NCBI RefSeq assembly: GCF_016861975.1
Contig: NZ_BOMB01000009.1
Span: 1-64,000, forward strand
Reading direction: 5' to 3'
Length of the DNA stretch: 64,000 nt
DNA from: Actinocatenispora rupis
GTDB lineage: Bacteria > Actinomycetota > Actinomycetes > Mycobacteriales > Micromonosporaceae
Below are positions 1-64,000 of the stretch, one piece after another; positions within the stretch are counted from its first letter, which is position 1, and every line of letters begins with the position of its first letter. The notes below the pieces were generated by a model. That model ran no database searches and was not told the DNA's origin. It worked only from the letters and a program-made list of their open reading frames with translations. Position numbers and translations under genes: made by a program.

Positions 1-30
1 CTGCCTTGCTGCGGTGGCGGTACTTGGGGG

Positions 31-717
31 TCAGGGGGTGGGGGGTGTGTCGTTGTGGGTGGTGGTGGCGTGGACGGGGGTGGGGTCGGGGTCGGCTTCT
101 GGGGGTTCGGATTCGGCGAGGCGCTGGGCGCGGCGGCGTACGACGAGGGCGGTGACGGCTCCGCCCAGGAGTACGAGGGCGAGGAGGGCCCAGGAGAAGT
201 CGCTGAGCCAGCGCTCGGCGGCGCGGCCGAGGAAGTAGATGACCGCGGTGGTGGCGGAGGCCCAGAAGATGCCGCCGGTGGCGTTCGCGATGAGGAACTT
301 CCAGTACGGCATGCGCAGCGAACCGGCGATGGGGCCGGCGAGGATGCGGAGCAGGGCGACGAAGCGGCCGAAGAACACGGCCCAGACGCCGTGGCGGTGG
401 AACGCGAGTTCGGCACGGGCGATCTTGTCCGGACCGAGATGTTTCGGGAAGCGGCGGCCGAGCCGGGCGAACAGGGCCTGCCCGCCGCGCCGGCCGATCA
501 GGTAGCCGATCGAGTCGCCGATGATCGCGCCGGCCGCGGCGGCGCCGGCCACGCCCCACGGGCTGACCGCGCCGGTCGACGCCAGTAGCGACGCGCTGAC
601 CAGCGCGATCTCGCCGGGCAGCGGGATGCCCATGCTCTCGATGCCGATGATCAGCAGGAGCAGGCCGTACACGGCGATCGGCGGGATCGAGCCGAGCCAG
701 GCTTCCACGCTGTGCAC
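31..717 (-). CDS. DedA family membrane protein
   Basis: This protein of about 228 residues fits the DedA/SNARE-associated family of polytopic inner-membrane proteins, proposed to flip lipids or carry undecaprenyl phosphate; the exact substrate cannot be told here. Seen: a hydrophobic N-terminal segment with G-I-P-L-P-G-E, the glycine-rich G-D-S-I-G-Y-L-I-G-R-R-G segment, a conserved F-x-G-R-F-V-x-x-x-R motif, and a last membrane helix near residues 180-200 followed by a charged tail. The GTG at 717 was chosen because CCGGAGG lies just upstream on the minus strand; an ATG at 744 precedes that ribosome binding site and would add nine non-conserved residues. Confidence 0.88.
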   Translation of the reverse strand: MHSVEAWLGSIPPIAVYGLLLLIIGIESMGIPLPGEIALVSASLLASTGAVSPWGVAGAAAAGAIIGDSIGYLIGRRGGQALFARLGRRFPKHLGPDKIARAELAFHRHGVWAVFFGRFVALLRILAGPIAGSLRMPYWKFLIANATGGIFWASATTAVIYFLGRAAERWLSDFSWALLALVLLGGAVTALVVRRRAQRLAESEPPEADPDPTPVHATTTHNDTPPTP

Positions 718-902
718 CGCGTACCTCCGGGAATTGGTTGGCACCCAAGCTATGCGGAGCGTCGCGCCGTGTCATCCAGCCACGGGTGGGGATTCACCCT
801 GAACCGACCCGGGTTTCTCCGGATGTCCGCGCCGCGGGCGGGACGTACCGGGCGGGTTCCGCCGCGGCGGGGAGTGACCCGGTCGCCGCGGCGGACCCGT
901 CG

Positions 903-1229
903 TCAGGCGGACTCGGTCGGCAGTCCGGCGCCGGTCCAGTCCTCGATGCCCTCCCGGTACTTGCGGACGTCGGTGTAGCCGAGCCCGGTCAGCGCGGTCG
1001 CGACGGCCTGGCTGTTCGGGCAGGACGGGTTGGTGCAGTAGACGGCGATCCGGGCGTTCCGGTCGGGCAGCAGGTCGGCGGCGCGCGCGGCGACGTCCGC
1101 CTCGACCAGGGGTACGGCGCCGGGCAGGTGCTGCTTCGCCCAGTACTCCCCGCCGAGGGCGTCGACGACGGTGACGGTGCCGGCGTCGATCTCGGCGCGG
1201 AGCTCGTCGCGGGTGATGAGTGCGGTCAT
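903..1229 (-). CDS. Rhodanese-like domain protein (single domain)
   Basis: A 108-residue single-domain rhodanese, probably a cytoplasmic sulfur carrier or sulfurtransferase. The active-site cysteine is Cys65 in the loop Y-C-T-N-P-S-C-P-N-S, which holds a second cysteine at 70. The N-terminal V-V-D-A-L-G-G-E-Y-W-A-K-Q-H-L-P-G-A segment is the usual rhodanese D-x-R-x-x-x-x-x-x-G-H-I-x-G region with a non-canonical sequence. GGAGG precedes the ATG at 1229. The gene is divergent from a TetR gene 42 bp away, with operator-like repeats between, so it is probably that regulator's target. Confidence 0.85.
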   Translation of the reverse strand: MTALITRDELRAEIDAGTVTVVDALGGEYWAKQHLPGAVPLVEADVAARAADLLPDRNARIAVYCTNPSCPNSQAVATALTGLGYTDVRKYREGIEDWTGAGLPTESA

Positions 1230-1247
1230 GGCTGGCGTACCTCCGGT

Positions 1248-1300
1248 TAATCGGACTACAGTCCAGTTACGATGGACGACGTTAACGGACCACAGTCCGG
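1248..1300. promoter_or_regulatory. Paired operator-like inverted repeats between rhodanese and TetR genes
   Basis: Two similar dyads are visible. The first, 1248-1269, has arms TAATCGGACT and AGTCCAGTTA around AC (8 of 10 arm positions symmetric). The second, 1287-1298, is GGAC-CACA-GTCC with further partial symmetry. Both contain the core GGAC-N(2-4)-GTCC. The second lies within the first codons of the TetR gene, as expected for autorepression. Assignment as TetR operators is inference from position and symmetry. Confidence 0.6.
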
Positions 1301-1916
1301 TTCTGCAAGTGACAACGACCACGACGAACTGCTGCGCCTCGCCGCGCCCGCGCCACCCACCGCCACCCGCGCCGACGCCGCACGCAACCGCGCCAAGATC
1401 CTCGACGCCGCCGAACGGCTCTTCGCCGAACACGGCGTCGGCGCCGTCTCCATGGACGCCGTCGCCACCGCCGCCGGCGTCGGCAAAGGCACCCTGTTCC
1501 GGCGGTTCGGCGACCGGTCCGGGCTCGCCGTCGCCGTACTCGACGCCCGCGAGAGCGTCCTCCAGGCCGCGATCCTCGGCGGCCCACCCCCACTCGGCCC
1601 CGGCGCGCCACCCGCCGACCGGCTCCGCGCCTTCCTCGCCGCGTACGCCGAGTTCCTCGACACCCACCTCGACCTCGTACGCGTCTCCGAAACCGCCAGC
1701 GCCGGCGCCCGGTACCGCATCGGCGCCTACCGCTTCTGGCACCGGCACGTCGCCATCCAGATCCGCGCCGCCCGACCCGACCTCGACCACGAGTACCTGG
1801 CACACGCGCTGCTCGCGCCGCTCGGCGGCGACCTGCGCGCCGCGCTGCGAGACGAGTACCCCTGGCGGCGCACCGTCGACGCACTCGACAGCCTCGTCAC
1901 CGCCCTGCTCGGCTGA
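1272..1916 (+). CDS. TetR/AcrR family transcriptional regulator
   Basis: A 214-residue one-component repressor. The TetR_N helix-turn-helix is at about residues 38-85: A-R-N-R-A-K-I-L-D-A-A-E-R-L-F-A-E-H-G, then V-A-T-A-A-G-V-G-K-G-T-L-F-R-R-F-G-D-R. The C-terminal ligand domain looks like the common actinobacterial type. No Shine-Dalgarno sequence precedes ATG 1272, so the message may be leaderless, or a later start may be used since residues 1-30 are low-complexity and Asp/Pro/Ala-rich. It is divergent from the rhodanese gene with shared operator-like repeats and probably represses both. Confidence 0.88.
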   Translation: MDDVNGPQSGSASDNDHDELLRLAAPAPPTATRADAARNRAKILDAAERLFAEHGVGAVSMDAVATAAGVGKGTLFRRFGDRSGLAVAVLDARESVLQAAILGGPPPLGPGAPPADRLRAFLAAYAEFLDTHLDLVRVSETASAGARYRIGAYRFWHRHVAIQIRAARPDLDHEYLAHALLAPLGGDLRAALRDEYPWRRTVDALDSLVTALLG

Positions 1917-2517
1917 CGGCGGTGGCGTCGGCTTTCGGCTGGCTTGGCGGCCGGGGTCGTCCAGGCCCAACGTGGAGGTGTCGCTGCTGTCGAGCGTGTG
2001 CGCGTCTTCGGGTATGCGCTTCGGCGTGGCGTGGCGTGGCGTGGCGTGGCGTGGCGTGGCGTGGCGTGGCGTGGCGTGGCGTGGCGTGGCTGCCTGGTGG
2101 CGGTGGACGGTTGTGGCAGGCGAGCTGGTCGTGATGCCGTCGACGGACTCTGCGGCGGTCTCTCCGTCGAGAGACGTCGCCTGGGGAACCGCGGCGCAGC
2201 GTCTCCTCGCCACCGACGCTGTGGACCACCCCGTGTCACCGGCCAGGCCGGAACAGCTGGAGCTGGCCCGGCCGCCTCGCAGGTTCTACGCCGGCGCCGT
2301 GGGTACTCGGATTGCCTGGCGGCCGCGGTTGGTCAGGGCGGGCGTCGGGGTTGCGGGTGTGCCCGTGTCCGCAACGTGTGCCGGTTCGGTCGCGGTGTCG
2401 TTGCTCCGGCCGACTGGGCTGGCGGCCGGGGGACGTCGGGGCGCTGCTGGCCGGGCCGACGCATCCGCACTGCGGTTCGCCAGCGGGTGCGCTGTTCGGC
2501 CGGCCCGGCGACGGCCG
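1917..2517. other. 601-bp interval without a convincing gene
   Basis: Open frames exist on both strands but lack recognisable motifs, ribosome binding sites and normal composition; they are long only because of high G+C. The stretch contains the pentanucleotide tandem repeat at 2023-2090. The TetR gene upstream and the phosphorylase gene downstream converge on it. No intrinsic terminator was recognised. Confidence 0.6.
2023..2090. repeat. GGCGT pentanucleotide tandem repeat (about 13.6 copies)
   Basis: A perfect head-to-tail run of the 5-bp unit GGCGT fills 68 bases with no interruption. A pure microsatellite of this length is prone to slippage, so copy number may vary between isolates. It lies between convergent genes and is not part of a supported coding sequence. 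Confidence 0.97.
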
Positions 2518-3324
2518 TTACGGGAGGGGCAGGCCGGTGTCGATGCCGTCGAGGGCGTGCGCACAGTCGCACGTGCGCTCGGTCGGGAGGGCCGCCGCTA
2601 CCCGGAGCAGCAGCGTACGCAGGCGCTCGGTGTTCTCGCCGAACACGCGGAACACCTCCTCCTGGCTCACCCCGGCGCCGCTCTCGATCCCCGCGTCCAG
2701 GTCCGTGACCAGGGCGATCGGCGTGTAGCAGAGCGCCAACTCGCGCGCGAGTACCGCTTCGGGGTGGCCGGTCATGTTCACCACCGACCAGCCGAGCCCC
2801 GCGTACCACTGCGACTCGGCCCGGGTCGAGAAGCGCGGGCCCTCCACCACCACCATCGTGCCGCCGTCCACGATGTCCACAGTGGACTCAGCCGCCGTCG
2901 CGCGCACCGTCGCCCGCCCCACCGGGCAGTACGGGTCCGCGAACGAGACGTGCACCGCGCCCTCGTCGTAGTACGTCTGCGTGCGGCCACTCGTGCGATC
3001 CACCAACTGGTCCGGCAACACGAACGTGCCCGGACCCAGCTCCGGGCGCAGCCCACCCACCGCGCACGGCGCCAACACCTGCCGGACACCCAGCGAACGC
3101 AACGCCCACAGATTCGCCCGGTACGGAATGAGGTGCGGTGGGAAACGGTGATCGCGTCCGTGCCGCGGCAGGAACGCCACCCGACGGCCACCGACCTCGC
3201 CGACCATCACCGGATCGCTCGGCGGCCCGTACGGCGTCTCGACCCGGTGCTCGACCACGTCGTCGAGCAGCGCGTACAGCCCCGAACCGCCGATCACACC
3301 GACCTCGGCGACCTGCTCGACCAT
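2518..3324 (-). CDS. mtnP: S-methyl-5'-thioadenosine (or methylthioinosine) phosphorylase
   Basis: A 268-residue member of the PNP/MTAP phosphorylase family, which splits 5'-methylthioadenosine with phosphate to release the purine and methylthioribose 1-phosphate, a step of methionine salvage. Phosphate-binding motifs are G-G-S-G (12-15) and P-R-H-G (53-56); the nucleoside-binding region shows G-P-R-F-S-T-R-A-E-S and N-M-T-G-H-P-E-A. That last motif differs from eukaryotic MTAP and resembles bacterial enzymes, some of which prefer methylthioinosine, so base specificity is uncertain. It ends in a Cys- and His-containing tail. It lies downstream of metNIQ on the same strand, separated by a palindromic element. 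Confidence 0.85.
   Translation of the reverse strand: MVEQVAEVGVIGGSGLYALLDDVVEHRVETPYGPPSDPVMVGEVGGRRVAFLPRHGRDHRFPPHLIPYRANLWALRSLGVRQVLAPCAVGGLRPELGPGTFVLPDQLVDRTSGRTQTYYDEGAVHVSFADPYCPVGRATVRATAAESTVDIVDGGTMVVVEGPRFSTRAESQWYAGLGWSVVNMTGHPEAVLARELALCYTPIALVTDLDAGIESGAGVSQEEVFRVFGENTERLRTLLLRVAAALPTERTCDCAHALDGIDTGLPLP
2875..2887. repeat. Iterated palindrome GTCCAC(A/T)GTGGAC, first of several copies
   Basis: A 13-bp palindrome occurs here and again, perfect, at 12665-12677, 14863-14875, 33603-33615, 45124-45136 and 57678-57690; 27580-27592 is perfect except for its first base. One-mismatch forms are at 13139, 15317 and 15499. Most copies are inside genes, often encoding S-T-V-D or S-T-L-D or the reverse complement. 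The half-site TGTCCACA resembles the high-G+C DnaA box TTGTCCACA; the copy at 27579 reads TTATCCACA. Function is unknown. Confidence 0.85.
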
Positions 3325-3468
3325 GCCCGTCCCTCCGTCGCGCCAGCCTCAGCGCCGAACCCTACTGGTCGTACGGGAGGGCGCGGGGGTGTGGATGGGT
3401 CGGGCCCGGCGCGGGGTGGCGCCGAGCCCGAAGTGGATCTTGTTACCGCAGATTGTCCAATTGTGTCA

Positions 3469-3519
3469 TTGTTCAATTGTTCAACTGTTGAACAATGAGA
3501 CAGTTGAACAATTGAACAA
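3469..3519. repeat. A+T-rich palindromic element, intergenic copy
   Basis: A perfect 20-bp inverted repeat (arms 3469-3488 and 3500-3519, built from TTGTTCAA and TTGAACAA units) encloses an 11-nt loop. It is strikingly A+T-rich against its surroundings. It lies 39 bp downstream of the metQ stop and could act as a transcription terminator for the met operon or a 3' stabiliser, although no T-tract follows. Bases 3467-3491 match 45235-45259 at 24 of 25 positions, so it belongs to a dispersed family with two copies inside genes. Confidence 0.9.
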
Positions 3520-3557
3520 AGTGCGGTATGTCCAGTTACGCACCGATCAGCGCACGC

Positions 3558-4382
3558 TCACTCCGCCGCCAGCACCGACCCGTGGTACTTGTCCTCGATG
3601 TACTTCTTGACCTCGGGCGAGGTCAGCAGCGCCGCGAGCTTCTTGACCTTGGCGTCGTTCTCGTGGCCCTTCTTGACGACGAGCAGGTTCGCGTACGGGT
3701 TGTTCTTGGCGGATTCGAGCGCGAGCGCGTCCTTGGCGGGGTCGAGCTTGACGGCGAGCGCGTAGTTGCCGTTGACGACGGACGCGTCGACGTCGTCGAG
3801 CGCCCGCGCGGTCTGTGCGGCTTCGAGCGGCTTGAAGGTCAGCTTCTTGGGGTTGGCGACGATGTCCTTCTCGGTGGCGGTGACGCCGGCCCCGGACTTG
3901 AGCTTGAGCAGCCCCTGGTCGGCGAGGAGTTTGAGGGCGCGTCCGCCGTTGGACGGGTCGTTGGGGATGGCGATGGTGGCGCCGGACTTGAGGTCGGCGA
4001 GTTTGGTGACCTTCTTCGAGTACAGGCCGAGCGGCTCGATGTGTACGGCGGCGACGGACACGAAGTCCCCGCCGTGCGCCTTGGTGTACTCGTCGAGGTA
4101 CGGCTTGTGCTGGAAGTAGTTGGCGTCGAGGCTGCCGTCCTGGAGCGCGACGTTGGGTTGGACGTAGTCGTTGAAGACCTTGACCTTGACGGTGAGGTGC
4201 TGCTTGGGCGCGAGGTTCTTCGCGACGTAGTTGAGGATCTCGGCGTGCGGGGTGGGGCTGGCGCCGACGAGGATGGTGTCGCTGTCGGTACCGCTGCCGC
4301 TGGCGCCGCCGATGCCGCAGGCGCTGAGTCCGGCGGTGAGGGCGACCGCGGCCAGTCCGGTGGCGAGGACTCGTCTACGCAT
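3558..4382 (-). CDS. metQ: Methionine ABC transporter substrate-binding lipoprotein
   Basis: A 274-residue NlpA/MetQ-family lipoprotein that captures D/L-methionine at the outer membrane face and delivers it to MetI. The signal peptide ends in the lipobox L-S-A-C with the lipidated cysteine at residue 22. Family features are the G-A-S-P-T-P-H-A-E-I-L start of the mature domain, Y-F-Q-H-K-P-Y-L, and I-P-N-D-P-S-N-G-G-R-A-L-K-L-L. AAGGAG precedes the ATG. It is the last gene of the minus-strand metN-metI-metQ operon, 47 bp after metI. Confidence 0.95.
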   Translation of the reverse strand: MRRRVLATGLAAVALTAGLSACGIGGASGSGTDSDTILVGASPTPHAEILNYVAKNLAPKQHLTVKVKVFNDYVQPNVALQDGSLDANYFQHKPYLDEYTKAHGGDFVSVAAVHIEPLGLYSKKVTKLADLKSGATIAIPNDPSNGGRALKLLADQGLLKLKSGAGVTATEKDIVANPKKLTFKPLEAAQTARALDDVDASVVNGNYALAVKLDPAKDALALESAKNNPYANLLVVKKGHENDAKVKKLAALLTSPEVKKYIEDKYHGSVLAAE

Positions 4383-4429
4383 GTTGCTTCTCCTTACGTA
4401 CCAAGGGGTTTCGCTGGGGTGTGCGGGTG

Positions 4430-5071
4430 TCAGCGCCGGTCGAGCCGGCGGGCGATGCGGTCGCCGAGGAGTTGGAAGACCTGCACGACGACGACGAGCA
4501 GGACGACGGTGACGACCATGACGTTGGTCTGGAACAGCTGGTAGCCGTACCGGATGGCGAGGTCGCCGAGGCCGCCGCCGCCCACCGCGCCGGCCATCGC
4601 CGAGTACCCGATGAGGGTCACGAACGTGACGGTCAGGGCGCGGACGAGCGCGGGCCGCGACTCGGGCAGCAGTACCTTGCCGACGATCTGGCCGGTACGC
4701 GCGCCCATGGCCTGCGCGGCTTCGACGAGTCCGGGGTCCACATCGGACACTGCCGACTCGACGAGCCTTGCCAGGAAAGGGATCGCGCCGATGGTGAGCG
4801 GCACGATGGCCGCGGCCGAGCCGATCGTCGTACCGACGAGGAGTCGGGTGAACGGGATGACCGCGATCATCAGGATGATGAACGGCAGGGACCGGCCGAG
4901 GTTGACGATCAGCCCGAGGATCCGGTTGAGGACGGGCGCCGGTCGCAGCCCGCCCCGCGCCGACAGCACCAGCAGTACGCCGACGGGCAGGCCGACGATC
5001 GCGGACAGTACGGTCGACGCCACGACCATCTGGAGCGTTTCGAGCGTCGCCTGGATCAGTTCGGCGGTCAC
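4430..5071 (-). CDS. metI: Methionine ABC transporter permease
   Basis: A 213-residue MetI-type permease with five hydrophobic segments. The coupling (EAA) loop V-E-A-A-Q-A-M-G-A near residue 115 and the R-S-L-P-F-I-I-L motif near residue 65 are typical. The GTG start at 5071 overlaps the metN stop codon by four bases (GTGA), and GGAGG lies just upstream within metN, so the genes are translationally coupled. Longer reading in the same frame upstream is only overlap with metN. Confidence 0.94.
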   Translation of the reverse strand: MTAELIQATLETLQMVVASTVLSAIVGLPVGVLLVLSARGGLRPAPVLNRILGLIVNLGRSLPFIILMIAVIPFTRLLVGTTIGSAAAIVPLTIGAIPFLARLVESAVSDVDPGLVEAAQAMGARTGQIVGKVLLPESRPALVRALTVTFVTLIGYSAMAGAVGGGGLGDLAIRYGYQLFQTNVMVVTVVLLVVVVQVFQLLGDRIARRLDRR

Positions 5072-6081
5072 ACCGCCACCTCCGCCCACGCGTCGTCCGG
5101 GAGTACGGCTAGGCCGTGGTCGGCGAGCCAGGCGAGCCCGGCGTCGATGCGGTCGGCGGGTCCGTCGAGGGCGAGGTCGAGCCGGCCCACCGGCTGCCCG
5201 GCGATCGTCTGCACGGTCCCGGCCAGCAGCCGCACGTCCAGCTCGTACCGTCGGGCCAGCTCGCCGACCGCGGCCTGGCCGTCGGCCTGCCCGGTGAACG
5301 CGACCCGCACGACCCGCCCGCCGTACGCCGCCGCCGGGTCGGCCGCGACCGGCGCGAACGCCTGCGCGGCGAGTACCGAGTCGGGGCGGGCGAGCAGGTC
5401 GGCCACGGTGCCGGACTCGACGAGCCGGCCGGCGGCGAGAACCGCGGCCGAGTCGCACACCTCGCGTACGACGTCCAGTTCGTGCGTGATCAGCAGGATC
5501 GTGAGGCCGAGTTCGCCGGCGAGCCGGCGCAGCAGCGCCAGGATGGAACGGGTCGTGTCGGCGTCCAGCGCGCTCGTCGCCTCGTCCGACAGCAGTACGC
5601 GCGGATGGTCGGCGAGGGCGCGGGCGATCGCCACCCGCTGCCGCTGCCCGCCCGACAACGTCGCCGGGTACGCCTCCGCCTTGTCACCCAGCCCCACGTA
5701 CTCCAGCAGCTCGGCGACGCGCGCGGACCGTTCCCGCCGCGTACCGGTGCCGGAGATCTCCAGCGGCAGCGCGACGTTGCCGGCGACCGTACGCGAGCTG
5801 AGCAGGTTGAAGTGCTGGAAGATCATGCCGATCCGGCGGCGGGCGGCGCGCAGGTCGGCCGGGCCGAGGGCGGTCAGCTCCTCGCCGGCGACCCGTACCG
5901 TGCCGCTGGTCGGCCGTTCCAGCAGGTTCACGCAGCGCAGCAGGGTGCTCTTGCCGGCGCCGCTCGCACCGAGCACGCCGTACACCTCGCCGGCCGCGAC
6001 CGACAGGTCGACCCCGTCCAGAGCGGTCGTCTGTCGACCGTCGGCGGAGTACTCCTTACGCAGAGCAATGGTTTCGATCAT
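5068..6081 (-). CDS. metN: Methionine ABC transporter ATP-binding protein
   Basis: A 337-residue ABC ATPase that powers methionine uptake. Walker A is G-A-S-G-A-G-K-S (38-45), the signature is L-S-G-G-Q-R-Q-R near residue 142, and Walker B is V-L-L-S-D-E-A-T-S-A-L-D; the Ser before Asp is a common MetN variant. The last 80 residues resemble the C-terminal NIL domain, which senses methionine and inhibits transport in MetN. The ATG at 6081 is chosen because M-I-E-T-I-A-L-R-K begins the conserved fold; its ribosome binding site is weak. It is first in the operon, after a roughly 470-bp leader region. Confidence 0.93.
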   Translation of the reverse strand: MIETIALRKEYSADGRQTTALDGVDLSVAAGEVYGVLGASGAGKSTLLRCVNLLERPTSGTVRVAGEELTALGPADLRAARRRIGMIFQHFNLLSSRTVAGNVALPLEISGTGTRRERSARVAELLEYVGLGDKAEAYPATLSGGQRQRVAIARALADHPRVLLSDEATSALDADTTRSILALLRRLAGELGLTILLITHELDVVREVCDSAAVLAAGRLVESGTVADLLARPDSVLAAQAFAPVAADPAAAYGGRVVRVAFTGQADGQAAVGELARRYELDVRLLAGTVQTIAGQPVGRLDLALDGPADRIDAGLAWLADHGLAVLPDDAWAEVAV

Positions 6082-6136
6082 GATCCCGGATAGGGTCGGG
6101 CCGCGAACCGCGGCAGAGGGGTACGTACTCGGGCAG

Positions 6137-6157
6137 CCGGTCGCGGTCAGCGACCGG
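6137..6157 (-). promoter_or_regulatory. Hairpin at the stop codon of the candidate met leader ORF
   Basis: CCGGTCGC pairs perfectly with GCGACCGG around a five-base loop that, on the minus strand, contains the TGA stop of a short ORF (6147-6230). A ribosome stalled or released at this spot would open or allow the hairpin, as in translational-attenuation leaders. No T-tract follows, so termination is not established. Confidence 0.4.
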
Positions 6158-6230
6158 ACGGCGCGTACCGGAGATGGGCGAGCCGGCAGCGCATCAACAG
6201 CGCGCCACACGCGGCGAACGAGCGGATCAC
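6147..6230 (-). CDS. Candidate leader peptide upstream of metN
   Basis: A 27-residue ORF starting GTG at 6230 after AGGA, or a 15-residue form from the ATG at 6194. The peptide is Arg-rich and contains Met and two Cys residues (core M-R-C-R-L-A-H-L-R-Y). Its stop codon sits inside a perfect hairpin, 66 bp before metN. Short leader peptides rich in the regulated residue precede several actinobacterial sulfur amino acid operons, which motivates the call; there is no family match that I recognise. Confidence 0.3.
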   Translation of the reverse strand: MIRSFAACGALLMRCRLAHLRYAPSGR

Positions 6231-6551
6231 GGGCAGTCCTGGTCTTCTCGCGAGTCGGTACCGCAGGGTCAGCGGCGATCGGCCGGGGTCAGGAGCTGCG
6301 CATCGAACAGCGGACACGGCAACAACACCCGGCGGATCGGCCGGGCATTCGCATCGCGTCGAAGGCTGTCACGCCGCGAATTCAAACAGCGCACCGGAAC
6401 GTACGACAAGTTTCCGACACTGATCGTGACCGTGATCTCAACAATCTTGTTAGCTGAGGTTCTCTGCGTTGGCTTCCCCTGCAGGGGTCGGCGTCGATAG
6501 CGTTCGCACACGGGGCGGGTCGTAGCCCGCCCGTGACCTTGGGGAGGCGCC

Positions 6552-7145
6552 GTGCGGCACGAAGCAGGAAGGGTCGGGGACATGGCGGTGGAGTCGCTGA
6601 CCGGACGGCTCCTGGTGGCCACCCCGTCGCTCAAGGACCCGAACTTCGAACGTACGGTCGTGCTGCTCCTCGCGCACGAACGCGGCGGGGCGCTCGGCGT
6701 CGTCCTCAACCGCGCCACCGAACTTCCCGTCACCGACATCGACGCACTCGGCCCATGGGCCGCCAAGGCCAGCGAACCCGGCGTCGTGTTCGAAGGCGGG
6801 CCCGTCCAGCCCGAAGCCGCCATCTGCCTCGCCCGGGTACGCCCCGGCGGTGAAGTACGCGGCATCACCCGCGTCGCCGGCCCCGTCTGCTCCGTCAACC
6901 TGCCCGCCGACCCCGAGCAGGTCAACGACGCCATCGAGGGCGTCCGCGTCTTCTCCGGGTACGCCGGCTGGGAGGCCGGGCAACTCGAAACGGAGATCGA
7001 CACCGGCTCCTGGCTGGTCTTCGACGGGCTCCCCGGCGACGCGTTCTTCCCGCGTCCGGACGACCTGTGGCCGATGGTGCTGCGACGCCAGGGCGGACTG
7101 CTCGCCGCCGTCGCGTTCTTCCCCTCCGACCCCTCCCTCAACTGA
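6552..7145 (+). CDS. YqgE/AlgH family protein (UPF0301)
   Basis: A 197-residue conserved cytoplasmic protein of unknown biochemical role; Pseudomonas AlgH is linked to alginate regulation but function here is unknown. Diagnostic segments are L-T-G-R-L-L-V-A-T-P-S-L-K-D-P-N-F-E-R-T-V-V-L-L-L, G-V-V-L-N-R, F-E-G-G-P-V-Q, and V-F-S-G-Y-A-G-W-E-A-G-Q-L-E. Two starts are possible: GTG 6552 after GGGGAGG with tight spacing, or ATG 6582 after AGGAAGGG with good spacing; the conserved domain begins just after the second. Confidence 0.92.
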   Translation: MRHEAGRVGDMAVESLTGRLLVATPSLKDPNFERTVVLLLAHERGGALGVVLNRATELPVTDIDALGPWAAKASEPGVVFEGGPVQPEAAICLARVRPGGEVRGITRVAGPVCSVNLPADPEQVNDAIEGVRVFSGYAGWEAGQLETEIDTGSWLVFDGLPGDAFFPRPDDLWPMVLRRQGGLLAAVAFFPSDPSLN

Positions 7146-7220
7146 CCCCGACCACCCCCGATCCACCCCCCGACCCACTGTGTACACTTGCGGAGCACGT
7201 CGCCCACGGGCAACGCGTAC

Positions 7221-7293
7221 GGGGCTGTGGCGCAGCTGGTAGCGCACCACACTGGCAGTGTGGGGGTCAGGGGTTCGAGTCCCCTCAGCTCCA
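7221..7293 (+). tRNA. tRNA-Ala (anticodon GGC)
   Basis: A full cloverleaf can be drawn: acceptor GGGGCTG/CAGCTCC with A discriminator at 7293, D-stem GCGC/GCGC, anticodon stem CCACA/TGTGG with loop CTGGCAG giving anticodon GGC, and T-arm AGGGG-TTCGAGT-CCCCT. CCA is not fully encoded (CCC follows). A strong intrinsic terminator begins 8 bp downstream. Confidence 0.95.
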
Positions 7294-7300
7294 CCCCAGC

Positions 7301-7344
7301 AAAGGCCCGCCACCGGATGGATCCTTCCGATGGCGGGCCTTTTT
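7301..7344 (+). terminator. Intrinsic terminator of tRNA-Ala
   Basis: A perfect 12-bp stem, AAAGGCCCGCCA (7301-7312) with TGGCGGGCCTTT (7331-7342), encloses an 18-nt loop and ends in a run of five T's. Confidence 0.93.
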
Positions 7345-8146
7345 CCTGCCCGGACCGAACCCCGGCGAGCCGTTTCCTTCATCTCCGGGGAATTGTCGGG
7401 CGCCGCTTACTCGGCGGGACGGTAAACCCGGGAAAGCTCCCGTCGCCGGATCTTTCACCACCCCGCGATCGGTCTGGTCCAGCGTCGAAAATGCTGGCGC
7501 GCGGGTGTCGGCGAGCCGCGTGGACGGTGCCCGGTGCTACGTGGATCCGTTCCCTGGCAGTACGTCTCGGGTCAACGAGGGTGGCTTCTCCGGGTGCCGC
7601 GGTTCAGTGGCCTGAACGGCTGGTGATCACAGTGGTGCGCTCGCGACACCCGGTGCGTCTCCGCAGGTGGGAACCGTGGGGCTCGCGAACGTCGGCGCGG
7701 TGGTACCGGCCTGAATCCTGATCCGAGGAATGGGTGTCGGGCGCACGATCACCCGCAATTCGTCACGCACTGGCGGTGCCGTGTGCCGCTCTTCTCGGCG
7801 TGCTGTTCCTTTCCGCATGTACAAGCAACGAAAGGAGTTCGGGTGACGCCCTCGTATGTGCACCGCAGACGACAAGAGCTGTCGCCGCGACCGGTTCACG
7901 AACGCGGGCGGCTCCTCCGGTAGGTGTCTCGGTGGGGCGACGCGGGGTGCGCGGTGGCACGCCGCGTCGCCGTACTGTCCGCCCTCACTGCTCCTTGCTC
8001 ATGCCGTACCCCTCTCTGCTCGCGTACGCCCGGTGGCACGCCGTGCTGTCCGCGGTCCGCCGTCATGGCGTACCCGTTTCGGCTCGGCGTACGCGAAAGG
8101 TAGTGGCGGCGCCTGTCACGGACCTGTCGCCGGGCGCTCGCGCCGG
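7345..8146. other. Gene-poor 800-bp interval with overlapping short ORFs
   Basis: Codon composition here is poorer in G/C at third positions than in real genes nearby. Three short overlapping reading possibilities lie at 7730-7923. GTG 7734 opens a frame whose first 30 residues look like a lipoprotein signal (A-L-A-V-P-C-A-A-L-L-G-V-L-F-L-S-A-C) but then reads as a shadow. ATG 7730 gives a 38-residue basic peptide ending at 7846. GTG 7843, preceded by AAAGGAG and overlapping that stop by GTGA, gives a 26-residue Arg-rich peptide ending at 7923. None matches a family I know. GGTGGCACGCCG occurs at about 7952 and again at about 8031, each followed by related sequence. Confidence 0.4.
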
Positions 8147-10882
8147 TCAGCGGATGGTGTCGAGCAGCTCGCGTACCTGGGTGACGCGGGGGTCGTCGGA
8201 CCGTTCGAGGATGGTGAGCGCGCGGCGGAGTACGTGCCGGGCCGGGGCGTGGTCGCCGGTCATGAGCAGCGCCCGGCCCTTGGCGATGAGCGCTCCGGCG
8301 ACCCCGGTGGCGTCGTCGATGTCGCCGAGCAGCGCGAGGGACTCGTCCGCGTACCGGATGGCGGTGTGTGGGTCGGCGCGGTCGACGGCGTTCTCGGCGA
8401 GGTTGGCGAGGGCGAGCGACTGCTGGTACGGGGCGCCGTGCCGGCGGTAGATGGCGAGCGCCTCGGTGTTGTGTTCGGCGGCGGAGTCGAGCGGTCCGGC
8501 GGTGCCTTCGGCGTTGGCGAGGTTGAGCAGCGAGTGGGCGAGGCGCAGGGGTCGAGGGCTGCGGCGGGCGGCGGCCACCGACCGCTCCAGGTACGGGATG
8601 GCGGAGTCGGCCCGGCCCCGGTTCGTGAGCTGGACGCCGATGGAGGACAGCACGGAGGAGACGGCGTGGTGGTCGCCGTTGTGTTCGGCGAGGGCGAGGG
8701 CCCGGCGCAGCCAGTCGTCGCCCAGCGCGGGGGTGGCGTGGTTGAGGGCGTTGCCGCGTTCGTGCCAGATCGAGGCGCGGGCCCGGTCGTCGCCGGACCG
8801 TTCGACCGCGGTCACGGCCAGCTCGGTGGTACGCAGCTGGTCGTCGATGTCGTGCGCCATCCCCTGGAACGGTCGCAGCAGGTACGCGAGCTGCCAGCAG
8901 TGCCGGTCGTACCCGCCGCCGGCGGTGGACTCGACGACCGCGACGAGCGTCCGCCGGGTCTCCCGGTACCAGGAGGTGGCGTCGTCGACGCCGTCGAAGG
9001 TGCCGGGCCGGATCGCTTCGGCGGGCGGGTCGGGCGCGGCCGGCGGTGCGGAGAACACGGCGGCGCGCGCGTGCCACAGCGTGTGCAGGTACCAGTCGTG
9101 CATCCGGCGTTCGGCGGCGTGCCGGTCGGCGGCCGGTTCCTCGGCCGCGCACAGTTCCGCGGCGTACGCGGCGAGCAGGTCGTGGGTGTGGTAGCGGTCG
9201 GGCCGGTCGTTGTCGACGAGGCTCATCGACACGAGGACGTCCAGCAGCGCGCGGGCGGGCCCCGGTCCGGTACCGAGCAGGGCGGCGGCGACGGCCGTCG
9301 TGACGTCCCCGCCGGGGTGCAGGCTGAGCAGCCGGAACGCGCGTGCCGCGGGCGCCGCGAGCCGCCGGTACGACCAGGAGAAGACGGTGCGCGGGTCGAT
9401 GTCCTCGTCGTACGGCTCGGCGAGGTGGTCGAGCCGCGTCGATCCGGTACGCAGCATCGCGACGAGCCCGGCGAGCGGCGTGTCGGGGAACCGGACGGCC
9501 TGCTCGGCGGCGACGACGAGCGCGAGCGGCAGCCGGCCGCACAGTTCGGCCAGGTCGGCGACGGCGGCCGGCTCGGCCCGCGCGCGGTCGGCGCCGACGA
9601 CCGTCGCCACCAGCGTCGCCGACTCGGCGGCGGACATCCCGCGTACGGGCCGGTGCCGGGCGCCGTCGCGTACGGCGAGGCCGCGGAGCTGGTTCCGGCT
9701 GGTGACGAGGACGAGGCTGGTACCGCCGGCCAGAAGTGGACGGACCTGGCCGGCGTCCCGGGCGTTGTCGAGGACGAGCAGCACGCGCCGACCGGCGAGC
9801 AGCGTACGCAGCAGCGCGGACCGTTCGGCGGCCTCGCGCGGCACCTCGGCGGCCGGTACGCCCAGCCCGCGCAGCACGGTGTCCAGCGCGGCGGCCGGGT
9901 CGAGCGGTTCGGCGGGGCCGAACCCGCCGAGGTCCAGGTGCAGCTGGCCGTCCGGGAACCGGTCGGCGATCCGGTGCGCCCACCGCAGCGCCAGCGAGGT
10001 CTTGCCGACGCCGCCCGGCCCGTGCAGCACGATCAGCCCGCCCGTACGGTCGAGCGCCGCGTCCAGGGCCGCGAGGTCGTCGTCCCGGCCGACGAACCGG
10101 TGCGTCTCCGGCGGCAGCTGCCGCGGTACCGCCCGGACCTGGGCCGGCGCGGGGGAGTCCTCGGCCAGCACATCCGCGTACGCCCGGCGCAGCGCCGGCG
10201 ACGGGTCCGACCCGAACTCGTCCGCCAACCGTTGCCGGATCTCGTGGTACGCGGCCAGCGCGTCGGCCGGCCTTCCCGCGGCGGCCAGCGCGGTCACCAG
10301 GCAGGTCCACAGCGACTCGCGCAGCGGGTACCGGCGGGTGAGGTCGGTGAGCTCGGCGACCAGGTCGCGGCCGTGGTCCCCGGCGTCGAGCCGCAGCCCG
10401 GCCAGCCGCTCCACCACCCCGAGGTACTGCTCGACCAGGGCCGGTGCGCGTTCCCGGAGCAGGGTGTCGGAGCCGGCGTCGACGAGCGGATCGCCGCGCC
10501 AGAGCCGGATCGCGGTGGTGAGCGTCGCCCGCGCCTCGTCCGCGGGCCGACCGGCCGCGGCGGCGGCGAGCCGCTGGAAGCGCAGTGCGTCGACCGCGTC
10601 GGCCGGCAGGTCCAGCCGGTACCCGCCCGGTGTGGTGCCGACGGTGTCCACGCCGATCCGGGCACGTACCCGGTTGATGAGGGTGTGCACGTTGGCGCGC
10701 GGGTGCTCGGGCGGCGCGTCGCCCCAGACCAGTTCGCTCAGTGTCCCGGTGGGGACGACGCGCCCGGCGGACAGGGCGAGCGTCGCCAGCAGGGCGCGCT
10801 GCCGGGTGCTCGGGACGGGCCGGAGGTGGCCGTCGACGCGGAGCTCGAACTCGCCGAGCAGCGCGATCCGCACCTCGACCAT
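8147..10882 (-). CDS. AfsR/SARP-type regulator: DNA-binding + BTAD + NB-ARC + TPR
   Basis: A 911-residue multidomain regulator. Residues 1-95 form an OmpR-type winged helix (M-V-E-V-R-I-A-L-L-G-E-F-E-L start), about 95-245 the bacterial transcriptional activation domain, then an NB-ARC ATPase with P-loop G-P-G-G-V-G-K-T near residue 289, V-L-L-V-L-D-N-A-R-D as Walker B, and G-R-L-P-L-A-L as the GLPL-like motif; the C-terminal third is TPR repeats. Such proteins activate secondary-metabolism or transport genes through direct repeats. GGTGG precedes the ATG. Its neighbour across the intergenic region is an MFS exporter, a likely target. A paralogue of the same layout is at 40660-43377. Confidence 0.92.
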   Translation of the reverse strand: MVEVRIALLGEFELRVDGHLRPVPSTRQRALLATLALSAGRVVPTGTLSELVWGDAPPEHPRANVHTLINRVRARIGVDTVGTTPGGYRLDLPADAVDALRFQRLAAAAAGRPADEARATLTTAIRLWRGDPLVDAGSDTLLRERAPALVEQYLGVVERLAGLRLDAGDHGRDLVAELTDLTRRYPLRESLWTCLVTALAAAGRPADALAAYHEIRQRLADEFGSDPSPALRRAYADVLAEDSPAPAQVRAVPRQLPPETHRFVGRDDDLAALDAALDRTGGLIVLHGPGGVGKTSLALRWAHRIADRFPDGQLHLDLGGFGPAEPLDPAAALDTVLRGLGVPAAEVPREAAERSALLRTLLAGRRVLLVLDNARDAGQVRPLLAGGTSLVLVTSRNQLRGLAVRDGARHRPVRGMSAAESATLVATVVGADRARAEPAAVADLAELCGRLPLALVVAAEQAVRFPDTPLAGLVAMLRTGSTRLDHLAEPYDEDIDPRTVFSWSYRRLAAPAARAFRLLSLHPGGDVTTAVAAALLGTGPGPARALLDVLVSMSLVDNDRPDRYHTHDLLAAYAAELCAAEEPAADRHAAERRMHDWYLHTLWHARAAVFSAPPAAPDPPAEAIRPGTFDGVDDATSWYRETRRTLVAVVESTAGGGYDRHCWQLAYLLRPFQGMAHDIDDQLRTTELAVTAVERSGDDRARASIWHERGNALNHATPALGDDWLRRALALAEHNGDHHAVSSVLSSIGVQLTNRGRADSAIPYLERSVAAARRSPRPLRLAHSLLNLANAEGTAGPLDSAAEHNTEALAIYRRHGAPYQQSLALANLAENAVDRADPHTAIRYADESLALLGDIDDATGVAGALIAKGRALLMTGDHAPARHVLRRALTILERSDDPRVTQVRELLDTIR

Positions 10883-11025
10883 GCACCCACCTTCGCCGTG
10901 CCCACGCTCGCGGGTCGGCGGTCGACCCGGCGCCACGGGCGGTCGGCGACCGGTTCCGACGGAGGGCTGGCCCCCGATGATATCGACGCGCCGGTCCGGG
11001 CCGATCCGACCTGCCCGTGCGTCGC

Positions 11026-11047
11026 GGTGACAGGGCGGTGACAGGGC
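11026..11047. promoter_or_regulatory. Tandem 11-bp direct repeat, candidate SARP binding site
   Basis: GGTGACAGGGC occurs twice head to tail at 11026-11036 and 11037-11047. SARP activators are known to bind heptamer direct repeats at 11-bp spacing, one helical turn. It lies in the divergent region between the AfsR-like gene and the MFS gene, 59 bp before the MFS start. Function is inferred. Confidence 0.5.
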
Positions 11048-11106
11048 CCGGCGAGGCCTCCGTCGTACCGTGCCGGCTGGTACGCGGGGGTCGGGGAGGG
11101 GGAGAC

Positions 11107-12330
11107 ATGGACGTCGCGCAGGCGGGGACGGCGCGCCGGGTCGGGTTCGGGACGGTACTCCGGGTCGCGGAGTTCCGGTCGATGTGGTTTGCGGAGATCC
11201 TGTCGATCTTCGGCGACCAGCTCGCCCGGGTCGCGCTGTCCGTCCTCGTGTACGGGCAGACCCGGTCCGCGCTGCTCAGCGGCCTGGCGTACGCGATGAC
11301 GTTCGTGCCGTCGCTGCTCGGCGGGATGGTGCTGACCGGGCTGGCCGACCGTTTCCCGCGGCGTACGGTCATGGTCGGGACGGATGTCGCGCGCTTCGCG
11401 CTGGTGGGGCTGGCCGCGGTGCCGCAGCTGCCGCTCGGGGTGATGGTCGCGCTGGTCGCGTGCCTCTCCCTGCTGAACCCGCCGTTCAAGGCCGCGCAGC
11501 TCGCCCTCCTCCCGCAGGTACTGACCGGCGAACGGTTCCCGGTCGGGCTGGCGCTGCGCAACATCACGTCGCAGTCCGCGCAGCTCGCCGGGTTCGCCGG
11601 CGGCGGCGCGCTGATGGTGGCGGTGGATCCGCACGTCGCGCTGCTGGTCGACGCGCTGACGTTCCTGCTGTCCGCCCTGCTCGTACGGCACGGGGTCGCG
11701 GCGCGGCCGGCCGCCGCGTCGGGTGGCCCGCGGCGCTCGCCACTGGCCGCGATCGGGGTCGGCGCCCGGATCGCGTTCGGTACCGCGACACTGCGCGCGC
11801 TGGTCCTGTTCACCTGGGCGGCCGGCTTCGTCCCCGTGTACGAGGGGCTCGCCGCGCCGTACGCCGCTGTGCTGGGCGGCGGCTCGCTCACGGTGGGCCT
11901 GATCCTCGCGAGCGATCCGCTCGGCAGCGTAATCGGCGCGTTCTGCTACGCCCGCTGGGTGCCCGAGTCGGTACGGCCCCGGCTGACCGCGCCGCTCACT
12001 CTGCTGGCGCCCGTACCCTTGCTGGTCTGCTTCCTGCATCCCGGGATCGTGGTGTCGGTGGTGCTGTTCGTCCTGGCCGGCGGGCTCGGCACGGTGGCGC
12101 TGCTGCAGGCGACCGCGTCGCTGACCGTGGCAGTACCGGACGACGTGCGCGGGCAGGTGCTCGGCGTGTCCAACACGGGCCTCACCACCGTGATGGGCCT
12201 CGCGCCGCTGCTCGGCGGGGTCCTCGCCGACCGCCTCGGCTCCGCCGCCACCATCGGTACGTTCGGGGTGGCCGGCGTGGTCCTCGGCGCCGCGCTCGCC
12301 TGGGCCTGGCACCGCGCCCGGCCCCGCTGA
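11107..12330 (+). CDS. MFS transporter (EntS/macrolide-efflux type)
   Basis: A 407-residue major facilitator protein with about twelve hydrophobic segments and the short MFS_3-like layout of exporters such as EntS. The loop 2-3 motif reads G-L-A-D-R-F-P-R-R-T. A second copy G-V-L-A-D-R-L-G lies near residue 375. A strong GGGAGGGGGAG precedes the ATG. It is divergent from an AfsR-like regulator with SARP-like repeats between them, suggesting regulated drug or metabolite export; substrate unknown. Confidence 0.88.
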   Translation: MDVAQAGTARRVGFGTVLRVAEFRSMWFAEILSIFGDQLARVALSVLVYGQTRSALLSGLAYAMTFVPSLLGGMVLTGLADRFPRRTVMVGTDVARFALVGLAAVPQLPLGVMVALVACLSLLNPPFKAAQLALLPQVLTGERFPVGLALRNITSQSAQLAGFAGGGALMVAVDPHVALLVDALTFLLSALLVRHGVAARPAAASGGPRRSPLAAIGVGARIAFGTATLRALVLFTWAAGFVPVYEGLAAPYAAVLGGGSLTVGLILASDPLGSVIGAFCYARWVPESVRPRLTAPLTLLAPVPLLVCFLHPGIVVSVVLFVLAGGLGTVALLQATASLTVAVPDDVRGQVLGVSNTGLTTVMGLAPLLGGVLADRLGSAATIGTFGVAGVVLGAALAWAWHRARPR

Positions 12331-12385
12331 CCCTTGTGGCGCAACGGAAGTCGGCCGGCGCGGCGCCGCGGTTCCGCCGGCAGTG

Positions 12386-13426
12386 TCAGGTCGCGGCGAG
12401 GTGGTCGAGCAGCGCGGCGCGGAACGCGGCCGGCTGGTCGAGGTGCGGCCCGTGCCCGGAGTCCGCCACCACGACCTCCCGGTACGCACCGTACGTGTCG
12501 AGCACCGCCCGGGTCTGCGCCACCATCGGCTGCGGCGGGTACGCCTCGGCGCCCGGCCAGCCCGGGACCGCGCCGAGCTGCCCCAGGTACGCCAGGTCGT
12601 ACAGCGAGGTGTCGGAGACGATCACGTCGTCCGCGCCGCGCAGCCAGAGTACCGGGGGCTTGGGGTCCACTGTGGACAGATCGGCGATCCGGAAGTGGTT
12701 GGGGGACATGGTGTTGAGCACGCCGCGGCTGCCCGGCGCGATGCCCGGCCACACCTCGGTCGGTACGCTGTCGCCCGGGTAGTGGTCGTCGCCGGTCCGG
12801 GTGGACAGCATCGACGCGACGAGCATGTCCAGGTGTGCCGGTACGTGCGGCGGCTTCACGTAGTGCGCGAGCAGTACCTGCCGGGGCGACAGCGGCGAGT
12901 CGTCGCCCGTGTCGCCGTCCGCCAGCCGCCGGACGAACTCCGGGTTCGCCGTGCCCGCACCGGATCCCGCGCCGGACGGGTCGTACGGCACGCCGTCGAC
13001 GCCGCGCGTCCCGCCGAAACCGAACGGGGACACCGGATTCACCAGCGTCAGCGACGCGATCGCGGCCGGCGCGCGGAGCAGGTACCGCAGCAGTACGCCG
13101 CCGCCCAGGCTCCAGCCGACCAGGTGCACCGGGGCGAGGTCCAGTGTGGACACCAGCGCGGCGAGGTCGTCGGCGTAGTCGTCGAGCCCGCGGGTCGCGT
13201 CGACCGGCGCCGGGTCGGTGTCACCGAAACCCCGCAGGTCCACCGCCATCGGCCGGTACCCGTCCGGCAGCGCCAGCATCGTCTCCTGCCAGAACGCGGC
13301 CGACGACACGTTGCCGTGCACGAACAGCACCGGCGCACCGGTACGACCCGGGACGGTGAGTACGTTGACGCCCAGCCGTGTCGTGTCGACCCGGCGCGCG
13401 GTGACGCCGGGCAGCAGCGGGATCAT
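12386..13426 (-). CDS. Alpha/beta-fold hydrolase
   Basis: A 346-residue alpha/beta hydrolase. The oxyanion segment is L-F-V-H-G-N, the nucleophile elbow G-W-S-L-G-G is near residue 117, and the catalytic His lies in D-S-G-H-G-P-H-L near the C-terminus, with a likely acid in R-G-A-D-D. The sequence allows an esterase, lactonase or similar. GGGGAG precedes ATG 13426. It is the third gene of a minus-strand set after a 3-hydroxybutyrate dehydrogenase and a second hydrolase, so a hydroxyacyl-ester substrate is plausible but unproven. Confidence 0.85.
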   Translation of the reverse strand: MIPLLPGVTARRVDTTRLGVNVLTVPGRTGAPVLFVHGNVSSAAFWQETMLALPDGYRPMAVDLRGFGDTDPAPVDATRGLDDYADDLAALVSTLDLAPVHLVGWSLGGGVLLRYLLRAPAAIASLTLVNPVSPFGFGGTRGVDGVPYDPSGAGSGAGTANPEFVRRLADGDTGDDSPLSPRQVLLAHYVKPPHVPAHLDMLVASMLSTRTGDDHYPGDSVPTEVWPGIAPGSRGVLNTMSPNHFRIADLSTVDPKPPVLWLRGADDVIVSDTSLYDLAYLGQLGAVPGWPGAEAYPPQPMVAQTRAVLDTYGAYREVVVADSGHGPHLDQPAAFRAALLDHLAAT

Positions 13427-13504
13427 CGCGCGCTCCCCTTGGATTCCTTGTGGCGCAGCGCTTCCACGACAGTCCACATGCGACACATCGGTGCCTCCGT
13501 CGGG

Positions 13505-14326
13505 TCAGAGATGCGCGGCGACGGCGGTCGCGCCGGCCCCGCCGAGCAGGATCGTGTAGTGGTTCGTGCCGTCGACCGTCCGGACCGGCAGCCGGTCGGC
13601 GAGCACCTCCGGATCCGGGTACAGCGCGGGTTTCGCCCCGAGCATCCCGTACTCCGCGCGCAGCAGTACGGCGTCGTGCCGCAGCCGTTCCCACGCCCCG
13701 CGCAACGCGGTACCGGCGAACGTGTCGACCGAGTCGGCGCGCACCGCGTCGGCGGACACCTTGCTCGCCAGTTCCGGTGGCGTACCGGTGAGGTCGTAGT
13801 CCACATAGGACTCGATGTCCGGCGTCCAGTCGCCGAGCGCGGGATGCCGGCGCCAGAAGTCGCGGTGTGCCTCGACGCTCGCGAACCGCATCGCGAGCCG
13901 TGTCGCGGCCGGGCCGATCACCGCCTCGATCCGTTCGTCGTCGGTGTCGCCCGGCGGCATCGGCAGCGGCGGGCCGCCGTCCACCAGGACCAGCCGGGAC
14001 ACCCGCGCCGGAAACAGGTCCGCGAGTACGAGCGCGACGAAGCCGCCCATCGAGTGCCCCGCCACCACCGCGGTGTCCACCCCGAGCGCGTCGAGCACGG
14101 CGATCCCGTCGGCGGCGTGCGCGGCCATCCCGTACGGTCCGGGCGCGGTCGAGTCGCCGCGGCCACGCAGATCCGGTGCCACCACACGGATCCCGGGCGG
14201 GATCCGGTCCGCCACCGCGCGCCAGGCGAGATGGTTCGCGGTGATGCCGTGCAGGGCCAGCACCGTACGCGGCCCGTCGCCCCACACCCGTACGGTCAGC
14301 TCGCCGCCCGCGACCGGAATCCTCAC
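13505..14326 (-). CDS. Alpha/beta hydrolase coupled to 3-hydroxybutyrate dehydrogenase
   Basis: A 273-residue alpha/beta hydrolase with oxyanion motif L-H-G-I-T-A-N, nucleophile G-H-S-M-G-G near residue 98, and a C-terminal catalytic region G-T-N-H-Y-T. The GTG at 14326 is preferred: it overlaps the dehydrogenase stop as GTGA and GGAG lies six bases upstream; an ATG at 14338 is the alternative. It may release hydroxybutyrate-type products for the coupled dehydrogenase, but the substrate cannot be read from the sequence. Confidence 0.85.
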   Translation of the reverse strand: MRIPVAGGELTVRVWGDGPRTVLALHGITANHLAWRAVADRIPPGIRVVAPDLRGRGDSTAPGPYGMAAHAADGIAVLDALGVDTAVVAGHSMGGFVALVLADLFPARVSRLVLVDGGPPLPMPPGDTDDERIEAVIGPAATRLAMRFASVEAHRDFWRRHPALGDWTPDIESYVDYDLTGTPPELASKVSADAVRADSVDTFAGTALRGAWERLRHDAVLLRAEYGMLGAKPALYPDPEVLADRLPVRTVDGTNHYTILLGGAGATAVAAHL

Positions 14327-15063
14327 CGCGCACTCCATCCACCGTCGATGACCAGGGACGTACCGTTGACGAACGACGCCTCCGGCGAGCACAGGTACGC
14401 GACCGCCGCGGCCACCTCGTCCGGCTCGATCAAGCGCTTGATGGCCGGCTCGGTCAGCATGACCTCCTCGACCACCCGCGACTCCGGGATGCCGTGCGCG
14501 GCGGCCTGCGCGGCGATCTGCCCCTCCACCAACGGAGTCCGCACGTACGCCGGGCAGACGGTGTTCGACGTGACGCCGCGCGGCCCGCCCTCCAGCGCGA
14601 TCACCTTCGACAGCCCCTCGGTCGCGTGCTTCGCCGCCACGTACGCACTCTTGTACGCCGAGGCGCGCAGCCCGTGCACCGACGACACGTGCACGACGCG
14701 ACCCCACGAGCGCGCGTACATGCCCGGCAGCAGTGCGCGGGCGAGCAGGAACGGCGCCTCCACCATCAGCGTCATGATCTCGCGGAACCGGTCCGGCGGG
14801 AACTCCTCCACCGGCGCCACGTACTGGATGCCCGCGCAGTTCACCAGGACGTCCGCGTCAAGGTCCACTGTGGACAGCGTTGCGGTGTCGGTCAGGTCCG
14901 TGACGAGCGCCTGTCCCCCCAACCGCTCCGCGGCAGCCCGGACCCGGTCGTCCCGGTCGACCAGCACCACCGCGGCACCGTCCGCCGCCAGCCGCGCCGC
15001 GCACGCCGCGCCGATCCCCGACGCCGCACCGGTCACCACCGCCGTACGCCCGCTCAGCCCCAT
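14323..15063 (-). CDS. bdhA: 3-hydroxybutyrate dehydrogenase (SDR family), copy 1
   Basis: A 246-residue short-chain dehydrogenase. The NAD-binding motif is T-G-A-A-S-G-I-G (11-18), N-C-A-G lies near residue 88, and the catalytic Tyr-Lys is in Y-K-S-A-Y-V-A-A-K. The flanking H-G-L-R-A-S-A and T-P-L-V-E-G-Q-I-A motifs are typical of D-3-hydroxybutyrate dehydrogenases, which oxidise 3-hydroxybutyrate to acetoacetate. It is first in an operon with two alpha/beta hydrolases. A second copy with the same motifs lies at 46276-47028 in a different context. Confidence 0.87.
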   Translation of the reverse strand: MGLSGRTAVVTGAASGIGAACAARLAADGAAVVLVDRDDRVRAAAERLGGQALVTDLTDTATLSTVDLDADVLVNCAGIQYVAPVEEFPPDRFREIMTLMVEAPFLLARALLPGMYARSWGRVVHVSSVHGLRASAYKSAYVAAKHATEGLSKVIALEGGPRGVTSNTVCPAYVRTPLVEGQIAAQAAAHGIPESRVVEEVMLTEPAIKRLIEPDEVAAAVAYLCSPEASFVNGTSLVIDGGWSAR

Positions 15064-15318
15064 CCCGCACCCCGAACCGCCGCCCCCGGCACCCGCATCA
15101 CCCCATGGTCACGCCCGCCCCGCACCCCGTCAATCCACCGCACCGCCCGGGGTACGGCGGTGCGGCAGGTGTCCGGGGTGCCGTTCGCCCGGCGCCGCGG
15201 GGAGCGGCACGGACCCGCAGCCGCTGGGCCCGTCGGTCGTCGTCTTCGCCGGGGCCGGGCCAGCCGGGCTCAGCGACCGATGTCCGCGCCACGACTCCCT
15301 CCGCACCACCGGACGTGT

Positions 15319-16536
15319 CTACTGTGGACGGCGCAGCCGGCGGGCGCGGGACTCCAGGTGGCGCTGTTCGGCGAGGCTGGCGGTGGCCTTGGCGGCAGCC
15401 CGGTAGTCGTCGTACGCGCCGGCCCGGTCGCCGGCACGTTCGCGGAGGTGGGCGCGGACGGACAGGAGCCGGTGGTGCCCGGCCATCCGCGCATCACCGT
15501 CCAATGTGGACAACAAGGCGAGTCCGGCGGCCGGGCCGTCCGTCTCGGCGAGGGCGACCGCGCGGTTGAGGGTGACGACCGGGTTGGGCGCGATGCGTTC
15601 GAGGATCAGGTAGAGCGCGTGCACCTGCGCCCAGTTCGTCTCGGCGGCGGTGGCCGCGTCGGCGTGCGTGGCGGCGATCGCGGCCTGCAACTGGTACGGC
15701 CCGAGGTCGGGTCCGGCGAGCGCCTCCTTGACCAGCGCGGTGCCCTCGTCGATCAGCGCGCGGTCCCACACCGTACGGTCCTGGTCGGCGAGCGGGACGA
15801 GGTCACCGGTCGCGGTGGTACGGGCGGCGCGGCGGGCGTGGGTGAGCAGCATCAGCGCGAGCAGTCCGGTCACCTCGTCGTCGTCCGGGAGCTGCGCGCG
15901 CACCATCCGGGTCAGCCGGATCGCCTCCCGGGCAAGGTCCGTACGGTGCAGCCCGGCGCCGGCCGACACCGTGTACCCCTCGTTGAAGATCAGGTAGAGC
16001 ACGTGCAGGACGACCCGCAGCCGCTCGGCGCGTTCGACCTCGTCGGGCAGCCGGAACGTGCTGCCGGCGGCCCGGATGCGCTGCTTGGCCCGGCTGATCC
16101 GCGCCGCCATCGTCGCCTCCGGTACGAGGAAGGCGCGGGCGATCTCGGCGGTCGTGAGCCCGCCGACGGCGCGCAGCGTGAGCGCGGTCTGCGACGCCGG
16201 GGTGAGCGTCGGGTGGCAGCACAGGTACAGCAGCACCAGCGTGTCGTCGGCGTCCGGTACGTCCGCCGGCACGGTCTCGGCGGCCGTCGCCGACTCGCGT
16301 TCCCGCCGGGCGTGGTCGCTGCGTACCTGGTCGATGAGGCGGCGGGAGGCCACGGTCGCCAGCCATCCGCGCGGATTGTCCGGTACGCCCTCGGCCGGCC
16401 ACTGCACGACCGCGGCGAGTACGGCCTCCTGCACGGCGTCCTCGCAGCCCTCGAAGCGCCCGTACCGGCGGACGAGGGTGCCGAGGACCTGCGGCGCGAG
16501 CGTGCGCAGCAGGTCCTCGACGGGTGGTGCGGTCAT
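15319..16536 (-). CDS. ECF42-type RNA polymerase sigma factor
   Basis: A 405-residue extracytoplasmic-function sigma factor with sigma2 (D-A-V-Q-E-A-V-L, N-P-R-G-W-L-A-T-V-A) and sigma4 (L-T-T-A-E-I-A-R-A-F-L-V-P-E-A-T-M-A-A-R-I-S-R-A-K) within the first 175 residues, then a long C-terminal extension beginning R-V-V-L-H-V-L-Y-L-I-F-N-E-G-Y. That extension and the partner DGPF gene define group ECF42, which has no classical anti-sigma factor. Its ATG overlaps the stop of the upstream DGPF gene (ATGA), so both are one operon. The promoter region carries a pair of facing GTCTTGACA repeats. Confidence 0.92.
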   Translation of the reverse strand: MTAPPVEDLLRTLAPQVLGTLVRRYGRFEGCEDAVQEAVLAAVVQWPAEGVPDNPRGWLATVASRRLIDQVRSDHARRERESATAAETVPADVPDADDTLVLLYLCCHPTLTPASQTALTLRAVGGLTTAEIARAFLVPEATMAARISRAKQRIRAAGSTFRLPDEVERAERLRVVLHVLYLIFNEGYTVSAGAGLHRTDLAREAIRLTRMVRAQLPDDDEVTGLLALMLLTHARRAARTTATGDLVPLADQDRTVWDRALIDEGTALVKEALAGPDLGPYQLQAAIAATHADAATAAETNWAQVHALYLILERIAPNPVVTLNRAVALAETDGPAAGLALLSTLDGDARMAGHHRLLSVRAHLRERAGDRAGAYDDYRAAAKATASLAEQRHLESRARRLRRPQ

Positions 16537-16904
16537 GCGTCGAGGAGTCCGTCGGCGAACATCACCTGCCGGACCTCCACGCCCAGGCCGTCGATCGCGG
16601 CGTCCGGGATGCGCGCGGCGAGCTCGATCGCGCGTTCCCGGTTCTCGCAGTCGACCAGGTAGAAACCGCCCAGGTACTCCTTCGCCTCCAGGTACGGGCC
16701 GTCGGTGACGACGGGCTGCCCGTCGCGTACGGAGACGACGGCGGCCTGGGACGGGTCGACCAGCGCCTGCGTGGTGATCAGCTCACCGGACGCCTTCAGG
16801 TCCTCGATGAACGCGCCGTGCCCGGTGCCGATCGCCGCCTTCTCCTCGTCGGTCAACGCGTCCAGTACGGCGGGGTTGATGTGCATGCTGATCAGGAACT
16901 GCAT
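16533..16904 (-). CDS. YCII/DGPF-domain protein, ECF42 partner
   Basis: A 123-residue protein of the YCII-related family. The name-giving motif appears as T-D-G-P-Y-L-E-A-K-E-Y-L-G-G-F-Y; typical members have D-G-P-F-x-E-x-K-E. Members are small dimers with a possible catalytic His/Asp pair and are nearly always next to ECF42 sigma genes, where they are targets or modulators. GAGGAG precedes the ATG. Its biochemical role is unknown. Confidence 0.93.
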   Translation of the reverse strand: MQFLISMHINPAVLDALTDEEKAAIGTGHGAFIEDLKASGELITTQALVDPSQAAVVSVRDGQPVVTDGPYLEAKEYLGGFYLVDCENRERAIELAARIPDAAIDGLGVEVRQVMFADGLLDA

Positions 16905-16971
16905 CGCGGACTCCTCGGGTACGCGGGGCCCGGCCGGGCCCGTACGCCGAGTGGTCGGAGCCGGTCCCGCC

Positions 16972-17028
16972 GTCTTGACATCGCCACCACGAACTCTCGC
17001 ACGAGTTGTCGCCGGGCCGTGTCAAGAC
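16972..17028. promoter_or_regulatory. Facing promoter-like repeats between ECF42 operon and MFS gene
   Basis: GTCTTGACA at 16972-16980 and its exact reverse complement TGTCAAGAC at 17020-17028 face each other. Between them, centred within half a base of the same axis, is the dyad AACTC-N6-GAGTT (16992-17007). Each TTGACA is followed after 16 bases by a C-G-N-N-C/N-G-A-G-like string on its own strand. This suggests two promoters of one class interlocked on opposite strands, one for each divergent unit, perhaps both read by the ECF42 sigma. Confidence 0.55.
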
Positions 17029-17086
17029 CGCGGCCGCCGCTCCGACCACCGGGTGGAACGTACGCGAGTACAGGGAGATTCTGCTC

Positions 17087-18574
17087 ATGCGGTACAACCG
17101 GGCATGGCTGGGACTGGCGTTGCTGATGCTGCCGACGCTGGTCGTCGCGATGGACCTGACGGCACTGCTGCTGGCGCTGCCGCGGCTCGCCGCGGACCTC
17201 GGCGCGAGCGGCGTCGAGCAGCTGTGGATCAGCGACAGCTACGGCTTCGTCGTCGCCGGCCTCGTCATCACCATGGGTACGCTCGGCGACCGGATCGGCC
17301 GCCGTCGGCTGCTGACGGCCGGCGCCGCGGCGTTCGGGGTGCTGTCGGTGGTGGCGGCGTTCGCGCCGGACCCGCTGACGCTGATCGTGGTCCGCGCGCT
17401 GCTGGGCGCCGCCGGCGCGACCCTCGCGCCGTGCACGTTGGCGCTGATCACGACCATGTTCCCGGCCGGGCGGGCGCGCGGCCGGGCCGTCGCGATCTGG
17501 GCGACCGGCCAGTTCACCGGCGGCGCGCTCGGCCCCGTACTCGCCGGTTTCCTGCTCGCGCACTTCTGGTGGGGTTCGGTGTTCCTCGCCGCCGTACCGG
17601 TGATGGCCCTGGTGGTGGCGGCCGGGCCGGTGCTGCTGCCGGAGTTCCGGGCCGGGCGGACGCGCCGGCTCGACCCGGCGAGCGTCGCGCTGTCGCTCGC
17701 CGCGATGCTGCCCCTCGTGTACGGGATCAAGCAGCTCGCCGTGGCCGGCCCCGGTGTCGTACCGGTGGGGGCGCTGGCGGTCGGCGCCGCCGCCGGAGCG
17801 GCCTTCGTACGCCGCCAGCTGCGGTCGCGTACGCCGCTGCTGGACCTGCGGCTGCTCCGTAACCGCTCCTTCACCGCCGTACTCGTCGGGCTGGTGTTCG
17901 CCGGCGTGTCGATGGCCGGCACCGGCCTGCTCGTCACGCAGTACCTCCAGGGGGTGCTGGGGTACTCGCCGTTCGCGTCGGCGGTGCTGTTCGCGCCGAT
18001 GGGGCTGGGCAGCGCCGCCGGCACCCTCGCCGCGCCCGTACTGACCCGGTGGATGACGCCGCCGGTCGCGATCGGCGGCGGCCTGCTGGTCTCGGCGTGC
18101 GGCGCGCTCCTGCTCGGCACCGCCGGCGGCCCCGCCACCCTCCCCCTGGTACTCGCCGGCATCACGGTCCTCGCGCTGGGCGCCGGCCCACTGTTCGCCC
18201 TGGGTACCGGGCTGGTGGTGGGGTCGGTGCCGCCGGATCGGGCCGGATCCGCGGCGTCGATGTCCGAGACCGGGAACTACCTCGGCGGCTCGCTCGGCTT
18301 CGCGCTGCTCGGCGTACTGGCCGCCGTGGTGTACCGGTCCCGGATGGGCGGTACGTCCGACTCGCTGGCCGCCGCGCTCGCCGCGAGCCACGACCTGCCC
18401 GCCGGCCGGGGCGCGGCGCTGCTGCACGCCGCGCGGGCCGCGTTCACGGTGAGCGTGCACGTCACCGGAATGGTCGCGGCCGCCCTGTTCGTCGGCCTGG
18501 CCGTCCTCGTCCTCGTACTGGGGCGCGCGCCGCGGGACGCCGCCGTACCGGAGGCCGCGGCCGTCGGTTCGTAG
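17087..18574 (+). CDS. MFS transporter, DHA2 (14-TMS drug:H+ antiporter) type
   Basis: A 495-residue exporter with about fourteen hydrophobic helices. Motif A reads G-T-L-G-D-R-I-G-R-R-R near residue 65; D-L-T-A-L-L-L-A-L-P near residue 20 is motif D1-like; motif C lies around G-A-A-G-A-T-L-A-P. GGGAG precedes ATG 17087. Divergent from the DGPF-ECF42 operon through a shared symmetric promoter region, so it is a likely ECF42 target. Substrate unknown. Confidence 0.9.
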   Translation: MRYNRAWLGLALLMLPTLVVAMDLTALLLALPRLAADLGASGVEQLWISDSYGFVVAGLVITMGTLGDRIGRRRLLTAGAAAFGVLSVVAAFAPDPLTLIVVRALLGAAGATLAPCTLALITTMFPAGRARGRAVAIWATGQFTGGALGPVLAGFLLAHFWWGSVFLAAVPVMALVVAAGPVLLPEFRAGRTRRLDPASVALSLAAMLPLVYGIKQLAVAGPGVVPVGALAVGAAAGAAFVRRQLRSRTPLLDLRLLRNRSFTAVLVGLVFAGVSMAGTGLLVTQYLQGVLGYSPFASAVLFAPMGLGSAAGTLAAPVLTRWMTPPVAIGGGLLVSACGALLLGTAGGPATLPLVLAGITVLALGAGPLFALGTGLVVGSVPPDRAGSAASMSETGNYLGGSLGFALLGVLAAVVYRSRMGGTSDSLAAALAASHDLPAGRGAALLHAARAAFTVSVHVTGMVAAALFVGLAVLVLVLGRAPRDAAVPEAAAVGS

Positions 18575-18657
18575 CGTCGCGATGAGTTTCCGGTCGCCCG
18601 CCGGTCGTTCCGTGGTGTGGGCGCCGGCCGGGCGCCACGTCGCGACGAGGAGGAACC

Positions 18658-19227
18658 GTGATCGATGTCGAGCCGGCCTGCCGGCAGATGACCGCGCTGG
18701 TCGCGGGGGTGTCCGACGCCGACCTCGGCGCGCCGACCCCGTGCACCGAGTACTCGGTGTCGGATCTGGTCCGGCACGTGGACGGGGTGGCGCACGGCTT
18801 CGCGGCGCTCGCGGGCGGGTCGCCGGGGGCGGACGGGCCGGTGACGGACCTGGTCGGGGACTGGCGCGAGCGCGTCGCCGCACACGTCGTGGCGCTGGCC
18901 GCGGCGTGGCGGGATCCGGCCGCGTGGCAGGGGAGTACGGCACCGGCGGACGGTCCGGACCTCAGCAACGAGCTGTGGGGCCGGATCGCGTTCACCGAGA
19001 TGGTCGTACACGGGTGGGATCTGGCGGAGGCGACCGGCCAGCCGTTCGCGCTGCCCGACGCGACGCTGCGGGACTGCCTGGCGCACGTGACCGCGTTCGT
19101 CCCGCAGGCGCCCGTACCGGAACTGTGGGGTCCGCCGGTCGCGGTACCCGCCGGCAGCCCGCTGATCGACCAGGTGGTCGCGGTGACCGGGCGGCGCCCC
19201 CGCGGCACGGTCGGCGGTGCGGCGTGA
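18658..19227 (+). CDS. TIGR03086 family metal-binding protein (DinB/MDMPI-like)
   Basis: A 189-residue protein of the mycothiol-dependent maleylpyruvate isomerase-like/DinB superfamily, four-helix bundles that hold a divalent metal through three His residues. Likely ligands are in L-V-R-H-V-D-G-V-A-H and M-V-V-H-G-W-D-L-A-E-A-T-G, the latter being the family signature. GAGGA precedes the GTG. It probably carries out a thiol-dependent transfer, but the substrate is unknown. Its stop overlaps the next gene by four bases. Confidence 0.87.
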   Translation: MIDVEPACRQMTALVAGVSDADLGAPTPCTEYSVSDLVRHVDGVAHGFAALAGGSPGADGPVTDLVGDWRERVAAHVVALAAAWRDPAAWQGSTAPADGPDLSNELWGRIAFTEMVVHGWDLAEATGQPFALPDATLRDCLAHVTAFVPQAPVPELWGPPVAVPAGSPLIDQVVAVTGRRPRGTVGGAA

Positions 19228-19781
19228 CACCGCAGACGGCGGACGGCAAGGTGCTGTGGCACTTCACGATGTCGCTGGACGGCTTCGTCGCCGGCCCGGG
19301 GCACGGCATGGACTGGATGGCGGGCGCGACGTTCCGCCCCGGCCTGGTCGACGAGTACGTGGCGACGACCGGTGCCGTACTCGGTGGCCGGGACGGCTGG
19401 GACGCCTTCCCCGACGCCGAGTCCGTGTACGGCGGCGCGTTCCGCGGTCCGGTGTTCGTCCTGACGCACCACCCGGAGGACGCGGCGCCGGCCGACCGCG
19501 TCACGTTCCTGGACTGCGACCCCGCCGAGGCGGTACGGATCGCGCTGGACGCGGCCGGTGGCCGGAACGTCGAGGTGCTGTCGCCGACGATCGGCCGGCA
19601 GCTGCTCGCGCTGGGGCTCGTCGACGAGATCGACCTGCATGTGGTGCCGGTACTGCTCGGCGACGGCATCCGGCTGTACGACAACCCCGGCGGCACGCCG
19701 GTTTGCTTGCGGCGCCTGGGATCCGACGATCCGGCGGCCGCCGTCGACGTCCGGTTCCGCCCGGCGCCGCCGGCCGGCTGA
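19224..19781 (+). CDS. Dihydrofolate reductase-like (RibD C-terminal domain) protein
   Basis: A 185-residue protein of the RibD_C/DHFR-like fold, usually NADPH-dependent reductases of unknown substrate. Family features are the start F-T-M-S-L-D-G-F-V-A-G-P, G-R-D-G-W-D near residue 56, V-L-T-H-H-P, and the C-terminal D-E-I-D-L-H-V-V-P-V-L-L-G-D-G-I-R-L. The GTG overlaps the preceding gene as GTGA, indicating coupled translation with the DinB-like protein. Confidence 0.87.
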   Translation: MTPQTADGKVLWHFTMSLDGFVAGPGHGMDWMAGATFRPGLVDEYVATTGAVLGGRDGWDAFPDAESVYGGAFRGPVFVLTHHPEDAAPADRVTFLDCDPAEAVRIALDAAGGRNVEVLSPTIGRQLLALGLVDEIDLHVVPVLLGDGIRLYDNPGGTPVCLRRLGSDDPAAAVDVRFRPAPPAG

Positions 19782-19908
19782 GCGCCGCGCTGCGTCACGA
19801 CGCCGGCGTCGCCGCCCGACGCGCTGGTGCCGATCGTCGCGTTCCTCGCCGCGTGCCTGCTCCCCGGGTCCGTGGCGACGACCCGCCGCCGCACGACCAC
19901 CTGACGGG

Positions 19909-21252
19909 TCAGCCGGTGCAGTACCGGTCGGCGACGGTGAGCGCCTCGTCGAGGATGGCGAGGCCGTCCCGCAGGTCCCGTTCGCCGATCGTGCACGGCG
20001 GTACCACGTGGGTCCGGTTGAAGTGGGTGAACGGCCACAGCCCGCGTTCCCGGCAGGCGGCGGTGAACGCGGCCATCGGCGCCGCGTCCGCGCCCGTCGC
20101 GTTGAACGGTACGAGCGGTTCGCGGGTGGCGCGGTCGCGGACCAGCTCCACCGCCCAGAACACGCCGAGCCCGCGTACCTCACCGACGGACGGGTGTCGC
20201 TCGGCGATCTTCGCCAGCTCCGGCCCGATCACGTCGGTACCGAGGGCGCGGGCGTGCTCGATCACGCCCTCCTCGCGGAAGATCCCGATGGACGCGACGG
20301 CGCTCGCACACGCCAGCGGGTGCCCCGAGTACGTCAGGCCGCCCGGGTACGCGCGCCGCTGGAACGCCACCGCGATCGCGTCGTTGATGATCACGCCGCC
20401 GAGCGGCACGTACCCGGAGTTGACGCCCTTGGCGAACGTGATCAGGTCCGGCGTGACACCCCAGTGGTCGACCGCGAACCACTCGCCCGCGCGGCCGAAG
20501 CCGGCCATCACCTCGTCCGCGATCATGACGATCCCGTACTCGTCGCAGATGGCGCGGACGCCGGCGAGGTAGCCGGGCGGCGGGACGAGTACGCCGTTGG
20601 TGCCGACGACGGTCTCCAGGATGATCGCGGCGACCGTGCCCGCGCCCTCGACCATGATGAGGTCGCGCAGGTGCTGGAGCGCCCGCTCGGTCTCCTCCTC
20701 GGGTGTCGTCGCGTGGAACGCCGAGCGGTAGAGGTACGGCCCCCAGTAGTGCACGACCCCCGGTACGCCGGGCTCGTTCGCCCAGCGCCGCGGGTCGCCG
20801 GTGGCGGTGATCGCGCCCGCCGTCGCCCCGTGGTAGCTGCGGTACGCGGCGAGGACCTTGTGCCGGCCGGTCGCGAGCCGCGCCATGCGGAGCGCGTTCT
20901 CGGTGGCCTCGGCGCCGCCGTTGGTGAAGAACACCCGGTTCAGGTCGCCCGGCGCCAGCTCGGCGATCAGCCGCGCCGCCTCGCTGCGCGCGTCGTTCGC
21001 GAAGCCCGGCCCGACCGTGCACAGCGTGGCCGCCTGCTCCTGGATCGCCGCGACCAGCTTCGGATGCTGGTACCCGATGTTGACGTTGACGAGCTGGCTG
21101 GCGAAGTCCAGGTACCGCCGGCCCTCGTGGTCGGTGAACGTGGCGCCCTCGGCGCTCGCGATCGGCAGCGGATCCACCAGCGCCTGCGCCGACCAGGAGT
21201 GGAAGACGTGCCTGCGGTCCAGGTCGCGGGCCCGTTCGCCGTCGAACGTCAC
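19909..21252 (-). CDS. Class III aminotransferase (omega-amino acid:pyruvate type)
   Basis: A PLP-dependent class III aminotransferase of about 447 residues. The PLP lysine is about Lys275 in F-A-K-G-V-N-S-G-Y-V-P-L-G-G; the D-E-V-M-A-G-F-G-R motif and N-G-G-A-E-A-T-E-N-A phosphate-binding loop are also present. Four in-frame start codons crowd 21249-21261; GTG 21252 has AGGGG at normal spacing. It follows mmsA by about 11 bp on the same strand, so it probably makes malonate or methylmalonate semialdehyde from beta-alanine or 3-aminoisobutyrate. GABA or another amine remains possible. Confidence 0.88.
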   Translation of the reverse strand: MTFDGERARDLDRRHVFHSWSAQALVDPLPIASAEGATFTDHEGRRYLDFASQLVNVNIGYQHPKLVAAIQEQAATLCTVGPGFANDARSEAARLIAELAPGDLNRVFFTNGGAEATENALRMARLATGRHKVLAAYRSYHGATAGAITATGDPRRWANEPGVPGVVHYWGPYLYRSAFHATTPEEETERALQHLRDLIMVEGAGTVAAIILETVVGTNGVLVPPPGYLAGVRAICDEYGIVMIADEVMAGFGRAGEWFAVDHWGVTPDLITFAKGVNSGYVPLGGVIINDAIAVAFQRRAYPGGLTYSGHPLACASAVASIGIFREEGVIEHARALGTDVIGPELAKIAERHPSVGEVRGLGVFWAVELVRDRATREPLVPFNATGADAAPMAAFTAACRERGLWPFTHFNRTHVVPPCTIGERDLRDGLAILDEALTVADRYCTG

Positions 21253-21263
21253 CACCGTCACCC

Positions 21264-22754
21264 CTAACGCGTCGTCGGGAAGCCGAGGTCGACGGTCGAG
21301 GTGGCCGGGTCCGGCCAGCGCGACGTGACGACCTTGCCGCGGGTGTAGAACGTGACGCCCTCCGGCCCGTACATGTGGGTGTCGCCGAACAGCGACGCCT
21401 TCCACCCGCCGAACGAGTAGTACGCCACGGGCACCGGGATCGGCACGTTCACGCCGACCATCCCCACCTCCACGTCGAACTGGAAGCGCCGCGCGGCACC
21501 GCCGTCCCGGGTGAAGATCGCCGTGCCGTTCGCGTACCGGTTGGCGTTGACCAGATCCAGCGCCCCGTCGTACGTGTCGGTGCGGACGACGCAGAGCACC
21601 GGTCCGAAGATCTCGTCGGTGTACACGGTCATGTCGGGCGTGACCCGGTCGAGCAGCGTGGCGCCGAGGAAGAACCCGCCCGCCGGCACCTCCGCGGTAC
21701 GCCCGTCGACCACCACGCGCGCGCCCGCGTCCGCGCCCGCCCCCACGTACGAGGCGACGCGGTCCCGGTGCTCGGCGCTGATCAGCGGGCCCATCTCGCT
21801 GTCCGGGTCGGCGCCGGCGCCGATGCGCAGCTTCGGCAGCCGGGCCGCGATCGCCTCGACCAGCCGGTCGCCGATGTCGCCGACCGCGACGACCACGGAC
21901 ACCGCCATGCAGCGTTCACCGGCCGCGCCGTACCCGGCGGACACGGCGGCGTCGGCGGCCAGGTCCACGTCCGCGTCGGGGAGTACGACCATGTGGTTCT
22001 TGGCGCCGCCCAACGCCTGCACGCGCTTGCCGTGCCGGGTGCCGGTCTCGTAGATGGACCGCGCGACGGGGGTGGAGCCGACGAAGCTGACCGCGGCCAC
22101 GTCCGGGTGGGCGAGCAGCGCGTCGACGGCCACCTTGTCGCCCTGCAGCACGGTGAACACGCCGTCCGGCAGGCCCGCCCGGCGCCACAGGTCGGCCAGC
22201 AGCAGCGACGCCGACGGGTCCTTCTCGCTCGGCTTCAACACGAACGCGTTGCCGCAGGCGATCGCGTTCGCCGCCATCCACAGCGGCACCATCGCCGGGA
22301 AGTTGAACGGCGTGATGCCGGCGACGACGCCGAGCGGCTGGCGGATCGAGTACACGTCGACGTCGGTGGCGGCCTGCTCGCTGAACCCGCCCTTCACCAG
22401 TTCCGGTACGCCGCAGGCGAACTCGACGTTCTCCAGACCGCGGGCGACCTCGCCGTGCGCGTCGGACAGCACCTTGCCGTGCTCGGCGGTGATGGTGCGG
22501 GCCAGCTCGTCGGCGTTGGCGTGCAACAGCTCGCGGAACGCGAACAGTACGGCCGAACGTTTCGACAGCGACGCCGACCGCCAGGCGCGCGCGGCGGCCT
22601 TCGCGTCCGCGACGGCGGCGGCGACCTCGTCGGCGTCCGCCAGGTCCACCTCGGCGGTCCGCTCGCCGGTGGCCGGATCGAAGACCGGGCTGGTACGGCC
22701 GGAGCGGCCCGCCGCGGGCGCGCCGTGGATCCAGTGCGGAATGCGCGTCGTCAT
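21264..22754 (-). CDS. mmsA: CoA-acylating (methyl)malonate-semialdehyde dehydrogenase
   Basis: A 496-residue aldehyde dehydrogenase. The catalytic cysteine is Cys282 in G-E-R-C-M-A-V-S, characteristic of MmsA, which turns methylmalonate or malonate semialdehyde plus CoA into propionyl- or acetyl-CoA and CO2. The N-F-P-A-M-V-P-L-W cofactor motif and the late G-V-N-V-P-I-P-V-P motif agree. It is first in an operon with the aminotransferase and divergent from a MocR-type regulator. The ribosome binding site is weak. Confidence 0.93.
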   Translation of the reverse strand: MTTRIPHWIHGAPAAGRSGRTSPVFDPATGERTAEVDLADADEVAAAVADAKAAARAWRSASLSKRSAVLFAFRELLHANADELARTITAEHGKVLSDAHGEVARGLENVEFACGVPELVKGGFSEQAATDVDVYSIRQPLGVVAGITPFNFPAMVPLWMAANAIACGNAFVLKPSEKDPSASLLLADLWRRAGLPDGVFTVLQGDKVAVDALLAHPDVAAVSFVGSTPVARSIYETGTRHGKRVQALGGAKNHMVVLPDADVDLAADAAVSAGYGAAGERCMAVSVVVAVGDIGDRLVEAIAARLPKLRIGAGADPDSEMGPLISAEHRDRVASYVGAGADAGARVVVDGRTAEVPAGGFFLGATLLDRVTPDMTVYTDEIFGPVLCVVRTDTYDGALDLVNANRYANGTAIFTRDGGAARRFQFDVEVGMVGVNVPIPVPVAYYSFGGWKASLFGDTHMYGPEGVTFYTRGKVVTSRWPDPATSTVDLGFPTTR

Positions 22755-22801
22755 GAGCCCGACCGTACGTCATGGTCGGAGGGCGGACAAAGGCCTGAAT
22801 G

Positions 22802-22814
22802 TTATGTTACATAA
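22802..22814. promoter_or_regulatory. Palindromic operator overlapping the MocR start codon
   Basis: TTATGT-T-ACATAA is a perfect dyad around one base and is A+T-rich in a G+C-rich setting. It covers the ATG at 22804 and sits 48 bp from the mmsA start, so a regulator bound here could control both divergent units. Confidence 0.55.
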
Positions 22815-24156
22815 TGTGCGGCAGCTCCTGACCGACCTCGAACAGCGGCTCGACGAGCCCACCGCCCGCGCCCTGGCGACCGCGGTGAGCGCCGCCCTGC
22901 GCGACGGCGTACTCGGCGAGGGCGACCGCCTGCCCCCGATCCGTACGGTGGCGACCGAGCTGAAACTCTCGCCCACCACGGTCAGTTCCGCCTGGGCACT
23001 GCTCGCCCGCGCCGGCACCATCCGTACCGACGGGCGCCGCGGCACCACGATCGCGCCGCGCCACGCGCCCGGCCCCACCCGGTACCGGCGGGCGTTGGAG
23101 CGGTCCACGTCGTTCGCGCTGGACCTGTCCACCGGCGTACCGGATCCGGACCTGTTGCCGGGGCTCGGCCCGGCGCTGCAACGCCTGCACGTCACCGCGT
23201 CCCCCGGCAGCTACCTCGACGATCCCGTACTCCCGGACCTGCTCGACGCGCTGCGCGACGACTGGCCGTACCGGGCGGAGCGGATGACGGTGGTGGACGG
23301 CGCGATGGACGCGCTGGACGAGATCGCCACGTCGGTGCTGCGGTTCGGGGACCGGGTCGCGGTCGAGCACCCGTGCTTCCCGCCGCTGCTGGACCTGCTC
23401 GACGCGGTCGGCGTACGCCCGGTCGGGGTGGCGGTGGACGACGACGGGCCGGTGGTCACCGAGCTCGCCGCGGCCGGCGACGTGGCCGCGTTCTTCCTCC
23501 AGCCGCGGGCGCAGAACCCGACCGGCGCCACCCTCACCGCCGAGCGCGCCCGCCAGCTCGCCGCCGTACTCGACGGGTCGGCCGCGGTGGTGGTGGAGGA
23601 CGACTCGGCCGGCGGCATCGCCGCGCACCCGGCGGTCAGCCTCGGCAGCCGGCTGCCGGACCGCACCATCCACGTCCGCAGCTACTCCAAGTCGCACGGC
23701 CCGGACCTGCGGCTCGCCGCGGTCGGCGGCCCGGCGCGGCTGATCGACCCGATCGTGGAGCGGCGGTTCCTCGGCCAGGGCTGGACCAGCCGGCTGCTCC
23801 AGCACCTGCTGCTCGACCTGCTCACCCGGCGCGCCTCGATCACCGAGGTCGCCCGCGCCCGCCGGGAGTACGCCCGTCGCCGGGAAGCGGTCGTGCGGCG
23901 GTTGGCCGACCGCGGCGTCGAGGTCGGGGGGAGCGAGGGCCTCAACATCTGGGTACCGGTGCGGGACGAGGCCGCGGCGGTGATCCGGCTGGCGAGCGTG
24001 GGGATCGGTGCGGCGGCCGGCGGCCCGTTCCACGTACGGGAGGGCGCGGCGCCGCACCTGCGGCTGACCACCGGGCTGCTGCGTACCGGCTTCGCGGACG
24101 TCGCGGACCGGGTCGCGGAGGCGGCCGCCGTCGGCGCCTGGGCCAGCCCGCGCTGA
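22804..24156 (+). CDS. MocR/GabR-type regulator (GntR HTH + aminotransferase fold)
   Basis: A 450-residue fusion of an N-terminal GntR winged helix (G-D-R-L-P-P-I-R-T-V-A, L-S-P-T-T-V-S-S-A-W-A-L-L) and a class I aminotransferase-like domain. The expected PLP lysine is present in Y-S-K-S-H-G-P-D-L-R, and R-A-Q-N-P-T-G-A is the substrate-loop region. Such regulators sense PLP-amino acid adducts. It is divergent from mmsA and the class III aminotransferase, which it probably controls. The ATG at 22804 lies inside a palindrome that likely serves as its operator. Confidence 0.9.
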   Translation: MLHNVRQLLTDLEQRLDEPTARALATAVSAALRDGVLGEGDRLPPIRTVATELKLSPTTVSSAWALLARAGTIRTDGRRGTTIAPRHAPGPTRYRRALERSTSFALDLSTGVPDPDLLPGLGPALQRLHVTASPGSYLDDPVLPDLLDALRDDWPYRAERMTVVDGAMDALDEIATSVLRFGDRVAVEHPCFPPLLDLLDAVGVRPVGVAVDDDGPVVTELAAAGDVAAFFLQPRAQNPTGATLTAERARQLAAVLDGSAAVVVEDDSAGGIAAHPAVSLGSRLPDRTIHVRSYSKSHGPDLRLAAVGGPARLIDPIVERRFLGQGWTSRLLQHLLLDLLTRRASITEVARARREYARRREAVVRRLADRGVEVGGSEGLNIWVPVRDEAAAVIRLASVGIGAAAGGPFHVREGAAPHLRLTTGLLRTGFADVADRVAEAAAVGAWASPR

Positions 24157-24297
24157 CCGGTTCCGGTACCCGGCGTGGACATGTCGCCCGTGGCGTACCG
24201 GACGGGACGGTGCACCGCAGTACGGTGAGGCGCCGGTGCGGTGCGCCGCGGTCGTCGTACCGTTTGAGCGCAGTGGCCGACGGGCGAGGGGGCGGGC

Positions 24298-26100
24298 GTG
24301 GCCGTAGCGGGTGGTGACGGGGTACGCGAACTGGTGGCGCCGCCGCCCGACCCCGCGGCCGAGCGCGCGCCGACCGGTACCGGCCGGCTGTGGCGGGTCG
24401 GCCGGCACGTGCTCGTCCTCGGCTGCTACCTGGCGCTCGCGGTGTGGGTGACGAGCGGCCTGTGGGCGTCGCCGGACACCCGGGCGTTGACCGTCGACCC
24501 GGTGGACCAGTCGTTCATGGAGTGGGCGCTGGCGTACGGGGTGCACGTGGTGCGGCACCTGGGCGACCCGTTCTACACGACCCTGGTCAACGCCCCGGTC
24601 GGCGCGAACATGATGGCCAACACCTCGATGCTGTTCCCCGGCGTCGTCCTGGCACCGGTGACGCTGCTGTTCGGCCCCGCCGTCTCCTTCGTACTCCTGG
24701 AGACGCTGGCGCTGGCCGGCACCGCCGCCGCCTGGTACCTGGTGTTCCGGCGGCGGTTGGGCGTGTCGTGGGGCGCGGCGGCGCTCGGAGCCGGGTTGTG
24801 CGGGTTCGCGCCCGGCATGGTGGCGCTGTCGAACACGCACGTGCACATCACCGCGCTGTTCCTGGCTCCTTTCATCGTGTCGCTCGTACTGCCGGGCGAC
24901 GTGGAGGGCTGGCGGCGGTCGGTGGGTCGCGGCGCGCTGCTCGGCGTCCTGCTGACGCTCCAGGGCCTCACCGGCATGGAGTCCCTGCTGTCGATCGCGC
25001 TCGGCACCGGCACCTTCGTCCTGGTGTACGCGCTGCTCGACGTGCCCCGCGCCCGCCGCCTCGCCCGCACCTTCCTGGTACGCGCCGGCACCGGGCTGGT
25101 GGTGTCCGTCGTGCTGCTCGGGTACCCGCTGTGGATGATGGTCGCCGGCCCCGGCCACACGACCGGGACGCCGTGGGTGATCAGCGCCTCGGGCACCGAC
25201 GTCGGCTCCTGGCTGTGGTACGGGTCGTTCGCGCTGGCGGGCGGCCCGGAACGGGCGTCGCTGGCGTACGCGGTGAATCCGATCGAGGAGACCGGTTTCC
25301 TCGGGATCGGGCTGGCCGCGCTGCTGCTCGTGCTCGCCGTACGGTTGTGGCGCGACCGTACCGCCCGCGCCCTCGTCCTGACCGGCCTGGTGTTCGTCGT
25401 CCTCAGCTTCGGTACGGAGATCGTCGTGTTCGGGGTGCGGACCGGGATTCCGGCGCCGTGGGCGCTGCTGGCGAAGGTGCCGCTGCTGGAGCAGGCGCTG
25501 CCGGACCGGGTGGCGCTGGTCGCGGTGACCGCGTTCGGCGCGCTGCTCGCGCTCGGCGTCGACCACGCGCGGCGCACCGGCGTGCGCCGCCCGGTCCGGT
25601 ACGGGGTGCTCGCGCTCGCGCTGGTGCCGATCCTGCCGGTGCCGCTGCCGACGCAGTACCGGGATCCGATCCCGACGTTCTTCACCGCCGGCACCTGGCG
25701 GGCGTACGTGCGGCCCGGGCACACGATGCTGCCCGTACCGATGCTGCGGTCGGTGGACCGGCGCGGCCAGCGCTGGTCGTCCGGTACCGGGGACGAGATC
25801 GCCATGCCCGGCGGCGCGATCATGATCCCGGTCGACGGCGGCCAGGCGAACTGGGGCGTCCCGCGCAGCGACCTGACGCGGATGCTCGCCCGGGTCAGTA
25901 CGACCGGGCGGAAGCCGCCTATCACCGCCGCCGCCCGGGCGAACTCCCGGCGCGACCTCGTCGCCGCCCGTACCGACGTGGTGGTGCTCGACCCGCACAC
26001 CGGGCACACCGCCGCGGTCCGCGCCACCATCGACGCCGTACTCGGCCATCCCGGCCGGTACGTCGGCGGCGTCTGGGTCTGGCGCACCGGCCTCGCCTGA
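24298..26100 (+). CDS. Polytopic membrane protein, GT-C glycosyltransferase-like
   Basis: A 600-residue membrane protein with a short cytoplasmic N-terminus and about eleven hydrophobic segments, then a C-terminal soluble part from about residue 470. The early loop T-V-D-P-V-D-Q-S-F-M-E-W-A-L between helices 1 and 2 holds acidic residues where GT-C enzymes keep their catalytic Asp. I do not recognise a defined family; a lipid-linked sugar transferase or cell-wall role is a guess. GTG 24298 follows GAGGGG. The next gene encodes a secreted protein. Confidence 0.7.
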   Translation: MAVAGGDGVRELVAPPPDPAAERAPTGTGRLWRVGRHVLVLGCYLALAVWVTSGLWASPDTRALTVDPVDQSFMEWALAYGVHVVRHLGDPFYTTLVNAPVGANMMANTSMLFPGVVLAPVTLLFGPAVSFVLLETLALAGTAAAWYLVFRRRLGVSWGAAALGAGLCGFAPGMVALSNTHVHITALFLAPFIVSLVLPGDVEGWRRSVGRGALLGVLLTLQGLTGMESLLSIALGTGTFVLVYALLDVPRARRLARTFLVRAGTGLVVSVVLLGYPLWMMVAGPGHTTGTPWVISASGTDVGSWLWYGSFALAGGPERASLAYAVNPIEETGFLGIGLAALLLVLAVRLWRDRTARALVLTGLVFVVLSFGTEIVVFGVRTGIPAPWALLAKVPLLEQALPDRVALVAVTAFGALLALGVDHARRTGVRRPVRYGVLALALVPILPVPLPTQYRDPIPTFFTAGTWRAYVRPGHTMLPVPMLRSVDRRGQRWSSGTGDEIAMPGGAIMIPVDGGQANWGVPRSDLTRMLARVSTTGRKPPITAAARANSRRDLVAARTDVVVLDPHTGHTAAVRATIDAVLGHPGRYVGGVWVWRTGLA

Positions 26101-26111
26101 CGCCGAGCCCC

Positions 26112-26182
26112 ACGCCGCGAGCCCGACGCCGCCAGCGCGACGCGGGCGTGACGCCGCGAGCCCGACGCAGCGGGCGTGACGC
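26112..26182. repeat. Interleaved direct repeats downstream of the membrane-protein gene
   Basis: An 18-bp unit (ACGCCGCGAGCCCGACGC) lies at 26112-26129 and again at 26151-26168. A second unit, CGGGCGTGACGC, lies at 26143-26154 and 26171-26182. The array fills most of the gap between two genes. No stem with a T-tract is evident. Confidence 0.85.
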
Positions 26183-26282
26183 TCGGCGTGACCGTCGCGG
26201 GCAAGGGCGCGACCGGTCCGTGCATGGACCCGCGACCCGACCCGCCAGTACGGTCCGGTCAGGTCGGTCGAAAGGGGACGCC

Positions 26283-27548
26283 ATGCGCAGGATCCGGGCC
26301 GTACTCGCCGTTGCCGCCGCCGTACTCGCCGCCCTCGGTGCGGGGCAGGCCGCCGCGGGTGCGGTGATCACCCCGAACGCGGCGGCGTTCGCGCACATCG
26401 ACGCGTCGGGCTTCACGCTCGACCCGGAGTCCACCGCCGCCTCGTACCAGGGGCTGGTGGGGCGGTTGGAGCAGGACTCCCGCATCCGCACCACCACGCT
26501 CGACGCGGTGCTCGGCTCCGGTGTGGTCCGCACCGGGACCTGGCCGCTGTGCCACACCACGCACCTGTCCACGACGTACACGCCGTCCGGGTTCTGCTGG
26601 GACCACGACGACGACACCACCGACTACTGGGTACCGCAGGGCGTCACGGGGTCCGGCGACGCGTCGTCCACCGGGTACGTGGACGGCAAGCGGCTGGTGG
26701 CGGCGAGCTGGCACGCGCCGTCGGACGCGTTCGCCCGGGTCAGCATCGCGGACTTCACGAAGCCGTCCGCGGGCGTGCCCTACCACCACCTGCTGCTCGT
26801 CGAGCCGTACGTCGACGCGTCCGGGCAGCCCAACTTCCGCTCGGTGCAGAACGTGCACGCCGACGGCCTGATGTGGTACGGGAACCGGCTGTTCCTCGCC
26901 ACCGGTACCCGGTTGCAGGTGTTCAGCCTCGACCACGTCTGGCAGACCGGCACCAGCGGCACGAACGCCGGCAACGTCGGCCTGTACCCCGACGGCGCGT
27001 ACGCCCGGTGGCACGCGTGGGCGCTGCCGATGATCGCCGAGTACCGGACGGTGTGGGGGCCGAACGGCGGCTGGGTGTCCTGCGCCTCCGCCTCCGGTAC
27101 GACACCGTGCCTGAACTCGATCAGCCTCGCCCCGGACCGCAGGTCGTTCGTCACAGCCGAGTACTACAGCGCCGCGGCCGCCGGCGGTCGGGTGATCCGC
27201 TGGCCGCTCGTCGACACGACCACCGGACTGCCGGAGACCGGCGTCGTGCACGCGACCGAGGCGTACGTCTCGCCGATCTGGCACATGCAGGGCGCCGCGA
27301 CCGACGGCACCGCGTTCTACCTGACCGGCGACTGCCCCGGTACGCCGCCGTCCGGCACCGACCCGAACGACTGGGTGTGCATCCACAAGGCGCTGCCCGA
27401 CCAGGCGCCGCACGTCCTCACCCAGGGCCCACCCCTCACCCAGAACCTCTCGTACTGGCCGCAGACCGGTGAACTGTGGGGCATCAACGAGCGCATCAAC
27501 ACCACCGCGGGCGCCCGCGTCGTGTTCAAGATCTACCCCAACGCCTGA
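26283..27548 (+). CDS. Secreted protein of unknown function
   Basis: A 421-residue protein with a Sec-type signal (M-R-R-I-R then an Ala/Leu/Val core, cleavage probably near A-G-A around residue 26). The mature part has many Trp, Tyr and Asp residues and repeated short beta-strand-like segments, such as D-G-L-M-W-Y-G-N-R-L-F-L-A-T and I-S-L-A-P-D-R-R-S-F-V, which look like beta-propeller blades. Cysteines come in likely disulfide pairs. No catalytic motif was recognised. AAAGGGG precedes the ATG. Confidence 0.8.
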   Translation: MRRIRAVLAVAAAVLAALGAGQAAAGAVITPNAAAFAHIDASGFTLDPESTAASYQGLVGRLEQDSRIRTTTLDAVLGSGVVRTGTWPLCHTTHLSTTYTPSGFCWDHDDDTTDYWVPQGVTGSGDASSTGYVDGKRLVAASWHAPSDAFARVSIADFTKPSAGVPYHHLLLVEPYVDASGQPNFRSVQNVHADGLMWYGNRLFLATGTRLQVFSLDHVWQTGTSGTNAGNVGLYPDGAYARWHAWALPMIAEYRTVWGPNGGWVSCASASGTTPCLNSISLAPDRRSFVTAEYYSAAAAGGRVIRWPLVDTTTGLPETGVVHATEAYVSPIWHMQGAATDGTAFYLTGDCPGTPPSGTDPNDWVCIHKALPDQAPHVLTQGPPLTQNLSYWPQTGELWGINERINTTAGARVVFKIYPNA

Positions 27549-27669
27549 CCATCCTCCACAGCGGACGGGGGTTCGCATTATCCACAGTGGACAGATGTCC
27601 GCGCCGTCCACCGCGGACCGCATGCCGCGCAACGGTAATGCGGTGGACAGCGTGCCTAGGCTGGACGGC

Positions 27670-28122
27670 ATGGGCAGACGTGATCCGGCCGAGCGCAAGC
27701 GACTCGACTACCTGCGCGACCGCCGCAACTGGTACGGGGAGAACGACAAGTGCTCCCGGCGCGCCGTGCGGTTCCGCAAGGCTGCCCGGCACCGGTCGGA
27801 CCGGCGGCACGTGCACGCGGGCCTCGACGCGGTCGGCGAGCGGCCGGACGTCGACCTCGCCGAGGAGGTCGAGATCCGCACTGCGCGGCGGCGTCCGGCC
27901 ACCTGGCGCAAGTACGCGGACGAGCCGCTGGCGAACGTGCTGACGTACCAGGTGGCGCGGCGGGCCGGGGCGGGGATGACCGGGCGGGACCGCGCCGAGG
28001 CGACGATCGCGGGGATCCGGTCCCGGCTGGGGGTGCCGGACGACGGCCGGATGCCGTGCCTGGACGAGCGGACCTGGCACCGGCGCGGTGCGATCGAGCG
28101 CTGGCTCGCCCCGCGCCGCTGA
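27670..28122 (+). CDS. Small basic protein of unknown function
   Basis: A 150-residue, strongly basic protein rich in Arg, with M-G-R-R-D-P-A-E-R-K-R-L-D-Y-L-R-D at the start and a paired W-R-K-Y / W-H-R-R-G-A-I pattern later. It lacks a signal peptide or membrane segment and could bind nucleic acid. ATG 27670 is the first start consistent with the genome's codon bias; the ribosome binding site is weak (AGGCTGGA). A DnaA-box-like palindrome lies upstream at 27580. Confidence 0.7.
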   Translation: MGRRDPAERKRLDYLRDRRNWYGENDKCSRRAVRFRKAARHRSDRRHVHAGLDAVGERPDVDLAEEVEIRTARRRPATWRKYADEPLANVLTYQVARRAGAGMTGRDRAEATIAGIRSRLGVPDDGRMPCLDERTWHRRGAIERWLAPRR

Positions 28123-28126
28123 CACG

Positions 28127-29317
28127 TCAGGCCGCCGCGGGATAGTCCGGCAGGTCCGGCGCGGTGGCCAGCGACGCGGTGCTGCGGATCAGCATCCGCT
28201 GCGCGGCTCGCCGGCTCAGCAGGGCGTTGCGGAAGCGCAGGCCGAGTCCGCTGCTCGGGGCGAGGAAGTGCCCCGGGTTGGCGCCCTTCTGCCACCGCGC
28301 CGCGTACGACCGGAGCCGCTGCTCGTACGCCGGGAGCGCGACGCGGTGGTCGCCGCCGGCCGCGGCCAGCTCGCCGGCGAGGACGTACGCGCCGACCACG
28401 CCGGTGCCGACGCCCATCCCGCCGAGCGTCACGCCCCACGCCGCGTCGCCGAGCAGCGCCGTACGGCCGGCGGTCCAGTGCGGCACGTGCGCGCGGCTGA
28501 TCGCGTCGAAGTACAGCTCGGGCGCGTCGCGCAGGCCGGCGAGCAGGTCCGGCACGTGCCACCCCATCCCGTCGAGCGCCGCGGCGACGACCCGCTTCTG
28601 CGCCTCCACGTCCTGCCAGTCGTACTGGCGGCGTGGCGCGGTGAACACCGCCATGGCGCCGGCCGTACCGGGGTCGCGGAGGTCGGCGGCGACGGACGCC
28701 ATCCGCCCCGGCACGTTGTACTGCCGCGGCGTGGCGTCGGCGCCCAGCGTGTTCGGCATGTCCCAGCCGGCGATGCAGTAGCCGAGGTGCTTGACGAACC
28801 CCTCCTCCGGCCCGTACGCGAGGGCGCGGACGCCGGAGTGCAGCCCGTCGGCGCCGACGACCAGGTCCACGGTGCGCGACGGGCCGTGCCGGAAGTCGAC
28901 GTGTACGCCGTCGGCGGCCTCGGTCAGCGCGGTGATCCGGTCGCCGAACACGTACTCGGTGGTCTCGGCGCTGCGCTCGACGAAGACGCGGGACAGGTCG
29001 CGCCGGTGCACCTCGATGTCGCCGCCGGCCCACTCGGCGGGCAGCGTGTAGATCACCCGGTCGTGCTCGTCGACGGTGGTCATGGCGCCGCCGTGGGTCT
29101 GGAGCGCGCGCAGCTCGTCGAGTACGCCCATGCGGTCGAGGACGGACAGGTGGGTGGGCCCGCGGAAGTCGACCGCGAAGCCGCTGGTGCGCAACGCCGG
29201 CGCGGCCTCGACCACGGTGACGCTCGCCCCGTGCCGCCCCATCCAGTACGCGCAGGCGGGTCCGGCCACGCCGGCGCCGGAAATCAGGATTCGCTTGCCC
29301 TGCAACGGACGTGCCAT
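28127..29317 (-). CDS. FAD-dependent monooxygenase (group A, TetX-like)
   Basis: A 396-residue class A flavoprotein monooxygenase. The Rossmann motif is I-S-G-A-G-V-A-G-P-A near residue 16, the DG motif is V-V-G-A-D-G-L-H-S, and the GD motif is A-L-L-G-D-A-A-W-G-V. It resembles enzymes that hydroxylate aromatic or antibiotic substrates, including TetX-type resistance proteins, but substrate is unknown. GGGGAG precedes the ATG. It is divergent from a TetR gene with an operator-like dyad between. Confidence 0.88.
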   Translation of the reverse strand: MARPLQGKRILISGAGVAGPACAYWMGRHGASVTVVEAAPALRTSGFAVDFRGPTHLSVLDRMGVLDELRALQTHGGAMTTVDEHDRVIYTLPAEWAGGDIEVHRRDLSRVFVERSAETTEYVFGDRITALTEAADGVHVDFRHGPSRTVDLVVGADGLHSGVRALAYGPEEGFVKHLGYCIAGWDMPNTLGADATPRQYNVPGRMASVAADLRDPGTAGAMAVFTAPRRQYDWQDVEAQKRVVAAALDGMGWHVPDLLAGLRDAPELYFDAISRAHVPHWTAGRTALLGDAAWGVTLGGMGVGTGVVGAYVLAGELAAAGGDHRVALPAYEQRLRSYAARWQKGANPGHFLAPSSGLGLRFRNALLSRRAAQRMLIRSTASLATAPDLPDYPAAA

Positions 29318-29339
29318 GTCGGCTCCCCAGATCAAGAAC

Positions 29340-29365
29340 TGTGTCCCTTGGATACAGATTACTAT
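29340..29365. promoter_or_regulatory. Operator-like dyad and -10 element between monooxygenase and TetR
   Basis: TGTGTCC-CTT-GGATACA (29340-29356) is a near-perfect dyad with one mismatch in seven. TACTAT at 29360-29365 resembles a -10 box for the rightward TetR gene, whose start is 36 bp further on. The interval is much more A+T-rich than its flanks. Interpretation as the TetR operator is inference. Confidence 0.55.
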
Positions 29366-29400
29366 AGACGCAGATTTTCTCCGGACGCAAGGGAGTCACG

Positions 29401-30105
29401 ATGGGGTACGCCGACGGCAAGGCGGTCGCGCTGCTGTGGGGTGGGCGCGGTGCGCCGCGGCGCGGGCCGAAGCCGACGCTGACGCTGGCCGACATCTCCG
29501 CCGCCGGGATCGCCGTCGCGGACGCGGAGGGCGTCGCCGCCGTGACGATGCAACGGGTCGCCGAATCCCTCGGCGTCACCAAGATGGCCCTCTACCGGTA
29601 CGTTCCGGGCAAGTCCGAGCTGGTCGCGCTGATGACCGACGCCGCGATCGGCGAACCGCCCGAGCTGACCGGCGACGGCTGGCGGCCCCGGCTGGCCGAG
29701 TGGGCGCGGCGGATGTTCGCCGAGTTCTGGCGGCACCCGTGGGCGCTGGAGACCACCATCGGCCCCCGCGTGATGGGCCCCAACGAACTGTCCTGGCTGG
29801 ACGCGGCGATCGCCGCGCTCGACGGCACCGGGCTCGACGGCGCCGACGCCATGGACGCCGCGGTGACCATCGTCGGGCACATCCGGATGGTGGCGCAGCA
29901 GGGCGTCGCGTCCCCGGCCGACAACGCGGAGCAGGCGATGGACGCCGCGATGGTCGAGCTGCTGCGCGGCCACGAGGCCGACTTCCCGGCCCTGACCGCC
30001 GCGCTGGAATCGGCCAGCCGCAGCGGAAAGCAGGGCCGGGCGTTCGAGTTCGGGCTGGACCGGATCCTCGACGGCATCGCCCACCTCGTCGGTACCCGCG
30101 GCTGA
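29401..30105 (+). CDS. TetR family regulator with TetR-class C-terminal domain
   Basis: A 234-residue repressor. The helix-turn-helix is V-T-M-Q-R-V-A-E-S-L-G-V-T-K-M-A-L-Y-R-Y-V-P-G-K, typical of the subfamily with a TetR_C domain. The N-terminal extension has G-R-G-A-P-R-R-G-P-K-P. GGGAG precedes ATG 29401. It most likely represses the divergent flavin monooxygenase and itself. Confidence 0.9.
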   Translation: MGYADGKAVALLWGGRGAPRRGPKPTLTLADISAAGIAVADAEGVAAVTMQRVAESLGVTKMALYRYVPGKSELVALMTDAAIGEPPELTGDGWRPRLAEWARRMFAEFWRHPWALETTIGPRVMGPNELSWLDAAIAALDGTGLDGADAMDAAVTIVGHIRMVAQQGVASPADNAEQAMDAAMVELLRGHEADFPALTAALESASRSGKQGRAFEFGLDRILDGIAHLVGTRG

Positions 30106-30114
30106 TCGCCTACG

Positions 30115-30768
30115 GTGTCCGGCGTGGACGAGGTGGCGGACCTGCCCGCGCTGGTGGACCGGGCGCGGCGGCTGGCGGTACGACCCGGGCCGGCGCTGCT
30201 CGGCATCACCGGTGCGCCCGCGGCCGGCAAGAGTACGCTCGCCGCGGCCGTGGTCGCCGCCGTCGACGGGGCCGTACTCGTGCCGATGGACGGGTTCCAC
30301 CTGGCGAACGCCGAACTGGACCGGCTCGGCCGGCGGGACCGCAAGGGCGCGCCCGACACGTTCGACGCCGCCGGGTACGTGGCGGTCCTGCGCCGCATCC
30401 GGTACGGCACCGACCCGGTGGTGTACGCGCCGCGGTTCCACCGCGAGGTCGAGGAGTCGTACGCGGGGGAGATCGCGGTCGAGCGGGCGCGGACCCGGCT
30501 CGTCGTCACGGAGGGGAACTACCTGCTGCTGCCGACCGGACCGTGGTCGCCGGTCGCCGGCCTCCTCGACGAGTCCTGGTACGTGGAGCTGGCCGACGAG
30601 GTACGGCTGCGGCGCCTCGTCGACCGGCACGTCGCGTACGGCCGGGAGCCGGCGGCGGCGCGCGCCTGGGCCTGCGGTACCGACCAGGTCAACGCGGAGC
30701 TGGTCGCGACCACGCGCGGCCTGGCGGATCTGGTGGTACGACTGGATTCCGGGTCCGGTCAGGAGTAG
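30115..30768 (+). CDS. P-loop nucleoside/carbohydrate kinase-like protein
   Basis: A 217-residue protein of the uridine kinase/pantothenate kinase/phosphoribulokinase superfamily. Walker A is G-A-P-A-A-G-K-S-T near residue 34, followed by V-P-M-D-G-F-H-L and R-K-G-A-P-D-T-F-D, then V-V-T-E-G-N-Y-L-L. These match the YggC/frcK-like family, whose substrate is often unknown. It starts 9 bp after the TetR stop, at GTG 30115 or GTG 30124, with no clear ribosome binding site, so it may be cotranscribed. Confidence 0.86.
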   Translation: MSGVDEVADLPALVDRARRLAVRPGPALLGITGAPAAGKSTLAAAVVAAVDGAVLVPMDGFHLANAELDRLGRRDRKGAPDTFDAAGYVAVLRRIRYGTDPVVYAPRFHREVEESYAGEIAVERARTRLVVTEGNYLLLPTGPWSPVAGLLDESWYVELADEVRLRRLVDRHVAYGREPAAARAWACGTDQVNAELVATTRGLADLVVRLDSGSGQE

Positions 30769-30778
30769 CGGCCGGGGG

Positions 30779-30808
30779 CCGCGGCCGCCGCGGGTGCGAC
30801 GGCCGCGG
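30779..30808. terminator. Bidirectional hairpin between convergent genes
   Basis: CCGCGGCCG (30779-30787) pairs with CGGCCGCGG (30800-30808) around a 12-nt loop between convergent kinase and permease genes. There is no T-tract; termination is inferred from position. Confidence 0.5.
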
Positions 30809-30814
30809 CGGTGC

Positions 30815-31663
30815 TCACTTGATCCCGGACGAGACCTGGTTGCGGACGAAGTGCCGCTGGAACACCACGTACACGACGGCGACGGGGATCGTGGACAGCG
30901 TCGCCAGGGCGAGCTTCAGCGGGAACTGCTGCGCGCCCTGCAACGGTCCGGCGGTCAGCTGCGCGATCCCGAGCGTCAGCGTCTGGTACTTCGGATCGCT
31001 TGTGGCGACGAGGAAGTGGGTCAGCTCGTTCCACGAACCCTGGAACGACAGGATGCCCACGGTGATCAGCGACGGCCGCGCCAGCGGCACCATCACCTCC
31101 GCGAACGTGCGCAGCACGCCGGCGCCGTCGATCCGCGCCGCGTCCTCCAGCTCCGCCGGTACCTGCTCGAACGCGGTCTTCATCAGCATGATGCCGACCG
31201 CGTCGCACAACAGCGGCAGGATCATCCCGGAGTACGAGTCGAACATGCCGAGTTGCTTGAGTACCAGGAACTTCGGGATGAGCAGTACCACGCCCGGCAC
31301 GGCCATCACGGCCAGCACGCCGGCGGTGACGGCGCGGCGGCCGGGGAAGCGCAACCGGGCCAGGGCGTACCCGGCCATCGAGTCGATGACCAGGCGGCCG
31401 ACCGTCACCGACAGCGTCACCACGAACGAGTTGACGATCCACCGCACCAGCGGTACGTCGAGCGCCGTGTCGAAGCCGAACGCCTTGCCCCACGCGACGA
31501 GCGACAGCGGGTCCGGGATCAGCGACAGCGGGTGCGACGCCGCGTCCGGGTCGGTCTTGAGCGAGTTCGCCACCTGGATCAGGAACGGCCCCAGGTAGAG
31601 CACCGTGCCAACGGCGAGCAGCGCGTACCCGACGAGCCGGGCGTACCGTTTGCGTCCGGTCAT
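30815..31663 (-). CDS. Carbohydrate ABC transporter permease (MalG type)
   Basis: A 282-residue permease with six hydrophobic segments. The coupling loop E-L-E-D-A-A-R-I-D-G-A-G near residue 190 matches the EAA motif. Its ATG overlaps the preceding permease stop as ATGA. It forms the importer with the MalF-type permease and the lipoprotein; no ATPase gene is present locally, so it probably uses a shared MsiK-type ATPase as in other actinobacteria. Confidence 0.94.
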   Translation of the reverse strand: MTGRKRYARLVGYALLAVGTVLYLGPFLIQVANSLKTDPDAASHPLSLIPDPLSLVAWGKAFGFDTALDVPLVRWIVNSFVVTLSVTVGRLVIDSMAGYALARLRFPGRRAVTAGVLAVMAVPGVVLLIPKFLVLKQLGMFDSYSGMILPLLCDAVGIMLMKTAFEQVPAELEDAARIDGAGVLRTFAEVMVPLARPSLITVGILSFQGSWNELTHFLVATSDPKYQTLTLGIAQLTAGPLQGAQQFPLKLALATLSTIPVAVVYVVFQRHFVRNQVSSGIK

Positions 31664-32727
31664 GAGCGCTCCCGCCCGAACCAGCGCTGCACCGCGGTGA
31701 ACAGCACGATGATGGCGAACAGCACGAACGCGATCGCCGCGCCGCCGCCGAAGTTCCCGTCCCCGAAACTCGTCGTGTACGACAGGTACGCCGGCGTCAG
31801 CGTCGTCTTGCCGGGCGAGCCCTGCGACATCACGTACACCTGGTCGAAGACCTGCCAGCTGCCGATCAGCGCGAGCGTCACCACGAGGACCGTACTGCGG
31901 CGCATCAGCGGCAGCGTGACCCCGCGGAACCGTTGCCACGTGGACGCTCCGTCGACCAGCGCCGCCTCCTCCACCTGTACCGGGATGTTCTGCAGCCCGG
32001 ACAGGAAGAACAGCATGAACGTGCCGGACGACGACCACACGGTCAGCGCGATGATGGCGCACATCGCGACGGACGGACCGGCCAGCCAGTCCCACACGCT
32101 GAGCCCCATCCCTTGCGCCGCAAGCCATCCGGGCAGGTGCCCCGGGTCGACGAGGCCGGTGCCGGCCAGCACGATCTGCACCAGCCCGCGCGAGTCGGTG
32201 AACCAGGACGGGCCCTGGACGCCCACCAGGGACAGGATCGCGTTCACCGCGCCGCCGCCCTGGAACAGGAACAGGAACGTCACGCCGATGGCCACCGACG
32301 AGGTGATCGACGGGAAGTAGAACACGGTACGGAAGAAGCCGCGGCCGCGCAGGATCCGCTGGTTCACCACCAGCGCCAGGCCGAACGACAGCACCGTCAC
32401 CAGCGGTACGTCCAGGAGCACGTAGTAGAGCGTGTTGCGGACGCTGGTGGCGAAGTCGCGGCGGAGCAGGCCGTCGTGGCCGAGCAGTTCGGAGTAGTTG
32501 GCGCCGCCGACGAAGCGGGCGCTGCCGCTGAACGGGTTCGACTGCCCGTCCCAGTGCAGCAGGCTGACCCACAACGCCATCAGCATCGGCGCCACCAGGA
32601 ACAGCAGGATCACCAGTACGGCCGGCGCGCTGAACAGCACCCCGGCCCGACGCTGCCGTACGGTGTCGGGCGAGCGGCGCCGCCGGTGCACCGGCGGCGC
32701 GGCCCGTCGCGTCTGGAGGGCGACCAC
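31660..32727 (-). CDS. Carbohydrate ABC transporter permease (MalF type)
   Basis: A 355-residue permease with a basic N-terminal tail, six or more hydrophobic segments and the EAA-type loop V-E-E-A-A-L-V-D-G-A-S near residue 255. The GTG start shares one base with the stop of the substrate-binding gene. The 40-residue loop around V-D-P-G-H-L-P-G-W-L is longer than in most MalF-like proteins and would face outside. Confidence 0.94.
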   Translation of the reverse strand: MVALQTRRAAPPVHRRRRSPDTVRQRRAGVLFSAPAVLVILLFLVAPMLMALWVSLLHWDGQSNPFSGSARFVGGANYSELLGHDGLLRRDFATSVRNTLYYVLLDVPLVTVLSFGLALVVNQRILRGRGFFRTVFYFPSITSSVAIGVTFLFLFQGGGAVNAILSLVGVQGPSWFTDSRGLVQIVLAGTGLVDPGHLPGWLAAQGMGLSVWDWLAGPSVAMCAIIALTVWSSSGTFMLFFLSGLQNIPVQVEEAALVDGASTWQRFRGVTLPLMRRSTVLVVTLALIGSWQVFDQVYVMSQGSPGKTTLTPAYLSYTTSFGDGNFGGGAAIAFVLFAIIVLFTAVQRWFGRERS

Positions 32728-33959
32728 TACTTCTGCTTCACCGCGTCGTCACCGTTGCGCTGCAACGTGTCCAGCGCCGCCTGCGGCGAGGTACCGCCGG
32801 TGAACAGCTTCTCCAGCTGGGTGTCGAAGTCCGCCAGTACGGACGTGAAGCCGGGGATCGACACGGTGCCGCGGGCGTACTCGACGCCGTCGACGACCGC
32901 GGTCAGCTTCGGGTCGGTCTGCTTCGCCCACGTCCCGAGGCTCTGCCGCGACGGGATCACGCCGAACGCGTTCATGAACGCCTTCTGCTGCCCCGGCGCG
33001 ACCAGCGACTTCACCAGGTCGACGGCGAGCTTCTTGTTCGGGCTCTTGGCGGCGATGCCCCAGCAGTTGCTGAACACCGTGGTACCACGGCCCTTCGGCC
33101 CGGCGGGCAGCTCGACCGCGGTCCAGTGCACGTTCGGGTAGTCGGACTTGAGCTGACCCTCGACCCAGCCGCCGTCCACGTCCATCGCGGCCTTGCCCTT
33201 GCCGAACGCCTCGCCCGGGTTCTGCGCGTCCAGGCTCTTCGGCGTCGCGAAGACCTTCCTCTGCACGTTGCCCTGCAAGTACTTCAGCGCGGCGAGGTTG
33301 GCCGGCGAGTTCGCGGTGACCTTGGTGTTGTCCTCGTTCACGAACCAGCCGCCGGCGGCGAGCATGAACGACCCGACCGTGTTGTGGTCACCGCCGACGG
33401 TCAGCCCCACGTGGTCCTTGGTCGTCAGCCTGGTGGCGACCTTCGTCAGGTCCGCCCACGTCTTCGGGTAGTCCTTCTCGGTCAGCCCGGCGGCCTTCCA
33501 CATGTCCGTGTTGATGACCAGCGCGTGCGTGTTCAGGTCCTTCGGCGCGCAGTAGAGCTTCCCCTGGTACGTGTACGCCTGGCGCAGCGCCGGGTAGAAG
33601 TCGTCCACAGTGGACTTCGGCAGCTGGTCCCCGTACGGGTAGAGCGAACCCCCGTCCGCGTACTGCTGGAGCATCGTCGGGTCGGTGTAGAAGATGTCCG
33701 GCGGAGTACCGCCCGCGAAGCCCTGGGTGAGCTGCTGCGTCAGGTTCTGCGCCGGTACGACCCGCACCTGGTGGCCGGTCCGCTTCTGCCACGCCGCGGC
33801 GGCCGCCTTGACCGCGCCCGTCTCCGCCTCGCCGGACGAACCGAACATGATCGTGATCGGCTTGTCCGACCCGCCGTCGCTCTTGGCCGAGTCGTAGCCG
33901 CTGCCACAACCGGCCAGCAGCAGTACTGCCGCCGCGCCGGCGGCGATGAGTGCCTTCAT
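32727..33959 (-). CDS. Sugar ABC transporter substrate-binding lipoprotein
   Basis: A 410-residue extracellular binding protein of family 1. The lipobox is L-A-G-C with Cys18. The mature domain has the usual I-T-I-M-F-G-S-S-G-E start, Y-T-D-P-T-M-L-Q-Q-Y and later F-S-N-C-W-G-I-A. GAGGA lies before the ATG, 10 bp after the lacI stop. The neighbouring glycogen-debranching-type enzyme and LacI regulator suggest an alpha-glucan or other oligosaccharide ligand. Confidence 0.93.
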   Translation of the reverse strand: MKALIAAGAAAVLLLAGCGSGYDSAKSDGGSDKPITIMFGSSGEAETGAVKAAAAAWQKRTGHQVRVVPAQNLTQQLTQGFAGGTPPDIFYTDPTMLQQYADGGSLYPYGDQLPKSTVDDFYPALRQAYTYQGKLYCAPKDLNTHALVINTDMWKAAGLTEKDYPKTWADLTKVATRLTTKDHVGLTVGGDHNTVGSFMLAAGGWFVNEDNTKVTANSPANLAALKYLQGNVQRKVFATPKSLDAQNPGEAFGKGKAAMDVDGGWVEGQLKSDYPNVHWTAVELPAGPKGRGTTVFSNCWGIAAKSPNKKLAVDLVKSLVAPGQQKAFMNAFGVIPSRQSLGTWAKQTDPKLTAVVDGVEYARGTVSIPGFTSVLADFDTQLEKLFTGGTSPQAALDTLQRNGDDAVKQK

Positions 33960-33969
33960 TCGGGGGTCC

Positions 33970-35055
33970 TCAGGGGGTGACCGGGTCGGTGGTGGGATGG
34001 ATCGAGCTGGCCCGGACCCGGAGCGACGGTGCCAGCACGATGTGACTCTCGGCGGGCGGTTCGCCCGTCAGTTGGTCGATCAGCAGGCGGACCACGTCGG
34101 CCCCGACCCGCTCGATCGGTTGCTCCACACTGGACAGTTCGACACCGGGCAGCGCCGCGAACGGTGCGTCGTCGAAGCCGGTGACCCCGATGTCCGCGCC
34201 CGGCCGGAGGCCACGCCGGCGCAGTTCCGCCAGGCAGCCCAGGGCCAGTACGTCCGACACGCAGACGAGCGCGGTCGGCGCGTCGGGCCCGTCCAACAGT
34301 TCGGCGGCGAGCGCCTGGCCGGTGTCGGACGTGTTGTCGCCGCGGGCGAGCGGGCCCGGTGCCAGGCCGAGCCGTTCGCAGCCGCGCCGCCAGCCGGACA
34401 CCCGGTCCTCGCCGACCCCGGACCCGGTGGGCCAGCCGACGAAGCCGATCCGCCGGTGACCCTGCTCGTACAGGTGGGTGACGGCGGACTCGACGCCCGC
34501 GGCGCCGTCGATGTCCACCCACGGGCCGGGGTCCTCGCCGTCCGACCACGACCGCCCGAACGCCGCGTACGGCACGCCGCGCTCGTGCAGCCACGCCTGC
34601 CGCGGGTCGTCCACCGTCGTGTCGGACAGCACGAACCCGTCCACCGCCGCCTCGGCCAGCAGCTCCGCGTACCCGTCGAGGCGGTCGTCCTCGCGGCCTC
34701 CGCGGGAGGAAGCACGTCGGCCGGGGTCGCCGCGCTGCGTGGTGAACAGCAGCACGTGGTACCCGCGGGCCTCGGCGGCCTCGGTCACCGCGTGCAAGAA
34801 CCGGTCCTGTACCGGGTTGAGGTCGGGCCCGCCGCGCGGCTCCATGCAGTACCCGAGGAGCCGGGCGGAGCGCGTGCGCAGGGACCGGGCCACCCGGTTC
34901 GGGCGGTACCGCTCGTCGCGGATGGCGCGTTCGACGCGTGCCCGGGTCTCGGGGCGGACCTTGTCGGGCGCGTGCAGGACGTTCCACACGGTCTGCCGGG
35001 ACACGCCCGCCACCCGCCCGATGCTGGCCATGGTCGGCCCGCTCGGCTCGCTCAT
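33970..35055 (-). CDS. LacI family transcriptional regulator
   Basis: A 361-residue repressor. The HTH is M-A-S-I-G-R-V-A-G-V-S-R-Q-T-V-W-N-V-L-H, with hinge Y-R-P-N-R-V-A-R-S-L-R; the sugar-binding domain follows with A-L-V-C-V-S-D-V-L-A-L-G. AGGAGG precedes the ATG. It is the first gene of the ABC importer operon and faces a divergent debranching-enzyme gene; two identical TGATCGATCA sites lie between them, giving a simple sugar-inducible circuit. Confidence 0.94.
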   Translation of the reverse strand: MSEPSGPTMASIGRVAGVSRQTVWNVLHAPDKVRPETRARVERAIRDERYRPNRVARSLRTRSARLLGYCMEPRGGPDLNPVQDRFLHAVTEAAEARGYHVLLFTTQRGDPGRRASSRGGREDDRLDGYAELLAEAAVDGFVLSDTTVDDPRQAWLHERGVPYAAFGRSWSDGEDPGPWVDIDGAAGVESAVTHLYEQGHRRIGFVGWPTGSGVGEDRVSGWRRGCERLGLAPGPLARGDNTSDTGQALAAELLDGPDAPTALVCVSDVLALGCLAELRRRGLRPGADIGVTGFDDAPFAALPGVELSSVEQPIERVGADVVRLLIDQLTGEPPAESHIVLAPSLRVRASSIHPTTDPVTP

Positions 35056-35078
35056 CGGCCTCCTGCCTACCTGTGATG

Positions 35079-35119
35079 TGATCGATCAAATTCGCTACCA
35101 GGGGTTGTGTGATCGATCA
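35079..35119. promoter_or_regulatory. Two LacI-type operators (TGATCGATCA)
   Basis: The perfect 10-bp palindrome TGATCGATCA occurs at 35079-35088 and 35110-35119, each in the context TGTGATCGATCAAA, 31 bp apart (about three helical turns). The central CG is typical of LacI operators. They lie 24 and 55 bp from the lacI start and about 95 to 135 bp from the debranching-enzyme start, suited to shared control. Confidence 0.8.
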
Positions 35120-35213
35120 AACGAGGATTGGATGCTGAGTCAATGACGACTCGCGCCTGGTGTCAAGAGGTAACCCGGAAGAAACCTCGGCCGGCGTGCC
35201 GAAGGGAGTACCC

Positions 35214-37250
35214 GTGCGGCCACAGCCGTTCCTGCACGACCTCGTGACCGTTCTCGCCGCACCGACCGTGGCGCTGTCCGGTCCGGACGGCCAGATGCGC
35301 CCCGGCGGCACCCAGGGCGTACTGTGCGCGGACCGTCGGGTGCTCGCCGAGCTCGCCGTCACCCTCGACGGCGCCGAACCCGACCCCGTCGGGTACTCGC
35401 TGGGCGCCGGGTCGGACGCGACGTTCACCGCGGTCGGCCGCCGGCTCGGCGACGACGGCGCCGACCCGACCGTACTGCTGCGCCGGGCACGTACCGCGCG
35501 GGTCGACGGGGTGACCGAACGGATCACGCTGACCAGCCGCGCGCACGGCGAGGTCCGCACCCGCCTCGCCGTACGGGTGGGGGCCGACCTGGCCGGCCTC
35601 GTCGACATCAAGTCCGGCCGTACGGTGCCGCCCGTGTCGCCCAGGCGCCACGGCGACGTGCTGCGCTGGACGCTCGGCGACGCGGGCTCGGCGCTGCGTA
35701 CCGAGCCGGCGCCGGCCGACGCGACGCTCACCCCGGGCGCCGCCGACCTGTCCTGGGACGTGACCGTACCGCCGGGCGGGTCCTGGGAACTCGTCCTGAC
35801 GGTGACCGCCGAGGGTTCGGGTGGACCGTTCCGCGCCGCCCCCGGTACGCCGTGGTCGGCGGCGTCGGTGTCGTCCGCGGTCGGCGACCTGGGGCGGGTG
35901 GTCGAGCGGGGGCTGGCCGACCTGGCCGGGCTGCCGATGTCCGACCGGGACGTCCCGGCGGACACGTTCGTCGCCGCCGGCAGCCCGTGGTTCTTCACGC
36001 TGTTCGGCCGGGATTCCTTGTGGGCGGCCAGAATGCTGCTGCCGCTCGGTACCGAACTGGCCGCCGGCACGCTGCGCGTGCTCGCCCGTACGCAGGGGCG
36101 GGCGTTCGACGAGCGGACCGGCGAGGCGCCAGGCAAGATCATCCACGAGATCCGGGGGGAGGACGCCGGGGTCGGCCTGCCGCCGCGCTACTACGGCACC
36201 GTCGACGCCACCCCGCTGTGGATCACGACGCTGCGCGACGCCTGGCGCTGGGGCATGCCGCCCGCCGAGGTCACCGACCTGCTCGGGCCGCTGCGCGCCG
36301 CGCTCGGCTGGCTCACCGGCCCGGCCGACGCCGACGGCGACGGCTTCCTGGAGTACGTGGACGCGACCGGGTCCGGGCTCGCCAACCAGGGCTGGAAGGA
36401 CTCCGGCGACGCGATCCAGTGGCCCGACGGGCGGATCGCCGACGCGCCGATCGCCCTCTGCGAGGCGCAGGCGTACGCGTACGAGGCGGCGGTGGCCGGC
36501 GCCGAACTGCTCGCCGCGCTCGGCACCGACGACGACGCGGAAACCGTTGCGGCACTGGGGGAGTACGCGACGGCGATGCGCGACCGGTTCCGCGCCGCGT
36601 TCTGGGTACGAGACGAGGTCGGGGCGTTCCCGGCGCTGGCGCTGGACGGTGCGAAGCGGCCCGTCGACGTCGCCAGTTCCAACCTCGGGCACCTGCTCGG
36701 CACCGGGCTGCTCGACGCCGACGAGGCCGCGCGGGTCGCGACGCGGATCGCCGCCGACGACCTTAGCGACGCGTACGGGCTGCGCACGCTGTCCAACCGC
36801 GTCGCCGGCGCCAACCCGCTCGGCTACCACACCGGTACCGTCTGGCCGCACGACACCGCGATCGCCGTCCAGGGCCTCGCCGCGGAAGGGCACGGGGCGG
36901 TCGCGTTCCGGCTCGCCGACGGGCTGCTCGCCGCCGCACCGCACTTCGCGTACCGGCTGCCGGAACTGTTCGGCGGGACCGGCCGCGGCGAGCCCGTGCT
37001 CGCGTACCCGGCGTCGTGCCGGCCGCAGGCGTGGGCCGCCACCGCGCCCGTCGCGCTGCTGACCGCCGCCCTCGGCCTCCGCCCCGACGTCCCCAACGGC
37101 ACCCTCACGGTACGGCCGGATCCGGCGTTCGCGAGCTGGTTCCCGCTCACCGCAACGGATCTGCGCGTCGCCGGGCACCCGCTCACGGTGACCGTCGACG
37201 CCGCCGGCACCGTACGGGTCGACACCACCGCCCCGCTCACCGTCGTCTGA
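35214..37250 (+). CDS. Amylo-alpha-1,6-glucosidase / glycogen debranching-type enzyme
   Basis: A 678-residue cytoplasmic enzyme with an N-terminal beta-sandwich (glycogen debranching N-domain, residues 1-200) and a C-terminal (alpha/alpha)6 toroid. Hallmarks are S-P-W-F-F-T-L-F-G-R-D-S-L-W-A near residue 255, N-Q-G-W-K-D-S-G-D near residue 393, and the late G-Y-H-T-G-T-V-W-P-H-D and P-A-S-C-R-P-Q-A-W motifs; acidic residues in these are the likely catalytic pair. It probably trims branched or oligosaccharide substrates imported by the divergent ABC system. GGGAG precedes GTG 35214. Confidence 0.88.
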   Translation: MRPQPFLHDLVTVLAAPTVALSGPDGQMRPGGTQGVLCADRRVLAELAVTLDGAEPDPVGYSLGAGSDATFTAVGRRLGDDGADPTVLLRRARTARVDGVTERITLTSRAHGEVRTRLAVRVGADLAGLVDIKSGRTVPPVSPRRHGDVLRWTLGDAGSALRTEPAPADATLTPGAADLSWDVTVPPGGSWELVLTVTAEGSGGPFRAAPGTPWSAASVSSAVGDLGRVVERGLADLAGLPMSDRDVPADTFVAAGSPWFFTLFGRDSLWAARMLLPLGTELAAGTLRVLARTQGRAFDERTGEAPGKIIHEIRGEDAGVGLPPRYYGTVDATPLWITTLRDAWRWGMPPAEVTDLLGPLRAALGWLTGPADADGDGFLEYVDATGSGLANQGWKDSGDAIQWPDGRIADAPIALCEAQAYAYEAAVAGAELLAALGTDDDAETVAALGEYATAMRDRFRAAFWVRDEVGAFPALALDGAKRPVDVASSNLGHLLGTGLLDADEAARVATRIAADDLSDAYGLRTLSNRVAGANPLGYHTGTVWPHDTAIAVQGLAAEGHGAVAFRLADGLLAAAPHFAYRLPELFGGTGRGEPVLAYPASCRPQAWAATAPVALLTAALGLRPDVPNGTLTVRPDPAFASWFPLTATDLRVAGHPLTVTVDAAGTVRVDTTAPLTVV

Positions 37251-37297
37251 CCCGCCCGGCGCCCGTCGTACGAACGGGCGCCGCGCGGCACCGTGTC

Positions 37298-37349
37298 CCA
37301 GTGGCGCGGTCGCCGCATGCCACGTTCCAGTGGCGCGGTCGCCGCATGC
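37298..37349. repeat. Tandem 23-bp direct repeat (29-bp period)
   Basis: A 23-bp unit beginning CCAGTGGCGCGG and ending GCCGCATGC is perfectly repeated at 37298-37320 and 37327-37349 with six bases between. Only two copies exist, in the gap between convergent genes, so it is not a CRISPR array. Role unknown. Confidence 0.93.
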
Positions 37350-37409
37350 GACCATGCGCGCGGCACCGGCGCCGGGCCGGGATGCGTGTACAGGTCGGTG
37401 CGGGGCGCG

Positions 37410-38516
37410 TCAGAGGATCGGGGCGGTCCAGTCCGTCCAGCGGGCCGTCTGCCGGCGCCACAGGGCCGCCGGCATGTGCCGGGTCAGCGCCGTCACCAGC
37501 CCGAAGTGCTTCGCCATCAGGTCCGCCTGCTGAAGCCCGGCCCGCGCCATCGCCTGCGTACGGGGCCGGCGCAGCCGCTCGTACTCGGTGAGCCCGACCG
37601 GTACGTCGCCGCCGGCGACCGCGGCGGACAGTACGGCGGCGTCCTCGATCGCCTGGCAGGCGCCCTGACCGAGGTCCGGGGTCTGCGCGTGGGCCGCGTC
37701 GCCGAGCAGCGCGACCCGGCCGTGCACGTACCCGGGGAGGGGGTCGAGGACGGTGATGTCGTGGTGCAGCACGGCATCCGGCTTCGTCGCGTCGAGCACG
37801 TCGGCGATCGGCGCGTGCCAGCCGGACACCCGGCGGCGCACCTCGGCCAGCTCGTCGGAGTACCGGACGTCGGGGCGCTCGGCGGCGGCGGTGAGGAACC
37901 AGTACACCCGGTCGTTGCTCAACGGCAACAGACCGAACTGCAGGTCGCGGTCCATGGTCAGGCCGTCCTCGATCGCGGGCGCGCCGGGGCCGACGACCGC
38001 GCGCCACACCGTACGGCCCTCGAAGCGGACCCGCGCGTCCGGCCAGAACCGCTGGCGCAGCACGGAATGCACCCCGTCCGCGGCGACGACCAGGTCCGCG
38101 TCGACCGTCCGTTCGCCACCACCCGTCCGGTACGTGACGGTGCCGTCCTCGACGCCGGTGACCGTGGCGCCCGCCCGCAACGCGTCGGCCGGCAGCGCGT
38201 CGCACAGCACCCGGTGCAGGTCCGCGCGATGCACCATGAGCACCGGTACGTCACCGGAATGCTTGTGCCGCAACCACTTCCCGTCCGGCAGCCGGATGCC
38301 GGCGCGGGACAGCGCGGTCACGCCGACCGCGCGCACGGCGGCACCGACCCCGATCGCGTCGAGCGCGGACAGCGCGTTCGGCCAGAGGGAGAGGCCGGCG
38401 CCGACCTCGCCGAGCACGTCCGCCCGTTCCAGGACGAGGGGTTCGACACCGACCCGGTGCAGGCCGATCGCCGCGCACAACCCGCCGATCCCGCCCCCGA
38501 CCACGACCGCCCGCAT
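37410..38516 (-). CDS. FAD-dependent monooxygenase (salicylate hydroxylase-like)
   Basis: A 368-residue group A flavin monooxygenase. Motifs are the N-terminal V-V-V-G-G-G-I-G-G-L-C-A-A, the DG motif A-A-D-G-V-H-S, and the GD motif A-L-L-G-D-A-A-H-A-Q-T-P-D-L-G-Q-G-A-C-Q-A. The last is typical of salicylate and 6-hydroxynicotinate type enzymes. The substrate is probably aromatic but unknown. A long hairpin element lies upstream at 38632-38755. Confidence 0.89.
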   Translation of the reverse strand: MRAVVVGGGIGGLCAAIGLHRVGVEPLVLERADVLGEVGAGLSLWPNALSALDAIGVGAAVRAVGVTALSRAGIRLPDGKWLRHKHSGDVPVLMVHRADLHRVLCDALPADALRAGATVTGVEDGTVTYRTGGGERTVDADLVVAADGVHSVLRQRFWPDARVRFEGRTVWRAVVGPGAPAIEDGLTMDRDLQFGLLPLSNDRVYWFLTAAAERPDVRYSDELAEVRRRVSGWHAPIADVLDATKPDAVLHHDITVLDPLPGYVHGRVALLGDAAHAQTPDLGQGACQAIEDAAVLSAAVAGGDVPVGLTEYERLRRPRTQAMARAGLQQADLMAKHFGLVTALTRHMPAALWRRQTARWTDWTAPIL

Positions 38517-38631
38517 CCGCCGCCCCCGTCCCCGTACGTCCGGTCCGACACGGTCACGCTACGCCCGGCCGACCGGTACGGAACCGTCCCGTGGCGTACG
38601 GAACACCGGCCGGACCCGGGTGCGCCTCAGA

Positions 38632-38755
38632 GGTCCTGACAGAAAGGACTGTCGGCGCCTGGCGGACTCAGGACGACGCTGCCGGTATGCGACTGCACCT
38701 CCGCCTTGGCAGCCCCGCCCTGAGTCTCGCCAGCCCACGCCTTTCTGTCAGGACC
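38632..38755. ncRNA. Large nested hairpin element, possible structured RNA or MITE
   Basis: Three collinear perfect or near-perfect stems nest around one axis: GGTCCTGACAGAAAGG (38632-38647) with 38740-38755, 16 bp, no mismatch; CTGGCGGACTCAGG (38659-38672) with 38719-38733, 14 bp with one bulged base; GCTGCC (38678-38683) with GGCAGC (38708-38713). The 24-nt top loop is about 38684-38707. It begins two bases after a minus-strand stop codon and lies 116 bp upstream of the flavin monooxygenase start. I do not recognise an RNA family. It could be a terminator, a regulatory leader, or a small inverted-repeat element. Confidence 0.6.
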
Positions 38756-38756
38756 G

Positions 38757-39215
38757 CTACGGTACGAAGCGGGCCACGCCGCCGGCGAGCGTGCCGTTGC
38801 GGCAGGCGAGTTCCGGGCGGATGAGGGCGCCGCCGGCCGGCAACGCGGCCAGCCCCAGGTCGAGCCCGGCGAGGATCAGCACCCGCCGCTCGCCGCGCGC
38901 CAGCGCCGCCCACCCGGCCGGCAGTTCGACCGGACCGGCCGCCAGCGGACTCGCCGACGGCCACGCGATCGTCAGCTCGTCGCCCGCGCCCAGCGACACC
39001 GACCAGCCGTGCAACACCGGCAGCACCGGTACGCCCAGGTCGAGCACCAGGTCCATGCCGCGCTCCAGCAGCGCCGTCATGAACGCGCTGACGTCCTCGC
39101 CGCCCAACGAGCCCACGACCGAATGTGCGGTGTCCTCCAGCAGGACGACGCCGTGGTCGCCGCCGGACGCGTCCTCCCAGAGCGCCGTCCGTACGAGCAG
39201 ATCGATACCGATCAT
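38757..39215 (-). CDS. Hypothetical protein (152 residues)
   Basis: A 152-residue acidic protein without signal peptide or clear membrane helix. It starts M-I-G-I-D-L-L-V-R-T-A-L-W-E-D and has alternating hydrophobic strands. I recognise no family. The codon bias matches real genes, and only this frame stays open with this composition. Its stop abuts the large hairpin element. Confidence 0.65.
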   Translation of the reverse strand: MIGIDLLVRTALWEDASGGDHGVVLLEDTAHSVVGSLGGEDVSAFMTALLERGMDLVLDLGVPVLPVLHGWSVSLGAGDELTIAWPSASPLAAGPVELPAGWAALARGERRVLILAGLDLGLAALPAGGALIRPELACRNGTLAGGVARFVP

Positions 39216-39370
39216 GCGATCACCGCTACCCGGGTGTCCGCGCGGTCGCCCGCGCTCGCCTCCGCTACCTGGTACCGACCACCGTACTTCGGACCGGCGG
39301 TGCTGCGGGATGATCATCGGATTCGCCCCGCCCTCACCACGTTCCGCCACGGTCGCGCCGCGGTCCGGTG

Positions 39371-39766
39371 TCAGGCGGTGGCGACGCCGACCGCGGTCAT
39401 GATCATGGCCGCGGCGAGCAGTACGGCACCGCCGACGGTCAGCGTGTTGCCGTGCGACCAGCCGCCGCGCCGCCCGATCGCCAGGTGTACGAAGAACCCG
39501 CCGGACTGCGCCAGTACGCCGACGAGCAGCAGCAGGCACAGGATCCAGCGTGCGGTCACGCCGAGGCCACCGTGCCGGGACAGGTCGAGTACGACGAGGG
39601 TCAGGACGAGCAGCACGCCGGCGTGTGCGTGCCCGGCCCGGAACGCGTTGGTCTGGTGGTCGGTCAGCTTGCCGGTCGGCAGCAGCCGGAGCAGCGAGTA
39701 GCCACCGAACATGACGGTCGGCACGGCGACCAGCGCGATGACGGTGAACAGGGTGATCGGGTCCAT
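39371..39766 (-). CDS. Small four-helix membrane protein under TetR-type operator
   Basis: A 131-residue membrane protein with four predicted helices: residues 5-25, 45-62, 75-92 and 105-128. The T-x-x-x-A-F-R-A-G-H-A-H-A-G-V segment between helices 1 and 2 is a likely conserved ligand or metal motif. GGAGG precedes ATG 39766. Two copies of a symmetric operator lie directly upstream, so it is tightly regulated, but no regulator gene is adjacent. Function unknown. Confidence 0.78.
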   Translation of the reverse strand: MDPITLFTVIALVAVPTVMFGGYSLLRLLPTGKLTDHQTNAFRAGHAHAGVLLVLTLVVLDLSRHGGLGVTARWILCLLLLVGVLAQSGGFFVHLAIGRRGGWSHGNTLTVGGAVLLAAAMIMTAVGVATA

Positions 39767-39782
39767 GACCGTCCCTCCGATG

Positions 39783-39838
39783 CAATCTTGTCGCTGACCA
39801 GATTGCGCCACGGACCTCATCTTGTCAATGGCTAGATT
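39783..39838. promoter_or_regulatory. Two TetR-type operators without an adjacent regulator gene
   Basis: CAATCTTGTC-GCT-GACCAGATTG (39783-39805) and ATCTTGTCAATGGCTAGATT (39819-39838) share the symmetric consensus ATCTTGTC-N2-TG-N-C-N-AGATT and are spaced about 34 bp centre to centre. They flank the likely promoter of the membrane-protein gene ending at 39371. Confidence 0.65.
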
Positions 39839-39866
39839 TGCTCGCGGGGCGAGAGGCCTGCCGCGG

Positions 39867-40547
39867 TCAGGCGGCGGCGAGCAGCGGTTCCGCCCGGTGC
39901 AGCGTGACCGTCGGCGGATGCGCCAGCGTGGCCAGCGTCGCGTGGTACCCGACCGGTACCGGCACCGCGGTCAGGTGGATCGGCGCCGACGGCCAGCCGT
40001 CCGGCGGCGAGAGCACGCGCACCGCCTTACCCTCGCAGGACAGCGCCTCGAACGGCACGGTCAGCCCGTGCCCGGTCAACTTGACCGTCGCCTCCTTGCG
40101 CGTCCACAACGTCAGGAACGGCAGCCCGCTCGCCCGCTCGTCCGCGGTGAGTACCCGGTCGGTCAGGTTGGCGGTGGTCGCCCGGCGGTCGGCCTCCTCC
40201 ACGTCGAGCCCGACCCGGCACTCCGCGGACAGTGCCAGCGCGACCAGCGTGCCGCTGTGCGAGACGGAGAAGTCCAGCTCGGGGCGGCCCGCGTAGGACG
40301 GCTTGCCGTGCCCGGTGTCGGCACACAACCGGCAGGTACGGTCGATCACGACGTCCCCGACCGGTACGCCCAGGCGTGCGGCGCCGACGACCCGCTGCAC
40401 CGCGCGCGACACCACGAACAGCCGCCGCGCCGGCTCCGAACGGAACCGCCCGGCCCGCTCGACCTCCGCGTCGGACAGCAGCCGCTCCGCCCGCTCCGCC
40501 GCGGACACGTCCGCCGTCCACACCTCCACCGCCGCCACGCGCGCCAC
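39867..40547 (-). CDS. 4'-phosphopantetheinyl transferase superfamily protein (Sfp-like)
   Basis: A 226-residue protein that would transfer phosphopantetheine from CoA to carrier-protein serines. The Mg-binding motif is V-G-L-D-V-E-E near residue 113 and the catalytic motif is W-T-R-K-E-A-T-V-K-L-T-G near residue 148. The C-terminus ends in a divergent tail. There is no PKS or NRPS gene in this window, so its carrier proteins are elsewhere. Start GTG 40547 has little ribosome-binding support. Confidence 0.9.
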   Translation of the reverse strand: MARVAAVEVWTADVSAAERAERLLSDAEVERAGRFRSEPARRLFVVSRAVQRVVGAARLGVPVGDVVIDRTCRLCADTGHGKPSYAGRPELDFSVSHSGTLVALALSAECRVGLDVEEADRRATTANLTDRVLTADERASGLPFLTLWTRKEATVKLTGHGLTVPFEALSCEGKAVRVLSPPDGWPSAPIHLTAVPVPVGYHATLATLAHPPTVTLHRAEPLLAAA

Positions 40548-40659
40548 GGTACCGACAGCGCCCGGGCCCGGGTACGGAGCGTCGCTCCGACGTGTGGCGG
40601 GGCCCGCCGTACCGGCGGATCGCCGATCCGTACGTGACCAGGCTTGTTACGGTGCCGGC

Positions 40660-43377
40660 GTGGTGGAGGTGGCGGTCGGGCTGCTCGGGCCGTTCGAGGT
40701 CCGGGTCGACGGGCGCGCGGTGCCCGTACCGGCCGGGCGGCAGCGGGTGCTGCTCGCCGCTCTCGCCCTGTCCGCCGGCCGAGTCGTGTCGGTCGACGCG
40801 CTGGCCGAGGCGCTGTGGGGCGCCGACCAGCCGCACGACCCGCGCAACGCGGTACAGGTGGCGGTGTTCCGGCTGCGGCGGCTGCTCGGCCCGGACCGGG
40901 TCCGCACCGTGCCCGGCGGGTACCGGCTGGATCTGGACCGGGCGTGCGTCGACGCGCTGCGGTTCGTCGACCTCGCCGACGATCCGGAGGCGGCGCTGGC
41001 GCTGTGGCGGGGCGAACCGCTCACCGGCGTGCCGTCCGACGCGCTGCACCGCGACCACGTGCCCGGCCTGACCGAGGCGTACCTGGCGGCGATGGAGCGG
41101 CGCGACCCCGTCACGGCGCTCGCCGACCTGCACGAGCTGACCGCCCGGTACCCGCTGCGCGAGTCGCTGTGGCTGGGCCTGCTCACCGGGCTGGCGCGGA
41201 CCGGACGGCAGGCCGAGGCGCTCGCCGGGTACGACCGGGTGCGCCGGCTGCTCGCCGACTCGCTCGGCACCGACCCGTCGCCGGAACTGCGCCGGCTGCA
41301 CCGCGAACTGCTCGACGCGGACCTGGCCGGGGCCCGGTCCGGCCGCGGCGATCCGCTGCCGGTGCCGCGGCAGCTTCCGCCGGACCTGGCCGGGTTCACC
41401 GGCCGCGACGCGGACCTGGCCGCCCTCGACGAGGCCGCGTCGGGTGGCCTGGTTCCGTTGCCGGACAACGGTTCCGGCGGTCGGGCCGGCGCGGTGGTGG
41501 CGGTGCACGGCGCCGGTGGCGTCGGCAAGACGGCCCTGGCCGTACGGTGGGCGCACCGGGTCGCCGACCGCTTCCCCGACGGCCAGCTCCACCTCGACCT
41601 GCGCGGGTACGGGCCGGACGACCCGGTCGCGCCGGACGTCGCGCTCGACGTACTGCTCCGTGCGCTCGGCGTACCGCCGAAGCGGGTGCCGGCGGGAACG
41701 GCGGAACGGTCCGCGCTGCTGCGTACCCGGCTCGCGGACCGGCGGGTGCTGCTGCTGCTCGACAACGCCCGCGACGCCGACCAGGTACGCCCGCTGCTGC
41801 CCGGCGGCGCGAACCTGGTGCTGGTGACCAGCCGCAGCGAGCTGCGCGGCCTCGCCGTACGCGACGGTGCGGTCCGGCACCACCTGCACGAGCTGCCGGA
41901 CACCGAGTCGGTCGCCCTCGTCCGCTCGGTACTCGGCGCCGCGCGTACCGCGGGGGAGCCGGCGGCGGTGGCGGAACTCGTTGCGCTGTGCGGAAACCTG
42001 CCGCTGGCCATCGTGATCGCGGCGCAGCAGGCCGCCCGGTACCCGGACTGGGCGCTGGCCGAGTCGGTGGCCGAACTGCGGGCGGCGCGGGACCGGCTCG
42101 ACGCGCTCGGCGACGGGACCGACCCGGCGACCGACCCGCGTACCGTCTTCTCCTGGTCGTACGACGCGCTCGACCCGGACGCGGCGCGCGCGTTCCGTTG
42201 CCTGGGCGCGCATCCGGCGCCGGAGGTCGAGCTGGGCGCGGCGGCGGCGCTGCTCGGGCAGGACACCGGCCCGACCCGGCGGCTGCTGGACCGGCTGGTG
42301 TCCGTGCACCTGGTGGGCCGGTCCGGGCCGCGACGGTACCGGCTGCACGACCTGGTCCACCTGTTCGCCGCGGAACGGGCCGACGCCGACCCGCCCGGCC
42401 CCGACGCCACCGCCCGGCTGCTCGACTGGTACCGGCGGACGGTGGACAACGCGCGGATCGCCGCGTTCGGCTCCGCGCCGGTGGAGACGCCCGGCGACGG
42501 GGGGACGTTCACCGACGGCGCCGAGGCCGTCCGCTGGTACGAGCGGAACCGGCCGACGCTGCTCGCCGTACTCCGGCACGCCCTCGACACCGGGTACGAC
42601 GCGGCCGTGGTCCGGCTCGCCTGGCTGCTCCAGGACCTCCAGTCGGCGCGGCACCACGCCGCCGACAAGCTGCGCTGCGCCGACGCCGCCGTACGCGCGG
42701 CCGACCGGTCCGGTGACTCCGTCGACCGGGCCCGCGCGCGGTTCCTGACCGGGTGCGCGCAGCACTCGCTGGGCGCGAACGAGACGGCCATCGACTGGCA
42801 CCGCCGCGCCCTCGCCGAACTGCCGGACGATCCGGGGCTCGCCTCGTCGATCCGGTCCGCGATGGGCCTGGCGCAGCTCGACGCCGGCGACCAGGCCGGC
42901 GCGATCGAGTCCCAGTCCCATTCGGTACGCATCGCGCGCGGTCTCGGTCGCCCGCTGCGGCTGGCGCATTCCCTGCTGAACCTGGCGGTCGCCGAGGACG
43001 CCAGCGGCGCGCACGCGCGTTCGGCCGACCACAACCGGGAGGCGCTCGCCCTCTACCGCGCCGAGTCCGCCACGTACCACGAGGGTCTGGTGCTGGCGAA
43101 CCTGTCCGAGAACATGCTCGCCCTCGCCCGGTACGACGAGGCGCTGGCGTACGCCGCCGACGCGCTGCGGGCACTGTCCGATGTGGACGACACGTTCGCG
43201 GTGCCGAACGCGCTGATCGCGCACGGCCGCGCGCTCGCCGCCGTCGGCCGCACCGACGACGCGCGGGCCGCGTACCGGCGCGCGCACGACATCCTGGACC
43301 GGGCCGACCAGCCGCGCGTCGCGGAGGCCGCCGAGCTGCTCGCCGGCCTCGACGCCCCGCAACCCGCCCGGCCCTGA
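40660..43377 (+). CDS. AfsR/SARP-type regulator, second copy: DNA-binding + BTAD + NB-ARC + TPR
   Basis: A 905-residue paralogue of the regulator at 8147, with the same start (V-V-E-V-A-V-G-L-L-G-P-F-E-V) and order: winged helix, BTAD to about residue 235, NB-ARC with P-loop G-A-G-G-V-G-K-T near residue 287, Walker B V-L-L-L-L-D-N-A-R-D, and TPR-like helices to the end. Several long blocks are nearly identical between the two, for example R-V-A-D-R-F-P-D-G-Q-L-H-L-D-L. The GTG at 40660 aligns with the paralogue's start; no Shine-Dalgarno, so it may be leaderless. It is next to the divergent phosphopantetheinyl transferase gene. Confidence 0.92.
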   Translation: MVEVAVGLLGPFEVRVDGRAVPVPAGRQRVLLAALALSAGRVVSVDALAEALWGADQPHDPRNAVQVAVFRLRRLLGPDRVRTVPGGYRLDLDRACVDALRFVDLADDPEAALALWRGEPLTGVPSDALHRDHVPGLTEAYLAAMERRDPVTALADLHELTARYPLRESLWLGLLTGLARTGRQAEALAGYDRVRRLLADSLGTDPSPELRRLHRELLDADLAGARSGRGDPLPVPRQLPPDLAGFTGRDADLAALDEAASGGLVPLPDNGSGGRAGAVVAVHGAGGVGKTALAVRWAHRVADRFPDGQLHLDLRGYGPDDPVAPDVALDVLLRALGVPPKRVPAGTAERSALLRTRLADRRVLLLLDNARDADQVRPLLPGGANLVLVTSRSELRGLAVRDGAVRHHLHELPDTESVALVRSVLGAARTAGEPAAVAELVALCGNLPLAIVIAAQQAARYPDWALAESVAELRAARDRLDALGDGTDPATDPRTVFSWSYDALDPDAARAFRCLGAHPAPEVELGAAAALLGQDTGPTRRLLDRLVSVHLVGRSGPRRYRLHDLVHLFAAERADADPPGPDATARLLDWYRRTVDNARIAAFGSAPVETPGDGGTFTDGAEAVRWYERNRPTLLAVLRHALDTGYDAAVVRLAWLLQDLQSARHHAADKLRCADAAVRAADRSGDSVDRARARFLTGCAQHSLGANETAIDWHRRALAELPDDPGLASSIRSAMGLAQLDAGDQAGAIESQSHSVRIARGLGRPLRLAHSLLNLAVAEDASGAHARSADHNREALALYRAESATYHEGLVLANLSENMLALARYDEALAYAADALRALSDVDDTFAVPNALIAHGRALAAVGRTDDARAAYRRAHDILDRADQPRVAEAAELLAGLDAPQPARP

Positions 43378-43383
43378 CGCCCC

Positions 43384-44205
43384 TCAGCCCACGACCACCG
43401 GCGCGCCCCGGCGCAACGTCCCCGGCGACCGCGGAACCAGCCGTACGCCGAACCAGACGTGCCGGTCCCACCGGCGGTGCCGCGCCAACGTACGGATCGG
43501 TTCGTGGCCGTGCGCCCGGGTGTCCGGATCGATCGTCGTCAGGACACACCGGTCGCACAGCTCGCTGACGCGGAAGTCGACGTCGCCGATGCGTACCGAG
43601 GTCCAGGTGTCCTCGGCGAACGGCTCGGCGACCCCGTCGACCACCACGTTCGGCCGGAACCGGCGCATGTCCAGCGGGTCGCCGGCCGGCTCGCCGCGCT
43701 CCGCGCGCGTCTCGGAAACCCAGTGGTTGAGCCGATCCAGCGACGCCGTCGTGGCCAGCAGCAGCGGGCCGGCATCGGACAGGTTCAGCGGATCGCCCGG
43801 CTCGCCACCGTGCTCCGCCGAGACCGTACGCCGGCGCGGATCGTCCAGCCAGCCCAGCCGTACCGGCTCGCCGAGGACCGCGGTGAGCCAGTCGTCCGCC
43901 ACCGGACCCGCGGCACGCACCGTGTCCAGCCGGGTCACCGCCACCGCCACCGCCGCCCCACCCACCGGGTACGGCACGCGAACCGTCGGACGGCCCGGAG
44001 CCGCCAGCGTGAGCCCGTCCGGCGTCTCCGTCGCCGTGACCGTCAACATCCGGTCGTTCTCCCGCGCCGTCAGGAACTCGCCGCCCGGCAGCACCACCAG
44101 CCAGCGCCGGTCACCCCGCAACCCCCACGGCTCGACCTCCGCCACCGCGACCGCCGTACCCCGCGTCGACTTCACCGGATAGACGTACAGCTCGCTCACC
44201 TGCAT
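43384..44205 (-). CDS. MOSC domain protein (mARC/YcbX-like)
   Basis: A 273-residue protein with MOSC N-terminal beta-barrel (L-Y-V-Y-P-V-K-S) and MOSC domain, which bind the molybdenum cofactor through a conserved cysteine. The likely ligand is in C-D-R-C-V-L-T-T-I-D-P-D-T near residue 215. Relatives reduce N-hydroxylated compounds. It converges on the AfsR-like gene with only six bases between stops. Confidence 0.9.
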   Translation of the reverse strand: MQVSELYVYPVKSTRGTAVAVAEVEPWGLRGDRRWLVVLPGGEFLTARENDRMLTVTATETPDGLTLAAPGRPTVRVPYPVGGAAVAVAVTRLDTVRAAGPVADDWLTAVLGEPVRLGWLDDPRRRTVSAEHGGEPGDPLNLSDAGPLLLATTASLDRLNHWVSETRAERGEPAGDPLDMRRFRPNVVVDGVAEPFAEDTWTSVRIGDVDFRVSELCDRCVLTTIDPDTRAHGHEPIRTLARHRRWDRHVWFGVRLVPRSPGTLRRGAPVVVG

Positions 44206-44269
44206 GGCCGCAACGTAGCCGGGCCCCCACCGTCCCGGCCATGCCCCCGCTCACACCCGCAACCGGCGT

Positions 44270-46165
44270 TCAGGTGCGGGACTGGTGCAGGGTCAGGGCC
44301 AGTTCCAGTTCCAGCGCGCGGGCCGGGGTCTGCCAGTCCGTACCGAGCAGCTGGGTGATCCGGTCCAGGCGCTGATGCACCGTGTTCGGGTGTACGTGCA
44401 AGGCATGCCGCGCCCGGCTCGGCGACCTCCCCGCGGCGAAGTACGCGCGGAGCGTCTCCACCAGCCGGGCCCCGCGCGCCGCGTCGTACTCCAGCAGCGG
44501 ACCCAGCGTGGCCGTGACGTACCCGTCGAGGTCGCGGTGCTCGCCCAGCACCACGCCCAGGAAACCCAGATCGGCCATCGCCACCCCGGTGCCGCGCCGG
44601 CCCAACGCCAACGCCGCCGACAGGCACCGCCGCCCCTCCCGGTACGCCGCGGCGATCGCCGCCGGACCCACCGCCGGACCCGCGCCCGCCACCGTCGACG
44701 AATGCCGCAACTCGGCCGCGACCGTACGGGCCGTGGCGCCCGGGTCCGAACCCGGCACCAGCAGCACGTCCGCCCCCTCGTACCGGGTGGTCAGCGCGGC
44801 CGGTCGGCGCGTCGGCAGGGCACTGTCCGGCCGGTCCACCACGAGCACCACGTACCGGCGGGCCAGGTCGATGCCGAAGCGGCGGGCCCGGTCCCGCAGG
44901 CCGGCCGGGTCCCGCGTCGGCGCCAGCAGGATGTCCGTCAACAGGTCGCCGCCGATCCGGGCCTGCGCGTCGGCCGCGGAACGGCGGAACAGCAGCAGAA
45001 GCGCCGTCACCAGCGCCGCGCGTTCCAGGGTGCGCTGGTCGGCCTCGTCGAGCGGGGCATCAGCGCGGAGTACGAGGGCGCCGAGGTGCTCGGGGCCGGC
45101 CGCCACCGACGCCACCCAGTACTGTCCACTGTGGACGGAACGACCGGTCTCGCGGGACCGGGCGACCAGGTTGTTGATCTTGGCGAAGTGATCTGATTGT
45201 TCAATTGTTGACTTGTTGGATTGTTCAACAAGTGCATTGTTCAATTGTTCAACAGTTGACTTGTTGAACAATAAGGGTGCGCCAGCGATCGGCGCCCCGT
45301 CCGCATCCAGCACCGCCAGCGCCCCCGACAGCACCTCCGCCACCGCCGCGGCCAGATCGTCCAGGTCCCCACCTCGGAGTACGAGTGCGGTGAGCCGGTC
45401 GTGTGCGGTCGCGGCGCGTTCGGTGGCGGCGGCGCGGGCGCGGCCGAGGCGGTTGGCTTCGTCGAGGTCGGCGAGGGCGGCGCGGGTTTCGGTGAGCATG
45501 CGGGCGTTGTCGATGGCGATGGCGGCGTGGTCGGCGAGCGATCCGAGGAGTGCGACCTCGTCCTGGCCGAACTGCCGTTCGCGCCGGTCGGCGGCGAAGA
45601 GTACGCCGATGACGCGTGGCCCGAGCCGCAGCGGTACGCCGAGGATGGCGACGAGTCCTTCGTCTCCGACGCCGGTGTCGATCTCGCGGGTGTGCGCGAA
45701 CTGCGGGTCGGACAGGTAGTTGGGGCTGCGGTAGGGGGAGGCGGTCTGGGCGACGAGTCCGCCGAGTCCGGCGCCCATCGGCAGCCGCAGGTGCTGGAAC
45801 GTCGCGGCGACGGATCCGTCGGTGACCCGCATGTACGTGTCGCCGCGCGCCGGGTCTTCCAGCGTCAGGTACGCGACGTCGGTGCCGAGGAGGCGGCGGG
45901 CGCGTCGGACGATGGCGTGGAGTACGGCGTCGAGGTCGCGGAGTCCGGCGAGGTCGCCGGCGGTCTGGAACAGCGCGGTGAGTTCGTTCTCGCGCCGGCG
46001 GTGTGCGTCCAGCCGGGTGCGCAGCCGCAGCGCGAGGGTCTTCGCCCGGTCGAGTTCGGCGAGCGTGGCGGTCGACGCGCCCGCACGCCGCGCCCGTTCC
46101 GCCGGCCCGTCGTACTCGGCGGCGGGTGCGTCGCGCAGCAGCAGGTCGAGGAAGTCGCCGTCCAT
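44270..46165 (-). CDS. GAF-domain PucR family transcriptional regulator
   Basis: A 631-residue regulator. The GAF domain spans about residues 65-225 (L-T-A-L-F-Q-T-A-G-D-L-A ... G-L-G-G-L-V-A-Q-T), followed by a coiled linker, a second sensory segment near 260-380, and a C-terminal PucR HTH_30 (H-V-H-P-N-T-V-H-Q-R-L-D-R-I-T-Q-L-L-G). Residues 298-324 are encoded by a dispersed A+T-rich palindromic element and are Asn/Gln/Ser-rich, unlike the rest. It is divergent from the 3-hydroxybutyrate dehydrogenase and transporter genes and is probably their activator. Confidence 0.88.
   Translation of the reverse strand: MDGDFLDLLLRDAPAAEYDGPAERARRAGASTATLAELDRAKTLALRLRTRLDAHRRRENELTALFQTAGDLAGLRDLDAVLHAIVRRARRLLGTDVAYLTLEDPARGDTYMRVTDGSVAATFQHLRLPMGAGLGGLVAQTASPYRSPNYLSDPQFAHTREIDTGVGDEGLVAILGVPLRLGPRVIGVLFAADRRERQFGQDEVALLGSLADHAAIAIDNARMLTETRAALADLDEANRLGRARAAATERAATAHDRLTALVLRGGDLDDLAAAVAEVLSGALAVLDADGAPIAGAPLLFNKSTVEQLNNALVEQSNKSTIEQSDHFAKINNLVARSRETGRSVHSGQYWVASVAAGPEHLGALVLRADAPLDEADQRTLERAALVTALLLLFRRSAADAQARIGGDLLTDILLAPTRDPAGLRDRARRFGIDLARRYVVLVVDRPDSALPTRRPAALTTRYEGADVLLVPGSDPGATARTVAAELRHSSTVAGAGPAVGPAAIAAAYREGRRCLSAALALGRRGTGVAMADLGFLGVVLGEHRDLDGYVTATLGPLLEYDAARGARLVETLRAYFAAGRSPSRARHALHVHPNTVHQRLDRITQLLGTDWQTPARALELELALTLHQSRT
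45194..45273. repeat. A+T-rich palindromic element inserted in frame in the PucR gene
   Basis: Built from TTGTTCAA, TTGTTGAACAA and ACTTGTTG units. A 14-bp inverted repeat is at 45220-45233 and 45259-45272; ATTGTTCAATTGTT recurs as a direct repeat at 45197 and 45236. Its 25-bp core (45235-45259) differs from 3467-3491 at one base. On the coding strand it reads in frame without stops as K-S-T-V-E-Q-L-N-N-A-L-V-E-Q-S-N-K and more, placed between two ordinary stretches of the protein. Confidence 0.9.
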
Positions 46166-46275
46166 GGCGGCCGATTCTCGCGTACCGGGGTGTGCCGGTG
46201 CCATACCCGAAGGCGTACGGCTGTGGGAGCTCGGCACATGGGATCCAGGTCACAGTGTGTCTAGCGTGTGTCGAC

Positions 46276-47028
46276 ATGGTGAATGCGGAACTCGCCGGCC
46301 GTACCGCGCTGGTGACCGGTGCGGCCAGCGGTATCGGCGCGGCCTGCGCGCGGCGGCTCGCGGCGGCGGGCGCGTACGTGGTCGTCGTCGACGTGAGCGC
46401 GGACGGCGCGGCGGCGGTGGCGGCCGAGGTCGGTGGCCGGGCCGTACCGCTGGATCTGGCCGAGCCGGACCGCGTCGCCGACCTCGACTGCGACGTCGAC
46501 ATCGTCGTCAACAACGCCGGCCGGCAGCACGTGGCGCCGGTGCCGGAGTTCCCGCCGGAGGAGTTCGGCGGCTTGCTGCGGCTGATGCTGGAGACGCCGT
46601 TCCGGATCGTCCGCGCCGCCCTCCCGCACATGTACGCCCGCGGCTGGGGCCGCATCGTCAACGTGTCGTCGGTGCACGGCCTGCGCGCCTCCGCGTACAA
46701 GGCCGGGTACGTGGCGGCGAAGCACGGGCTGGAGGGCCTGTCGAAGGTCGTCGCCGTCGAGGCCGCCGGCCACGGAGTCACCTGCAACTGCGTCAATCCC
46801 GGCTACGTGCGCACCCCGCTGGTCGAGCGGCAGATCGCCGACCAGGCCCGTGCGTACGGGATCCCCGAGGACGAGGTCGTCGACCGGGTACTGCTCGCGC
46901 GGTCCCCGACTAAGCGGTTGGCCGAGCCGGCCGAGGTCGCCGAACTCGTCGCGTACCTGTGCGGGCCGCACGCCGGCCTCGTCACCGGGGCCTCGTTCAC
47001 CCTCGACGGCGGCTGGACCGCCCTCTAA
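46276..47028 (+). CDS. bdhA: 3-hydroxybutyrate dehydrogenase (SDR family), copy 2
   Basis: A 250-residue short-chain dehydrogenase with T-G-A-A-S-G-I-G near residue 15, N-N-A-G near residue 86, H-G-L-R-A-S-A-Y-K-A-G-Y-V-A-A-K containing catalytic Tyr and Lys, and T-P-L-V-E-R-Q-I-A. It oxidises 3-hydroxybutyrate to acetoacetate. TAGCGT 15 bp before ATG 46276 may be a -10 box for a leaderless message; no ribosome binding site is visible. It heads a rightward set with a transporter and two secreted hydrolases, which gives the substrate assignment good contextual support. Confidence 0.9.
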   Translation: MVNAELAGRTALVTGAASGIGAACARRLAAAGAYVVVVDVSADGAAAVAAEVGGRAVPLDLAEPDRVADLDCDVDIVVNNAGRQHVAPVPEFPPEEFGGLLRLMLETPFRIVRAALPHMYARGWGRIVNVSSVHGLRASAYKAGYVAAKHGLEGLSKVVAVEAAGHGVTCNCVNPGYVRTPLVERQIADQARAYGIPEDEVVDRVLLARSPTKRLAEPAEVAELVAYLCGPHAGLVTGASFTLDGGWTAL

Positions 47029-47043
47029 CCCTGGAGTACCCCC

Positions 47044-48366
47044 ATGACAACGGAGACCCCCGAGACCAGATCGGCGACCCGGGCGGGTGGCGGTTCGCTC
47101 GCCCGGGTCCTGGCGGCCAGCATGGTCGGCACCACCGTCGAGTGGTACGACTTCTTCCTGTACGGCTCGGCCGCCGCGCTGGTGTTCAACAAGGTGTTCT
47201 TCCCGACGACCGACCCGCTCGTCGGCACCATGCTGGCGTTCGTCACGTACGCGCTGGGGTTCGTGGCGCGGCCGCTCGGTGGCATCGTGTTCGGGCACTT
47301 CGGCGACCGGATCGGCCGCAAGAAGCTGCTCATGCTGAGCCTGCTCATGATGGGCGGCGGCACACTGCTGATCGGCGTACTCCCCACGTACGGCACGGTG
47401 CACATCTGGGCGCCGGTGATGCTGACGGTGCTGCGGCTCGTGCAGGGCTTCGCGATCGGCGGGGAGTGGGGCGGCGCCGTACTGCTCGTCGCCGAGCACG
47501 GATCGCCGCAGCGGCGCGGATTCTGGGCCAGCTGGCCGCAGGCCGGCGCACCCGCCGGCAACCTCATCGCCACCGCCGTCCTCGCCATCCTCGCCGGCGT
47601 ACTGCCCGACGCGCAGTTCCTCGCCTGGGGTTGGCGGATCCCGTTCCTGCTGTCCGCCGTGCTCATCGCCATCGGGTACTGGGTGCGCAGCTCCGTCGAG
47701 GACGCGCCGCTGTTCCTCGCCGCCAAGAAGCGCGAGACGCACACCCGGATGCCCGTCGTGCGCGTGCTGACCAGGTACCCGAAGCAGTTGCTGGTGTGTG
47801 TCGCGGCCCGCTTCGCCGAGAACGTCGTCTACTACGTGATCACCGCGTTCGTCCTCGTCTACGCGACCGAACACCTCGGCCTCGCGAAGTCGCTCATCCT
47901 CGGCGCGCTGCTCGTCGCCAACGCCGTCCACCTCGTCGTCATCCCGCTGTTCGGCGCACTGTCCGACAAGATCGGGCGCCGCCCCGTGTACCTCATCGGC
48001 ACCGTACTGACCGGGCTGTGGGCGTTCGCGTTCTTCGGGCTGCTGGACACCAAATCCACGCTCGCGATCGGCGCCGCCGTCGTCGTCGGCCTCATCGGAC
48101 ACGCCGCCATGTACGGACCGCAGGCCGCGTTCTTCGCCGAACAGTTCGACACCGGCGTCCGGTACACCGGCACCTCCGTCGGCTACCAGGTCACCTCGAT
48201 CATCGCCGGCTCCCTCGCACCCATCATCGCCGTCGCGCTCCTCGACCACTTCGGCACGGGGTACGCCATCGCCGTGTACGTCCTGTTCACCGCCGTCGTG
48301 TCGACCATCGGCGTACTGCTGTCCGTCGAGACCCGGCACGTCGACCTCGCGGCCGAGGCGGCCTGA
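47044..48366 (+). CDS. MHS family metabolite:H+ symporter (MFS)
   Basis: A 440-residue MFS importer of the metabolite:H+ symporter family (ShiA/ProP/KgtP relatives), with the signature T-V-E-W-Y-D-F-F-L-Y-G-S near residue 30, G-H-F-G-D-R-I-G-R-K-K near residue 87, and R-L-V-Q-G-F-A-I-G-G-E-W-G-G. Family substrates are small carboxylates; context suggests 3-hydroxybutyrate or a short oligomer. It begins 15 bp after the dehydrogenase stop with CTGGAG as ribosome binding site. Confidence 0.9.
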   Translation: MTTETPETRSATRAGGGSLARVLAASMVGTTVEWYDFFLYGSAAALVFNKVFFPTTDPLVGTMLAFVTYALGFVARPLGGIVFGHFGDRIGRKKLLMLSLLMMGGGTLLIGVLPTYGTVHIWAPVMLTVLRLVQGFAIGGEWGGAVLLVAEHGSPQRRGFWASWPQAGAPAGNLIATAVLAILAGVLPDAQFLAWGWRIPFLLSAVLIAIGYWVRSSVEDAPLFLAAKKRETHTRMPVVRVLTRYPKQLLVCVAARFAENVVYYVITAFVLVYATEHLGLAKSLILGALLVANAVHLVVIPLFGALSDKIGRRPVYLIGTVLTGLWAFAFFGLLDTKSTLAIGAAVVVGLIGHAAMYGPQAAFFAEQFDTGVRYTGTSVGYQVTSIIAGSLAPIIAVALLDHFGTGYAIAVYVLFTAVVSTIGVLLSVETRHVDLAAEAA

Positions 48367-49805
48367 TGCGCGCCCGACTCCCGCGGTACGCCCGGGTCGT
48401 GGCGGTGGCCGCGGCGGTACTCGTGTCGCCGGCCGCGGGAGCGGGCGTGGCAGCGGGGTCGGTGGGCTCGGGCGGCGCGGGTGCCGGCGCGGGCGACGGG
48501 CCATGCGGTCGTACCGATTATTGTTCCATTGTTCAACAGTTGAACTGTTCGACAATGGAACAAGATCACCCCGCGTCGCTGATTCCTGGCGCTGCGTACC
48601 AGATGAGCGCGTGCCTGTCCGACCTGACCACCGCCGGCACCGCCCGTACCGGTCACACCGACCCGGCCGACTACGCCGGGCTGGCCGCCGCCGGTACGAG
48701 GAACCCGTCGAACGTTCCCGGTCTCCAGGTGGACGGCTACTTCCCGGACGGGTCGACGAGCAACACCGAGCACGGCTGGAACCACGACGCCCAGTTCGTC
48801 CTGCGTCTGCCGGACCGCTGGAACGGTGGCCTGGTGGTGACGGGCGCGCCGGGGAACCGCCGGCAGTACTCGCTGGACAGCACGATCTCGGACTGGGTGC
48901 TGGCGCAGGGGTACGCGTTCGCGGCGACGGACAAGGGGAACACGGGTGCGGCGTTCTTCGCCGACGGGCGCCGGCCGGGCGACGCGATCGCGGAGTGGAA
49001 CCGCCGCCTGACGCAGTTGACGGTGGCGTCGAAGGCCGCGACCGCCCGGTACTACGGCCATCGCGTGCGGCGCACCCTGGTCACCGGCATCTCGAACGGC
49101 GGCTACCTGACGCGCTGGCAGCTGGAGAACCATCCGGAGCTGTACGACGGGGGTGTGGACTGGGAGGGCACGCTGTGGCGCGCCGACGCGAACATGTTCA
49201 CGTACCTGCCGACGGCGTTGCGGGAGTACCCGCGGGTGGCGGCGGGTGATCCGGCGGCGCACGACGCGATGCTGGCGGCGGGGTTCGCGCCGGGTTCGGA
49301 CTTCCTGTGGCCGTACCACGACCAGGTGTACTGGGATCTGACGCAGCGGATCTACCGGGCCGAGTTCGATCCGGGGTTCAGTCCGGGTGATCCGGCCGGT
49401 TCGCCGTTCTGCGCGTCGGGTTCGCCGCACTGCGACGCCGACTACGACTACGCGTCGCGGCCGGCGGCGGTGCACCGGGCGGTGGCGCGGATCGCCTTGA
49501 CGGGGCGGATCGGGAAGCCGCTGATCTCGTTGCAGGGCACGCTGGACACGCTGCTGCCGATCCGTACGGACGGCGACGTGTACGCCCGGATGGTGCGCGG
49601 CGCACCGTTCCGCTACTACCGGATCGCCGGCGGCACGCACACCGACGGCCTGTACGACACGTACCCGGATCGGTTGCGTCCGATCCTGCCGTGCTACCGG
49701 GCGGCGCTGGCCGCGATGGGCGCCTGGCTGTCCGGCTCTGCCACGCCGCCGCCGGGCGGCACCGTCCCGCGCGGGAGCGACGTGGTGAATTCCTGTTCCC
49801 TGTAG
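48366..49805 (+). CDS. Secreted alpha/beta hydrolase, probable 3-hydroxybutyrate oligomer hydrolase
   Basis: A 479-residue secreted hydrolase with an N-terminal signal peptide and a Gly/Ala-rich linker. The nucleophile motif is G-I-S-N-G-G-Y with Ser243, and a C-terminal G-G-T-H-T-D-G supplies a candidate His. The A-T-D-K-G-N-T-G-A-A-F-F and D-W-E-G-T-L-W motifs fit secreted tannase/oligomer-hydrolase-like families. Neighbours (dehydrogenase, symporter, PHB depolymerase) favour a 3-hydroxybutyrate oligomer hydrolase; feruloyl esterase or tannase activity cannot be excluded. ATG 48366 overlaps the previous stop. Residues 51-67 come from a palindromic repeat element. Confidence 0.8.
   Translation: MRARLPRYARVVAVAAAVLVSPAAGAGVAAGSVGSGGAGAGAGDGPCGRTDYCSIVQQLNCSTMEQDHPASLIPGAAYQMSACLSDLTTAGTARTGHTDPADYAGLAAAGTRNPSNVPGLQVDGYFPDGSTSNTEHGWNHDAQFVLRLPDRWNGGLVVTGAPGNRRQYSLDSTISDWVLAQGYAFAATDKGNTGAAFFADGRRPGDAIAEWNRRLTQLTVASKAATARYYGHRVRRTLVTGISNGGYLTRWQLENHPELYDGGVDWEGTLWRADANMFTYLPTALREYPRVAAGDPAAHDAMLAAGFAPGSDFLWPYHDQVYWDLTQRIYRAEFDPGFSPGDPAGSPFCASGSPHCDADYDYASRPAAVHRAVARIALTGRIGKPLISLQGTLDTLLPIRTDGDVYARMVRGAPFRYYRIAGGTHTDGLYDTYPDRLRPILPCYRAALAAMGAWLSGSATPPPGGTVPRGSDVVNSCSL
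48518..48565. repeat. A+T-rich palindromic element in frame in a secreted hydrolase
   Basis: Arms 48521-48541 and 48543-48563 form a nearly perfect 21-bp hairpin around one central base, with mismatches only at two inner positions. CATTGTTCAACAGTTGA (48527-48543) matches the core of the copy at 45235 with eight bases deleted. It is read in frame as C-S-I-V-Q-Q-L-N-C-S-T-M-E-Q between the signal peptide and the catalytic domain. Confidence 0.9.
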
Positions 49806-49846
49806 CGGTCCGGCGGCGTCCCGCCGGGCCCGTGAGGAGGTTGGTC

Positions 49847-50830
49847 ATGCGTCCCGTCCCGACCGTCCCTCGCCGATCCCGGCGGTACGCCGCCGCGGTG
49901 CTCGCCGGGCTGGTGGCCGTGGTGGCCGCGCTCGTCGCGCCCGCCCCGGCGTACGCCGACGGCCTGACGCAGGTCACCGGGTTCGGCTCGAATCCCGGCG
50001 CCCTCGGCATGTACGTCTACCGCCCGGCCGGGTTGGCGTCCGGCGCGCCGCTGGTGGTGGCGCTGCACGGCTGTACCCAGTCGGCGCAGGACTACCACGA
50101 CCACGCGGGCTGGCAGAAGTTCGCGGACGAGTACGGCTTCGCGGTGGTGTATCCGCAGCAGTCCAGCGCGAACAACGCGCAGAGCTGCTTCGACTGGTAC
50201 CAGAGTGGGGACACCACGCGCGGGCAGGGCGAGGTGGCCTCGGTGAAGCAGATGGTCGACTACGCGGTGGCGACCTACGGTTCGGACGCCTCCCGGGTGT
50301 ACGTGACGGGCCTGTCGGCGGGCGGTGCGATGACCGCGGCGCTGCTGGCCACGTACCCGGACGTGTTCGCGGGCGGCGCGATCGTGGCGGGCCTGCCGTA
50401 CCGGTGCGCGAGTGACCTGTCGAGCGCGTACACGTGCATGTACACGGCGACGTCGAAGACGCCGGCGCAGTGGGGCGACCTGGTGCGCGGCGCCGACCCG
50501 GGGTACGCGGGCCCGTGGCCGCGGGTGGCGGTCTGGTACGGCACGGCCGACTACACGGTCAACCCGGTCAACGCCACCGAGTCGCGGGACCAGTGGACCG
50601 ACGTGCACGGTGTCGGGCAGACCCCGACGCGGACCGAGACCCTGCCGGGCGGCACGACCGCCCAGTACTTCGGCGACGACGTCGCGCTGTTCGGGGTGTC
50701 CGGCATCGGGCACGGTACGCCGGTCGATCCGGGCAGCGGCCCCACCCAGTGCGGCACCACCGGCACGTACTACCCGGCGGCGATCTGCTCCTCGTACCAC
50801 ATCGCCGCCTTCTGGGGCCTGATCGGCTGA
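49847..50830 (+). CDS. Secreted PHB depolymerase family esterase
   Basis: A 327-residue extracellular esterase of the PHB depolymerase (Esterase_phd) family. A twin-basic N-terminus (R-R-S-R-R) precedes a signal peptide cleaved near A-Y-A-D. The lipase box is G-L-S-A-G-G with Ser157, the oxyanion segment is L-H-G-C-T-Q, and the catalytic His is in G-I-G-H-G-T-P-V. Similar enzymes also include acetylxylan and feruloyl esterases; the hydroxybutyrate context favours polyhydroxybutyrate. GAGGAGG gives an excellent start at ATG 49847. A hairpin terminator follows. Confidence 0.87.
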   Translation: MRPVPTVPRRSRRYAAAVLAGLVAVVAALVAPAPAYADGLTQVTGFGSNPGALGMYVYRPAGLASGAPLVVALHGCTQSAQDYHDHAGWQKFADEYGFAVVYPQQSSANNAQSCFDWYQSGDTTRGQGEVASVKQMVDYAVATYGSDASRVYVTGLSAGGAMTAALLATYPDVFAGGAIVAGLPYRCASDLSSAYTCMYTATSKTPAQWGDLVRGADPGYAGPWPRVAVWYGTADYTVNPVNATESRDQWTDVHGVGQTPTRTETLPGGTTAQYFGDDVALFGVSGIGHGTPVDPGSGPTQCGTTGTYYPAAICSSYHIAAFWGLIG

Positions 50831-50840
50831 AAACAGTGCA

Positions 50841-50886
50841 CGGGTGCCCGCCGGATCCTGGGCTCCGGAGGCATGGCGGGCACCCG
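50841..50886 (+). terminator. Hairpin terminator after the PHB depolymerase gene
   Basis: CGGGTGCCCGCC (50841-50852) pairs perfectly with GGCGGGCACCCG (50875-50886) over a 22-nt loop, 10 bp past the stop codon. No T-tract follows. Confidence 0.75.
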
Positions 50887-50937
50887 GGAGCGACGGCGGG
50901 CCGGCGGCGCGGGCTGCCGGCTTTCCGTTGGGCCGCA

Positions 50938-51129
50938 ATGAATCGCGGCCTCGCCAAGGTCGTCTCGACAGTACCGCCGGGTGCGGGCGCCGCGGTCATG
51001 GGCACCGCGATCCTGTCGATCGGTGCCGCGCTCGTGTCGTTCCTGATCTGCGTCGCCACCCAGGGCCTCGCCGTACTCGGGGCCACGGTCGCCACGGCCA
51101 CCGGGTACCGCTGGCCGGGCTGTGGGTGA
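50938..51129 (+). pseudogene. Truncated TDT/TehA-like transporter fragment
   Basis: A 63-residue open frame whose N-terminus (V-P-P-G-A-G-A-A-V-M-G-T-A-I-L-S-I-G) matches the start of tellurite-resistance/C4-dicarboxylate (TDT) transporters, followed by a segment like a later helix (V-A-T-Q-G-L-A-V-L-G-A), then a stop. Family members have about ten helices and over 300 residues, so most of the gene is missing. No ribosome binding site is present. It overlaps the beginning of a nitrate reductase gamma fragment in another frame. Confidence 0.65.
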
Positions 51130-51443
51130 CGCCGGTGTTCAGCGCGATCGAGCGGGCGGGCGTCGGCCGGTACGACTACCGCGCGACGGTCGGGCCGTGG
51201 TTCCGGTCGCTGTTCGTGTTCCAGCCGGACACCGCGCGGATGGCCGCCGCCCCGGTCGACTACCAGGTGCACACGGTGATCGGGATGCTGCTGTTCATGC
51301 CGTGGCCGTTCACCCGCCTGGTACACGCGTTCACGGCGCCGGCCGGGTACCTCTTCCGGCCGTACCTGGCGTACCGGTCGCGGGACGTCCGTCGTACCGC
51401 TGCGCGGGGCTGGTCGCCGGTCGGTACGCCGGACCGTCGCTGA
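51114..51443 (+). pseudogene. Remnant of respiratory nitrate reductase gamma subunit (narI)
   Basis: The frame ending at 51443 encodes a C-terminal NarI-like segment: F-R-S-L-F-V-F-Q-P-D-T-A-R-M-A-A-A-P, then Q-V-H-T-V-I-G-M-L-L-F-M-P-W-P-F-T-R-L-V-H-A-F-T-A-P and Y-L-F-R-P-Y-L-A-Y-R-S-R-D. The helix and the His that ligates heme in intact NarI are kept, but the N-terminal half is absent. No narGHJ genes are nearby. The fragment is intact enough to suggest a recent deletion joining it to the TDT fragment. Confidence 0.78.
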
Positions 51444-51492
51444 GCCGTACCCGGTGGTGGGTGGGCCCGCGCGCTGCTGCGATCATGTTGCT

Positions 51493-52257
51493 GTGCGTAG
51501 CGGAATGGTTGCACAGATGGCGGGCCGGCGGTTCGTGCGGCAGGTGACGGACGCGGCGCGGGACCTAGGCCTCGGCCTGCGCTGGCTCTCCGGGTACTGG
51601 ATCGCGCAGCTCGACGCGGCCGACGCGACCCGGCACGTCTGCGGCTACACGTTCCCGCTGAACTCGTCGGCCGCCGCGCACCTCGCCCGCGACAAGGCCG
51701 CGACCCACGCGGTACTCGACGCCGCCGGCGTGCCGAGCGTGCCGCACCACGTGGTCGACTCGCCGGACACCGTGCTGCGCCACGGCTTCCCGGCCGTGCT
51801 CAAACCCTGCCAGGGGTACGGCGGGCGCGGCCTGGTCCGGGTCGCCGGCGCCGCCGACGTACCGGCCGCCCTCGCCGGGTACGCGGACCATCCGGAGACG
51901 GTCGCCGTCGCGCCGTGGCTGGACATCACCGCGGAGTACCGGGTGGTGGTGCTGGACGGTGACGCGCTGCTGGCGTACCGGAAGGACCGGGCGGGGGACG
52001 GCTGGCAGCACAACCTGACGCACGGGGCGCGGCCGCGGCTGGTGCCGGCCGCCGGGGACCGCGCGGTACTGGCGGCGGACGCGATGCGCGCGCTCGGGTT
52101 GCGGTTCGCCTCGGTCGACCTGGTCGACGTCGGCGGCGACCTGCTCGTCCTGGAGGTCAACAGCGCGGTCACGCTCGAACGGTTCTCGGCGTACGGCCCG
52201 GACCACGACCGGCTCGCCGCCGGCACGTACCGGACGGCGCTGGCGCGCTGCTTCTGA
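51493..52257 (+). CDS. ATP-grasp family protein (RimK/D-Ala ligase-like)
   Basis: A protein of about 254 residues with ATP-grasp features: A-R-D-K-A-A-T-H-A-V-L-D near residue 60 as the pre-grasp lysine region, P-A-V-L-K-P-C-Q-G-Y-G-G-R-G near residue 101, and the Mg-binding L-V-L-E-V-N-S-A-V near residue 223. ATP-grasp enzymes form peptide-like or amide bonds with a carboxyl phosphate intermediate. Neither substrate nor peptide partner is evident. The start is uncertain: GTG 51493 or ATG 51505, both without a clear ribosome binding site. Confidence 0.82.
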   Translation: MRSGMVAQMAGRRFVRQVTDAARDLGLGLRWLSGYWIAQLDAADATRHVCGYTFPLNSSAAAHLARDKAATHAVLDAAGVPSVPHHVVDSPDTVLRHGFPAVLKPCQGYGGRGLVRVAGAADVPAALAGYADHPETVAVAPWLDITAEYRVVVLDGDALLAYRKDRAGDGWQHNLTHGARPRLVPAAGDRAVLAADAMRALGLRFASVDLVDVGGDLLVLEVNSAVTLERFSAYGPDHDRLAAGTYRTALARCF

Positions 52258-52283
52258 CCGCCGGACCTACCGGTGGGAAAGGG

Positions 52284-52312
52284 TTGACGGCGCGGTGCCG
52301 GCGGGCCATTCT
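52284..52312 (+). promoter_or_regulatory. Candidate promoter of the GH89 gene
   Basis: TTGACG (52284-52289) and CATTCT (52307-52312) are separated by 17 bases. The segment just downstream contains two imperfect copies of ATTCTTC-GGCAA (52308-52320 and 52321-52335), a possible operator. The interval is more A+T-rich than the flanks. Confidence 0.45.
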
Positions 52313-52398
52313 TCGGCAAGATTCTTCTTGGCAACCTGTCGTGTACGTCGAGAATCGCCACTGCGTTCGTGATCCCCGCACGAGAACGAGGTGAGCCC

Positions 52399-55300
52399 GT
52401 GTTCCGGACCCTGCGTGCCGTACTGACGGCCGTCGTCGCCCTGGTCGTCGTGGGTACGGCGGTGCCGGCGACGGCGGCGCCACCCGCGTCCGGCGGGGCG
52501 TTCGACCCGACGCCCGCGGCGGACGCGCTGCGCCGGCTGATCGGCGGGAAGGCCGGCCAGGTCGTGCTGCGCGCGGTCGACAGGGGCGCCGGCAAGGACC
52601 GGTTCACCGTCGCCGCCGAGGGCGGGCACCTGGTCGTGTCGGGCACCAGCCCCGCCGTCCTGCTCACCGGGTTCGGTTGGTACCTCAAGGAAGTGGCGCA
52701 CGCGAACATCGCGCTGGAGGGCGAGAACCTGCGGCTGCCGGCGCAACTGCCGCTGCCGTCCGCGCCGATCGGGCACACCGCGTCGGTCACCCACCGCTTC
52801 GCCCTCAACGACACCAACGAGGGGTACGCCGGGCCGTACCTGAGCTGGTCGGAGTGGCAGCACCGGATCGACGTGCTCGCGCTGCGCGGCATCAACGAGG
52901 TCCTCGTGTACGAGGGCCAGGAGGCCGTGTACGAGAAGGCGTTCCAGCGGTTCGGGTACAGCGCGGCGGAGATGCGCGGCTGGATCCCGCAGCCGGGGCA
53001 CCAGTCGTGGTGGCTGCTGCAGAACATCTGCTGCACCGCCTCGCCGATCTCGCAGCAACTCGTCGACCGGCACGCGCGCCTCGGCCGGCAGATCGCGGAC
53101 CGCCTGCGGCAGCTGGGAATGACCCCGGTACTCCCCGGCTACTACGGCACCGTGCCGCCCGGGTTCGCGGACCGCAACGCCGGCGCGCACACGGTCCCGC
53201 AGGGTACGTGGGACGGGCTGCCGCGGCCGGACTGGCTGGACCCGACCGACCCGTACTTCGCGAAGGTCGCGGCGGCGTTCTACCAGGCGCAGGACGAGCT
53301 GTTCGGCGCGTCCACGATGTACAAGATGGATCTGTTGCACGAGGGCGGCACGGCCGGGAACGTGAGCGTGCCGGACGCGTCGAAGGCGGTGCAGAAGGCG
53401 CTCGCAGCGGCGCACCCGGACGCGCTGTGGGCGATCCTCGGCTGGGAGAAGAACCCGCTGCCGGCGACCCTGTCGGCCGTCGACCGGTCGAAGATGGTGG
53501 TGCTGGACGGCATCTCCGACCAGCCGAGCGTCACCGACCGGGACAGAGACTTCCAGGGCACGCCGTACGCGTTCGGTACGATCTGGAACTTCGGCGGGCA
53601 CACGAACCTGGGCGCGCAGCTCGCCGAGTGGAACCAGAAGTTCTTTGCGTGGCAACGGAAGTCGGGCTCCGCGCTGGACGGCATCGCGCTGATGCCGGAG
53701 GCGATCGACAACAACCCGGCCGCGGTCGAGTTCTTCACCGAGCTGCCGTGGCGCTCCGGCCCGGTCGACCTGCACCAGTGGTTCGACGAGTACGCCACCG
53801 CGCGGTACGGTGCGGCCGACCCGCACGCGCTCGCCGCCTGGCGCGTCCTCGCCGACACCGTGTACTCCTGGCCGGCGAACGTGGACAGCCGCCACCCCAC
53901 CAGCCTGTACGAGAACCAGCCGAGCCTGTCCACGTCGTCGTCCGCGCTGCCGTACGATCCGGCCGCGTTCGACCAGGCGCTCGCCGACCTGCTCGCGGTG
54001 TCCCCGGCGCTGCGCGACACCACCGCCTACCGGTACGACCTGGTCGACGTGGCGCGGCAGGTGCTCGCCAACCACAGCCGTACGCTGCTGCCCGACCTCA
54101 AGGCCGCGTACGACGCGAAGGACGCGGCCGAGTTCGACCGGCTGTCCGGGCGGTGGCTGGGGCAGATCTCGTTGCTGGACAGGCTGCTCGGCACCGACGA
54201 CCACTTCCTGCTCGGTGCCTGGCAACAGGACGCGGACCGGCAGGCCGCCACGCCCGCCGAGGCCGCGACCCTCCGGTACGACCTGCGGGTGCTGGTCACC
54301 CAGTGGGCGCCCGGCACCACCCTCCAGGACTACGCGCGTCGCGAGTTCAACGGCCTGGTCGGCGACTACTACGGTGCCCGCTGGCGGGAGTACCTCGGGT
54401 CGCTGGCGACGGCACTGAGGACGGGGCAGCCGCCGGCGGCGATCGACTGGCAGGCGTTCGCGGACCGCTGGGCGCACGCCGGCACCGACTACCCGGCCAC
54501 CGCGCACGGCGACGCGTACGCGCTGGCGTCGGAGGTGGCCGCGGTGCCGGACGGTGACCTGACCGTGGGCAGTACGCACAACGCGGCGCCGGCAGGTGGC
54601 TCGGTGCGGATCGACGCGACGTTCCGCAACGCCAACCTGATCCACGCCACCGACCCGATCACCCTGACCCTGCGCGCACCCGACGGGTACCAGGTGCACG
54701 CGGAGACGCCGACGACGGCGGACTCCGTCGCGGCGGCCGGCACGCTCACCGCGTCGTGGACGGTCACCGTCCCGGACTCCGCCGCCCCCGGTACGGTGCC
54801 CGCGCTGTCCGCGTCCGCGCGGTGGACGTCCGGCGGCACGGCGGACCAGGCGTCGGCGGCCACCAGCATGCTCGTCTCCGGCGGCCTCACCGGGTACGAG
54901 ACGGTGAACCGCAGCGACGCGTCGTTCGCCGGGAACGGTGACACGGTGGGGATCGCGGGCGGCGGCGCCGACATGTACAAGGGCACGGACGAGTTCGGCG
55001 CGGCGTACCGGAAGGGCGCGCTGCCGGACGGGCAGGCGGCGACGGTACGGGTGACGCGCGTCGACGCGACCGGACCGTACGCCCGGGCCGGGCTCGTCGC
55101 CCGCGCCGACCTCACCGCCACCACCGGCGGGTACGCGACGATCGCGGTGACGCCCGCGCACGGCTGCATGTTCACGTACGACTCGGACGGCGACGGCCGG
55201 CTGGACCACTACTCGGAGGTCGACGGGTTCGCCGGGCCGGTGTGGGTTCGCTTGGGGCGCAACGGATCCACGTTCACCGGTGAGTGCTCGTCGGACGGCG

Positions 55301-55893
55301 AGAACTGGACGGCGGTGGGCAGTTCGGCGCTGCCCGGCGCCACCGCGGCCGAGGACGTCGGCATGGTCTTCAGCGCCGTCAACGCGCACACCGGTACCGA
55401 CGGGCTGGCGCTGTTCACCGGCTTCGGCGTCGCGGGCTGGACGCCGCGCGACGCGTCCGGCGACACCGTACGCAGCGTGCGGCAGCCGGTGACCGCGCTG
55501 AACGCGGAGGCCGGCCACCCGGCCACCGCCGCCAACGACGGCAGCCGCGCCAACTCGCCGTACTGGGGTGGGCCGCTGACCGGGGACGGCACCTGGTGGC
55601 AGGTCGACCTGGGCGCCGACACCGCCGTGTCGAGCATCAACGTCCGCAACTACGTCGACGGCACCCGCTGGTACACGTACCGGGTGCTCGGGAGTACGGA
55701 CGGGGAGCACTGGTTCACGCTCGGCGGGCGGATGGGGACGAGCCCGGTGACCGACGCGGGCGAGACGTTCCGTACCGAGGCGACCGCGCGGTACGTCCGG
55801 ATCGTCGGGCTCAGCAACTCGGCGAACGCCACCTTCCACCTCACCGAGGTCACCGTGTCCGGCACGCCGGTGGGTGGCGGAACCGCCGGCTGA
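52399..55893 (+). CDS. Secreted GH89 alpha-N-acetylglucosaminidase with C-terminal carbohydrate-binding module
   Basis: An 1164-residue secreted glycosidase. A signal peptide ends near A-T-A-A-P around residue 33. The GH89 fold spans about residues 40-720, with candidate catalytic Glu315 (M-D-L-L-H-E-G-G) and Glu434 (L-M-P-E-A-I-D-N-N), matching the two acids of family 89. Then come an Ig-like domain (about 720-830), a DUF1349-like sandwich (830-1015), and an F5/8 type C (discoidin) domain to the end. It would release alpha-linked N-acetylglucosamine from host or mucin glycans. GTG 52399 follows GAGGTGA. Confidence 0.9.
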   Translation: MFRTLRAVLTAVVALVVVGTAVPATAAPPASGGAFDPTPAADALRRLIGGKAGQVVLRAVDRGAGKDRFTVAAEGGHLVVSGTSPAVLLTGFGWYLKEVAHANIALEGENLRLPAQLPLPSAPIGHTASVTHRFALNDTNEGYAGPYLSWSEWQHRIDVLALRGINEVLVYEGQEAVYEKAFQRFGYSAAEMRGWIPQPGHQSWWLLQNICCTASPISQQLVDRHARLGRQIADRLRQLGMTPVLPGYYGTVPPGFADRNAGAHTVPQGTWDGLPRPDWLDPTDPYFAKVAAAFYQAQDELFGASTMYKMDLLHEGGTAGNVSVPDASKAVQKALAAAHPDALWAILGWEKNPLPATLSAVDRSKMVVLDGISDQPSVTDRDRDFQGTPYAFGTIWNFGGHTNLGAQLAEWNQKFFAWQRKSGSALDGIALMPEAIDNNPAAVEFFTELPWRSGPVDLHQWFDEYATARYGAADPHALAAWRVLADTVYSWPANVDSRHPTSLYENQPSLSTSSSALPYDPAAFDQALADLLAVSPALRDTTAYRYDLVDVARQVLANHSRTLLPDLKAAYDAKDAAEFDRLSGRWLGQISLLDRLLGTDDHFLLGAWQQDADRQAATPAEAATLRYDLRVLVTQWAPGTTLQDYARREFNGLVGDYYGARWREYLGSLATALRTGQPPAAIDWQAFADRWAHAGTDYPATAHGDAYALASEVAAVPDGDLTVGSTHNAAPAGGSVRIDATFRNANLIHATDPITLTLRAPDGYQVHAETPTTADSVAAAGTLTASWTVTVPDSAAPGTVPALSASARWTSGGTADQASAATSMLVSGGLTGYETVNRSDASFAGNGDTVGIAGGGADMYKGTDEFGAAYRKGALPDGQAATVRVTRVDATGPYARAGLVARADLTATTGGYATIAVTPAHGCMFTYDSDGDGRLDHYSEVDGFAGPVWVRLGRNGSTFTGECSSDGENWTAVGSSALPGATAAEDVGMVFSAVNAHTGTDGLALFTGFGVAGWTPRDASGDTVRSVRQPVTALNAEAGHPATAANDGSRANSPYWGGPLTGDGTWWQVDLGADTAVSSINVRNYVDGTRWYTYRVLGSTDGEHWFTLGGRMGTSPVTDAGETFRTEATARYVRIVGLSNSANATFHLTEVTVSGTPVGGGTAG

Positions 55894-55981
55894 CCGCCCA
55901 CCCCCGCTGGTCAGGCGTACGCGCAGGTCAGCGGGGGTGGCGTAACTCGCCGGAAACGCCGGCCGGGTTAGCGTCGGTGGC

Positions 55982-56680
55982 ATGGAGACCACGCCGCGGG
56001 CCGACCGGGCCCGGCGCATCGCCGACGTGCTGCGCCCGCAGATCCTCGCCGGTGCGTACGAGACGCTGCCGGACGAGAGGGCGCTCGCCGCGGACTTCGG
56101 CGCCTCCCGGAACGCGGTGCGCGACGCCCTCGCCGTCCTCGTCGCCGAGGGCCTCCTCGAACGGCGCCGCGGCGTCGGCACGGTCGTGGTGGGGGAGCGG
56201 CACCGGCACCCGCTGTCCCGGCTGGCCGGTCTCGCCGAGACCCTCGGCGGCACCGTCCGCAACGAGGTACGCCTGGCGCGGCCGGAACGCGCGCCCGCCG
56301 CCGTCGCCGCCCGCCTCGGTACCGACGACACGATCCACCTGGAACGCCTGCGGTACCTGGACGACGAGCCGCTGTCGCTGGACCGCACGTACCTGGCGGG
56401 TGACGTCGGGCGCCCGCTGCTGGCCGCGGACCTGGCCGGCCGGGACGTGTTCGCGCTGATCGAGGAGACCACCGGCAGGCCGCTCGGCACCGCCGATGTC
56501 ACCGTGCGGGTAACCACCGCCGACGCGCACACCGCCACCCTCCTCGGCGTACCGGAGGGGGCGGGGTTGTTCGCGGTGGAACGGTTGAGCCGGCTCGCCG
56601 ACGGGCGCCCGGTCGACCTGGAGTACCTGCTGGTGCGGGGGGACCGGCTCACGCTGCACGCCGTACTGGACCGCCGGTGA
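55982..56680 (+). CDS. GntR family regulator with UTRA domain
   Basis: A 232-residue HutC-type regulator. The GntR winged helix is L-P-D-E-R-A-L-A-A-D-F-G-A-S-R-N-A-V-R-D-A-L; the UTRA effector domain begins around residue 80 and contains the usual L-E-Y-L-L-V-R-G-D-R segment. It is coupled by GTGA overlap to the MFS gene downstream and likely controls it in response to a small ligand. Confidence 0.9.
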   Translation: METTPRADRARRIADVLRPQILAGAYETLPDERALAADFGASRNAVRDALAVLVAEGLLERRRGVGTVVVGERHRHPLSRLAGLAETLGGTVRNEVRLARPERAPAAVAARLGTDDTIHLERLRYLDDEPLSLDRTYLAGDVGRPLLAADLAGRDVFALIEETTGRPLGTADVTVRVTTADAHTATLLGVPEGAGLFAVERLSRLADGRPVDLEYLLVRGDRLTLHAVLDRR

Positions 56681-58074
56681 CCGCGGTGATGGGGCTGTGC
56701 GTGGCGCTCGTCGTCGGCATGGTCTCCGCGCTGAATCTGGGCGTACCGGTGCTGTCCGGTGGCGACCTGCGGCCGTCCGCGGAGGCGGTGCTGTGGGTGA
56801 TCGACGGGTACGTCGCGGTCTTCGCGTGCCTGCTCGTACCGGCCGGTGCGCTCGCGGACCGGTTGGGGCGCAAGGGAACCCTGCTCGGCGGGCTCGCCGT
56901 GTTCGGAGCCGGCTCGGCGCTGTGCGCGGCGGCGCCGGCGGTACCGGTGCTCGTCGCCGGCCGGATGCTGTCCGGTGCCGGCGCGGCGGCGGTCCTGCCG
57001 ACCACGCTGGCGCTGCTGCTCGCCGGCGCGCCACCGGACCGGCGCCCGCGCCGCATCGCCGCGTGGGCGTCGATGACCGGACTCGCCGCCGTACTCGGCA
57101 ACGTCGGTGGCGGCGCGGCGCTGTCGACCGGCTCCTGGCGCGCCCCGTTCCTCGCCGCCGTACCGCTGACCGCGCTGGCCGTCGTCCTCGTCGCCGCCGT
57201 CGCCCCGGTCGTACCGCGGCATCCCGGTGCGGTGGACGTGCCCGGCGCGGCGCTGCTCACCGCCGCCGTCCTCGCCCTGCTGTACGCGGTGATCTCGGCG
57301 CCGCGGCACGGCTGGCTCGGCGTACCGGTGGTCGGCGGCGGGGTGCTCGCCGCGCTGCTGACCGCCGCCTGGGTACGCCACGGGCTGCGCCGCCGGCCGG
57401 TGCTCGACCCGCGGCTGTTCGCCCGGCCCGCGGTCCGCGCCGGCGCCGCCGGTACGGCGCTCACCTTCGTCGGCATGTTCGCCGTGTTCTCCGTCAACGG
57501 ACAGTTCCTCCAGTACGTCGAGGGTTTCGGGCCGTTCGGTGCCGGCGTACGGCTGCTGCCGATGGCGGCGGCGCTGCTCGCGGCGCCCCGGGCCGGCGCG
57601 GCGCTGGCGCACCGGTACGGCCCGCGTACCGCCGTCGCGGCCGGCTTCGCCACCATGGTCGCCGGCCTGCTCCTTCTGTCCACAGTGGACACCCACACCG
57701 GCTACCCGCGGTACGCCGCCGGCGCCCTGCTCACCGCCGCCGGCTGCGGACTCGCCACCCCCGTCCTGTCGCACGAACTCGTCGCCGCGCTGCCCGCCGG
57801 CGCCGCCGGTACCGGATCGGGCCTGTCCGGGCTCACCCGCGAACTCGGCAGCGCCGTCGGCGTCGCCGTCACCGGCAGCCTGCTCACCGCCCGGCTGCCG
57901 GCCGGCGTCCGGGACAACGTCGCCGCCGCCATCGCCACCGCGCCCGACCCCGCCCCGGTACGCGCCGCGTTCACCGGCGCGCTGGACGGCGCCCTGCGTA
58001 CGGTCGCGGTCGGGGTCGCCGCCCTCGCCCCGCTCGTCGTCGCCTGGCTGCCCAGCGCCACCCGCGACACCTGA
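56677..58074 (+). CDS. MFS transporter, DHA2 (EmrB/QacA) type
   Basis: A 465-residue drug:H+ antiporter with about fourteen helices, motif A G-A-L-A-D-R-L-G-R-K-G near residue 65, and L-G-V-P-V-L-S-G near residue 18. Its GTG overlaps the GntR stop as GTGA, so regulator and exporter are one operon. Substrate unknown. Confidence 0.9.
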   Translation: MTAVMGLCVALVVGMVSALNLGVPVLSGGDLRPSAEAVLWVIDGYVAVFACLLVPAGALADRLGRKGTLLGGLAVFGAGSALCAAAPAVPVLVAGRMLSGAGAAAVLPTTLALLLAGAPPDRRPRRIAAWASMTGLAAVLGNVGGGAALSTGSWRAPFLAAVPLTALAVVLVAAVAPVVPRHPGAVDVPGAALLTAAVLALLYAVISAPRHGWLGVPVVGGGVLAALLTAAWVRHGLRRRPVLDPRLFARPAVRAGAAGTALTFVGMFAVFSVNGQFLQYVEGFGPFGAGVRLLPMAAALLAAPRAGAALAHRYGPRTAVAAGFATMVAGLLLLSTVDTHTGYPRYAAGALLTAAGCGLATPVLSHELVAALPAGAAGTGSGLSGLTRELGSAVGVAVTGSLLTARLPAGVRDNVAAAIATAPDPAPVRAAFTGALDGALRTVAVGVAALAPLVVAWLPSATRDT

Positions 58075-58082
58075 CCGCCTTC

Positions 58083-58098
58083 CGTACCAACGGATCCG
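58083..58098. repeat. 16-bp direct repeat flanking the ESX-like gene
   Basis: CGTACCAACGGATCCG occurs here and, identical, at 59225-59240. The two copies flank the gene at 58243-59139 and its terminator hairpin, about 1.1 kb apart. Such repeats can be scars of insertion or substrates for deletion. Confidence 0.75.
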
Positions 58099-58242
58099 GG
58101 CCCTCGGTAGGTCCGGCGCGGTCCCGTGCCGGTGCGGGGCACGGGTCAGACTGCCCACACGGAACGGGGTAGTTGTGCCGTACGCCCGGCCCGGGTCGTC
58201 GTCGAGACTGTGACGCAGACCGGCGAGCGAGAGGAGCGGGTG

Positions 58243-59139
58243 GTGACGGCCGACAGTTTCCAGATCAACCCCACCGCGGTACGCGCGGTCACCGCCACCG
58301 TCTCCGGCCTGACCGGGCAGATGACCGACGTGATCGGCTCCCTGGAGTCCGCCGTACTCGACGGGCTCGCGTACGCCGGGGTCGGCAGCCCCGTCGCCGG
58401 CGCCAGCGCGACGTGGCAGAGCCAACTCGTGTCCTGCCTGCGCAGCGCCGCGAAACTGCTCGACGGCATCAACGGCCACGTCACCAAGGCCAGCGACGAC
58501 TACGCCAGCGCCGACGCCGCCGTCGCCCAGGGGTACGGCGGGCAGCCGGCCGCGCAGACCGCCACCGCGCAGCAGCCGGGGCAGCTCGACCCGCGGGTGG
58601 TGCGGTCCATCATGCGGTCCGAGGGCGCCAGCGGCGAGCAGGGCGGCATCCGCGAGCTGTACGGCTTCCGGCAGAGCGAACACAACGGCTACGACCAGAT
58701 CCTCGCCGCGCGCAACCGGTACGGGCAGGGCAGCCCGGAGGAGACCGCCGTCGTCAGCCGGCTGCTGTCCGACCACGCCCGGGCGGCCGGCGCGCTCAAC
58801 TTCACCGACCCGGGCGTCCAGGCGGCGATCGTGTCCGGCGCGCACATGCGCGGCGCCGGCGGCGTACAGGCCATCCTCAACTCGATGGTCACCGGCGACA
58901 TCCACAAGACCGGACACCTGACCCAGCAGACGATCCAGACCGTCCAGCAGATGAGCCCGCAGGACTTCCAGTCGCAGTTCCACGACGCGCGGATCGCCTA
59001 CGACAAGGCGATCTACGGCAATACCACCACCCATCAGGGTGGGCACACGGACACCTGGTGGCACCGGTACGGCACGGGCCTGACCGACCGGTACGACCGT
59101 GAGGAGCAGCAGTTCCTCGGCATGTCCGGGACACCCTGA
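58243..59139 (+). CDS. ESX/WXG-like N-terminal protein with unknown C-terminal domain
   Basis: A 298-residue protein without a classical signal peptide. Residues 1-110 look like a WXG100-type helical hairpin (long heptad helices, T-W-Q-S-Q-L-V-S turn) used for type VII export; Q/A-rich residues 115-130 form a linker; the rest (L-D-P-R-V-V-R-S-I-M-R-S-E-G-A-S ... L-Y-G-F-R-Q) recalls small lysozyme- or chitosanase-like domains with a Glu near the domain start, but this is not certain. GAGGAG precedes GTG 58243 (alternative GTG 58240). It could be a secreted effector or cell-wall hydrolase. Confidence 0.65.
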   Translation: MTADSFQINPTAVRAVTATVSGLTGQMTDVIGSLESAVLDGLAYAGVGSPVAGASATWQSQLVSCLRSAAKLLDGINGHVTKASDDYASADAAVAQGYGGQPAAQTATAQQPGQLDPRVVRSIMRSEGASGEQGGIRELYGFRQSEHNGYDQILAARNRYGQGSPEETAVVSRLLSDHARAAGALNFTDPGVQAAIVSGAHMRGAGGVQAILNSMVTGDIHKTGHLTQQTIQTVQQMSPQDFQSQFHDARIAYDKAIYGNTTTHQGGHTDTWWHRYGTGLTDRYDREEQQFLGMSGTP

Positions 59140-59170
59140 GGCGCCGACTCCCCCACCCAGTCGGCGCGAC

Positions 59171-59210
59171 GTGGCCCGGCCCGATGACCTCAAGCATCGG
59201 GCCGGGCCAC
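59171..59210 (+). terminator. Perfect 16-bp hairpin downstream of the ESX-like gene
   Basis: GTGGCCCGGCCCGATG (59171-59186) pairs perfectly with CATCGGGCCGGGCCAC (59195-59210) over an eight-base loop, between convergent genes. A short T-containing stretch (GTCTTCCCCTT) follows. Confidence 0.85.
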
Positions 59211-59362
59211 GCGTCTTCCCCTTGCGTACCAACGGATCCGACTCCGGCCGTGACGTGGTATGTGCGGCGCCGTGCCGCGCGAGCCGGTGCCGGTGCAGCG
59301 CGCGTCGCGCTGTCGTGTCGGGGCGGCGTGTCGTGGCGGGCGTGGTGGCGTGGAGTTGCGGG

Positions 59363-59773
59363 TCAGCCCTGGGACAGGCGCAGGGCCAGCAGGTCGGCCA
59401 GCGGCAGCGACTCGCCGTCCCGGGCGCCCTCGCCGATCGTCAGCCCCGGGTGCGCCGGGAGCAGCCGCGCCCCGCGCACCCGCGCCACCAGGCTGTCCGG
59501 TACGGACAGGATGTAGAACTCGCCGTCGGTGCCGACCGCGAGCGACCGGTCCGGCTTCAGGTACCAGCCGCGCAGTCCGGTGCGGTAGCGGGCCCGGCCG
59601 CCGAATCCGCGTGCCAGCAGGGGTTCGGCGGGCAGGCCGCGCTCGGTCGCGGTACGGGCGAAGTCGGCGACCAGCCGCGCCGCCCGCTCCTGCTCGTCCG
59701 CGGTACGCCGGCGCAGGGCCTCGGCGTGCACCTCGACCGCGCGCCGGCGTCGCTCGTCCCAGTCGGCCTCCAT
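59363..59773 (-). CDS. Hypothetical protein (136 residues)
   Basis: A 136-residue protein with a strongly charged Arg/Glu-rich N-terminal helix (R-R-R-R-A-V-E-V-H-A-E-A-L-R-R-R) and a C-terminal part that reads like a small beta-rich domain (G-W-Y-L-K-P-D-R-S-L-A-V-G-T-D-G-E-F-Y-I-L). No signal peptide. I do not recognise the family. Codon bias supports ATG 59773, though no ribosome binding site is seen. Confidence 0.72.
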   Translation of the reverse strand: MEADWDERRRRAVEVHAEALRRRTADEQERAARLVADFARTATERGLPAEPLLARGFGGRARYRTGLRGWYLKPDRSLAVGTDGEFYILSVPDSLVARVRGARLLPAHPGLTIGEGARDGESLPLADLLALRLSQG

Positions 59774-59793
59774 GCGCCGACCGTACCGCGGGG

Positions 59794-60330
59794 TCAGATG
59801 CCGAGCTTCGACTCGGCGGTGGTCCAGTCGGTCAGCATGGCCTGCTGCGCGGCGTCGAGCGTCACCTTGCCGCTGCACACCGCCTTCTTCACGGCGTTCT
59901 CCACGCTGTCCTTGGAGTACGAGTTCTGGTCGCCGTTGTGCGGCTCGGGCCACAGGTTCTTCGGGTCCTTGGGCGCGCCGCCGAGTTCGAGCGGCAGGAA
60001 GTGGTCCTCCTCGTAGTCCGACATCGACGTGTCGGTGTACCCGTAGTCCTTGATTCCCTGTTCCTTCAACGGATTCGTGTACGAGGTGGGCGGCCGGATG
60101 GTGGACGTCCAGCCGGAGACGCAGATCGTCTGGTCGATGGTCGCCTGGGTGACGTCCGGGTTGGTGACGCCGGGCGTGCAGGTCGGATCCGGCAACGGCA
60201 GGTACGACTGGGAGCAGGTCGCCGCGAGCGCCGGAGTGGGTGCGGGCGCTGCCGTGGCCGGCGCCGCGCCCAGTCCGGCCGCGGCGAGCGCGGCGGTGAA
60301 CGCGACGGTCAGCGCGGTACGGGCGGTCAT
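59794..60330 (-). CDS. Secreted HNH-like protein
   Basis: A 178-residue secreted protein with a signal peptide ending near A-T-A-A-P. The mature part contains D-Y-E-E-D-H-F-L-P-L-E-L-G-G and N-L-W-P-E-P-H-N, a beta-beta-alpha-metal (HNH-like) arrangement with candidate His and Asn residues, plus cysteines for disulfides. Similar actinobacterial proteins carry this motif pair; nuclease activity is plausible but unproven. AGGAG precedes the ATG. A symmetric A+T-rich segment upstream is a candidate operator. Confidence 0.8.
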   Translation of the reverse strand: MTARTALTVAFTAALAAAGLGAAPATAAPAPTPALAATCSQSYLPLPDPTCTPGVTNPDVTQATIDQTICVSGWTSTIRPPTSYTNPLKEQGIKDYGYTDTSMSDYEEDHFLPLELGGAPKDPKNLWPEPHNGDQNSYSKDSVENAVKKAVCSGKVTLDAAQQAMLTDWTTAESKLGI

Positions 60331-60365
60331 GCTGGCCTCCTTGATCGACAGGGGTAACCGGCCAG

Positions 60366-60416
60366 CATATAACCGTATTAAGGGGTACGGACCTATATGC
60401 CCGAGTTAACTCCGGG
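60366..60416. promoter_or_regulatory. A+T-rich dyads between HNH-like gene and the conservon
   Basis: CATATA-A-CCGTA (60366-60377) is mirrored by TACGG-ACC-TATATG (60386-60399) over an eight-base centre. Directly beside it, CCCGAGTTAACTCCGGG (60400-60416) is a second, near-perfect dyad lying just past the stop of the conservon GTPase gene. The first looks like an operator for the HNH-like gene, the second like a weak terminator for the conservon. Confidence 0.5.
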
Positions 60417-60424
60417 CAAGAACT

Positions 60425-60949
60425 TCAGCGCAGCCGACGCGGAAAGTACGGCGTGCACGGGTACGGGTTGCGCCGGCGCGAGATCGCCTGCTGCACCAGA
60501 CTCGTGAACGGGTACTTCGCCCGACCCACCCCGACCCCGCGGTCCACCGCGCCCAGCGAGCACACCCGCCCGTGCGTCGGCGCCTGTACCGCCGGCAGCC
60601 CGCGCAGGTCGATGCCCTCCGGGCGGGACGCCCCGGCGAACACCACCCCGACCGCACCCGACAGCAACTCGTCGACCACCGCACGGGGCGCCGACCGCGT
60701 CACGCCGAACAGGTACAGCAGGAGGTTCTGGTCGAGATCGAGGCGGGCGAACCGGACGGGCACCGGCTCGTCGAAGGGCGTGTCGAGGTGCCGCTCCACC
60801 CGGACGGTCATGATGGGGCGGTCGCTGAGCGGTTCCAGCAGACCACGCAGCGCGTGGTCGGACTCCGCGAGGACCGCGATCTTCACGGCGGTCACGCCGC
60901 CGCCGGGCCGTGCCGGCAGGAGCGTGTCGTCACAACTTATGGAGCCCAC
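60425..60949 (-). CDS. cvnD: Degenerate CvnD-type GTPase of a conservon (pseudo-GTPase)
   Basis: A 174-residue protein in the position of CvnD, the small GTPase that ends conservon operons. CvnD-like blocks are visible (V-K-I-A-V-L-A near residue 22; V-R-F-A-R-L-D-L-D-Q-N-L-L-L-Y-L-F-G), yet the usual P-loop G-G-F-G-V-G-K-T after the first block is replaced by A-E-S-D-H-A-L-R-G, and the D-T-P-G switch by G-V-T-R-S. The tail is short and Arg/Pro-rich. It should not bind GTP normally. The start overlaps cvnC by 20 bp. Confidence 0.72.
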   Translation of the reverse strand: MGSISCDDTLLPARPGGGVTAVKIAVLAESDHALRGLLEPLSDRPIMTVRVERHLDTPFDEPVPVRFARLDLDQNLLLYLFGVTRSAPRAVVDELLSGAVGVVFAGASRPEGIDLRGLPAVQAPTHGRVCSLGAVDRGVGVGRAKYPFTSLVQQAISRRRNPYPCTPYFPRRLR

Positions 60950-61304
60950 TCAAGACCCTTTCCAACAGGGCGACGCTGACCTCGTCGCCCGTCATGTGCG
61001 CTGATTCTTCGATGTCAACCAGGCCCAGCTCGGCCATCTCGATGAGCAGGACCCTCGTCACGCCGAGCGGGCGGCCGAGTTGCGCCGCGACTTCCGCGAG
61101 GGACTGGTACCCGTCCGCGCACAGGTCGAGGATGAGCCGCCGGTCGCGACCCACCCCCGGCGCGGCGCGGACGCCTCTCCGGGTGGCACGCACCAGCGAC
61201 TCAAGGGCGAGCTCGCGTTGCGCCTCGGTCCGGCCGGCGGTCATCGCGTACGGCCGGACCAGGTGCCCCCGCGGATCCTGCCGTGGAGCGTCTGGACTGG
61301 ACAC
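60930..61304 (-). CDS. cvnC: DUF742 protein of a conservon
   Basis: A 124-residue DUF742 protein with the family start R-P-Y-A-M-T-A-G-R-T and a winged-helix-like body (S-L-A-E-V-A-A-Q-L-G-R-P-L-G-V-T-R-V-L-L). CvnC proteins act with the sensor kinase and roadblock protein in membrane-associated complexes that govern development or secondary metabolism in Streptomyces. It overlaps the next gene, keeping the operon layout. Confidence 0.9.
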   Translation of the reverse strand: MSSPDAPRQDPRGHLVRPYAMTAGRTEAQRELALESLVRATRRGVRAAPGVGRDRRLILDLCADGYQSLAEVAAQLGRPLGVTRVLLIEMAELGLVDIEESAHMTGDEVSVALLERVLSGLHKL

Positions 61305-61319
61305 CTCGGACTCCTCGGT

Positions 61320-61721
61320 TCAGCCGCTCGTCTGCCGGGTCTCCGGCACCAGTACGGCACCGACCCGGTCCACGAGCAGCGTCATCTCGTACCCGATCTT
61401 GCCGACGTCGCAGCCCCGGGGGGCCAGTACGGCGAGGCAGGATCCGTCCCCGATCGTCATCAGGAACAGCAGACCCACCGACATCTCGATGACGGTCTGC
61501 ACCACGCGGCCACCGTTGAGCAGCCGGGCGCCGCCCTCCGCGAGGCTGGCCGTGCCGGCCGCGATCGCGGCCAGCTGCTCGGCCCGGTCCTCCGGCAGGT
61601 CGCCGGACGCCGCGAGCAGCAACCCGTCCGACGACACGGCGATCGCGTGCGCGACTCCCGCGTCGTCGGCGAACTGGGCGAGCAACCAGCTCAGGTCGCT
61701 CGTATCCGGTCGGGCAATCAT
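61320..61721 (-). CDS. cvnB: Roadblock/LC7 domain protein of a conservon
   Basis: A 133-residue roadblock/LC7 protein with A-V-S-S-D-G-L-L-L-A-A-S-G and V-V-Q-T-V-I-E-M-S-V-G-L-L-F-L-M-T-I-G-D-G-S typical of CvnB/MglB-like regulators of small GTPases. GGAG precedes ATG 61721, four bases after the kinase stop. It would normally assist CvnD; here the GTPase is degenerate. Confidence 0.92.
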   Translation of the reverse strand: MIARPDTSDLSWLLAQFADDAGVAHAIAVSSDGLLLAASGDLPEDRAEQLAAIAAGTASLAEGGARLLNGGRVVQTVIEMSVGLLFLMTIGDGSCLAVLAPRGCDVGKIGYEMTLLVDRVGAVLVPETRQTSG

Positions 61722-61725
61722 CGGG

Positions 61726-64000
61726 TCAGGACTCCCCAGTACGACGGTTCGGGTGGCTGGACGTGAACGACGCCGGATCCGGTTCGGGAGGGCGGTCCGG
61801 CTCCGGGCGGTGGTCCCGCCCGCTGGCCACCCCACGCTGGAACTCCGTCAGGAAGCTGCGCACCCCGTTCGCGCTCCGCGGGATCTCCGTCGGCCGTGGC
61901 TCGAACCCTCCCGGTACCAGGTTGGCCATCGGATCCCGCTTCGGCAGCCCGCCGGTCGTGCGCGCGTCGACGGTCGGCCGGCCCGCGCGTTCGGCGGCCT
62001 GCCAACCGGGATGCGGGCTGGCCGGCTCGACCCGTGCCGCACGTGCCGGCTCGGCCCGCGGCGTGGCCGGACGCGCCGGTTCGCCCGTACGGGCCGGGTC
62101 CGGTACCCGCGGCGGCGTCGGCCGCGGCGCCGGACGCCGCCGGGGCTCCTCGGCGCGCCCGCCGTCCGGCAGCTTCACCGTCGACGACATGAACCAGTCC
62201 GAGCCGTCGGACGCGATCACCGGCAGCTGCGTGGTTTCCGCCTCGGTCAGGGCGGGCGCGGGCGGCGGTACCGGACCGAGCCGCGGGGTGTCGCCGCGGC
62301 GGGGCAACTGCCCGTTCGAGTGGCCGTTCGACGCCGGCGCCACCGGTACGGCAAGCGGGTCGCCGTGCCGGCCGGGCCGCTGGTCGTCGAACCCGTCGGC
62401 CCGCGGATCGGCGTGCCGTCCCGACACCGGCCCGGGCACCGGACTCACCGGTACCGGCGGGTCGCGGTCCGACCAGCCGGCGAACCCGGGCTCCGGCCGC
62501 TGCAACGCCGGAATGCTGACGGCGATCAGCGCGGGCGGCAGCATGACGTGCACGATCGTGCCGCCCTCTGTACCGGCACCCAGGTGCACCCGGATGCGGT
62601 GGCGGGCGGCGAGCTTGCTGACGACCGCGAAGCCCATCATCCGGACCGAGGCCAGCGAACGCTCGGTGTCGGCGGTGAGCTGCGCGTTCAGCTCGTCGCG
62701 GCGCTGCTGGGTCATGCCGATGCCGTGGTCCTCGATCTCGACGAGTACCTGGTCGGCGACCCGGCGGGCGGTGACCATCACCCGGTGGCTCGGCGGGGAG
62801 AACGCCGCCGCGTTCTCCAGCAGCTCGGCGAACAGCCGGACCACGTCGTTCACCGCGGCCGCGGCGATCGAGACCGCCTCGTCCTCGCCGCCGCCGATGT
62901 TCAGCGGGCCGATCTGGATCCGTTCGTACCGCGCGATCTCGGACTGCGCGGCGGCGAGGACGTCGGCCAGACCGGCGTCCTCCAGCCGGGCGCTGCCCGC
63001 GTCGGCGTCGGCGAGGATCAGCAGGTTCTCGTCGTTGCGGCGCATCCGGGTGGCCAGGTGGTCCAGCTCGAACAGGTCGCGCAACCGCTCCGGGTGCTCC
63101 TCGTCGCGCTCCACCAGGTCGAGCCGGGCGATCATCTTGTCGACCAGCTTCTGGCTGCGGCGGGCGAGGCTGACGAACGTGGCGGACACGTTCATCCGCA
63201 GGATCGCCTGCTCCAGCGCGATCCGCAGAGCCTCCCGGTGCACGCCGTTGAAGCTCGTCGCGACCTGCCCGACCTCGTCCGTGCCGTGCACCCGGATCGG
63301 GTCGTACGAGCCCTCGACGAGTGCCGGCAGGGTGTCGGACCGGACGTTGCCGACGGCGGACAGCTTCGCCACCGCGTCGGGCAGGTCGCGGCGCGCCACG
63401 GTGTCCGCGGCCCGGCCGAGCCGGCGCAGCGACCGCGACATCATCCGCGCCAGCAGTACGGTCACCAGCAGGGCGAGCACGATGGCCAGCAGTACGGCGA
63501 GGCTCTCGACGGTGACCTCGTCGACGACCTGGTTCCGGTACGACGTGATGTCCGCGGCGACGCCCGCGTCGAGTTGCCGTTCCACCCAGCGCATCAGGTC
63601 CGCCATCGCGCCGAGCGAGTGCAGCACGTCGTCGGCGTTCACGTCGCCGGTGGTGGCGTCCGCGCGGGACAGCTGGGTGACGATCCGGTCCGCCAGGTGC
63701 ACGGCGTCGCCGGCGACCGTGGACGTGACCAGCTCGCGCTGCCCCGGCGTGGCGGTACGCATGAAGCTCAGCAGGCTCTGCTCCTGCGCGTGCAGCGCCG
63801 CCACGAACGTCTCCCGCTCGTCCGGCCCGAACTGCCCGGTCGCGAGCCCCGCGTACGCCAGCGTCTGCTCGTACGACAGGTTGGCCTTGGCCTCGCTGAA
63901 CAGGGCGCCGGCCCGGATCGCGTTCCCCGCGTCGGACGAGCCGGCGTGCGCGGCGACCCCCGACCGGTACGCGTTCAGCGCCTCGACGATCACCTCGTAC
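61726..64000 (-). CDS. cvnA: Conservon sensor histidine kinase, partial (5' end outside window)
   Basis: At least 755 residues of a large membrane-bound kinase, open past the right edge; the ATG at 63993 is inside the ORF and not taken as the start. Order: extracellular nitrate-sensor-like helical domain, a membrane helix near S-L-A-V-L-L-A-I-V-L-A-L-L, HAMP, a helical dimerisation region (N-V-S-A-T-F-V-S-L-A-R-R-S-Q-K-L), a GHKL ATPase (E-L-L-E-N-A-A-A-F-S-P-P, G-I-G-M), and a long Pro-rich C-terminal tail. No orthodox His-box is seen, as in other CvnA proteins. Confidence 0.92.
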   Translation of the reverse strand, partial: YEVIVEALNAYRSGVAAHAGSSDAGNAIRAGALFSEAKANLSYEQTLAYAGLATGQFGPDERETFVAALHAQEQSLLSFMRTATPGQRELVTSTVAGDAVHLADRIVTQLSRADATTGDVNADDVLHSLGAMADLMRWVERQLDAGVAADITSYRNQVVDEVTVESLAVLLAIVLALLVTVLLARMMSRSLRRLGRAADTVARRDLPDAVAKLSAVGNVRSDTLPALVEGSYDPIRVHGTDEVGQVATSFNGVHREALRIALEQAILRMNVSATFVSLARRSQKLVDKMIARLDLVERDEEHPERLRDLFELDHLATRMRRNDENLLILADADAGSARLEDAGLADVLAAAQSEIARYERIQIGPLNIGGGEDEAVSIAAAAVNDVVRLFAELLENAAAFSPPSHRVMVTARRVADQVLVEIEDHGIGMTQQRRDELNAQLTADTERSLASVRMMGFAVVSKLAARHRIRVHLGAGTEGGTIVHVMLPPALIAVSIPALQRPEPGFAGWSDRDPPVPVSPVPGPVSGRHADPRADGFDDQRPGRHGDPLAVPVAPASNGHSNGQLPRRGDTPRLGPVPPPAPALTEAETTQLPVIASDGSDWFMSSTVKLPDGGRAEEPRRRPAPRPTPPRVPDPARTGEPARPATPRAEPARAARVEPASPHPGWQAAERAGRPTVDARTTGGLPKRDPMANLVPGGFEPRPTEIPRSANGVRSFLTEFQRGVASGRDHRPEPDRPPEPDPASFTSSHPNRRTGES

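Follow-up and report, generated by a model that had tools for sequence, protein, structure and literature searches.

The foldback (FB) elements of Drosophila have inverted arms built of short subrepeats and of variable length; they are eukaryotic and far longer than the arrays reported here. Bacterial and mitochondrial systems used for comparison are characterized in what follows. Rickettsia palindromic elements (RPEs) are dispersed palindromes that also occur in frame in genes, where they add a peptide (PMC10969869); they measure ~150 bp and carry a conserved peptide per family. REP elements are palindromes of 20–40 bp tagged at one of their ends by GTAG or CGTC (PMC3733652), and those moved by RAYT need a Y1 transposase. 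The BOX elements of pneumococcus are modular, being made of boxA, boxB and boxC sequences with a tandem internal module in variable number (PMC3049150). TAACTGA heptamer repeats form intergenic word arrays in distant lineages (Beggiatoaceae, Cyanobacteria and Bacteroidetes) with no evident mechanism, and are direct repeats of one word, most of which, in the genome that was described, lie immediately before start codons (PMC4679880). Finally, the GC clusters of yeast mitochondria (GC42 and kin) are short, mostly intergenic palindromes whose base composition is opposite to that of their genome; they are merged and shuffled into many types, include copies that are identical, and are flanked by short direct repeats (PMC4478555). 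In the papers searched, a set that leaves out most subscription papers, nothing was recognised as the family described below and four 16-mers had no match.

The window, that is, the whole stretch of 64,000 nucleotides analysed from Actinocatenispora rupis, has a G+C content of 73%, which dips to 0.35 at 45200–45279, with neighbouring 80-base windows mostly at 0.69–0.81. The dip falls on a regular array of 77 bp at 45196–45272 (this and the other arrays are given without a strand). The array has 32% G+C and consists of ten pentamers at exact 8-bp steps separated by 3-base spacers, in the order ATTGT, ATTGT, CTTGT, ATTGT, ACAAG, ATTGT, ATTGT, ACAGT, CTTGT, ACAAT. An earlier note had placed an A+T-rich segment at 45194–45273, and the ends of the array agree with it within 1–2 bases. 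That note had also called the segment palindromic; inverted words are indeed present, but the best inverted pair is 25 nt long with 84% match, and a description of the array as octamer words set in either orientation is more apt. A 17-mer taken from it had, with up to 3 mismatches, ten matches in the 64-kb window, all within the three arrays found there, and none in 100 dinucleotide shuffles. Searched against the whole genome with 2 mismatches allowed, a degenerate 17-mer gave 155 + 148 matches, against 0 + 1 for the reversed control. This recurrence ruled out a chance A+T island. Next to the array, the flank word GTTGATCTTG (45173–45182, no strand assigned) reads on the minus strand as the K-I-N of FAKINN; an outward flank word, AAGATCAAC, was found within 30 nt of the array in 10 of 122 array flanks.

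The array lies in a minus-strand gene (44273–46165) for a PucR-type regulator of 631 aa, with Pfam matches (E ≤ 0.001) to GAF at residues 77–218, GGDEF-like at 419–516 and the PucR helix-turn-helix (HTH_30) at 568–625. It contains no stop in the frame of this gene and leaves that frame unchanged, as first noticed, and translates as ...PLLFNKSTVEQLNNALVEQSNKSTIEQSDHFAKINN..., the array itself covering residues ~298–324. The position had been given as a linker before a second sensory region: it is a linker following the GAF domain, but no second GAF-like region was recognised by Pfam at E ≤ 0.001, and the domain that follows is GGDEF-like. Matches to the protein at E ≤ 1e-70 were obtained in 255 of 354 genomes of the family, its own included, and the 29 best-scoring other loci among those listed, plus the congener G003, were aligned, as the earlier note had proposed. 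The block was missing from all 30 orthologues, none of which thus retained the segment in the absence of the palindrome; a conserved protein segment was therefore ruled out. At the array site 36 residues are found here and 10 in G003. The linker as a whole spans 67 residues against 41–63 in the orthologues, among which its length varies and 17 of 30 have 50. The gain of about 27 residues initially proposed is close to the net excess of 26 over the nearest orthologue, that over the commonest orthologue span being 17. The same gene contains a second palindrome, GTCCACNGTGGAC, at 45124–45136, ~110 bp away from the array's midpoint. Across the 1.0 Mb read, 52 sites of this sequence were counted, 35 of them inside predicted genes, and the G003 orthologue differs at the site with no change in length.

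Two further copies are found in the window. One, of nine pentamers, lies outside predicted genes at 3452–3520. The other, of six pentamers at 48520–48564, is in frame and close to the N-terminal end of a hydrolase that resembles tannase/feruloyl esterase and is encoded on the plus strand (48366–49805). The start of this gene is inferred to be the ATG at 48366, which overlaps the TGA of an upstream transporter gene, and by eye the protein begins like a signal peptide. It has 12 more residues than its counterpart in G003, the sole match among three congeners. To extend the survey to the genome (7.8 Mb in 81 contigs), 48 stretches were read in addition to the window, 1,007,790 bases in all, which contain 267 of the 303 degenerate 17-mer matches. 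A parser that imposes the 8-bp step returned 65 arrays, two of which adjoin in stretch L040 and may be one. By proportion the genome should hold roughly 70–75 elements, a figure biased to arrays with the query 17-mer.

The arrays share one layout, in which a pentamer (ATTGT, ACTGT, CTTGT or a complement) recurs at 8-bp intervals and three spacer bases separate it from the next. Six words fill 471 of 503 pentamer slots (ATTGT 168, ACAAT 135, ACAGT 68, ACTGT 58, ACAAG 25 and CTTGT 17), and ten slots fall outside the parser's pattern. ATTGT-type words lie mostly on the left and ACAAT-type words on the right, so that the strand can fold back. Spacers between left-type words are TCA (71), CCA (33), CTC (16), GTC (12), TGA (11), CGC (8), GCA (7) and rarer others; those between right-type words are mostly their complements. 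Length and frame statistics were based on 63 arrays, two of the 65 being dropped for unclean ends; lengths of 37, 45, 53, 61, 69 and 77 bp were represented by 5, 11, 15, 16, 13 and 3 arrays, respectively. Other repeats were seen beside some arrays. Tandem arrays of the heptamers GGACTGT (L042:9940-9983), GCCCGTT (L064:10084-10109) and CTCTGCC (L072:10052-10077) are separated from octamer arrays by 4, 23 and 11 bp, respectively, and a small hairpin-like word starting AATCGGT adjoins several (e.g. L055:10001, L072:9989, L057:9995 and L084:15155), being present within 30 nt of the array in 6 of 122 flanks.

Arrays are strongly depleted from genes. In the stretches read the coding fraction was 0.83 by a simple codon-based gene caller, which assigned five arrays to genes, 32 to tandem gaps, 16 to convergent gaps, 9 to divergent gaps and 3 to edges. 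The copy in the hydrolase was missed because, in our reading, the gene start was called too late, and the count was raised to six. Six of 64 arrays (the L040 pair counted once) thus touch genes, against the coding fraction of 0.83 (binomial P ~3e-38). Five are in frame: besides the regulator and the hydrolase, the genes concerned encode a flavin monooxygenase (L061), a sacsin-like ATPase (L069) and a bifunctional salicylyl-CoA 5-hydroxylase/oxidoreductase (L073; NCBIfam score 1183 bits, cut-off 1078). The sixth array supplies the last residues and the stop of a DJ-1/AraC-type regulator (L078).

The likeness to RPEs suggested at the outset holds insofar as a dispersed palindromic repeat is found in frame in this gene and in four others. 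Membership does not follow, since only 6 of 64 arrays are in genes and the 8-bp words share no common order; the arrays measure 37–77 bp, flanks uncounted, and their word order shows nothing in common beyond a Markov chain, in contrast to the longer RPEs with their conserved peptides. The arrays so behave like an RPE yet fall outside that definition, a distinction drawn from descriptions of RPEs and not from their sequences. As regards the other systems, the arrays share modularity with BOX elements, from which they differ in a unit of 8 bp. They differ from TAACTGA repeats in using several words in two orientations. Being A+T-rich in a G+C-rich genome, they mirror the mitochondrial GC clusters, but show no target-site duplication signal at the array ends and no master array. 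We call them a new sort of miniature dispersed palindrome.

The regular spacing could mean that each 8-bp word is a candidate site for a DNA-binding protein and that arrays are kept for a regulatory or architectural function. Consistent with this, the register is fixed: clusters identified with no imposed period had a length of 8n+5 in 41 of 65 cases (8n+4 in 15). In addition, special spacers number at most one per arm in 120 of 126 arms (one in 75, none in 45, two in 6), and of the 21 arrays that carry one per side, 14 have them four octamers apart. However, with background gap shares by length of 0.51 tandem, 0.22 convergent and 0.28 divergent, the counts of 32, 16 and 9 indicate that promoter-side gaps are if anything avoided. 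Moreover, 8 bp is no helical repeat, some copies are inside genes, and none of the three congeners contains the exact pattern. Conservation for binding is on balance unlikely.

Folding was considered at the level of one copy and of the whole set. As single-stranded DNA, 121 nt around the array in the regulator gene gave -20.1 kcal/mol (z -4.1), which none of 200 shuffles equalled. An asymmetric hairpin, with the special spacer at position 2 opposite position 3, was observed 9 times against 6.2 expected (P 0.06), an excess too slight to be claimed. Across the arrays, pairing between the two arms of the same array (0.718) was slightly below that of halves swapped between arrays of equal length (0.739, s.d. 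0.009), and 1986 of 2000 permutations reached the observed value. Therefore the palindrome stems from the layout of the words, and the arm-pairing test gave no sign of a selected stem. Nor was there a strand bias among G-U and A-C departures from pairing (P 0.75). These two results, together with the lack of any Rfam match at E ≤ 1 in the window at 45000–49000, speak against the arrays acting as RNA, whether as terminator, stabiliser or small-RNA hairpin. In favour of such a role are the fold of the single copy, computed as DNA, and a slight excess in convergent gaps (16 against ~12.5 expected); we consider it most improbable.

Relationships between arrays were then sought in their word order and flanks. 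Runs of 3, 4, 5 and 6 words were common to 250, 41, 3 and 0 array pairs, against means of 237, 34, 3.9 and 0.8 in 30 simulations of a first-order Markov chain; because word order fits such a chain, no master array is visible. Median differences within length classes were 19–31%, the closest pair differing by 4%. Nineteen pairs of the same length differed by ≤10%, and among these only L060:12985/L078:11649 (53 bp each) clearly shares both flanks, with scores of 12.0 and 19.0 (background 95% level 10.0, 99% level 13.0, largest value 22.5). Likeness between arrays is hence weak evidence of copying. A loose flank screen of all pairs among 61 usable arrays passed seven pairs, the weaker of which may be due to chance given ~3,700 comparisons. 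Two pairs had both flanks well above background and arrays differing by whole octamers: L045:9452/L049:9985 (61 versus 37 bp, with flanks scoring 15.5 and 22.5) and the pair within L061 (77 versus 69 bp; 19.5 and 19.5). We read both as probable copies of a unit that extends beyond the array, three and one octamers having been gained or lost, respectively. Shared flanks combined with whole-octamer differences thus indicate copying plus gain and loss in steps of 8 bp. BLAST of array flanks in search of duplicated loci found no empty site.

The exact pattern matched 80 times in the genome of A. rupis and, with no mismatch allowed, in none of 353 other genomes of the family, including three others of the genus; diverged arrays could escape a search that allows no mismatch. 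In a sample of the phylum, 3 of 396 genomes matched, the two others with one match each, neither an array. Among the genomes searched, the family therefore appears confined to its own genome, as seen by sequence matching. A phage origin was rejected, as a scan of IMG/VR with one 17-mer gave four stretches and no array. So was a plasmid origin: PLSDB returned three records at E ≤ 0.01 (two from Rhizobium rhizogenes, one from Agrobacterium fabrum), and the one opened, pRiA4, has a one-way array of another layout, in which seven words follow one another, TTTGT being the first. An 18-mer, ATTGTTCAATTGTTCAAC, matched 28 stretches in a collection of species genomes, none from an actinomycete by title, own or near records being perhaps excluded. 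Eight arrays of at least five words were present in six of these loci, mostly from Bacteroidota, the longest with 21 words (L022); they were essentially one-way, L023 excepted, which is of mixed orientation. One-way tandem arrays of A[CT]TGTTCA, its variants or complement were observed in L014, L019, L022:5849-6013 and L035 (Bacteroidales by title) and in pRiA4 (L153:1503-1555). Five of the matches to the 18-mer (L012, L013, L018, L033 and L034) fall in a conserved coding motif, GM(K/Q/S)IVQLFN, and are probably unrelated to arrays.

That the same octamer builds one-way tandem arrays in unrelated bacteria, that word order is Markov-like and that other short tandem arrays adjoin some elements would all fit arrays that had each grown in place, a short seed being extended by local slippage. 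Growth without movement is at odds with the pairs that sit at different sites and have flanks in common, and simple slippage yields one orientation and not two, which makes this origin very doubtful. We also entertain, as a speculation of low probability, that the arrays do not simply copy a master but are each composed, or later recomposed, from a small octamer dictionary on a dispersed seed, by a dedicated process such as template switching or an enzyme laying down or exchanging 8-base words in two orientations. Given the one-way A[CT]TGTTCA arrays in Bacteroidota and on the Rhizobium rhizogenes plasmid, the process, or the sequence preference behind it, would then be shared across phyla.

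The reading we favour, with a probability of roughly 0.7, is that of a dispersed family of non-autonomous palindromes shaped by copying, octamer gain and loss, and purging from genes. Hairpin-prone DNA would be spread by some activity, arrays would gain or lose whole octamers through slippage or exchange, and selection would remove nearly all copies that hit genes. Speaking against it are the lack of a target-site duplication signal at the array ends, of a Y1 transposase and of an empty site at nucleotide resolution, the slightly lower pairing of own arms than of swapped halves, and a word order in which no master array shows. A special case with a named mover is a classical MITE, in which the arrays would be the inverted ends recognised by a transposase of the host. 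The arrays are indeed short, A+T-rich, inverted, dispersed and mostly intergenic, and an outward boundary word, CGAT, is present in 31 of 122 flanks. On the other hand, there is no consensus beyond the words, no parent element was noticed, though without a systematic search for insertion sequences, and a target-site duplication signal is lacking: in 61 copies the direct match averaged 1.98 nt, against 2.02 when permuted, with array ends taken as boundaries where the true boundary may lie outside. This version we judge rather unlikely. Regarding the mover of REP elements, no Y1 transposase (PF01797) was detected at E ≤ 0.001 in the assembly, which is 96.8% complete, while 5 of 14 control genomes were positive, and in this respect the arrays are unlike REP elements moved by RAYT.

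Under the favoured reading of a copied and purged family, the copies that persist in frame need explaining. The cycle of the forward word, ATTGTTCA, is open in all three frames, whereas its complement carries TGA. Each of the 63 arrays has 1–4 of its six frames open, 157 of 378 overall (0.42, against 0.26 in composition shuffles). Because 8 and 3 have no common factor, and because no frame of the forward word contains a stop, copies can survive in frame. Comparison with congeners gave a mixed picture of the residues added. In the salicylyl-CoA hydroxylase the span is 117 residues against 47 in all three congeners, the array itself accounting for 23. In the flavin monooxygenase it is 43 against 43, 51 and 51, that is, no gain, and in the sacsin-like ATPase 57 against 49 and 98 in the two congeners aligned; both argue against a simple insertion. 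For the latter protein, the frame chosen in the third congener (L132) did not align and was left out of the comparison. Since survivors lie in linkers or loops that differ among relatives, the added peptide, rich in Asn, Gln, Ser and Thr, most likely serves as a spacer that is tolerated, with no new function gained, and such copies would be neutral.

In-frame palindromes are shown here in a genome that is both large and rich in G+C, so that copies stand out readily by their A+T contrast. All 63 arrays have at least one open frame among their six, and a copy lies in frame within five genes, so the family offers a clean set for the question of how repeat DNA becomes protein. Its strict 8-bp grammar, neighbours that differ by whole octamers and the lack of a master array mean that the origin and spread of short palindromes with no visible transposase could become testable in the strains of one species.
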